NCBI GenBank assembly: GCA_017988135.1
Contig: JAGNSI010000008.1
Location: 1-33,469 of the forward strand
Direction of reading: 5' to 3'
Source: Pseudarcicella sp.
GTDB taxonomy: Bacteria; Bacteroidota; Bacteroidia; Cytophagales; Spirosomataceae
DNA length: 33,469 nt
Numbering within the stretch: the first letter of the stretch is position 1; every line of letters begins with the position of its first letter. Under the pieces are notes generated by a model that was given only the letters and a program-made list of their open reading frames with translations, was not told where the DNA came from and searched no databases. Position numbers and translations under genes: made by a program. Below are positions 1 to 33,469 of the stretch, one piece after another.

Positions 1-175
1 GTTTTATCGTGTGGATAAAGCTAGAAGTAGAAGCGATGGCAGCACTGGTCTTGGTTTGGCTATTGTTAAGCATATTGTAAATGCTCATCAATCTAAAATA
101 TTTGTTACTTCTGAATTAGGCAAAGGAACGATTTTCTCTTTTAAGCTAGAAAATGTTAATAACTCAGTTATATAA
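1..175 (+). CDS. Sensor histidine kinase, C-terminal fragment
   Basis: This is the last 57 codons of a gene that begins before the window; the reading frame starts at base 2 and ends with TAA at 173-175. The fragment contains the G2 nucleotide-binding box of a HATPase_c domain ([14 protein letters not shown]), followed by the final beta strands typical of PhoR/BaeS-type kinases ([10 protein letters not shown]). Such kinases autophosphorylate a histidine and pass the phosphate to a response regulator, which is usually encoded next door and here would lie upstream, outside the window. The sensor domain and the phospho-accepting histidine cannot be seen, so the signal is unknown. A perfect DnaA-box word lies inside it at 10-18. 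Confidence 0.85.
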
Positions 176-184
176 TTCAAGTTG

Positions 185-206
185 TATTTAATATTAAATA
201 TTTTTT
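185..206 (+). terminator. Possible weak terminator of the histidine kinase gene
   Basis: A 16-bp perfect A/T palindrome (TATTTAATATTAAATA, 185-200) starts 10 nt after the kinase stop codon and is followed by six T. It could act as a weak intrinsic terminator. The stem has no G or C, so chance in this AT-rich DNA is a real alternative. Confidence 0.3.
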
Positions 207-396
207 CTGTTTTAGAATTGTTTTTATTCTTTCTGTGAGCATAGCATATTCTCTAAATCTATTATTGTTTTTAAGCCCTGTAGTTATAAAATTCAATTTA
301 TAGAACTATTTTTCTTTTATAACTTCATTTAAATTGTTTTTTCACTATCATTTTTGATTACTCTATCTTATTCAGTTTTTTCAGAACTTGTCTAGT

Positions 397-405
397 TGTG
401 GATAA
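397..405 (-). promoter_or_regulatory. Perfect DnaA box (intergenic)
   Basis: The plus strand reads TGTGGATAA, which is TTATCCACA on the minus strand, the exact classical DnaA box. It is one of ten such words in the first 16.6 kb and lies in the longest noncoding stretch of the window. Binding is inferred from sequence only. Confidence 0.45.
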
Positions 406-775
406 ATTATTATTCTACCTATTTCCTTCTATTTAATGCTTCAATTTTCTCTTTTATAATTTTTCATCCACATTAAAATTTTAATAAGTAAAAATTTTGT
501 CATTTATTTATTTATATTTTTTCTTTTTTAGTTTTTATTTTATCATAATACTAAATTCCTGTCTTAAGCTCCTTCTTTTTATTGTGTTGTTTTAGTTAAA
601 TTTTATTACTATTTCTATTTTAAATTTAACTAAAGGTATATTAACGTCTCACAATAGTGGTAATTCTATATTATTTACTTTAATAATTATATTTTTAAAA
701 TTATTTTCTACAATATTTGTTCAAACGTTTTAGCACTTATTAACAATTTTTTTAAATAATAAAATAACAAAAACA

Positions 776-2176
776 ATGAACAATTCTTATCTATTATTAG
801 CCTTTGCGGCTTCTACAGTTTTTTTTGGTTGTGAAAAAACTAATTTACAAGTTGATGACAGTAGCAATTCAAGCCGAACTAGTGCAGTTGCTTCAATAAA
901 TCTTAATGCAGGCACTTTGAAACAGAAAGTAGAAATTATTGGCGGAGACATGGAGCGTTCTGCAGGTTTTCTTAACAGTGCTTCAAATGCCGATGATATT
1001 GTAAAATGGTGCTATGTCGACACCAAATTTAATGCTTGTCGAGTAGCTATAAACAAAAAACAAGAGTTGGTAGAAGGGACACCTACTTTGAGTATTTATG
1101 ACAAGCAAATAGTTTCAATGCAAAAAATTAAGGCAGCCAATGCTAATGTGAAGTTTTGGGCAACATTGGTAACCGACTATGCCGGTTATGGTACTGAAAA
1201 CAATTTGCCAGACTGGATTTATAGTGGTGCGGGATACAATGGCGGTTCTTACGATCCGACAAAATTGGATGCTATCAAATATGCACGTTTTATTTGTGAT
1301 TATTTAAAATTGATGAAAACTAGTGGTGTACCAATTACTTACATGTCTATTTGCAAAGAGTGGACAAGCGTTTTGAATGCCACCAATGAGAAAAAAGTAA
1401 TCGTGGAAATTATTAGATTATTAGGCACAACTGCTTATACTGGCGTTGTAAAACCAAAGTTTATCGGACCAGCAACTTATGGTGTAGGCGGTGGGAATAC
1501 TTTTTTGGCTGATGTAAAAGCTAAAGCCTTTCAGTCTTATTATGATGGATTTTCTACACATCAGTACGACAATATTGCTTATTCAAATTTATCGAGCTTT
1601 GTAAGTACGAGTGCATCTATGTCTAAAAAAGCGTATCAAGACGAAACTAGTCCAGGTGCAAATAGTGCAACTAGCGGTGCTGAGCCAAATATTGACGTAC
1701 TTTTAGATGCTTATTCAAAAAGAGCTGATATTTATCAAGCTGGAATGGCTGGAGAAATGATTTTTGAACAATGGTCAAGAGGTGTAAATACAGAAACTAG
1801 AAGTATTTATTTTAAAAGTGGTACAGCAGGCACAAGAATGCGTGGATATTATGTTAATAAAGATTTTACTAATAATGTTTTAGGCTTAAATTATGTAGGA
1901 GCTGGAATAAATAGCATGAGCAATGTAAAGGTGATGACTTTTAAAAGTGCGAGTAAAATTTATCTTTGTATTGCAAATACTGGTACAATCAATTATGATA
2001 GTACACAAATTTTGATTTACGGAAATACTATTTCAACTACTACTATTCCTAAGAAAAGATGGAGTGCCACATCTTCTTCTACAGGAGACAATAGTACGGA
2101 TAAAAGATTAACAACCAATACTTTCAATACAGATATCAAAGCTAAAACATTGACTTTTTATACAATAAGTATTTAG
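776..2176 (+). CDS. GH30-like (clan GH-A) glycoside hydrolase lipoprotein
   Basis: The 466-aa protein starts with a lipoprotein signal peptide (residues 1-18, lipobox FFGC, lipidated Cys19) and a Ser/Asn-rich linker, so it is probably anchored in the outer membrane. The body resembles GH30-type (beta/alpha)8 hydrolases: a GGDMERSAG strand near residue 57, YMSICKEW around 189-196 where Glu195 would be the acid/base, FSTHQYDN near 259, and AYQDE at 286-290 where Glu290 would be the nucleophile. A C-terminal beta-sandwich (about 385-466) fits the family. The substrate cannot be read from sequence. The gene stands alone with its own terminator. The acid/base motif is CKEW rather than the usual NEP, so family placement is tentative; a relative of GH39 or an unclassified GH-A family is possible. 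Confidence 0.6.
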   Translation: MNNSYLLLAFAASTVFFGCEKTNLQVDDSSNSSRTSAVASINLNAGTLKQKVEIIGGDMERSAGFLNSASNADDIVKWCYVDTKFNACRVAINKKQELVEGTPTLSIYDKQIVSMQKIKAANANVKFWATLVTDYAGYGTENNLPDWIYSGAGYNGGSYDPTKLDAIKYARFICDYLKLMKTSGVPITYMSICKEWTSVLNATNEKKVIVEIIRLLGTTAYTGVVKPKFIGPATYGVGGGNTFLADVKAKAFQSYYDGFSTHQYDNIAYSNLSSFVSTSASMSKKAYQDETSPGANSATSGAEPNIDVLLDAYSKRADIYQAGMAGEMIFEQWSRGVNTETRSIYFKSGTAGTRMRGYYVNKDFTNNVLGLNYVGAGINSMSNVKVMTFKSASKIYLCIANTGTINYDSTQILIYGNTISTTTIPKKRWSATSSSTGDNSTDKRLTTNTFNTDIKAKTLTFYTISI

Positions 2177-2193
2177 GTTACTTAAGTTGAAAT

Positions 2194-2229
2194 AAAAATT
2201 GCTCCTTATTTATTTGAGGAGCAATTTTT
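2194..2229. terminator. Bidirectional intrinsic terminator
   Basis: The perfect 12-bp stem AAAAATTGCTCC (2194-2205) / GGAGCAATTTTT (2218-2229) has a 12-nt loop and runs of A before and T after. It lies between the convergent GH30-like gene and the methyltransferase gene, so it can serve both strands. Confidence 0.85.
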
Positions 2230-2293
2230 ATTTAGTATAAATTGTTTTTTTGAAAACTTCCCATTGGTCTTTTATCTGATTTTGTTTGAAATG

Positions 2294-2896
2294 CTACAAC
2301 AGCCTTTTAGTGTTTGATTTATAATTTAAATAAATTGTGCCATGCTGTTTTTCCAAGAATTCTTCTTCTAAACGTATTTGAATTTGAATAATAAAGTAAG
2401 TAGCGAAACTAAGAAAAAAAGTTACAGCGTTTGGTAAAATAAGAAATAATCCAAGAACTGTCAAAATCATACCTAAAAAAATTGGGTTTCGTGAAATACT
2501 GAAAATCCCTTTTGTAACTAGTTCGGTGCTATTTTTTTCATCTATACCTATTCTCCAAGATTTACTCATTTGAACTTGGGCTACAAAAATCCAAATTAGT
2601 GCTAAATGAATGATTACTAATCCAATATAAATCAATATTTCATTTTCAAGAAATAAAATTGGTGAAGAATACTGGTATACTTTATAGCCAAATGAATAAA
2701 ATATTATTGAAATAAATAATAAAGCTATCAAAATTTTCATCAAAAATCCTATATAATCATGTGCATTGTCTCGTTTTCCAAAAGTGACTGGGTTGATTCC
2801 AGTTTGTTTGTGAGTACGATAAGAAGGCACCACAAAAGCTAAAAGTAAATAGAATACTAAATAAATGGGTAAGTATATTTTAAGAAAAGCTTCCAT
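2294..2896 (-). CDS. ICMT/PEMT-like integral membrane methyltransferase
   Basis: The 200-aa membrane protein has about four to five hydrophobic segments (roughly 5-24, 50-70, 86-107, 140-172). It carries the C-terminal signature of the isoprenylcysteine carboxyl methyltransferase / phospholipid methyltransferase superfamily: SRNP at 135-138, EEEF at 177-180 and then HGTIYLNY. These enzymes use S-adenosylmethionine on lipid-like or prenyl substrates; in bacteria the substrate is generally unknown. I chose the ATG at 2896 because the frame upstream of it runs inside the receptor gene; with this start only 4 nt separate it from the receptor stop at 2901, which implies translational coupling. It is the last gene of the DUF6660-like/receptor cassette. 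Confidence 0.75.
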   Translation of the reverse strand: MEAFLKIYLPIYLVFYLLLAFVVPSYRTHKQTGINPVTFGKRDNAHDYIGFLMKILIALLFISIIFYSFGYKVYQYSSPILFLENEILIYIGLVIIHLALIWIFVAQVQMSKSWRIGIDEKNSTELVTKGIFSISRNPIFLGMILTVLGLFLILPNAVTFFLSFATYFIIQIQIRLEEEFLEKQHGTIYLNYKSNTKRLL

Positions 2897-2900
2897 GTTT

Positions 2901-5081
2901 TTATAATTTAATTTTAATTCCTCCATTGATTGTAAAACCCTCTGTATGCGTCCAAATATCATCAAAAGTTGGGTTTGTGTTCGAGCCATTTACCACACGC
3001 TTATAGTTGCTTTGGCGTGTATCAGTAAAATTTTCAAAGTTTATAAAGACTGAATATTTTTTTAAGAAAAACTTTTCAGCCATAAAACCAAATTCCCAAA
3101 ATGCAGGCGACTGATTTCCATTGTATAAAAATTGCTTCCCAGTTGAATAGCCTTCCAAACCTAACTTTAGTTTATTTTCAACTTCATAAATCAAAGCCAA
3201 ATTCACCTTGTTTTTGGGTAATAATGGTAAAAATTGTTGATATCTCAAATATTCTGCCTTGGCATCTGTAAATGTATAGCCTATAAAAAGTTTCAAAGCC
3301 TCTTTGTATATAAACTTAATATTTGTTTCAAAACCCTTACTCATAACTGGATTATTAGCATTGATAAAGCTATAATTTGCTCCTTTTTGTTGCAAAATCA
3401 ACGGTTTGTTTATTTGTGTAACATAAAACATTTGATTAACGCTAAATAATAAATCGTCTGAAAAACCACCTTTATAATTTATATCAGCCGTTGCACCGAT
3501 ACTTTTTTCAGCTTCTACATTATTCAGAGCCATTACATTTTGATATTGCATAGTTTCTGTTTGTTCAGTAAAAATTGTGGGTACTTTATAGCCTAAACCG
3601 CCTCCAATTCTGCTACTCCATTGATTGTTAATTTTAAACAAAGCGGAAATTTTGGGCAAAATAAAAGTTTGATTTTTAGAAAAATTAGGGTTTGAGTATT
3701 CCACATTATCAATTCGCAATCCATTTTCTAATTTTACTTTCTCTGAAACATCCCAAGTATGTTGAATGTATGAGCCTACTGTAAAAGATTTTGAATTAAG
3801 CGTTGAGCTGTTTTTTTCTTCAAATTCATCAAAAATCAAGTTTGCACCTGCAATTAATGTGCTTTTATCCTTGTTCCAAACATAAGATAAATCAGTATAA
3901 GCATTGGTATTTAAACCCGAAAAGGTATAATTTGGAATACTTATTTTTCTATCAAAAAAACTAAGGCTTTGCTTAACTTTTAAACTATTTTTACCCTTAA
4001 ATTTTCTTTCAAGTTCAAATGTTGTCGTATTTCGCATAGTTTCATTTTGCTCAAAATAAGTATGGTTTGCATCAATATTGCCTTCTATTACTTTCATATC
4101 ACCACCTTTCATTTCGCCTTTTGTAAAACTATTTCCTAACATTATACTCGTTTTTGGGTTCGGATAATAGAACAATCGTGGATTGATAGTGAAATTACTA
4201 GATTTTGGTATTTCTGAAAAATCGTCTTTGTCTACATCATACGATTTTTGAAAATTGATTAAACCCAACATTGTATAGCCAAATTTCCCTTTTCGCTGTG
4301 AAGCATATCCACCCAAATTTGATTGCCCAATATTCGACTGGTTCAGTATAAAATTGTATTCGCCTTGTTCTTTTGGTGTTTTTGAAATGAAATTTACTAC
4401 TCCTGCAATTGCTCCACCACCATACAAAGTTGAAGCTGGTCCTTTGATAACTTCCACTTGTTTTAAGTCCAAAGGTGGAATTTCTAAAATACTCAAACCA
4501 CTTGCAAAATTGCCAAAATTGGGATATCCGTCTTTCAAAAGTTGGGTATATCGCCCATCTAACCCTTGCACTCTTATACTTGCGTTGCCACTTGTTGCAG
4601 AAGTTTGTTGCACTTGTAGGCCTGTACTTTCGTGCAAAACCATTGAAACATTGGCAGGTTTCATATTAGATTTTTCGTCTAATTCTTCTACATCAATGCT
4701 TTCAATTCGGGTTGGCGTGTTAGCAATAGTGCGACTTGTTCGAGTAGATTGTACAATTACTTCATCTAAACTTTCAGCTTCTTCTTTCAAAAATATTTGA
4801 ATAGTATCAGTTTCTGATATTGGGAAATTATAAAAATTGTCGACAGTTTCATAGCCAATATATGTAAATTGTAGCTGAATTTTGCCATTTGGAACGTTTA
4901 TAAACTCCAAATAGCCATTTGCATTAGTTGATGTGCCAAGTTTTGAATTGAGAATTTTTGCCGTAGCACCAATTAAAATTTCATTGGTTTTGTTATCTTT
5001 TACAACGGCTTTGAATTTATTTTGGCTGTATGTAGTCGAATACGCACACACAAGCACAAAAAGAAAAAATATTTTCTTCAT
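2901..5081 (-). CDS. TonB-dependent outer membrane receptor
   Basis: The 726-aa protein has a signal peptide (residues 1-19, ending TTYSQ), then a carboxypeptidase-regulatory-like beta-sandwich (about 22-97). A TonB-box-like DEVIV follows at 106-110, then a plug domain (about 115-235, with RVQGLDGRYTQLLKDG and EVIKGPASTLYGGGAIAGVV), and a beta-barrel to the C-terminal strand GGIKIKL. Such receptors import bound metals or small ligands using TonB-ExbBD energy. No SusD partner is present, which argues against a polysaccharide utilization locus. The upstream His/Cys-rich secreted protein suggests a metal-related ligand (inference). The next gene downstream begins 4 nt after its stop. Confidence 0.9.
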   Translation of the reverse strand: MKKIFFLFVLVCAYSTTYSQNKFKAVVKDNKTNEILIGATAKILNSKLGTSTNANGYLEFINVPNGKIQLQFTYIGYETVDNFYNFPISETDTIQIFLKEEAESLDEVIVQSTRTSRTIANTPTRIESIDVEELDEKSNMKPANVSMVLHESTGLQVQQTSATSGNASIRVQGLDGRYTQLLKDGYPNFGNFASGLSILEIPPLDLKQVEVIKGPASTLYGGGAIAGVVNFISKTPKEQGEYNFILNQSNIGQSNLGGYASQRKGKFGYTMLGLINFQKSYDVDKDDFSEIPKSSNFTINPRLFYYPNPKTSIMLGNSFTKGEMKGGDMKVIEGNIDANHTYFEQNETMRNTTTFELERKFKGKNSLKVKQSLSFFDRKISIPNYTFSGLNTNAYTDLSYVWNKDKSTLIAGANLIFDEFEEKNSSTLNSKSFTVGSYIQHTWDVSEKVKLENGLRIDNVEYSNPNFSKNQTFILPKISALFKINNQWSSRIGGGLGYKVPTIFTEQTETMQYQNVMALNNVEAEKSIGATADINYKGGFSDDLLFSVNQMFYVTQINKPLILQQKGANYSFINANNPVMSKGFETNIKFIYKEALKLFIGYTFTDAKAEYLRYQQFLPLLPKNKVNLALIYEVENKLKLGLEGYSTGKQFLYNGNQSPAFWEFGFMAEKFFLKKYSVFINFENFTDTRQSNYKRVVNGSNTNPTFDDIWTHTEGFTINGGIKIKL

Positions 5082-5174
5082 TTTATGAAAATTAGTTTAA
5101 TAAAAATAAAATAGACGCTTTTTTACACTCCTAATGTTTGGGAGAATTATAAAAAACAGTGAAAATGTATTTTA

Positions 5175-5501
5175 TTAACTAATCTTTGGCGGTTGCCAGA
5201 TTTTAGAAGAAATATTTTGTTTGTAGAAAAACGAGTAAACTGTTTTAAGTTTTTCATTATCTAAAACGACAACATTTTCTTTGGATGACAAAAAAGGTGT
5301 TTGTATTTGAAAAAAATACACGCCACAACAAGTACAAATACAAAAAGGTGTACATTGATCTGTTTCGTGGGTATGGTTATTGTGACTGTCTGTTTGAGAA
5401 ATTATTGTTTTTGATATGTCATAACATTCAACGCTTTCGTTGCACGGTAGCACCGAAAGTATAAGTAGAAAGATTGAAAATATAAAACAAAAAAATTTCA
5501 T
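5175..5501 (-). CDS. Small secreted His/Cys-rich protein (DUF6660-like)
   Basis: The 108-aa protein has a hydrophobic N-terminal export signal (about residues 3-19), then a His cluster (HNNHTH, 40-45) and directly after it CTPFCICTCCG (50-60) with five cysteines. This matches, from memory, a Bacteroidota family of unknown function (DUF6660) seen beside TonB-dependent receptors and heavy-metal genes. The dense His and Cys ligands suggest a periplasmic or surface metal-binding peptide, perhaps for copper or zinc; this is inference. The tail (61-108) has no recognizable motif. No standard lipobox is seen, since Pro precedes Cys20. It is the first gene of the cassette, 93 nt before the receptor start, and lies behind a promoter overlapped by a perfect inverted repeat. 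Confidence 0.65.
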   Translation of the reverse strand: MKFFCFIFSIFLLILSVLPCNESVECYDISKTIISQTDSHNNHTHETDQCTPFCICTCCGVYFFQIQTPFLSSKENVVVLDNEKLKTVYSFFYKQNISSKIWQPPKIS

Positions 5502-5604
5502 GTTGTAATTTGGTGAAATAATTTGAATTTATTCACTTTTTTTGTCGAGAGATTTAGTTTTTGAAAATTGATATGCTCTCTTCATGCTGAGTACAAACAT
5601 GGCT

Positions 5605-5638
5605 CAAAAATAGCATTTTTTGGGCTTGCGTCACCCAA
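5605..5638 (-). promoter_or_regulatory. Promoter of the His/Cys protein-TonB receptor operon
   Basis: On the minus strand the -7 element TATTTTTG lies at 5605-5612, and a TTG (-33) at 5636-5638 is 23 nt upstream, slightly long for the Bacteroidota consensus. The expected transcript would start near 5598 and have a leader of about 97 nt. The -33 TTG falls in the 6-nt centre of the palindrome at 5627-5650. Confidence 0.45.
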
Positions 5639-5650
5639 ATCGGTGACGCA
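5627..5650. promoter_or_regulatory. Perfect inverted repeat, candidate operator
   Basis: The arms TGCGTCACC (5627-5635) and GGTGACGCA (5642-5650) are perfect complements around the 6-nt spacer CAAATC. An outer pair, GCATTTT (5613-5619) and AAAATGC (5652-5658), extends it. No T run follows on either strand, so it does not look like a terminator. Its place on the -33 region of the cassette promoter fits a repressor or activator site. A competing hairpin TTTGGG (5619-5624) / CCCAAA (5634-5639) overlaps it. Confidence 0.6.
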
Positions 5651-5715
5651 TAAAATGCAATTAATTGATTTACAGTCGATTAACAAAATTTAATTTATAG
5701 GGTGTCAAAGTCAGG

Positions 5716-5747
5716 AAAAAGTAGTAAGCTATTGTTTACTACTTTTT
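5716..5747. terminator. Intrinsic terminator downstream of umuC
   Basis: The perfect 12-bp stem AAAAAGTAGTAA (5716-5727) / TTACTACTTTTT (5736-5747) has an 8-nt loop and T runs on both strands. It lies about 155 nt past the umuC stop and before the promoter of the next minus-strand operon, so it should isolate the two units. Confidence 0.8.
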
Positions 5748-5901
5748 TTATAAGTTTCTCTTTTTTCTGCAAACTTTATATTTTTTAGATATATTACAAA
5801 TTGTGTAAACTTTACCCTGTTGTTGTTACTAGGTTTAAACGAGCTAGAATAATGTTAATAACTTTATAACTATTTCAATATAAGTTATATAAGTATTTTT
5901 T

Positions 5902-7161
5902 TTAAACATTTATACTAATAATATCGTTTAAATTGGTGGTATATCGGGGCGATAAATTTTCTTGTTTCATTTTCCATATTCGTTTTATGTCTTGTGAGCC
6001 TAAACGAATTTTTTGTTGTCCGTAGCTTTTATTTAGCTTATCGATTGCTTGCATTAGTGGTATGTGCTTGGTATCTCGATTTTCAAAAAGTGAAATTTGT
6101 TGCGTTTCTTCTGATGTGAAATCTTGAACTATTACGCCTGCTTTTTTGTAATGAAATCCTTTCATGAATATCTTTTGCAGTGCCAAGTTTGCAAATTTTG
6201 ATAATTCGATACTTGAATTTGTAGCAAATGGCAATTGAATTACAATATTTCTACTGTATTGAGGTAAGTCTTTTCGGTGTCTATTGGTTTGAATAAAAAC
6301 CATTAAAGAATTGCAACAAGATTTTTGTTTGCGTAGTTTTTCTGCACACGATACCGAAAATGTAGCAACACGTTCTTGTAATTGCTCTAATTCGGTATAA
6401 TTGGTTTCAAAAGTTCGTGTTGTTGCTATGTTTTTTTTGAGTTGAGCTTCTTCTAAATCTAAAGTTGGAATGCCTTGTAAGTCATATTTTAATCTAAGAC
6501 CAACAATTGCCAAATTTTTTTTTATCCACATATCGTTCAATTCTGTGAATTCATAAGCTGTTTTTACATTTATTGCATTTAATTTTTTGGCGTGTTGCCT
6601 GCCAATTCCCCAAATATCTTCAACTTTCAACCATTTCAGGGCTTTTATACGTTTTTCTTCACTGTCGATGATATATGTTCCTTTGGTTTCAATTGGAAAT
6701 TTTTTGGCAATTCGGTTAGCTAATTTTGCTAGTGCTTTTGTAGGCGCTATGCCTATGCTTATAGGGATTCCTGTCCATTTTATTACTTTTTTACCTATTT
6801 CTTCGCCATAATTTTGAAGGTTAAAAAAATCGAAGCCATTAAATTTCAAAAATGCTTCGTCTATACTGTAGATTTCAATATCTGGACTAAATTCTGAAAG
6901 AATAGACATTACTCTGTTGCTCATATCTCCATACAAAGCAAAATTTGCCGAAAATACTTGCACATGGTGTTGTTTGAAAAATTTTTCGTACTCAAATGCT
7001 GGTGCACCCATTGGAATACCGATTTTTTTGGCTTCATTACTTCTTGCAATTACACAACCGTCATTGTTAGACAAAACAACTATTGGTTTTCCGTTCAGGT
7101 CTGGTCGGAAAACTCTTTCGCAGGATGCGTAAAAGTTATTACAGTCTATTAATGCAAACAT
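5902..7161 (-). CDS. umuC: Y-family DNA polymerase V subunit UmuC
   Basis: The 419-aa protein matches UmuC length. It has the Y-family catalytic core: LIDCNNFYASCE at the N-terminus (metal-binding Asp6), the NNDGCVIARSNEAK finger region (32-45), and the palm motif SIDEAF with Asp101 and Glu102. Little-finger and C-terminal DUF4113-type sequence follow (RLGSQDIKRIW near 382). It carries out error-prone translesion synthesis when activated by processed UmuD and RecA. The start codon abuts the umuD stop codon with no gap, so the two are translated as a coupled pair. A DnaA-box word lies inside at 6532-6540. Confidence 0.95.
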   Translation of the reverse strand: MFALIDCNNFYASCERVFRPDLNGKPIVVLSNNDGCVIARSNEAKKIGIPMGAPAFEYEKFFKQHHVQVFSANFALYGDMSNRVMSILSEFSPDIEIYSIDEAFLKFNGFDFFNLQNYGEEIGKKVIKWTGIPISIGIAPTKALAKLANRIAKKFPIETKGTYIIDSEEKRIKALKWLKVEDIWGIGRQHAKKLNAINVKTAYEFTELNDMWIKKNLAIVGLRLKYDLQGIPTLDLEEAQLKKNIATTRTFETNYTELEQLQERVATFSVSCAEKLRKQKSCCNSLMVFIQTNRHRKDLPQYSRNIVIQLPFATNSSIELSKFANLALQKIFMKGFHYKKAGVIVQDFTSEETQQISLFENRDTKHIPLMQAIDKLNKSYGQQKIRLGSQDIKRIWKMKQENLSPRYTTNLNDIISINV

Positions 7162-7611
7162 TTAAACATTTTTTATTACGTGTGTCACTACTCCCCAGAT
7201 CAAAAAATCATTGTCTTTTGTAACTATAATGGGTTGATAATCTTCATTTTCTGCAATTAACCAAATTTCATTTTTAGTGATTTTTATGCGTTTAGCTGTA
7301 AATTCACCGTCGATATAGCAAACAGATATTTTTCCATTTGTGGGCTCTAAACTTCTGTCTATTATCAGTAAATCTCCATTGTGTATACCTGCATTTTTTA
7401 GTGAATCGCCTTTTACTCGCCCATAAAAAGTTGCCGACGGATGCTTGATGAGATGTTTGTTTAGATCTATAGAAATATCAATAAAGTCTAATGCAGGCGA
7501 AGGAAAACCTGCACTTATTCCCGCTTCTACAAATGGTAAACTAAGCTCTGTTTCGGTTTCTGCCGAAAATAAGTCTATAATATTACCTGTATGTAGTTTT
7601 AAAGGTTTCAT
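7162..7611 (-). CDS. umuD: UmuD translesion polymerase subunit (S24 self-cleaving protease)
   Basis: The 149-aa protein is a LexA/UmuD-type S24 peptidase. A candidate self-cleavage bond is Ala34-Gly35 (ISAGFPSPA). The catalytic Ser70 lies in GRVKGDSL and the catalytic Lys107 in FTAKRIK. RecA-stimulated cleavage converts it to UmuD', which activates UmuC. It lacks a DNA-binding domain, so it is not LexA. It directly precedes umuC. In the 166 nt upstream I find no clear TAnnTTTG promoter and cannot identify an SOS box, because the LexA site of this lineage is unknown to me; expression by read-through from the gene upstream is possible. Confidence 0.92.
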   Translation of the reverse strand: MKPLKLHTGNIIDLFSAETETELSLPFVEAGISAGFPSPALDFIDISIDLNKHLIKHPSATFYGRVKGDSLKNAGIHNGDLLIIDRSLEPTNGKISVCYIDGEFTAKRIKITKNEIWLIAENEDYQPIIVTKDNDFLIWGVVTHVIKNV

Positions 7612-7736
7612 TTGTTGATTGTCAATTTTTTGTTAAAATCTTTATAACCTGTCGCTAGTTTTGGATTTGTATTATTAATATAACAAAAATCGAGCTTTTT
7701 ATGTTTGTGAATTTATTGAATCACAGATTTAATAAG

Positions 7737-7745
7737 TTATCCACA
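7737..7745 (+). promoter_or_regulatory. Perfect DnaA box (intergenic, upstream of umuD)
   Basis: TTATCCACA lies in the 166-nt gap between the DUF4175 gene and umuD, about 126 nt upstream of the umuD start. It could affect umuDC expression or be one of the clustered DnaA-box words; binding is not shown. Confidence 0.4.
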
Positions 7746-7777
7746 ATGAATTATGTTGAATAAAAGTTTATGCTCTA

Positions 7778-10700
7778 TTACTGTTCTATTTTTTTGAAGT
7801 ATTTATCCACTTCTTTTTTGTAGTAAGGGTTTAGGTTTGGTGGCACTGTTCTTAGCAATTCTGTTTGTTTTTGTTTGTCTTTGATATATTGTTCGAATGC
7901 GGGTGGTGCTTTTCTGTCTTGCCATTGCTTGGCTGCTTCAGATTTACGTTTATTGTCTTCTTCTTGCTCTCGAAGGGCTTTTTCAGATTCCATCAATCTT
8001 GTTACCAAATCATTTTGTCGGTTTATGGTTTGTTGGTTGATACGTTTATTTACAATATCGTTTTCGTTTTCTTCCATTTTCTTGATGATATCTTTCACTT
8101 TATCGCCTTGTTGTTTTCCAGTGGGTGTGCCGTTGGCATTGTCTAACATTTGTTGTAACATTTGCCTGATTCGAGATTGTTCGGCTGCCATTTTAGCTAA
8201 TTCCTCTGAATATCCACCTTTTCCTTTACTTCCTTTTTGAGCTTCTTTCATTTTTTCGCCGAGTTCTTGCTGTGCTTTGCCTAATCCTTTTCCTTTTTCG
8301 TCTCCTTTGCCTTTTTTCTTTGATTTTCCTTTTCCAGAGCCTTTACCAGAGCCTTCTTTTTCTTGCATGTTTGCCAGTACATCTGACAAAAGGAGTGCTA
8401 AGTTGTTTACAGAAGTCATTGCAAATTGCTGTTTGGTCGAAATCATTTGTATTTTTCTGTCTTTTATAAGCTTGCTGGCTTCTGCCATGTAGTTTTTCAT
8501 GTCAGCCATTTCTCTGGTAACGAATGATTCTATTTGAACTACTCTTTTGGCCAATGCATATAAGCTGTCTTCTATCACTTTGGTGTCTTCTTGCAATTTT
8601 AATTGATCTTGACCAAGCTTTACGTATCTTGGATCAGAGGTATTTACATTTTTGAAGTCTTTCATCAATTTTTCTTGATCGAAAGATACGTTTACAAGGT
8701 TTTCTAGAATATCACGTAAATCGTTGATATTTTCCTCGTTTTCTTTCATTTCAGCTTCTTTTTTCATTTCAGCAAGTTTCTTTGCTAGGTTACGCATTTT
8801 GCGTGCTGTTTTCTTTTGTTTATCGGCTGCAGCTTTGTTGTCTCCTTTTTCTTGTTTTTTTTCAGCTTCGTTTTGTTCTTGCGAAATATCGTTTTGTTCT
8901 TCTTTGTCAGTATCTATTTTTTCGTTGTTTTTTTCTTCGTTATTCAGTTTTTCTGCTTCGTTTAGGTCTTTTTTAGTTTCCTCAAATTCTTTTTTTAGTT
9001 GTTCTTGTTCTTTGATTAAGTCTTTATTTTCTTCTTTTTTGTTGTTTTCTGAGGTTTGTTTTTTGTCTAAATTTTCATTTTTTTCAGCCAATTTTTCATT
9101 TTTTTCTGCTTGTTTTTCAAGTTCTTTTATGGCTTTATCTAGTTTTTGATCTACTTGTAGTTTTTTGAAAAGTTTTTCCATTCTTTCCAGTTCTTTTTCA
9201 GTGTTTACTTCTTTGTTCCTTATTTTTTCCATTTGCTCGAGCAATCTGTTGGGTTCGTCTTTTTCGAGCATTTGTTTTAATTCTTCATATTTTTGTTCTT
9301 TGTTTTGATCTTTTAGTTGGTCAATCATTTTTTGCAATGCATCAATTTTTTGTTTCAACTCTGGTTTTTGCTCGTTGAATCGTTCTTGTTGTTGATTGAG
9401 GTTTTGGTTTTGTTCTTGCAGTTTTTGTATTTCTTGGTTTAGTTCTTCCTTCTTTTTCAATATTTCTTCAAGCATTTTTTTGTCTTGAATATCTAGTTCT
9501 TTCTTGTTTTTAAGTCTATTTTCGAGTGTGGATAACTCTTTTTTTAGTTTTTTTGCTTTATCTAACGTTTTTTCTAATTGATTTTCTGTTTTCGCTACCG
9601 TGTTATCTATTTCTTTATCGATATTTTGGGCATTGGGTACTGCAAAAGTATGCGTATTTGATTTTGCTGATTTTGGGCCATTCACACCGTCATTATCCCA
9701 TACTTCTACATAATATTCTATTTTATCAGAAGGTTGTAGGTGAAGGGAATCTAATTTTAATTCTTTGTAAAAAGATTGAATACTTTGATTTTTCTGAATA
9801 TTTAGGGCTATCGAACGGTATTTTGACGAATTGTTTTTCCCATTTCTGTCTATTTTGTAGTTGAGCTGTAGTCTCGACAATCCGTAGTCGTCTGTTATAT
9901 TGCCACCCACTACCAAAAAATTGTACAAAGTGGTGTCTTTGTAATTTTCTAGTGTTATCATTGGGTATTTATCCGAAATAGCGTTGATAGCGAAGGCTAA
10001 GCCTTCATTATTGTCTGTATGTTTGTTTTTAAGGATTACTTTATATGTAATTGAATTTTTTATTTTTTTCGAAATACTAAATTCTCCTCCCAAAATATTT
10101 TCTGAGGCTTTTTCTAGCTTAGAAGTACTGTCAAATTTCAAATATATGTTATCAGTTTCTTTGGCATTGAACTTCCATTCTACCAATGTACCTTCAGGAA
10201 CTGTGATATTACCAATATTTGTAAGTTTTTCTTGTGGTTTCTTTAGATAATTTGGGTAAGTAAGTATTACATCAAAAAAAGCTAAGCTTGGTCGATTGAT
10301 GATTGAAATTTCGTATGCTTGTGATGAAAATCCAGCGGCTTCAAATTTAAAATCTAATGCTTCTTGAATTTTTGGAAAGGTATAAGTATAATTTAACTTA
10401 TCCACACTTTCCATTTTTAATTTTCTGCCATTAGCAAGTATATAAATATCATCTGGAATGGTATTACCTTGAATTTTTACTTGAATGCTAAAGTCTTCAT
10501 TGGCAAATGCTTGTAAATTTTTATTTTGTAGAATGAATGAAAATGGTGCTTCTTCTTGGTATTCGTTTTTGAAATTTACTATTCTAGAAGAGCTTTTTGA
10601 AAAAAACGTTGGGTAAATAAAAAGTATTAATCCGATAATTATAGCCGGCAAAATGGCGTATTTTAAGTATTTTTTATTTTCATTTACATTTATAGCATCT

Positions 10701-11137
10701 GTGAATTTAATAAAATTGAGTTCTTTAGATTTTTGGTCTATAGATGCTTTTAATAGTTCGCTTTTTTCTATATCAAGGTTTTTACTTAATTGCAGTGTGT
10801 TGATAAGTTTATCGTTTACTTCGGGGAAATATTTACCAATTTGGTCGGCTGCTATTTCGTTTGTAAGGGGTTTTTGTTTTCCTAGGAAAAAATAAACGGG
10901 CTTTGCAATCCAAAAAAAGATAGTAGAAATAAAGGCTGCTATAAAACTAAAAAATAATATACTCCTGAAAATTACTCCAAAATGTCCGTAATATTCCAAT
11001 ACATTGAACACCAAAAATGCTGTTAATATTACCGCCAAAGCGTAAATACTTCCTTTGATGAGTCTATTGAGGTAATATTTTTTCTTGTATTCCTCAATGT
11101 GCAATAACAATGATTGTATTGGAGTTATTTGGTTCAT
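7778..11137 (-). CDS. Large DUF4175-type membrane-anchored coiled-coil protein
   Basis: The 1119-aa protein has two N-terminal membrane segments (about 29-47 and 56-78) and a third near 157-176. A beta-rich, probably periplasmic part follows (about 180-495). Next comes a very long Glu/Lys/Gln-rich coiled coil (about 499-812), a Gly/Lys-rich linker (about 922-979, KGSGKGKSKKKGKG) and a charged C-terminal helix. The N-terminus and overall plan match Bacteroidota DUF4175 proteins, whose function is unknown to me; a structural or envelope-scaffolding role is only a guess. It is in the same direction as xth upstream with a 39-nt gap. A and T are very unevenly split between strands in the coil region, so antisense open frames there are artefacts. 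Confidence 0.8.
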   Translation of the reverse strand: MNQITPIQSLLLHIEEYKKKYYLNRLIKGSIYALAVILTAFLVFNVLEYYGHFGVIFRSILFFSFIAAFISTIFFWIAKPVYFFLGKQKPLTNEIAADQIGKYFPEVNDKLINTLQLSKNLDIEKSELLKASIDQKSKELNFIKFTDAINVNENKKYLKYAILPAIIIGLILFIYPTFFSKSSSRIVNFKNEYQEEAPFSFILQNKNLQAFANEDFSIQVKIQGNTIPDDIYILANGRKLKMESVDKLNYTYTFPKIQEALDFKFEAAGFSSQAYEISIINRPSLAFFDVILTYPNYLKKPQEKLTNIGNITVPEGTLVEWKFNAKETDNIYLKFDSTSKLEKASENILGGEFSISKKIKNSITYKVILKNKHTDNNEGLAFAINAISDKYPMITLENYKDTTLYNFLVVGGNITDDYGLSRLQLNYKIDRNGKNNSSKYRSIALNIQKNQSIQSFYKELKLDSLHLQPSDKIEYYVEVWDNDGVNGPKSAKSNTHTFAVPNAQNIDKEIDNTVAKTENQLEKTLDKAKKLKKELSTLENRLKNKKELDIQDKKMLEEILKKKEELNQEIQKLQEQNQNLNQQQERFNEQKPELKQKIDALQKMIDQLKDQNKEQKYEELKQMLEKDEPNRLLEQMEKIRNKEVNTEKELERMEKLFKKLQVDQKLDKAIKELEKQAEKNEKLAEKNENLDKKQTSENNKKEENKDLIKEQEQLKKEFEETKKDLNEAEKLNNEEKNNEKIDTDKEEQNDISQEQNEAEKKQEKGDNKAAADKQKKTARKMRNLAKKLAEMKKEAEMKENEENINDLRDILENLVNVSFDQEKLMKDFKNVNTSDPRYVKLGQDQLKLQEDTKVIEDSLYALAKRVVQIESFVTREMADMKNYMAEASKLIKDRKIQMISTKQQFAMTSVNNLALLLSDVLANMQEKEGSGKGSGKGKSKKKGKGDEKGKGLGKAQQELGEKMKEAQKGSKGKGGYSEELAKMAAEQSRIRQMLQQMLDNANGTPTGKQQGDKVKDIIKKMEENENDIVNKRINQQTINRQNDLVTRLMESEKALREQEEDNKRKSEAAKQWQDRKAPPAFEQYIKDKQKQTELLRTVPPNLNPYYKKEVDKYFKKIEQ

Positions 11138-11166
11138 TTTTTTTGAAAAAAAATGTTTAATAAATA

Positions 11167-11175
11167 TGTGGATAA
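11167..11175 (-). promoter_or_regulatory. Perfect DnaA box (intergenic, between xth and the DUF4175 gene)
   Basis: The plus strand reads TGTGGATAA, that is TTATCCACA on the minus strand, inside the 39-nt gap between two co-directional genes. It is part of the DnaA-box series described in the findings. Confidence 0.4.
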
Positions 11176-11176
11176 A

Positions 11177-11947
11177 CTAGTTTTCTATTTCAACTACTAT
11201 TGGACAGTGGTCTGAATGTTTTGCTTCTGGCAAAATATATGCTCTTAATATTTTGTCTTTCAATGGTTTACTTACACAATGATAGTCAATACGCCAGCCT
11301 AAATTTTTGTTTCTCGCTCCTGCCCTATAGCTCCACCAACTATAATGATGCGGTTCTTTGTTTAGGTGTCTAAAGCTATCTATCATACCATTATCCAAAA
11401 ATTTTCCCATCCATTCTCTTTCTTCAGGTAAAAATCCTGATGAATTGGCGTTGCTTTTTGGATTGTGGATATCTATAGCCTCGTGGCAAATATTATAATC
11501 GCCCGATATTATCAAATTTGGTATTGTTATCAACAGTTTTGAGACATAATCTTGAAAGTCATCCATCCATTGGTATTTGAAAGTTTGTCTTTCATCGCCA
11601 CTTGACCCTGAAGGCATATACACACTCATTACTGAGAAATTGTCAAAATCTGCCCTTAAAACCCTACCTTCATCATCATAAATGTCTATTCCACAGCCAT
11701 ATACTACATGTTTAGGCTGTATTTTTGTAAAAATGGCTACGCCAGAATATCCTTTTTTTTGAGCTGCAAACCAATAGATTTCATATCCCAAAGCGTGTAT
11801 CGCAATTGGGTCTATTTGTTCTATGTTTGCTTTTACTTCTTGTAAGCATACAATATCTGCATTGGTTGCTTGTAGCCATTCTGTAAAACCTTTGTTGATA
11901 GCTGCTCTTATACCGTTTACATTGTAAGAGACAATTTTTAAACTCAT
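11177..11947 (-). CDS. xth: Exodeoxyribonuclease III / AP endonuclease
   Basis: The 256-aa length and sequence fit the ExoIII (Xth) family of the endonuclease/exonuclease/phosphatase fold. Visible active-site elements are Asn9 (SYNVNGIRAA), Glu37 (CLQEVKA), Asp150 and Asn152 (SGDYNICH), and the C-terminal SDHCPI with His247. The enzyme cuts 5' of abasic sites and degrades 3' ends in base excision repair. It lies 24 nt after a small conserved gene and 39 nt before the DUF4175 gene, all on the minus strand, probably one transcript. The nearby umuDC pair gives the stretch a DNA-repair flavour, though separate regulation is likely. Confidence 0.95.
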   Translation of the reverse strand: MSLKIVSYNVNGIRAAINKGFTEWLQATNADIVCLQEVKANIEQIDPIAIHALGYEIYWFAAQKKGYSGVAIFTKIQPKHVVYGCGIDIYDDEGRVLRADFDNFSVMSVYMPSGSSGDERQTFKYQWMDDFQDYVSKLLITIPNLIISGDYNICHEAIDIHNPKSNANSSGFLPEEREWMGKFLDNGMIDSFRHLNKEPHHYSWWSYRAGARNKNLGWRIDYHCVSKPLKDKILRAYILPEAKHSDHCPIVVEIEN

Positions 11948-11971
11948 ATTGTTTTTATTTCTGTAATCAAT

Positions 11972-12322
11972 TTAATTCATAAACACTTCACGTTCAAAAT
12001 ATTCTATAACTTGTATTTTTAGCAAACGTTCTTGATCCAATAATCCTACAAATGGCAATGGTTGTATCAATTTCCAATGTGGCCAGCCATCGTTATCTAG
12101 TCCTTCCAATTCATATATGCCGCTGTAGCTGAGTACTTTGCAAATTGCAATATGCATTAAATCTTGTTTTTGTTCTTTGGTGAAATATTGATGACCCTTT
12201 CCGAGTTCTTGTACGCCAATTAAAAATAACACAGCATTTAAATCTGTGGGTCTTTTTTCTAACAATTGTTCAAGTTTATCCAATAAATTTTCCCATTCTT
12301 GCTTTAAGTTTTCTATGTCCAT
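11972..12322 (-). CDS. Conserved small cytoplasmic protein of unknown function
   Basis: The 116-aa protein has no signal peptide or membrane segment. The N-terminus is helical and acidic (MDIENLKQEWENLLDKLEQL). The middle carries GVQELGKGHQYFTKEQKQDLMHIA and the C-terminal half has DNDGWPHW, which resembles conserved blocks of an uncharacterized Bacteroidota family. I do not recognise a function. It is the first gene of a likely operon with xth (24-nt gap), which hints at an accessory role in nucleic-acid metabolism, but the link is only positional. A candidate -7 element TATTTTTG lies 18 nt upstream on the minus strand. Confidence 0.7.
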   Translation of the reverse strand: MDIENLKQEWENLLDKLEQLLEKRPTDLNAVLFLIGVQELGKGHQYFTKEQKQDLMHIAICKVLSYSGIYELEGLDNDGWPHWKLIQPLPFVGLLDQERLLKIQVIEYFEREVFMN

Positions 12323-12339
12323 TTTCTGTAAATTTCTTT

Positions 12340-12347
12340 CAAAAATA
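12340..12347 (-). promoter_or_regulatory. Candidate -7 element for the small gene-xth operon
   Basis: The minus strand reads TATTTTTG, a full match to TAnnTTTG, 18 nt upstream of the ATG at 12322. No TTG is visible at the -33 position, so the call is weak. Confidence 0.3.
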
Positions 12348-12490
12348 CTAATAAATAAATACTTCTAATTTTTTTAAGTTTTTACTTTTCGAATCTTTTA
12401 GAATTTTTAATTCATTTTTCTGCTTTAAACAATTTTAAACCATTTTTTGTGCCGAAATTTAAGTTTCAATATTAGATCAATTTTATAAAA

Positions 12491-13171
12491 GTGATTAAAG
12501 AATTTATAAATCTTATTTTTCCTAAAAATTGCCTTGGTTGTTCTATTTCACTTGATTCTAGTGAAATAGATTTGTGCAATTCTTGTCTTTTAGATTTACC
12601 TAAATCAAATTTATTTTTTAAAAATGATACAAATTTAGAAGCTAAATTTATGGGTTTATCTCCTGTAAAACACATACTTACCTATCTACATTTTACTAAA
12701 GGTAATGTTGTACAGCGAATCATGCACGATATAAAGTACAAAAATAATCCTCAATTGGGTGAATTAATGGGTTTTTATTATGGCTTAGATTTAAACAATG
12801 CAGGATTTTCAAAAGAATTTGATTTGATAACATCTGTGCCTTTACATCAAAAAAGGCTAAAAGAAAGGGGTTACAATCAAAGTGATTTTATAGCAAAAGG
12901 TTTGAGTAAAGGCTTAGCAATTCCTTTTGAACCAAATTTAATTGCTAGAATTATTTATACAGATACCCAAATTACAAAATCAAAAATGAATCGTTTTGCA
13001 AATATGGATAATGTTTTTCAAGTGCATGATGCACCAAAAATATTGGGCAAAAGGATACTTTTAGTAGATGATACACTCACTACCAGTGCTACGCTGAGTT
13101 CTTGTGCCAATATTTTATGGAAAGCTGCTGCTGCCGAAGTGTCCGTAATGGCTTTAGCGTCAGTAGATTAA
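12491..13171 (+). CDS. comF: ComF-family amidophosphoribosyltransferase-like protein
   Basis: The 226-aa protein has the ComF layout: an N-terminal zinc-finger-like part (Cys14, Cys17, Cys29, Cys32), the LHQKRLKERGYNQSDFIAKG block (118-137) and the PRPP-binding loop ILLVDDTLTTSAT (189-201). In naturally competent bacteria ComF aids uptake or processing of single-stranded DNA; in others its role is unclear. The start codon is GTG at 12491. Its stop codon abuts the stop codon of the convergent Crp/Fnr gene with no base between. Confidence 0.9.
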   Translation: MIKEFINLIFPKNCLGCSISLDSSEIDLCNSCLLDLPKSNLFFKNDTNLEAKFMGLSPVKHILTYLHFTKGNVVQRIMHDIKYKNNPQLGELMGFYYGLDLNNAGFSKEFDLITSVPLHQKRLKERGYNQSDFIAKGLSKGLAIPFEPNLIARIIYTDTQITKSKMNRFANMDNVFQVHDAPKILGKRILLVDDTLTTSATLSSCANILWKAAAAEVSVMALASVD

Positions 13172-13738
13172 TTATTTTTTCCTAATCCTGCTTACTGTTT
13201 CTGGAGAAACGCCCAAAAAACTAGCTATAATGTATTGAGGAACTCTTTTTACAATGTCTGGATATTTTTCACAAAAATTATGATATCTGTCTATTGCAGG
13301 AAGTGAAATGATGGAATAAATATGACTTTGAAGTGAATTGTATGATTTTTCTGCAAAAATTCGACCCATTCTCTCCCATTTTGCCGATGAATTATAAATA
13401 TTTTGTAAATCTTTGTACGATATCATCAGCAATTCACTGTTTTCTAAAGCTTGTACAAATTCTATACTTGGTTTTTGTGTTGTGAAGCTTTGTGCTGATG
13501 ATATTAAAGTATTTTCTGTTCCTAAGTATCTTGTGGTTTCTTTGCCATCGTTGAGATAATATATTCTGAAAATTCCTTTTACAATAAAACCAAATTCATA
13601 CGCTATTTCACCTTCACTCAATAATAGTTCACCTTTTTTAAGTGTTTTTGTAGTGAACTTATCAGCTATTGCATCCAATTCCTTGTCTGTGAATGGCACT
13701 ATTCTGTTAAAAAAACTTTTTAGTTGAGGATGCATCAT
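13172..13738 (-). CDS. Crp/Fnr-family transcriptional regulator
   Basis: From the ATG at 13738 the protein is 188 aa: an N-terminal cyclic-nucleotide-binding-like beta barrel (GELLLSEGEIAYEFGFIVKG) and a C-terminal winged helix ending ASFLGVSPETVSRIRKK, as in many Bacteroidota Crp/Fnr regulators. No N-terminal cysteine cluster for an Fe-S cluster is seen, so a direct oxygen sensor of the E. coli Fnr type is unlikely; the effector is unknown. Starts at 13735 and 13780 are also possible; I prefer 13735-13738 because homologues begin near MHPQLKSFF. Its promoter carries an FNR-like palindrome (13811-13824), suggesting autoregulation. It is divergent from the GH43 operon, which it might also control. 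Confidence 0.88.
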   Translation of the reverse strand: MMHPQLKSFFNRIVPFTDKELDAIADKFTTKTLKKGELLLSEGEIAYEFGFIVKGIFRIYYLNDGKETTRYLGTENTLISSAQSFTTQKPSIEFVQALENSELLMISYKDLQNIYNSSAKWERMGRIFAEKSYNSLQSHIYSIISLPAIDRYHNFCEKYPDIVKRVPQYIIASFLGVSPETVSRIRKK

Positions 13739-13793
13739 ATCTTTTATTATTAGTATGTTAAGCAATTTATAGTTAATCAAAAGTCTGTTTATT

Positions 13794-13824
13794 CAAATGT
13801 ATTTATTTTTTTGACTTTTGTCAA
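13794..13824 (-). promoter_or_regulatory. Promoter of the Crp/Fnr gene with FNR-like operator
   Basis: The minus strand has TACATTTG (-7) at 13794-13801 and TTG (-33) at 13822-13824 with a 20-nt spacer, a near-ideal Bacteroidota promoter. The palindrome TTGACTTTTGTCAA (13811-13824) fits the Crp/Fnr consensus TTGAY-N4-RTCAA and covers the -33 element, so the regulator could bind its own promoter. Confidence 0.65.
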
Positions 13825-14001
13825 TTTTTTTAAATATTTTTTTCCTAATTATTTAGTAATCATTTTGTTCGTTGTCTATTATTGGACGAAATTTCTGTTT
13901 TTTAAATAATTAATGGTTTATTTTATTTTTTTAAATATTACAAAAGTTTAAAATTTGCAAAAAATAGTACTATTTATTTCGGATTATATTAAATAGAGAA
14001 T

Positions 14002-14009
14002 TAACTTTG
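14002..14009 (+). promoter_or_regulatory. Candidate -7 element of the GH43/ThuA operon
   Basis: TAACTTTG matches TAnnTTTG and lies 18 nt upstream of the GH43 start codon, implying a very short leader. The -33 position has TTC rather than TTG. Confidence 0.4.
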
Positions 14010-14027
14010 GTTTAAATAATTTTCAAA

Positions 14028-15557
14028 ATGAAAAAAACTTATGTATTAAATTTTGTATGTTTTCAACTTTGTATTTTTTTTTCTGTTTTTTCACAAACTA
14101 AGTCTATTGTACCAAGAAAAACATACAAAAAAGATTTTTATACCAATCCAATATTTATAGGTAAAGCTGGAGACCCAAGTATTGTACGTGTAGGTAGTCA
14201 TTATTATATGACACATAGTGGTGGTGATTATCCTTCATTACCTATTTTGCATTCAACCGATTTAATTAATTGGGAAAATATTGGCTTTGCCTATAAAGGA
14301 GACGGTAGTCCTTGGGCACCCGACTTAGTTTACCTAAATGGTCGTTTCTATATTTATGTAACACTTGTAAGAAATAAAATTGAAGGAGGAAGGTCTTTTC
14401 AAAACTATGTATTCACGTCAGAATACCCTGCAGGCCCTTGGTCTGATCCTATAGATTTGAAAGTTGATGGAAAAATAGATCCTGGGCATATTGTCACATC
14501 AGAAGGTAAGCGATATTTATATTTCGATAAAGGTTGTGTGGCAGAATTATCAGCTGATGGCACAAAAATAATAAGTGATATTGAAAAACGATACAATGGT
14601 TGGTCTATTCCTATCGATTGGAATGTAGAATGCTTTTGTCTAGAATCACCCAAATTATTCAAAAAAGGAGATTACTATTATTTGGTTTCTGCACAAGGAG
14701 GCACTACTGGGCCATCTACCAGCCATATGGCTATAGTAGCAAGATCTAAATCAGCTTTGGGTCCATGGGAAAATTCTCCATTAAATCCACTTATCCACAC
14801 TAAAAGTAGAGATGAAAAGTGGTGGTCTCAAGGTCACGCCACACTTATAGAACATACAGATGGTACATGGTGGGCTGTGTTTCATGCTTACGAAAATAAT
14901 TACCGAACTTTGGGTAGACAAACATTATTACTTCCTGTGGAATGGACTAAAGACAATTGGCCAATTATTAAAAGAAACGTAAATGCCCAATCTTTAATTG
15001 AAAAACCTTCTACAACAAATATATGTACTACTAAAATTGACTTGTCGGATGACTTTTCTTCAAAAAATTTAAATTATCATTGGCGAACAAATTTAGAAAA
15101 AAATAATGTTGATAACTTTTGGTTAGATAATAATCAGCTCGTTTTGAAAGCTCAAGATCAACCTTTCAATAAAGCCCCAGCTATTTATTGTATGCCCAAA
15201 AATCACGCTTATGAAACGACCGTGCAAGTAACTATAGAAGACGAAAACGAAGCTGCTTTTGCAATTTCTGATCAGACAAATTATTTAGGTATTATATTGA
15301 AAAAGAATCAATTAGAAACTTTTTCGCAAGGTAGTTCAAGTTTAGAAGCGTTGAAGATAACTGAAAATACAGTTTATTTAAAACTAGTGAACTTGCATCA
15401 TGATTTAGCACTATACTATAGTTTAAATGGTAAAGAATGGACAAAATTTAAGAATAGTTTTGAAGTTTCACATCTAAAACCCGCCAATATTACACTTTTG
15501 GCAAAAGGTAAAGGCTTGGTTAAGTTTAAAGAGTTTACGTATAAAAGTATAGATTAA
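14028..15557 (+). CDS. Secreted GH43-family glycoside hydrolase
   Basis: The 509-aa protein has a signal peptide (residues 1-23, ending FSVFSQ). A five-bladed beta-propeller of GH43 type follows with the expected acidic triad: Asp49 in GDPSIV (base), Asp151 in KIDPGH (pKa modulator) and Glu206 in CLESPKLF (general acid). WAPDL (96-100) and GHATLIEHTDGTWW are further family marks. A C-terminal concanavalin-like beta-sandwich (about 345-507) is common in GH43 enzymes. GH43 members usually remove arabinose or xylose from plant-type polysaccharides; the exact specificity is not readable. It sits 29 nt before the ThuA-DUF1080 gene, probably one operon, and is divergent from the Crp/Fnr gene. Confidence 0.88.
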   Translation: MKKTYVLNFVCFQLCIFFSVFSQTKSIVPRKTYKKDFYTNPIFIGKAGDPSIVRVGSHYYMTHSGGDYPSLPILHSTDLINWENIGFAYKGDGSPWAPDLVYLNGRFYIYVTLVRNKIEGGRSFQNYVFTSEYPAGPWSDPIDLKVDGKIDPGHIVTSEGKRYLYFDKGCVAELSADGTKIISDIEKRYNGWSIPIDWNVECFCLESPKLFKKGDYYYLVSAQGGTTGPSTSHMAIVARSKSALGPWENSPLNPLIHTKSRDEKWWSQGHATLIEHTDGTWWAVFHAYENNYRTLGRQTLLLPVEWTKDNWPIIKRNVNAQSLIEKPSTTNICTTKIDLSDDFSSKNLNYHWRTNLEKNNVDNFWLDNNQLVLKAQDQPFNKAPAIYCMPKNHAYETTVQVTIEDENEAAFAISDQTNYLGIILKKNQLETFSQGSSSLEALKITENTVYLKLVNLHHDLALYYSLNGKEWTKFKNSFEVSHLKPANITLLAKGKGLVKFKEFTYKSID

Positions 15558-15586
15558 TTTTTTTTTATTTTAAACACAAAGAATAA

Positions 15587-17140
15587 ATGTATAATATTCG
15601 CATTTTTTTATTAACCCTTGGCATTTTTTTCATAAGCCTTCATTCTCAATTATTTGCCCAAAGTAATGTTTTGTTTTTTAGCAAAACTGCGGCTTATAAA
15701 CATTTATCTATTCCATCAGCTCAAGAAGCAATGAAGGAATTGTGTGCAAAAAACAACTGGATTCCTACATTTTCAACAGATGCAACTTTGTTTGACAATG
15801 TGGATAACTTAAAAAAGTATAAAACCATCGTTTTTTTGATGACTTCTGGTGACGTTTTTACTACCAATCAAGAAAATTCTTTCAAGAAATACATCAACGA
15901 TGGTGGAGGGTTTGCTGGAATTCACTCAGCTTGTGATACAGAGCATAATTGGGCTTGGTTTGGCGATTTAGTTTGTGGATATTTTAAAAGTCATCCCAAG
16001 CAACAAACAGCTACTTATAAAGTAATAAATGATAAACATCCATCAACAAAGCATTTACCAAAAGAGTGGATTAGGTTTGATGAAATCTATAACTACAAAA
16101 ATGCAGTAAAACCTCAAGCAAATATATTGTTAGAAGTAGACGAGAAAAGCTATGAAGGAGGCACTATGGGTGAGCATCATCCTATGGCTTGGTATCAATA
16201 TTACGAAGGAGGCAGAATGTTTTTTACGGTTCTTGGGCACACCGAAGAATCGTATAAAGAAGACGCTTTTTTAAAACATATCGAAAAAGGCATTTCTTGG
16301 TCGATGAAAGCAGAAAATGTTTATTTCTCTGACAAATGGACCAACTTGTTAAGTGACTCAGCTTCTCTAAAATCCAATTGGGAAACTTATATAGGTGTTC
16401 CTCACAAGTCATTAGATTTTCCTTCTATACCTAAAGATAGCTTAGGTAATTACTCAGAAGCGATTGGTTTAAACCAAAATCCTAAGCAAATTTTTACAAT
16501 GGTTCAACAAGATGGGAAACCAGCATTGCGTATTTCAGGTGAAATATTTGGCTCTATTACCAGCAGAGAAGAATTTGGAGATTATCATTTGAAACTAGAA
16601 GTAAAATGGGGCGAGAAAAAATGGATTCCTCGTGTGGATAAACTACGTGACAGCGGAATTTTGTATCATTGCGTTGGTCCAAATGGGGCTTTTTGGAAAG
16701 TATGGAAACGATCTTTAGAATGCCAAATACAAGAAGGAGACTTTGGTGATTTTTTTGCTTTAGCAGGAAGTAAAGCTGAAATTACCGGTAAAGTGAAACC
16801 ATTTGGAGATGGAACCAAACAAAAATGGACTTGGGATAAAACCTCTAGCGAAACAAAAGTTAATGGTATTGCGAGAATTTCGGCAGATTATGAAAAAGCT
16901 CATGGGGAATGGAATACAGTAGAGATTATTTGTAAAGGTGGAGAAGCTATCCATTTGGTGAATGGAAAAGTGAATATGGTCGTAAAAAATACCAGACAAA
17001 ACATAAATGGTATTGATGAACCACTTACGGCAGGTAAAATACAGATACAATCTGAAGGAGCTGAAGTGTTTTATCGTAATATTCAAATAAAACACATCAA
17101 CGAAATTCCTAAAAAAATTAAAAAAGAAGCAGGTTTGTAA
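15587..17140 (+). CDS. ThuA-DUF1080 fusion (3-keto-glycoside hydrolase type)
   Basis: The 517-aa exported protein has a signal peptide (1-25, ending QLFAQ). Next is a ThuA-like glutamine-amidotransferase-fold domain (about 27-240, with GGGFAGIHSACD and GEHHPMAWYQYYEGGR), then a DUF1080 concanavalin-like domain (about 250-510, with DSGILYHCVG). DUF1080 proteins are linked in the literature to hydrolysis of 3-keto-disaccharides; ThuA relatives occur in disaccharide catabolism. The fusion and the 29-nt spacing from GH43 suggest both act on the same glycan outside the cytoplasm. No 3-dehydrogenase partner is seen here. It ends 13 nt before the convergent rlmN stop with no clear terminator between. 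Confidence 0.85.
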   Translation: MYNIRIFLLTLGIFFISLHSQLFAQSNVLFFSKTAAYKHLSIPSAQEAMKELCAKNNWIPTFSTDATLFDNVDNLKKYKTIVFLMTSGDVFTTNQENSFKKYINDGGGFAGIHSACDTEHNWAWFGDLVCGYFKSHPKQQTATYKVINDKHPSTKHLPKEWIRFDEIYNYKNAVKPQANILLEVDEKSYEGGTMGEHHPMAWYQYYEGGRMFFTVLGHTEESYKEDAFLKHIEKGISWSMKAENVYFSDKWTNLLSDSASLKSNWETYIGVPHKSLDFPSIPKDSLGNYSEAIGLNQNPKQIFTMVQQDGKPALRISGEIFGSITSREEFGDYHLKLEVKWGEKKWIPRVDKLRDSGILYHCVGPNGAFWKVWKRSLECQIQEGDFGDFFALAGSKAEITGKVKPFGDGTKQKWTWDKTSSETKVNGIARISADYEKAHGEWNTVEIICKGGEAIHLVNGKVNMVVKNTRQNINGIDEPLTAGKIQIQSEGAEVFYRNIQIKHINEIPKKIKKEAGL

Positions 17141-17153
17141 GTCTTAACAATAT

Positions 17154-18224
17154 TTATTCTGGATTTGATATAGATTTAGGCACTTTTTTGCCAGCCAATT
17201 GTCCACAAGCGGCATCTATATCTTTTCCTCTTGACCTTCTTACGTTTACAATCATATTTTTTGATTCTAAATACTGGGCAAATTTTGATAAAGTTTCGGG
17301 GTCAGTATTGATATAGCTAGCTTCAGCAATAGGATTGTACTCGATAATATTGATTTTACAAGGAAATTGTTTGGCAAATAGCCAAAGTTCTTTAGCGTCT
17401 TCTAAAGTGTCGTTAAAGCGATAAAAAAGAATGTATTCTAGGGTAATTCTACTGCCTGTTTTGTTGTAAAAATGTAACAACGCTTCTTTCAATGCTTCCA
17501 AAGTATTGGATTCGTTGATAGGCATTATTTCGTTTCTTTTTATGTCGTTAGCTGCGTGAAGAGACAATGCCAAATTGAATTTCACTTCGTCGTCGCCTAA
17601 TTTAGATATCATTTTGGCTATACCTGCCGTCGATACTGTTATTCTTTTAGGAGACATATTCAAACCTTCGGCAGAAGTTATCATTTCTATAGACTTCATT
17701 GTGCCGGCATAGTTAAGAAGCGGCTCGCCCATTCCCATGTAAACTATGTTGGTAAGTGGTGTTTGGTAGTGTTGCTCAGCCTGATTACGTATTAGTACCA
17801 CTTGGTCGTATATTTCGGCAGCATCTAGGTTTCGTTTTCGATCCATATAACCTGTTGCACAAAACTTACATGTAAGTGAACAGCCTACTTGAGATGATAC
17901 ACAGGCAGTCATGCGGTCATCAGCAGGTATTAATACTCCTTCTACTAAATTTTTATCGTAAAGCTCAAATGACGATTTTATTGTTCTGTCTGAACTTACT
18001 TGTTTTTCAGCTACTTTTACACTATTTATACTAAAATGTTGGGCTAATATTTCTCTAGTTTTAAGCGACAAATTGGTCATTTCATCAAAAGAAATAGCAG
18101 ATTTTTTCCACAGCCATTCAAAAATCTGTTTCGCTCTAAAGCCTTGCTCTCCTTTTTCAGTTAAAAAAGTTTTCAGTTCTTGTAAAGAGAGTTTGCGAAT
18201 ATCTTTTTTGCTATTTGTTTCCAT
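17154..18224 (-). CDS. rlmN: RlmN dual-specificity rRNA/tRNA (adenine-C2) methyltransferase
   Basis: The 356-aa radical-SAM enzyme has the CxxxCxxC cluster motif as Cys115, Cys119 and Cys122 (GCSLTCKFCATG). The two mechanistic cysteines are conserved: Cys108 (ACVSSQ) and Cys340 near the C-terminus (DIDAACGQ), which carries the methyl group. It methylates A2503 of 23S rRNA and A37 of certain tRNAs, tuning decoding accuracy. It is the last gene of the long minus-strand run starting at rnpA, 23 nt after cvpA. Confidence 0.96.
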   Translation of the reverse strand: METNSKKDIRKLSLQELKTFLTEKGEQGFRAKQIFEWLWKKSAISFDEMTNLSLKTREILAQHFSINSVKVAEKQVSSDRTIKSSFELYDKNLVEGVLIPADDRMTACVSSQVGCSLTCKFCATGYMDRKRNLDAAEIYDQVVLIRNQAEQHYQTPLTNIVYMGMGEPLLNYAGTMKSIEMITSAEGLNMSPKRITVSTAGIAKMISKLGDDEVKFNLALSLHAANDIKRNEIMPINESNTLEALKEALLHFYNKTGSRITLEYILFYRFNDTLEDAKELWLFAKQFPCKINIIEYNPIAEASYINTDPETLSKFAQYLESKNMIVNVRRSRGKDIDAACGQLAGKKVPKSISNPE

Positions 18225-18247
18225 TATTTTTTGTTGATAAATAATAT

Positions 18248-18769
18248 TTAGATAAACTTTTTGAAAGGTGTATCTATTTGAGAAATGTTTTTATTTGCCT
18301 TTATCTGTTGAATAATAAATGGGGCAAAATCTTTTACTATTGGGTATAAAATCAATGGTTTTGTAGTGTTTTCTTGAATTTTTACATTGAAAAAATTCAA
18401 GAAAATTAACACCGCACTCATACCTAATGCCCAAGTAAAACTGCCTACAATAGCTCCAATAAGCGCATCAAATCGACCAAAAACGGTGTATTTTGTAGAA
18501 TATCTAAACATTCGAGCCATTTTGTTGATAAAATATATCAACGGAAAACCAATAATGCCTATACTGGCTAAAGGAATTATGCTATTAAAGCTATTTGGGC
18601 TTTCAGTATTTTTAGTATAATCTGTGAGCCAGCCATAACCTTTTATTCCAATGTATAATGCTAACAAAAAACCAATTATAGATATTATTTCAACTACAAT
18701 GCCTTTTTGGTAGCCTAAAAATGCCCCCCATAGTATGGGTAAAAGTATAAAAATATCTACGGGTTGCAT
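18248..18769 (-). CDS. cvpA: CvpA-family membrane protein
   Basis: The 173-aa protein has four hydrophobic segments (about 4-20, 24-45, 63-85 and 98-125) and the CvpA start pattern VDIFILLPILWGAFLGYQKG. CvpA is an inner-membrane protein named for its need in colicin V production and linked in some bacteria to envelope stress; the biochemical function is unclear. It follows yqeY by 6 nt and precedes rlmN by 23 nt, so it is co-transcribed with them. Confidence 0.85.
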   Translation of the reverse strand: MQPVDIFILLPILWGAFLGYQKGIVVEIISIIGFLLALYIGIKGYGWLTDYTKNTESPNSFNSIIPLASIGIIGFPLIYFINKMARMFRYSTKYTVFGRFDALIGAIVGSFTWALGMSAVLIFLNFFNVKIQENTTKPLILYPIVKDFAPFIIQQIKANKNISQIDTPFKKFI

Positions 18770-18775
18770 TTTGTT

Positions 18776-19225
18776 TTATGATAATAATGATTTTACTAGT
18801 TGCGAAACCACTTTGCCATCTGCTAGACCTGCAAATTCTTTCGTTGCAACGCCCATTACTTTACCCATATCAGCCGGACCAGTTGCTCCTACTTGAGTTA
18901 TGATAACTTGTATCTTTACTTTTAAATCTTCTTCAGAAAGTTGTTTTGGTAAAAACTCTTCTATGATAGTCAATTCTATTTGTTCTTTTTCTGCCAAATC
19001 AGCTCTGCCTTGTGAAGTGAAAATTTCTAATGAATCTTTTCTTTGTTTTGCCGCTTTTATGAGCAATTTCAAAGCAATATCGTCTGTCAATTCTCCTGTA
19101 CTGGTTGCAGAGGTTGCTTCTAATAATATCAAAGATTTTATAGAACGTAAAGTTCTCAGTCTGTCTTGATCTTTTGCTCTCATGGCATCTTTTATGCCGT
19201 TTTCAATGGTTTCTTTAAGTGACAT
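18776..19225 (-). CDS. yqeY: GatB/YqeY domain protein
   Basis: The 149-aa length is typical. MSLKETIENGIKDAMRAKDQDRLRTLR at the start (shown in pieces: an amphipathic helix with DRLRTLRSIKSLI) and the C-terminal ADMGKVMGVATKEFAGLADG block mark the YqeY family, which shares its fold with the tRNA-binding tail of GatB. It may bind tRNA; no enzyme activity is known to me. It is 48 nt after the DUF2480 gene and 6 nt before cvpA. Confidence 0.92.
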   Translation of the reverse strand: MSLKETIENGIKDAMRAKDQDRLRTLRSIKSLILLEATSATSTGELTDDIALKLLIKAAKQRKDSLEIFTSQGRADLAEKEQIELTIIEEFLPKQLSEEDLKVKIQVIITQVGATGPADMGKVMGVATKEFAGLADGKVVSQLVKSLLS

Positions 19226-19273
19226 TATAATTTGTTTTATATAAATGAAATGTTTATTTGTGTTTTACGCAAT

Positions 19274-19783
19274 CTATTTTCTTTTAAAGACTGGAACGGT
19301 GCTACAAGGTTCACCAAACATAATTGACAAAGCTATAGGTTGTAATATTTTAGTAATTTCTACATAAACAGGTGTAGGTACTGCTTCTTTTGAGCAACCT
19401 TTTACAACTACTCTTGCGTTTTTGTAATTTTCTAAATCTATTTTTTCGAGCTCTTGGCTATACAATTTAGTTTCTAGATCCTGCTCAGAACCCATTACAA
19501 TGGTGCTTGCATAAGCTTGCAGTTTTGTTGTAAGTAGCATATAAGCCCATGTAGGAATAATAACGTCTTCTGAGCAAAATATATGTACGTGTTTGTCTTG
19601 ATAGACCGTCCATTCATGGTTTTTTAGAAATTCTCTAAATTCTTTTTCTCGAAGTATTTGGTTCATGAATAGGTTTTGTTTTAAATCAAATCCTATCCTC
19701 TGTCCTACTGGACGAAAATCTTCAAGGTTTAGTGTTACTAATCCGCTATTGGTTACTTTGTTGATAATTTCGTCATTTGTCAT
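19274..19783 (-). CDS. DUF2480-family protein
   Basis: The 169-aa soluble protein matches a conserved Bacteroidota family of unknown function (DUF2480). Visible features are the N-terminal LVTLNLEDFRPVGQR, the central IFCSEDVIIPTWAYMLL and a Cys-containing VVVKGCSKEAVPTPVYV strand. Its start overlaps the tsaB stop by 4 nt, so translation is coupled. The constant link with tsaB in this arrangement hints at a role in tRNA modification, but this is guilt by association only. Confidence 0.8.
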   Translation of the reverse strand: MTNDEIINKVTNSGLVTLNLEDFRPVGQRIGFDLKQNLFMNQILREKEFREFLKNHEWTVYQDKHVHIFCSEDVIIPTWAYMLLTTKLQAYASTIVMGSEQDLETKLYSQELEKIDLENYKNARVVVKGCSKEAVPTPVYVEITKILQPIALSIMFGEPCSTVPVFKRK

Positions 19784-20475
19784 GGTGCAACTATACTGTT
19801 TTTCTTTGGCTGTGTTCCTATAAATTCTTTTAAGTAAAATGGCTCAAAGGTAACTAGATTTTCAAATGCTTGATTGGTGTATTTTGTTGTAGCCATTTTC
19901 CCTATCGTTTCCGCTGATGGATGAATACTTATATTTGGGAAAAATGCGTTTTTATGCGTTATTATTTTACTACATTTTTTGGCACCATCTCCAAAAAAAA
20001 TCATTTTTTTATGCTCAAGATGTTCCAAAAACGATTGTTCATCAATGATTTTTGCTTGTGTGTTTTCAATTGTGTTTTGTAGATTGTCTGCAATTAGGCA
20101 ATATACTTCCAATCTTCTTGCATCTATCATTGGGCAGAGCAAATGGGTATTGTCATATAACCCGTTTAGTTGCAAAGCCATTGCTTCTAGCGAATTTATC
20201 GCTATTAGAGGTTTTTCGAGCGCTAGACACAAGCCTTTAGCAGTAGATACACCTATTCTCAAGCCTGTATAAGAGCCAGGTCCTTTAGCCACTGCTATAG
20301 CATCTAACTCATGAATTGCTAGCCCTGCATTTTTCAAGGTGTTTTCTATCAAAATAGTGAGCATGCTTGAGTGAGATTTTTCTACAAACAAGCTCGACAG
20401 CGCTAATAATTCTCCATTGTTGTGCAAGGCTATGGAACAGCTTTGTGTGGAGGTATCTATACTAAGAATCAACAA
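19780..20475 (-). CDS. tsaB: tRNA threonylcarbamoyladenosine biosynthesis protein TsaB
   Basis: The 231-aa ASKHA-fold protein has the classic start LILSIDTSTQSCSIALH and the block VAKGPGSYTGLRIGVSTAKG (63-82). TsaB is the non-catalytic partner of TsaD; with TsaE they transfer threonylcarbamoyl to A37 of ANN-decoding tRNAs. It starts 25 nt after the S41 peptidase gene and overlaps the DUF2480 gene by 4 nt. tsaD and tsaE are not in the window. Confidence 0.95.
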   Translation of the reverse strand: MLILSIDTSTQSCSIALHNNGELLALSSLFVEKSHSSMLTILIENTLKNAGLAIHELDAIAVAKGPGSYTGLRIGVSTAKGLCLALEKPLIAINSLEAMALQLNGLYDNTHLLCPMIDARRLEVYCLIADNLQNTIENTQAKIIDEQSFLEHLEHKKMIFFGDGAKKCSKIITHKNAFFPNISIHPSAETIGKMATTKYTNQAFENLVTFEPFYLKEFIGTQPKKNSIVAP

Positions 20476-20500
20476 TTTATTTATTTTTTAACAGCTTCTA

Positions 20501-22159
20501 TTATTTACGTCCTCTCAGTATTGAGTGATATTTAGACATATTTGTGAACAGCTTTAAGGCTTCTTGAATTTCTATATCTTTTGCAAACGATTGCTCTCTT
20601 AAGCCTTTTTGTAAGTAGGCATGTAGTACAATTTCTTGTTCGAGTAGTGTTTTGATTTCGTCTTTAAACTTATTTAAATCTGCTTCTTTGCCGTGTGCTA
20701 ATTTTATTTTTGCACTATTTATTTGCTCTGCAATCAAGTCGAAGTATTTTTCTTTTTTTGCAGATGCTTCTAAAGTTTCCAAGTCTTTTTCTACTTGAGT
20801 TGAATACTCATAGTCTTTTTTTATAGCCCATTTTACAAAGTTTTGGTATCCTCTATCGTCTAATGCAAAATCTTTTGCGGCTCCAATTACAGGGTTTTCT
20901 TGAAGATATTTATTGGCATATTCAAAAATAATATTTTTTTTGTCTAAAGTTTTAGTAACAGTAGCAAGATTTGGGCTTTCTATCTCTATATCAGGATATA
21001 CTCCTCCCCCGTCGTATACTATTCTTCCATTTCTAGTTTTAAAAGCTACTTTTAGTGAGTCAGGCAATTTTCCAGCACTTCCGTCTGGGTTGCGGTGAGC
21101 ATAGTCTATTGCTTGTATGCATCTGCCACTTGGAATGTAATATTTGGCGGTTGTTACTTTCAACTTTGTGTTGAAAGATAAGTCTTTGGTGATTTGAACA
21201 AGACCTTTTCCAAAACTTTTTTGACCTATTAAAACTGCTCTATCATAGTCTTGAAGTACGCCTATTACAATTTCTGCTGCCGATGCACTATGAGAATTTG
21301 CTAATAAAGCTATTGGAATTATTGTATCTTGAGGAGCATTTAAACTGGTGTAAGTTTTGTTCCATTCTTGTACTTTTCCTTTGGTAGATACTATTTCGTT
21401 GCCTTTTGGCAAAAATATATTACATATTTCAACTGCCATATGAAGCAATCCGCCTGGGTTTTCTCTTACGTCAAGCACAAGTTTTTTCATTCCTTTGCTT
21501 TTTAGTTCAGAGAAAGCAAATCTTGTTTCTTTGGCAGCTTCTGCTGTAAAGTTTTTTAGGTCTATATATCCAGTTTCGTTGTTGATCATGCCATAGAAAG
21601 GAACATTTTTGATTTTCACTATGTCTCTTTTTACAGTTATTTCTTCGGTTTTTTCTATTCCGTAGTGTTTGATAGTCAATTTTACGTTGGTACCAGATTG
21701 TCCCTTTATAAGTTTGCTTATTTCGTCGTTTTTGGTAGCATTTATTTTTACTCCATCTACTTTTAATATGATGTCTCCTATTTTAAGTCCAGCTTTATCA
21801 GCTGGAGCTCCTTCGTCTACCATCATTATGGTAACGTTGTTTTCTATATTGCCTGTAATGATGCCTATTCCATTATATTTTCCCGTTGTCATGGTAAAGT
21901 AATCTTCGATATCGTCTTCTGCATAAAATACAGTGTACGGATCAAAAGAGTTGAGCATGGCATCTATTGACTTTTTGATGGTTGTATTAGGATTTATTTC
22001 TTCTACGTAGCTTCTGTTGAGTTCTTTGAAAAGTGAAGCGTATATATCTAGGTTTTTTGCAATTTCAAATAAGCGGTCATTTGGGTCTTTGAAAGACATG
22101 ATGAAAACAGCTAACAACCCTACTGTGGCTCCAACTATATATTTTTTTGTTCCTTTCAT
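20501..22159 (-). CDS. S41-family C-terminal processing protease (CtpA/Prc type)
   Basis: The 552-aa protein has an N-terminal membrane anchor or signal (about 7-23). It is followed by a PDZ domain (about 92-170, with GIGIITG and DEGAPADKAGLKIGD) and the S41 catalytic domain. The likely catalytic dyad is Ser293 in HSASAAEI and Lys318 in SFGKGLVQ. The roughly 150-residue C-terminal helical extension is usual in Bacteroidota members. Such proteases trim periplasmic proteins at their C-terminus; the targets are unknown. It lies between rnpA (59 nt) and tsaB (25 nt). Confidence 0.93.
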   Translation of the reverse strand: MKGTKKYIVGATVGLLAVFIMSFKDPNDRLFEIAKNLDIYASLFKELNRSYVEEINPNTTIKKSIDAMLNSFDPYTVFYAEDDIEDYFTMTTGKYNGIGIITGNIENNVTIMMVDEGAPADKAGLKIGDIILKVDGVKINATKNDEISKLIKGQSGTNVKLTIKHYGIEKTEEITVKRDIVKIKNVPFYGMINNETGYIDLKNFTAEAAKETRFAFSELKSKGMKKLVLDVRENPGGLLHMAVEICNIFLPKGNEIVSTKGKVQEWNKTYTSLNAPQDTIIPIALLANSHSASAAEIVIGVLQDYDRAVLIGQKSFGKGLVQITKDLSFNTKLKVTTAKYYIPSGRCIQAIDYAHRNPDGSAGKLPDSLKVAFKTRNGRIVYDGGGVYPDIEIESPNLATVTKTLDKKNIIFEYANKYLQENPVIGAAKDFALDDRGYQNFVKWAIKKDYEYSTQVEKDLETLEASAKKEKYFDLIAEQINSAKIKLAHGKEADLNKFKDEIKTLLEQEIVLHAYLQKGLREQSFAKDIEIQEALKLFTNMSKYHSILRGRK

Positions 22160-22218
22160 CTCAATTTCTTTGTTTTTGTTTCTTCCTCTCTGTATGTAAA
22201 AATGCTCAATAACAGCAT

Positions 22219-22674
22219 TTATGCATTTATTTTATTAAGTATTATTATCATTGATTTTTCTATTTTACGAAAAGATTCAATGTTTTTTCCAATATACACA
22301 AAACCAATATAAGTTATTTTGTTTTGTGCTTGTTCAAAAGCTGCTTTTTTTTCTAAATTCAACTGTTTGTTCAGTCTATAAGCTTCTTTTGTGCGTCTTT
22401 TGACTAAATTTCTATCTACTGCTTTTTTGAATAATCTTTTAGAAACAGATACTAATATTTGAGTTTTAGTAGTGTTATTTTGTTCAAGCAAATTTGTTTC
22501 CAAGTCTGCGTTTTCAAAGTCAATTTTAGTAGATACGCTGTTTTTTTTTATGTAAGAAACACGAAAAGGGTAATGAAAAGCGGTTAAAACAGCTTCACTA
22601 CCCTTTTTGTTAAAAAGTTCTTCAATTATTTTTTTGCTAGAAAGCCTTTCAGACTTTTTAAAAGTATGCGTCAT
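22219..22674 (-). CDS. rnpA: Ribonuclease P protein component
   Basis: The 151-aa basic protein begins THTFKKSERLSSKKII and has the RNR signature KKAVDRNLVKRRTKEAYR (about 99-116). It binds the RNase P RNA and helps mature tRNA 5' ends. At 151 aa it is longer than the usual 110-125 because of an Asn/Glu-rich insert around residues 45-72. It heads the seven-gene minus-strand run. Unlike the classical rpmH-rnpA operon, a strong hairpin (22792-22833) separates it from rpmH, so it may need its own promoter. Confidence 0.95.
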   Translation of the reverse strand: MTHTFKKSERLSSKKIIEELFNKKGSEAVLTAFHYPFRVSYIKKNSVSTKIDFENADLETNLLEQNNTTKTQILVSVSKRLFKKAVDRNLVKRRTKEAYRLNKQLNLEKKAAFEQAQNKITYIGFVYIGKNIESFRKIEKSMIIILNKINA

Positions 22675-22691
22675 CCGAGTTTTATTGAAAA

Positions 22692-22724
22692 GAAATGTAA
22701 CGGACTGTCATGTTACTAGCTCAA
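22692..22724 (-). promoter_or_regulatory. Candidate promoter of the rnpA operon
   Basis: The minus strand has TACATTTC at 22692-22699 (one mismatch to TAnnTTTG) with TTG at 22722-22724, spacer 22 nt. The implied leader is only about 10 nt. Confidence 0.35.
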
Positions 22725-22791
22725 TTTCAGGTAAAATTCATCTAAATTGTGAAATAATTTGATGTGTTTACTGAAATTTTTAGATATGCAG

Positions 22792-22833
22792 AAAAAATCA
22801 CAAGATAAATTTTACATTATCTTGTGATTTTTT
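22792..22833. terminator. Strong intrinsic terminator between rpmH and rnpA
   Basis: A perfect 17-bp stem, AAAAAATCACAAGATAA (22792-22808) / TTATCTTGTGATTTTTT (22817-22833), encloses an 8-nt loop with T runs on both strands. On the minus strand it lies 15 nt past the rpmH stop, so it should end or attenuate the rpmH transcript. Confidence 0.88.
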
Positions 22834-22847
22834 ATAAAAAGAGTAAA

Positions 22848-23003
22848 TTATTTACCTCTTTTTTCGTCAGAAACGGTTAGTTTATGTCTTCCTTTTGCAC
22901 GACGAGCTTGAATTACACGACGACCATTTGCAGTCGACATTCTTTCACGAAAACCGTGTTTGTTTTTTCTTTTTCTTACCGATGGCTGAAATGTCCTTTT
23001 CAT
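22848..23003 (-). CDS. rpmH: 50S ribosomal protein L34
   Basis: A 51-aa gene from ATG at 23003 to TAA at 22848. The translation begins [18 protein letters not shown] and continues [17 protein letters not shown], then ends [11 protein letters not shown], which is unmistakably L34. It is a small basic protein of the large ribosomal subunit. It has a very good promoter upstream (23096-23126) and a strong terminator downstream, so it appears to be a monocistronic unit set apart from rnpA. Confidence 0.97.
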
Positions 23004-23095
23004 TTTATGTATATTTTATAATAAAATCGTTGTTCCTTAAGAATTTTTGAAATGATTTTATTGAATGTTTGATTCTTTAAACTAAAATCGGAATG

Positions 23096-23126
23096 CAAAG
23101 GTAGGCTTTATTTTTGGATAATACAA
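23096..23126 (-). promoter_or_regulatory. Promoter of rpmH
   Basis: On the minus strand TACCTTTG (-7) lies at 23096-23103 and TTG (-33) at 23124-23126, spaced by 20 nt. This is a textbook Bacteroidota promoter, giving a leader of roughly 85 nt. Confidence 0.75.
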
Positions 23127-23158
23127 TTGTTTTATGATAAAAAATATTAATAATCAAA

Positions 23159-23192
23159 TTGTATTTCATTTTTCAATCAAATATTACCTTTG
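23159..23192 (+). promoter_or_regulatory. Candidate distal promoter of the sulfatase gene
   Basis: TTG at 23159-23161 and TACCTTTG at 23185-23192 have a 23-nt spacer, slightly long. Transcription would start about 107 nt upstream of the ATG. Confidence 0.4.
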
Positions 23193-23216
23193 TGCTCGGT
23201 TTTTTAGGTGTATTTT

Positions 23217-23246
23217 TTGTTGAATAGGTTTTAAATTTTACCTTTA
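23217..23246 (+). promoter_or_regulatory. Candidate proximal promoter of the sulfatase gene
   Basis: TTG at 23217-23219 and TACCTTTA at 23239-23246 (one mismatch) are spaced by 19 nt. The leader would be about 54 nt. Together with the distal match it suggests two start sites. Confidence 0.4.
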
Positions 23247-23306
23247 TTTTATTGTCTAAATCTATTTTTGGTTGCTATTAATATAATTTTTTAATTCAAA
23301 ATACAT

Positions 23307-24752
23307 ATGTTTAATTCATCAGTTTTTTTTAAATGTGTTTTTACTTTTGGCATTTCTTTCGCTTTCATTTTTAGTGGATGCTCCCAAAAAAGTTTTAATG
23401 CTTCTAGTATTAAATCATCTACAGATAATAATACGGCTAGTTCGGTTGTTACAAAACCAAATATTATTTTGATTTTTGCCGATGATTTGGGTTTTTATGA
23501 TACAGGTTTCAATGGCAGCAAAGTGTTTGAAACACCTGTACTTGACGCATTATCTAAAAAATCTTTGGTATTTGATCAAGCTTATGCTGGTGCTGGAAAT
23601 TGTGCTCCGAGTAGAGGTTGTTTGATGAGTGGCTTATATACGCCAAGGCATGGTATTTATGCTGTTGGAAGCACTTTGAGAGGGCCGGTTGCCAAAATGA
23701 AAACTGTACCTGTTGCCAATACTGAGTATTTGCGGTCTGATATAGTTACTATTGCCGAGTCTATGAAGGCAAATGGTTATGCCACAAGTATTTATGGTAA
23801 GTGGCATTTGGGTGAAGAGCCTACTACTGTTCCTACAGCTCAAGGTTTTGATGATTTTTTTGATAGTCGATTAGGTATTCAAAATACTAAACTAGACAAA
23901 CCAGATGACCCCAAAGGAATATATTCTTTAACCAAATCTACTATAGATTTTATTTCTACCAATAAAGACAAACCGTTTTTTACCATTATTTCGCACCATG
24001 CAATACATAGTCATTTGGAAGCAAGACCGTCTAGTATTGCCAAATTTATTGATAAAGGCTTGAGTGCTAATCAGGCTTTGTATGCGGGTTGTATTTACGA
24101 TTTAGATCATAGTGTAGGTTTAATATTGGCTAAATTAAAAGAATTGGGTTTAGAAGAAAATACTTTGATAGTTTTTACAAGTGATAATGGCTCTACAGGG
24201 CAATCTTCTCAAGAACCTTTGCGTGGTAATAAAGGTTGCTATTATGAAGGAGGAATTAGAGTGCCTTTCTTGGCTTATTGGCCAAGTCGCATCAAAGCAG
24301 GAGTCAATCATTCGCCAGTTATAAATCTTGACTTGTATCCGACCTTTACAGCAATAGGAGGGAAGCAAACTTTAAATTTGGATGGGGAGAATATTTTACC
24401 CATTTTAGAAGGTACTAAAGCCAACACTACTCGTGATAAATTGTTTTGGCATTTTCCTGGATATTTAAATGAACCAGTAACAAGAGGGCGTGACAATATT
24501 TTTAGGACTCGTCCTGTGACTACTATGAGAAAAGGTAATTGGAAAATACATCTTTATCACGAAGAATTTTTGGCAAATAATAAAGATTTTGATACTTCAG
24601 CCCAAAATGCTACTGAATTATTCGATTTGCAAAACGATGCTGGAGAGCGTACAAATTTGGCTTTATTAAATATGGCTAAAAATAAAGAGTTACTTAGTGA
24701 AGTGATGAATTGGCTGGATGAAACAAAAGCACCTTTACCAACGCTAAAGTAG
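23307..24752 (+). CDS. Type I sulfatase lipoprotein (Cys-type)
   Basis: The 481-aa protein starts with a lipoprotein signal (lipobox FSGC, lipidated Cys25) and a Ser/Asn-rich linker. The sulfatase domain shows metal-binding Asp59-Asp60 (IFADDLGFYDTG) and the formylglycine motif CAPSRGCLMSG with Cys99 as the residue to be oxidised. IYGKWHLGEE, SHHAIHSHLE and FTSDNGSTGQ are further active-site blocks. It would remove sulfate esters from glycans at the cell surface. Activity needs an anaerobic sulfatase-maturating enzyme or FGE encoded elsewhere. There is no SusCD pair nearby, so it is an orphan enzyme rather than part of a full polysaccharide locus. Confidence 0.92.
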   Translation: MFNSSVFFKCVFTFGISFAFIFSGCSQKSFNASSIKSSTDNNTASSVVTKPNIILIFADDLGFYDTGFNGSKVFETPVLDALSKKSLVFDQAYAGAGNCAPSRGCLMSGLYTPRHGIYAVGSTLRGPVAKMKTVPVANTEYLRSDIVTIAESMKANGYATSIYGKWHLGEEPTTVPTAQGFDDFFDSRLGIQNTKLDKPDDPKGIYSLTKSTIDFISTNKDKPFFTIISHHAIHSHLEARPSSIAKFIDKGLSANQALYAGCIYDLDHSVGLILAKLKELGLEENTLIVFTSDNGSTGQSSQEPLRGNKGCYYEGGIRVPFLAYWPSRIKAGVNHSPVINLDLYPTFTAIGGKQTLNLDGENILPILEGTKANTTRDKLFWHFPGYLNEPVTRGRDNIFRTRPVTTMRKGNWKIHLYHEEFLANNKDFDTSAQNATELFDLQNDAGERTNLALLNMAKNKELLSEVMNWLDETKAPLPTLK

Positions 24753-24761
24753 TATTACAAT

Positions 24762-24822
24762 AATACGTCTTAATGCTCTTAGTAGAAAAAAAATTTCTTA
24801 TGAGGGAGTATTAAGACGTATT
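24762..24822 (+). terminator. Terminator of the sulfatase gene, long nested hairpin
   Basis: A 13-bp perfect stem AATACGTCTTAAT (24762-24774) / ATTAAGACGTATT (24810-24822) lies 10 nt past the stop and is followed by a T-rich tract. The 35-nt interior can fold again through AGAAA/TTTCT, making it unusually long for an intrinsic terminator. Confidence 0.7.
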
Positions 24823-25184
24823 TTATTTTAAAATAGTTATTGGATATTATTTAAAACGCCAATTAATTGTTTTTTTAATAGCTCTTAAACATTTCAAAAG
24901 TACGGTCTTTTGTTGAAAACAATATCTCAATAAAGGTCTGTTATTGTTTCAAAATACAGTAATTGTGGCTTGGAATATGACGAAAATGGATTTAAAAAGT
25001 AGTTTTAAGTGTGTTTTATTAAAATTGCTAATCTTTTTTTTTGTTTTTAGAATTGAATTTTTTCGAAAGAATTCCGTTCTGGAAGCTTATAAAAATAGTA
25101 AATTTTCATATATCCAGAAATTTCAGAAGTTAAACTCAGCTCAAATTATTGCAAAAGAAATAGGGGAGAAGCTTTGATTTTGTG

Positions 25185-25213
25185 TTGAGCTTGTATAAAA
25201 ATAACTAATTTTG
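25185..25213 (+). promoter_or_regulatory. Promoter of the glycosyltransferase gene
   Basis: TTG at 25185-25187 and TAATTTTG at 25206-25213 have an 18-nt spacer, a full match to the Bacteroidota consensus. The leader would be about 25 nt. Confidence 0.6.
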
Positions 25214-25242
25214 CGTTGTATTGTTTAGCAAAAAATGTTTAG

Positions 25243-26382
25243 ATGAAGTACGTCACTATAGTAAATCGGCATTACCCACCCAGTCCAGGAATAACAGGCG
25301 AGGCAGCTTGGGACTTGGCAAAGCACTTAATAGAATGTCATCAAATAACACCTATAATCATACACATTTCTCGGAATTATCATGGAGGAGGAGCTATTAG
25401 GCAGCCTATAGGTGAAATTCATTCTATTCGAACTATTTATAAAGGAGAAAATGAAGGACTGAAAATTCTAGCAGGCTTTTGCGATGGTTTGTTTTTGATT
25501 TTCAAAACATTGTTAGTAAAGAAAGGTCCTGTAATAGTGATGACAAGTCCACCTTTATTGCCATTTTGGGCAAACTGGTTTTTTAAATTGTTTCAAACCA
25601 AATGGCTATTATGGTCTATGGATCTTTTTCCTGAAGGTTTTGTTGCAACAAATACTATCTCAAAAAACAATCTATTCTATCGGTTTTTTCAAAAGGCTTC
25701 ATACACTTGGTCGCCCCAAAAAATCATTTCTTTGGGTGAAAATCAAGCCAATTATTTGAATAAATTATATCAAAAAAATTTAGAAACCATTGTTTTACCT
25801 TGTGGTGTACTCATCAATCAAGAAAAAGATAATCAGCCACCTGAGTGGAAAAAAGATGACAATAAAATATATTTTGGTTATTGTGGTAATTTAGGAGACC
25901 CACATTCAGAAGATTTTTTGATTGATTTTATCAAACATATAAATCCATCTGAGCATCATTTAATATTGGCGATATATGGAAAAAAAGCTAACAAAGTCTT
26001 AGAATTTGCTAAAAATATAATGGGCATCACTATTTTGACCAATGTTCCTAGAGCTCAACTTCATTTTATAGATATACATTTGGTAAGTTTGCAAGCAGAA
26101 TGGACTCATATTGCTGTGCCCTCAAAGGCGGTAAGTTCTGTATGTGCAGGTGGAGCTATACTTTTTTGTGGTAAAAAAGAGAGTGATACATGGCATTTGC
26201 TACAAGATGCGGCTTGGCATATAGATATTGAAAAAAACATTAACGAAGAAGTAAAGTGTTTCTTTGAAAACATAAGTATTCAAGCTATGCAAAGCAAAAA
26301 ACACAATGCTGAAATATTATCTCAAAACCTTCAAACAATCATGAAAAATGCTTATTCCCAAATAGCAAATGAAGCTGAATAA
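25243..26382 (+). CDS. GT4-like glycosyltransferase (WcaI-type)
   Basis: The 379-aa protein has a GT-B layout. The N-terminal half begins VTIVNRHYPPSPGITGEAAWDLAKHL, with the glycine-containing turn typical of an acceptor domain, and VIVMTSPPLLPFWANWFF (membrane-apposed helix). The C-terminal half has FGYCGNLGDPHSEDFLIDFI and VPSKAVSSVCAGGAILF, typical of the nucleotide-sugar site. The pattern resembles WcaI-like transferases of exopolysaccharide pathways. No other polysaccharide-synthesis genes are near, so its product is unknown. It is a single gene with its own promoter and a bidirectional terminator. Confidence 0.8.
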   Translation: MKYVTIVNRHYPPSPGITGEAAWDLAKHLIECHQITPIIIHISRNYHGGGAIRQPIGEIHSIRTIYKGENEGLKILAGFCDGLFLIFKTLLVKKGPVIVMTSPPLLPFWANWFFKLFQTKWLLWSMDLFPEGFVATNTISKNNLFYRFFQKASYTWSPQKIISLGENQANYLNKLYQKNLETIVLPCGVLINQEKDNQPPEWKKDDNKIYFGYCGNLGDPHSEDFLIDFIKHINPSEHHLILAIYGKKANKVLEFAKNIMGITILTNVPRAQLHFIDIHLVSLQAEWTHIAVPSKAVSSVCAGGAILFCGKKESDTWHLLQDAAWHIDIEKNINEEVKCFFENISIQAMQSKKHNAEILSQNLQTIMKNAYSQIANEAE

Positions 26383-26461
26383 CAGCTTTTTTGTTTGTAA
26401 AAACTTTGGAATTATTTTGGGGGGAAATTAATTAATAATGTTTGATATAATCTGTGTATCA

Positions 26462-26498
26462 AAAAAGGCTGTCAAGAAATTTTCTGGACAGCCTTTTT
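26462..26498. terminator. Bidirectional terminator between glycosyltransferase gene and carB
   Basis: The perfect 12-bp stem AAAAAGGCTGTC (26462-26473) / GACAGCCTTTTT (26487-26498) has a 13-nt loop and A and T runs on both sides. It lies between convergent genes and can serve both. Confidence 0.88.
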
Positions 26499-26503
26499 GT
26501 TTT

Positions 26504-29347
26504 TTATTTACTTAAATAGAGATTTCGTTCTCCGTAAATTTTACGGAAATAATCATCTTTAAGAGAATCTATGAAATAGATGGCTTCTCCAGTTGATTTC
26601 ATTTCAGGTCCAAGCTCCATATTTACATTAGGGAACTTGTTGAATGAGAATACTGGAATCTTTATAGCGTAACCTTTTTTGATGGGCTTAAAATCAAAAT
26701 CTTTAACTTTTTTGTCACCAAGCATTACCTTAGTTGCGTAATTAACGTACGGCTCTTGATAAGCTTTACAGATAAAAGGAACTGTTCTAGAAGCACGTGG
26801 ATTAGCTTCAATGATATAAACAATTTCGTCTTTTACTGCAAATTGAATATTAAGCAAACCTACAGTTTTTAAAGCAACTGCAATTTTTTTGGTATGCTCT
26901 TCAATTTGTTTGATAACATTCTCTGATAAGTCAAATGGTGGAAGTACCGAATGCGAATCGCCAGAGTGGATACCTGCAGGCTCTATATGCTCCATAATGC
27001 CTATGATATATACATCTTCACCGTCGCAAATGGCATCTGCCTCGGCTTCTATGGCATTTTCAAGGAAGTGATCGAGTAGTATTTTATTGCCTGGAATATC
27101 TCTCAATATATCTACTACATGTTGCTCTAACTCTTGTTCGTTGATAACGATTTTCATTGATTGTCCGCCCAATACATACGATGGTCTTACCAATAGTGGA
27201 TAGCCCAACGTTCTTCCCAATTCAACAGCATTATCAGCGTCTTCGCAAACACCAAATTTTGGAAAAGGAATATTGTTTTCTTGTAATAATGCTGAAAAAG
27301 CTCCACGGTCTTCAGCCAAATCAAGTGCCTCAAATGACGTTCCTATTATTTTTATACCATGTTTGGTAAGCTTCTCTGCTAACTTCAGAGCGGTTTGTCC
27401 TCCCAATTGAACGATTACACCTTCTGGTTTTTCGTGTTGAATAATATCGTAAACATGCTCCCAAAATACAGGTTCGAAGTACAATTTATCAGCAATATCA
27501 AAGTCTGTTGAAACCGTTTCGGGATTTGAGTTTATCATAATGGCTTCGTAGCCAGCTTCTTTTGCTGCCAGAATACCATGCACGCATGAGTAGTCAAACT
27601 CAATTCCTTGACCTATTCTGTTTGGTCCTGAGCCCAATACTACAACCTTTTTCTTGTCGGTTTTTATCGACTCATTATCCAAGGTAGCTGAACCTTGTGA
27701 AAATGTAGAATAAAAATAAGGTGTTTTTGCTTCAAATTCTGCAGCACAAGTATCTACGCATTTGTAGATTCTTTGTATGCCCAGTCCATTTCTTTTATCG
27801 TAAACTTCAGATTCTAAGCATTTCAAAGAATAAGCTATTTGTCTATCTGCAAATCCTTTGTGTTTAGCTTCTTCCAGCAATTCTTTGGTTACGGTTTGGA
27901 GTGAATATTTCTCCATTTCGTTTTCCAATCTTACCAAATCTTCTATTTGGTACAAAAACCATTTGTCAATTTTAGTGGTTTGTTGAATGGTTTTGAAAGA
28001 AATGCCCATTTTGAAGGCATCATAAATATGGAAAAGACGGTTCCACGATGGATTTGCCAAAGAATGCATAATGGCATCTTGGTCTTTCAATCCTTTGCCA
28101 TCTGCACCAAGCCCGTTTCTTTTTATTTCTAATGACTGACAAGCTTTTTGTAAGGCTTCTTGGAAGTTTCTGCCGATACCCATTGTTTCGCCAACAGATT
28201 TCATTTGCAAACCTAAACTTTTGTCTGCCCCTTTGAATTTGTCAAAATTCCAACGAGGAACTTTTACAATTACATAGTCTATTGCAGGTTCAAAAAACGC
28301 TGAGGTAGATCCCGTAATAGCGTTTGTCAATTCGTCAAGATTATAGCCAATTGCCATTTTTGCAGCAATTTTAGCAATAGGGTAGCCCGTGGCTTTAGAT
28401 GCCAAAGCAGAAGACCTAGATACTCTAGGGTTTATTTCTATGGCTATTATATCGTCAGTATCTGGGTTCAATGAAAACTGCACGTTGCAACCTCCAGCAA
28501 ACTGCCCAATGGCGTTCATCATCTTGATAGACATGTCACGCATTTTTTGATAAATCGTGTCTGGCAAGGTCATGGCAGGAGCTACTGTTATAGAGTCTCC
28601 TGTGTGAATACCCATAGGGTCAAAATTTTCTATGGTACAAATGATTATTACGTTGCCGATATTGTCACGTAGTAATTCTAGTTCATATTCTTTCCAGCCC
28701 ATAATAGATTGCTCTACCAATACTTCGTGGGTAGGAGAGGCGTGCAAGCCTTTGTTTAGTGCGGCATCAAAGTCTTTAGGGTCGTGAACGAAACCGCCAC
28801 CTGTTCCTCCTAATGTGAAAGAAGGGCGAATTACCAACGGAAAGCCCGTTTCTTGTGCTATTTCTTTGCCTTCTAGAAATGATTTAGCGGTACGTCCTTT
28901 ACATACACCTACGCCAATTTCTAGCATTTTCAACCTGAATTTTTCTCTATCTTCAGTTGTTTCTATAGCTTTTATGTCTACGCCTATTAAACGTACATTG
29001 TATTTTTCCCAAATACCTGAGGCGTCGCAATCTATTGCCAAGTTCAAGGCAGTTTGTCCGCCCATTGTAGGTAATACTGCGTCTATAGGTTGCCCAATGG
29101 AAATATGTTTTTCAAGAATTTCGACAATCGAATTCTTATCTAATGGCTTCAGATATACATGATCAGCATTGAGCGGGTCTGTCATGATAGTAGCTGGGTT
29201 AGAATTGATGAGCGATACAATGATACCCTCCTCACGCAACGAACGTGCTGCTTGAGAACCAGAATAGTCGAATTCGCATGCTTGACCAATTACAATTGGG
29301 CCTGAGCCAATGATTAGAACGGATTTGATAGATAAATCTTTAGGCAC
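26504..29347 (-). CDS. carB: Carbamoyl-phosphate synthase large subunit, short form
   Basis: The 947-aa protein contains both duplicated halves of CarB: an N-terminal preATP-grasp and ATP-grasp unit (GSGPIVIGQACEFDYSG near 14; FTLGGTGGGF near 177) and a second one (VLGSGPNRIGQGIEFDYS near 571; YVLGGQSM near 717). It uses ammonia from CarA's glutaminase, bicarbonate and two ATP to make carbamoyl phosphate for pyrimidine and arginine synthesis. It ends right after the second synthetase unit, about where the C-terminal MGS-like allosteric domain begins in the 1073-aa E. coli enzyme, so that domain is missing. carA is not in the window. A candidate -7 element lies 123 nt upstream. Confidence 0.95.
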   Translation of the reverse strand: MPKDLSIKSVLIIGSGPIVIGQACEFDYSGSQAARSLREEGIIVSLINSNPATIMTDPLNADHVYLKPLDKNSIVEILEKHISIGQPIDAVLPTMGGQTALNLAIDCDASGIWEKYNVRLIGVDIKAIETTEDREKFRLKMLEIGVGVCKGRTAKSFLEGKEIAQETGFPLVIRPSFTLGGTGGGFVHDPKDFDAALNKGLHASPTHEVLVEQSIMGWKEYELELLRDNIGNVIIICTIENFDPMGIHTGDSITVAPAMTLPDTIYQKMRDMSIKMMNAIGQFAGGCNVQFSLNPDTDDIIAIEINPRVSRSSALASKATGYPIAKIAAKMAIGYNLDELTNAITGSTSAFFEPAIDYVIVKVPRWNFDKFKGADKSLGLQMKSVGETMGIGRNFQEALQKACQSLEIKRNGLGADGKGLKDQDAIMHSLANPSWNRLFHIYDAFKMGISFKTIQQTTKIDKWFLYQIEDLVRLENEMEKYSLQTVTKELLEEAKHKGFADRQIAYSLKCLESEVYDKRNGLGIQRIYKCVDTCAAEFEAKTPYFYSTFSQGSATLDNESIKTDKKKVVVLGSGPNRIGQGIEFDYSCVHGILAAKEAGYEAIMINSNPETVSTDFDIADKLYFEPVFWEHVYDIIQHEKPEGVIVQLGGQTALKLAEKLTKHGIKIIGTSFEALDLAEDRGAFSALLQENNIPFPKFGVCEDADNAVELGRTLGYPLLVRPSYVLGGQSMKIVINEQELEQHVVDILRDIPGNKILLDHFLENAIEAEADAICDGEDVYIIGIMEHIEPAGIHSGDSHSVLPPFDLSENVIKQIEEHTKKIAVALKTVGLLNIQFAVKDEIVYIIEANPRASRTVPFICKAYQEPYVNYATKVMLGDKKVKDFDFKPIKKGYAIKIPVFSFNKFPNVNMELGPEMKSTGEAIYFIDSLKDDYFRKIYGERNLYLSK

Positions 29348-29469
29348 TTTTTTCGATTTGAATTTTGACTTATAATCTCAAGGATTGTTTAGCCAATAAG
29401 TTGAAAAATATAGAAACAATTTTGATAGTTTGTAAGCATTACAAATGCAATGTTTACTCTAAAATTGTA

Positions 29470-29477
29470 CAAAGTTA
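29470..29477 (-). promoter_or_regulatory. Candidate -7 element of carB
   Basis: The minus strand reads TAACTTTG, a full TAnnTTTG match, giving a leader of about 116 nt. No TTG is present at -33. A small hairpin GCATT-ACA-AATGC (29436-29448) lies in the leader. Confidence 0.35.
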
Positions 29478-29546
29478 ATAGAAATGAGGGAATTTTAAAC
29501 GATGAAATTTAATTGATTTAAAGGATTTTTTTTTAAAATAAAAAAT

Positions 29547-30278
29547 TTAACATTCTGAAAGAGCTTTGCATTCTCTCAAATACAGTTGAATGGTGTTTTC
29601 TAAACCCAAATACAATGCATCGCAAATCAACGCATGCCCTATAGATACTTCTAACAATTGTGGAATGTTTTGTTGAAAAAAGCGGAGGTTTTCTAGGCTT
29701 AAATCATGACCAGCGTTGATCCCTAGCCCGATATTGTTGGCTATTTGGGCGGATTCAATAAATTTTTGAATGGCTTGTGCTTTGTTTGTAACATAATGTT
29801 CAGCATAAGGTTCAGTGTACAATTCTATTCTATCGGTGCCTGTTTCCTTTGCTCCTTCTATCATTCTTGGGTCAGCATCTACAAAAATAGACGTTCTTAT
29901 GCCAGCAGAATGGAATTGAGCTATCAAGTCGGTCAATAAAGATTTATTTTGTAAGGTGTCCCAGCCTGCATTGGATGTTACAGCCCCCAATACATCGGGA
30001 ACGAGTGTTACCTGAGCAGGGCGGGTAGCTAATACCAATTCTACAAATTTTTTCTCGGTAGGGTTACCTTCAATATTAAATTCAGTGCTGATGTTTTCTT
30101 TTAATAGATAAACATCGCTGTATCTTATGTGTCTTTCGTCTGGACGTGGGTGTACGGTGATGCCTTCGGCTCCGAAGCGTTCGCAGTCAAGTGCTACTTT
30201 CAGCAGGTCAGGATTGTTGCCTCCTCTCGAATTGCGCAAGGTAGCTATTTTGTTGATATTTACACTTAATCTTGTCAT
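29547..30278 (-). CDS. pdxJ: Pyridoxine 5'-phosphate synthase
   Basis: The 243-aa TIM-barrel protein starts [19 protein letters not shown] and contains [17 protein letters not shown] (about 35-51), a phosphate- and substrate-binding block of Pdx[14 protein letters not shown] and [17 protein letters not shown] near the C-terminus complete the family pattern. It condenses 1-deoxyxylulose 5-phosphate with 3-amino-2-oxopropyl phosphate to give pyridoxine 5'-phosphate (DXP-dependent vitamin B6 route). It is 15 nt after the DUF4293 gene and probably co-transcribed with it. Confidence 0.96.
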
Positions 30279-30293
30279 GACGTTTACTATGGC

Positions 30294-30770
30294 TTATCTC
30301 ATTCTGTCGGCAGATTTTACCAACATTTCATCTCTTCGTATCATTCTGTTTGCCAGCATGTTGAATAGCATTCCTAGTCCAGCAGCAATAAATCCTATTT
30401 GATAATGCCCTTGGTTGTTAGGTTCAAAAATAGGTATCCCGACTTTGAATACGTGATAAAATATTGTTCCTATCAATACGGCAATTAAAACAGTGTTTAC
30501 AACTCCCAATGTCATTTGTAAAATTCTTTTTTTGTATTGTGTCAATGAAAATGCAGCCACACATGCGATAATAATAGAAAGTATTGCAATGTAAGGAGTA
30601 TTGTTTTCACTTACAGAGGTGTTGTTGATGAAATGTTCGAGAGAAAAAGAGGTTAAAACTATTTTTTCTGTGCCATTTGTACTTATTTTTTCCCAAAGAG
30701 GCATTGCTGCTACTACTAACATGGCTATGGAAACTCCCGCTAAAAACAAAGTTTGAATACGTTGAAACAT
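30294..30770 (-). CDS. DUF4293-family four-helix membrane protein
   Basis: The 158-aa protein has four hydrophobic segments (about 6-25, 58-78, 85-107 and 124-143) and the family start MFQRIQTLFLAGV. A positively charged tail (RMIRRDEMLVKSADRMR) follows the last helix. DUF4293 is a Bacteroidota family of unknown function. The gene precedes pdxJ by 15 nt. A TAACTTTG -7 element lies 44 nt upstream on the minus strand. Confidence 0.82.
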   Translation of the reverse strand: MFQRIQTLFLAGVSIAMLVVAAMPLWEKISTNGTEKIVLTSFSLEHFINNTSVSENNTPYIAILSIIIACVAAFSLTQYKKRILQMTLGVVNTVLIAVLIGTIFYHVFKVGIPIFEPNNQGHYQIGFIAAGLGMLFNMLANRMIRRDEMLVKSADRMR

Positions 30771-30813
30771 ATTTTTAATTTTTATATTATCGAAATAATT
30801 GTTATTCTATTTA

Positions 30814-30821
30814 CAAAGTTA
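30814..30821 (-). promoter_or_regulatory. Candidate -7 element of the DUF4293-pdxJ operon
   Basis: The minus strand reads TAACTTTG, a full TAnnTTTG match, 43 nt before the start codon. The -33 position lacks a clear TTG. Confidence 0.4.
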
Positions 30822-30874
30822 AAAAAACAAGTCAGAGATATTGAAAGCCTACTACTAAATCTTTTTGAAATTAT

Positions 30875-31423
30875 TTATGAAAGGAAAAATAAAAAAATCA
30901 AAGGGAATATCAGTCCTGCAAGTGCCAGTTTCCAGCCTTTTTTACTGAAACTTTGTTCACCTTTTTTATACATCATCGTTCCTGTGACAGCTATTACTAT
31001 AAGTGCAATGGCAAAAATGTCGGAATAATATATCCACCAATTGCTACTATTCATGTGCAATTTCATAGTATGCGAAATAAAAGGTGTTTTTTTATAAACT
31101 ATCATTTCGCCTTTACCGGTAGTTTTATTGAGTTCAATATCATGTTTTTCCAATGATATTTTGATAATATTTTCTTTGGTATTTATTCTTCTAAATTTGT
31201 CTTCTATACCCCATTTTTTCATTAAATCTTTGGCAAAGTCTTCATTGATTTCGTTTTCGTTGGTGGGTAAAGTGGTGCTTACTTGCTTTGTTTCAACAAC
31301 ATATTTTTCGGGATGCCACATATTTCTGTGGTTTTGTAAAATTCCTGAAAAAGAAAAAGAAATTATTAAGCCAATAAAAAAATAGCCTAAATCACGGTGA
31401 AGGGTTCTTGAATTATATTTCAT
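30875..31423 (-). CDS. PepSY-associated membrane-helix protein
   Basis: The 182-aa protein begins LHRDLGYFFIGLIISFSFSGI, an N-terminal membrane helix typical of PepSY-associated (iron-reductase-like) proteins. A soluble stretch (about 35-130), and two further hydrophobic segments (about 130-150 and 164-181) follow, with a KLHMNSSNWW motif before the second. Relatives are often linked to siderophore or metal reduction, but the short length and lack of a full PepSY pair leave the function open. It is a single gene; a candidate promoter (TACTTTTG, 31477-31484) lies upstream. Confidence 0.75.
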   Translation of the reverse strand: MKYNSRTLHRDLGYFFIGLIISFSFSGILQNHRNMWHPEKYVVETKQVSTTLPTNENEINEDFAKDLMKKWGIEDKFRRINTKENIIKISLEKHDIELNKTTGKGEMIVYKKTPFISHTMKLHMNSSNWWIYYSDIFAIALIVIAVTGTMMYKKGEQSFSKKGWKLALAGLIFPLIFLFFLS

Positions 31424-31476
31424 GTGTTTTTATGAATGGAGTAAATACGAAAAATTTTCATACCATATTTATAAAG

Positions 31477-31503
31477 CAAAAGTATAAATTTTTTTTTAGA
31501 CAA
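31477..31503 (-). promoter_or_regulatory. Candidate promoter of the PepSY-associated gene
   Basis: The minus strand has TACTTTTG at 31477-31484 and TTG at 31501-31503 with a 16-nt spacer, a little short. The leader would be about 45 nt. Confidence 0.4.
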
Positions 31504-31581
31504 TAGTCCATTTCGTAAATTTGTAAAAATTGAAAAAAATGGAGATGAAAGAATTAAATTTTACTAAACCTTTATTTTTTG

Positions 31582-31589
31582 TAATTTTG
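31582..31589 (+). promoter_or_regulatory. Candidate -7 element of aspS
   Basis: TAATTTTG matches TAnnTTTG, giving a leader of roughly 50 nt. A second full match, TAAATTTG, lies at 31516-31523. Neither has a TTG at the right distance. Confidence 0.35.
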
Positions 31590-31622
31590 ATAGAAATATA
31601 AATTTTTAGAATAATCAAATAC

Positions 31623-31635
31623 AGGGCAACGCCCT
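31623..31635 (+). other. Small GC-rich hairpin in the aspS leader
   Basis: AGGGC (31623-31627) and GCCCT (31631-31635) pair around the 3-nt loop AAC. The hairpin ends 9 nt before the aspS ATG, where it could influence ribosome access. It stands out because the surrounding 150 nt are almost all A and T. Confidence 0.5.
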
Positions 31636-31644
31636 ATTAAAAAT

Positions 31645-33414
31645 ATGCTAAGAACACATAACAATGGCGAACTTCGTCTTCAAGATGTAAATCAGAAAGT
31701 TACTTTATGCGGTTGGGTGCAACGCTCGAGGGATAAAGGTGGTATGCTCTGGATAGACCTTCGTGACAGATACGGAGTTACACAACTGATGCTTGAGGAA
31801 GGCAAAACTCCCAAAGAAGTATTGGAGCTGTCTCGCACATTTGGGCGTGAATATGTGATTTCGGTAACGGGAACAGTAGTAGAGCGTTTGGCAAAAAATG
31901 ACAAAATGCCAACGGGTGATGTAGAAATAAAAGTAGAAAGTCTTGCTGTCTTGAACCCAGCAAAATTACCTCCTTTTTTGATAGAAGACGATACCGATGG
32001 TGGTGATGATATCAGAATGAAATACCGCTATTTGGATTTAAGACGTAACCCTGTACGTGCCAATCTGCAATTGCGTCATCAAGTGGCACGTTTTACACGT
32101 GATTATTTAGACAAACAAGATTTTATTGAAGTAGAAACGCCAGTATTGATAAAATCAACACCCGAAGGAGCCCGAGATTTTGTAGTGCCTTCAAGAATGA
32201 ATCCAGGTGAATTTTATGCCTTGCCACAATCTCCACAAACATTCAAACAATTGTTGATGGTTTCTGGGTTTGACCGTTACTATCAAATAGTAAAATGTTT
32301 TAGAGACGAAGACTTACGTGCCGATCGCCAGCCAGAGTTTACGCAAATAGACTGTGAAATGTCGTTTGTTGAGCAAGAAGACGTTTTGAATATTTTTGAG
32401 GGTTTGATTCGCCATTTGTTCAAAAATGTAAAAAATATGGACTTAGGAGAGGTGTCAAGAATGACTTACGCCGATGCTATGAAATATTATGGATCTGATA
32501 AACCAGACATTCGTTTTGATATGAAATTTGTAGAGCTGAAAAACACAGCAGACAATATCGATTTTACGAGTGGAAAGGATTTTGCAGTTTTCGACAATGT
32601 GAATACCGTTGTTGGAATCAACGCTAAAGGTTGTGCCGAATACACCCGCAAACAAATAGATGAATTGACGGAGTTTGTGAAACGTCCGCAGATAGGAGCC
32701 AAGGGCTTGATCTATTTCAGATACAATCCCGACGGAAGCATAAAATCTTCTGTCGATAAATTTTATCAAGAAGAAGATCTTAAGCAATGGGCAACACTTT
32801 TTGGAGCCGAAAAAGGGGATTTGATTTTGATATTACCAGGCGATGGCGACAAAGTGAGAAAACAATTGAATGACTTACGTTTAGAAATGGGTTCTCGTTT
32901 AGGTTTACGTGACCCTAATAAATATGCTGCACACTGGGTAGTAGATTTTCCATTGTTAGAATATGCTGAAGAAGAAAACCGTTGGTTTGCAATGCACCAT
33001 CCGTTTACAAGCCCGAAGCCCGAAGATATGAAATTTGTAGAAAGCAAAGAGTTCGGAAAAATAAGAGCAAACGCTTACGATTTAGTAATCAATGGCGTGG
33101 AAGTAGGAGGGGGGTCTATCAGGATTTACCAAAAAGATCTTCAAGCAAAAATGTTTGAATTGCTAGGCTTTAGTGACGAAGAAGCACAGCACCAGTTTGG
33201 GTTTTTGATGGATGCTTTTGAATACGGAGCTCCACCACACGGCGGATTAGCATTTGGCTTTGATAGGTTATGTTCGTTGTTTGGAGGCTCAGATTCTATC
33301 AGAGACTTTATTGCTTTCCCTAAAAATAATTCGGGAAGAGATGTTATGATAGATTCTCCATCAAGCATAGACGACAAGCAAATGAAAGAATTGAATATTC
33401 GTACTACCGTATAA
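31645..33414 (+). CDS. aspS: Aspartyl-tRNA synthetase
   Basis: The 589-aa bacterial-type class IIb synthetase has an N-terminal OB-fold anticodon-binding domain ([20 protein letters not shown] near 22-41). Class II motif 2 follows ([18 protein letters not shown], about 217-234), then an inserted GAD domain (about 280-420) and motif 3 (GLAFGFDRL, about 534-542). It charges tRNA(Asp) with aspartate. Whether it is discriminating or also charges tRNA(Asn) cannot be settled here. It is followed by a terminator hairpin at the edge of the window. Confidence 0.97.
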
Positions 33415-33446
33415 ATTAAATAACAGATTCATTTATCAATGCAAAA

Positions 33447-33469
33447 GCACTCGAAATTTTTTCGAGTGC
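33447..33469 (+). terminator. Terminator hairpin of aspS (cut by window end)
   Basis: The 10-bp perfect stem GCACTCGAAA (33447-33456) / TTTCGAGTGC (33460-33469) has a 3-nt loop. Four A precede it; the T run expected after it lies beyond the window. Confidence 0.75.

Follow-up and report, generated by a model that had tools for sequence, protein, structure and literature searches.

The window, the whole 33,469-nucleotide stretch of Pseudarcicella sp. DNA that was analysed, carries three tightly packed genes on its minus strand. They encode a small exported protein of the Pfam family DUF6660, a TonB-dependent receptor and an integral membrane protein of the PEMT/ICMT family (Table 1). The earlier note had called these genes from the letters alone, and the calls are borne out by inspection of the open reading frames and the sequence and by profile matches. 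The small protein has a hydrophobic N-terminus followed by HNNHTH (residues 40-45) and CTPFCICTCCG (residues 50-60). The receptor is recognized by its Pfam domains and has no SusD gene adjoining it. The third gene starts 4 nt past the receptor, with its ATG at 2896 and the junction TAA AAAC ATG. A 231-aa open reading frame listed at the methyltransferase site is a mere upstream extension into the receptor gene; the real gene encodes 200 aa. Upstream of the DUF6660 gene lies the palindrome GCGTCACC-GATTT-GGGTGACGC, followed downstream by a -7-like box, TATTTTTG. This is the only place in the genome that fits the palindrome with two or fewer mismatches, and it is a candidate operator. Some related loci (L205, L206 and L213) contain a gene for a Fur-like regulator.

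Table 1. Features of the DUF6660-receptor-methyltransferase locus in the window
Feature	Position	Strand	Evidence
Small exported protein of the DUF6660 family, 108 aa; proposed as a metal-sensing arrest leader	5175..5501	-	PF20365, 33.1 bits (cut-off 27); sole copy in the 2.7-Mb genome
Signal-peptide-like hydrophobic N-terminus, residues 1-20, closing with near-invariant C20	5442..5501	-	Sequence, AF2 helix, alignment
Putative metal site HNNHTH...CTPFCICTCCG, residues 40-60	5322..5384	-	Invariant C50 and C56; near-invariant P52 and C59
Arrest-like WQPPK at the C-terminus, residues 102-106	5184..5198	-	Invariant P104 and P105; near-invariant W102 and Q103
Intergenic hairpin, 5' arm, from the codon after Pro-Pro across the stop codon	5170..5186	-	RNAfold z -4.0
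Hairpin, 3' arm, ending 6 nt before the receptor ATG	5088..5105	-	Predicted fold
TonB-dependent receptor, 726 aa: CarbopepD_reg_2, Plug, beta-barrel	2901..5081	-	Pfam, AF2 barrel
PEMT/ICMT-family integral membrane methyltransferase-like protein, 200 aa	2294..2896	-	PF04191/PF04140, solved relative 4a2n, metal-efflux neighbourhoods
Perfect palindrome, candidate operator	5628..5649	-	About 130 nt upstream of DUF6660

DUF6660 is found in 54 of the 195 genomes surveyed in the order and in 55 of the 297 surveyed in the phylum. A search for viral relatives found none, and a search of a literature collection found no publications under the name DUF6660. In an alignment of 57 sequences with a mean column identity of 32%, only C50, C56, P104 and P105 are invariant, and C20, P52, C59, W102 and Q103 are nearly so. 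Pro-Pro occurs within the last 15 residues of all 101 different DUF6660 sequences, as against 3 of 372 other open reading frames, and it takes the form WxPP in 97 of the 101; 82 sequences terminate two or three residues further on. The protein of the window ends in KIWQPPKIS. Despite a variable linker, Pro-Pro stands 49-54 residues (sd 1.3) beyond the first motif Cys in the 101 sequences. AlphaFold predicts a signal helix (residues 2-17) at high confidence and no other fold. Similarity to other families is slight. A few members resemble CopL_fam (E 0.0016, below the curated cut-off); DUF2946 (PF11162) is not matched by the window protein and is reached by 2 of 57 relatives at E 0.036, again below the cut-off. 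The C-terminal RAPP of DUF2946 and CruR is absent from the window protein, which has WQPP in its place.

A variable linker, a fixed length, fixed cysteines and fixed C-terminal prolines are features of CruR and CutF, the copper-sensing nascent peptides. CutF-like proteins have been selected as being shorter than 150 aa, with a signal peptide, a PP among the final 15 residues and a co-directional downstream gene at most 1000 nt away (PMC9973294). The window protein has 108 residues, an N-terminus that is hydrophobic by inspection and helical in the AF2 model, PP three residues from its end and the receptor gene 93 nt downstream; a putative Cys/His metal motif in its mature part and a predicted intergenic stem-loop shielding the next start add to the likeness. 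Because this anatomy matches that of CutF and CruR, DUF6660 is read here as an arrest leader and not as a metal shuttle. A caution attaches to WQPP, which differs from RAPP/RGPP, the sequence of demonstrated arrest. In a published assay the C-terminus of CutF itself was, on its own, not a strong arrest sequence either (PMC9973294).

The intergenic hairpin in the window has an RNAfold z of -4.0, and none of 200 shuffled sequences is equally stable. A hairpin of at least 8 pairs is similarly placed in 52 of 54 operons in which DUF6660 precedes a receptor and in 33 of 45 in which it precedes a metal pump; about a quarter of the pump operons lack a hairpin in the predicted fold. With tighter limits on its placement the counts are 44 of 53 (83%) for receptors and 27 of 46 (59%) for pumps, versus 34% and 22% in shuffled sequences. 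The arms of one locus pair better with each other than with arms swapped in from other loci (p=1.3e-10 for receptor operons, p=7.9e-6 for pump operons and p=4.9e-10 among 63 divergent representatives); for control intergenic regions the corresponding value is p=0.16. Within close groups the outer stem hardly changes, so classical covariation of base pairs is modest to weak there. When a longer stretch is folded, one of the close receptor homologues (L095) gives no significant z. A search of the DUF6660-receptor intergenic region found no intrinsic terminator. In the 11 DUF6660 members whose tail past Pro-Pro runs to 8-9 residues, it is still Pro-Pro, and not the stop codon, that marks the start of the 5' arm. 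To judge from the known ribosome footprint, a ribosome stalled on WQPP would cover the first part of this arm.

Random neighbourhoods in relatives, which the earlier note had named as grounds for giving up a functional cassette, are not what is seen. Of the 49 receptor homologues with scores over 500 bits, 41 are immediately preceded by DUF6660, while six more distant homologues are without it. Such pairs occur in the family of the window and other Cytophagales-type relatives, in Flavobacterium, Pedobacter and Mucilaginibacter and in Chitinophagaceae. In the survey of the order, ten DUF6660 loci besides the window precede a receptor homologous to that of the window, and most DUF6660 loci precede, after a short gap, a CzcA/CusA-type pump of about 1450 aa and a CusB/CzcB-type adaptor. 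The pumps are unrelated to the receptor. Four genomes (G160, G184, G139 and G072) carry separate DUF6660 copies for the two kinds of operon, one heading a receptor and one a pump. In several loci, including the Ornithobacterium plasmid pOR1 and Flavobacterium plasmids, the receptor is followed by a heavy-metal P-type ATPase or a CDF protein, which by family are metal exporters. The pairing of peptide and receptor thus recurs; the third gene is inconstant, and the complete trio was found in the window only.

The receptor of the window is 71% identical to Flavobacterium homologues and at most 53% identical to those of its own family, and it groups with Flavobacterium, a Sphingobacteriales MAG and Pedobacter; both observations suggest horizontal transfer. 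Curated TonB copper and zinc profiles are matched far below their cut-offs (TIGR01778, 16.2 vs 472 bits; NF038289, 30.9 vs 950 bits). No substrate emerged from structure, the AF2 barrel being about equally similar to FrpB, Cir, OprC, BtuB and others (TM about 0.53-0.57, 10-14% identity). Apart from M667, the receptors have no conserved Met, and a search for conserved His and Cys ligands in them likewise found none. A search of the window genome gave no TIGR01525 P1B heavy-metal ATPase and no CzcA over the cut-off, so the operon appears to work without such partners; one CDF exporter is encoded elsewhere in the genome.

The methyltransferase-like protein scores 46 bits with PEMT (cut-off 25) and 31.4 bits with ICMT (cut-off 24), and it can be aligned to the solved relative 4a2n. 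It contains the conserved R(N/H)P...EE core, with SRNP and RLEEE invariant among close relatives. The equivalog NF040696 for protein-S-isoprenylcysteine O-methyltransferase is not reached (51 bits vs a cut-off of 160). Close homologues of METHYLTRANSFERASE, the gene in question, are rare, being found in 8 other genomes of the 195 in the order and in 7 of the 297 in the phylum. Nine of 15 homologues adjoin metal exporters. Five of them sit in DUF6660-pump operons (G051, G142, G100, G180 and G432), and the other exporter-linked ones lie beside genes of the CDF or ZntA type, frequently behind a regulator resembling Fur. The receptor-methyltransferase pair is found once more, at L206, where a CDF exporter gene follows. 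CzcN of the Cupriavidus metallidurans czc determinant has been described as a membrane-bound ICMT (PMC7563307). CzcN of pMOL30 belongs to the same Pfam families as the window protein and aligns with it over 66 residues only (36%, E 2e-8 in a single comparison). The recurrence beside exporters and the shared Pfam families with CzcN indicate, from sequence, that the gene is a member of a pool of metal-efflux accessories, and its presence in the cassette, which the earlier note had left unexplained, finds a context among CzcA, ZntA and CDF loci. The probable target of the enzyme is an envelope lipid or a small thiol or chelator.

The neighbours also bear on the metal. Nearly all pumps downstream of DUF6660 have the signature DFGxxxDGAVIIVE, and pumps with DFGxxxDGA we take to be CzcA-type; the ATPases near the receptors are ZntA-like, with His-rich N-termini and a CPC motif. 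The pump signature and the ATPase features make the Zn/Cd/Co class more likely than Cu as the metal, with Cu being possible. A specificity for copper was considered and found unsupported, the pumps being CzcA-type in nearly all cases and the receptors having no conserved ligands of the kinds sought. The earlier idea of a metal-linked cassette keeps its link to metals and its non-random neighbourhoods, but efflux of Zn/Cd/Co, and not metal nutrition, is what the neighbouring genes suggest. Since the same leader heads both CzcA pumps and receptor-exporter operons, the sign favoured here is that metal switches the operon on.

Taken together, these features make it probable that the DUF6660 gene acts in cis as a metal-sensing leader and controls the receptor gene. 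The anatomy and the hairpin come from sequence and prediction; the pausing, the metal binding, the sign of the response and the metal itself are inferred. During export the nascent DUF6660 chain would bind metal, probably Zn/Cd/Co and possibly Cu, through its Cys/His motif, and the metal-bound chain would prolong a pause of the ribosome on WQPP. The paused ribosome would occlude the 5' arm, thereby holding the hairpin open and leaving the receptor's start region accessible; the methyltransferase-like gene, 4 nt further on, would be translated after the receptor. When metal is absent, the ribosome would finish, the hairpin would close and there would be little translation of the receptor. On this reading a metal-stress operon would produce both the receptor and the CzcN-like membrane methyltransferase, the latter as a recurrent accessory.

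The same leader might work with the opposite sign, metal relieving the arrest and thereby shutting down a receptor for metal import. CruR heads a TonB receptor in an operon that is repressed by copper, and its 45 residues between CXXC and RAPP (PMC9426467) resemble the spacing of about 45 residues between the Cys motif and PP in DUF6660. This reading is nevertheless unlikely, as the leader also heads CzcA exporters, and ZntA-type ATPase or CDF genes follow the receptor co-directionally in many loci; such exporters should be induced by metal and not repressed. Moreover, CruR has a long intergenic region with Rho termination and no hairpin shielding the start. Alternatively, leader and hairpin may form a general termination-coupling device without metal sensing, metal control being exerted by a transcription factor. 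The hairpin and the close spacing would suit such a device, as would the Fur-like regulator genes and the palindrome. Coupling alone, however, requires neither conserved Cys/His, nor WQPP, nor fixed spacing, and in the long-tailed members the arm tracks Pro-Pro rather than the stop codon, which renders this quite improbable.

Periplasmic metal carriers are encoded in some metal-resistance operons, and DUF6660 is exported, rich in His and Cys and adjacent to a receptor. Yet a stable periplasmic or secreted protein that picks up metal and passes it on to the receptor, as the earlier note proposed, or elsewhere to a pump, is very unlikely: it leaves unaccounted for the arrest-type features that are the most conserved (the C-terminal WQPP, the fixed spacing and the hairpin anchored at Pro-Pro) as well as the separate copy in each operon and the unrelated partners, AF2 shows no fold past the signal helix (weak evidence), and CutF, the analogue, undergoes degradation once exported (PMC9973294).

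For DUF6660, a family without an assigned function, the leader reading gives a concrete and testable hypothesis, that of a metal sensor read by the ribosome. More broadly, and as a tentative proposal, WQPPK may be the mark of a separate class of metal-responsive arrest peptides spread across Bacteroidota, probably sensing Zn/Cd/Co and not copper only, that hold a start-shielding hairpin open and control CzcA pumps and a TonB receptor made under metal excess and not under scarcity. TonB receptors are importers as a rule, and the question is raised why this one is wired like metal exporters, often beside them. Leader-peptide stalling in response to copper, which switches on the next gene, is already known from Proteobacteria. 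The CutF-like class was known in outline before this analysis; a bulk listing had already taken in Bacteroidota proteins of the CutF-like type that precede RND and TonB genes (PMC9973294), and this published list probably contains some DUF6660 proteins. In Bacteroidota, no copper leaders turned up in a recent survey limited to RAPP/RGPP (PMC12992588), and DUF6660 with its WQPP may be the substitute for them in this phylum. New are the assignment of DUF6660 to the CutF-like class, its WQPPK motif, a hairpin with matched arms that is tied to Pro-Pro, and the connection with a gene of the CzcN family.

Experiments on CutF and CruR show that an architecture of this kind regulates the next gene (PMC9973294; PMC9426467), and the arrest of CruR has been demonstrated in vitro (PMC12992588). 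Like CutF of Rhodobacter capsulatus cutFOG (PMC9973294), DUF6660 is a small protein with features of Sec export, a Cys motif, a C-terminal proline motif, a proposed action in cis and a hairpin before the next start. Unlike CutF, it belongs to its own family, with CxPxxxCxxC and WQPPK, and has a hairpin that is predicted to shield an AT-rich start region of a TonB receptor or CzcA gene. CruR of Bordetella pertussis (DUF2946, cruR-bfrG; PMC9426467) is likewise a cis-acting leader before a TonB-dependent transporter with a Cys motif about 45 residues before Pro-Pro, but it uses RAPP and Rho-dependent termination where DUF6660 has WQPP and a start-shielding hairpin. In the Caulobacter operon CC2720(DUF2946)-czrCBA-zntA (PMC4176598) a small leader-type open reading frame also heads a zinc-induced CzcA-type pump and ZntA; the leader family differs, and a TonB receptor is absent. 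The czcNICBAD determinant of Cupriavidus metallidurans pMOL30 resembles the DUF6660 loci in having the small metal-linked protein CzcI in the leader position, the PEMT/ICMT-family protein CzcN and a CDF exporter, and differs from them in that CzcI has no C-terminal Pro-Pro and czc has no TonB receptor.

The whole genome, rated 100% complete, contains neither a heavy-metal P1B-ATPase (TIGR01525) nor a CzcA over the cut-off, and the operon of the window is therefore without its usual partners there. The DUF6660 gene is preceded by a perfect palindrome, GCGTCACC-GATTT-GGGTGACGC, which occurs only once in the genome and is followed by a -7 box of the Bacteroidota type. The palindrome is a candidate operator for a regulator. 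The secreted protein encoded convergently with the ICMT-like methyltransferase gene has no match in Pfam or NCBIfam.

Coordinates of the features
Feature	Location	Strand
Palindrome	window 5628-5649	
Secreted protein, 466 aa	window 776-2176	+
pHALHY01 small protein	L165:8616-9038	
pOR1 small protein	L163:7742-8128	
silD-silC inverted repeat	L232:1351-1424	

Among 101 different DUF6660 sequences, nearly all copies heading a pump gene carry CxPFCxCxCC, whereas those heading a receptor gene have CxPFCxCxCC in some cases and CxPFxxCxxC in others, a difference that might mirror different metals.

WxPP-type ends are also found in small Cys/His-rich proteins outside DUF6660, on the Haliscomenobacter plasmid pHALHY01 (FLPIWQPPQIKA) and the Ornithobacterium plasmid pOR1 (FFSIWLPPKII), upstream of a CzcA pump and a DUF3347 gene. 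Such sequences suggest that several leader families may have this ending in common.

On the Cupriavidus metallidurans plasmid pMOL30, SilD has a PP-rich tail at its C-terminal end, and silD is separated from silC by the inverted repeat AAGCAACG...CGTTGCTT, right after which silC starts.
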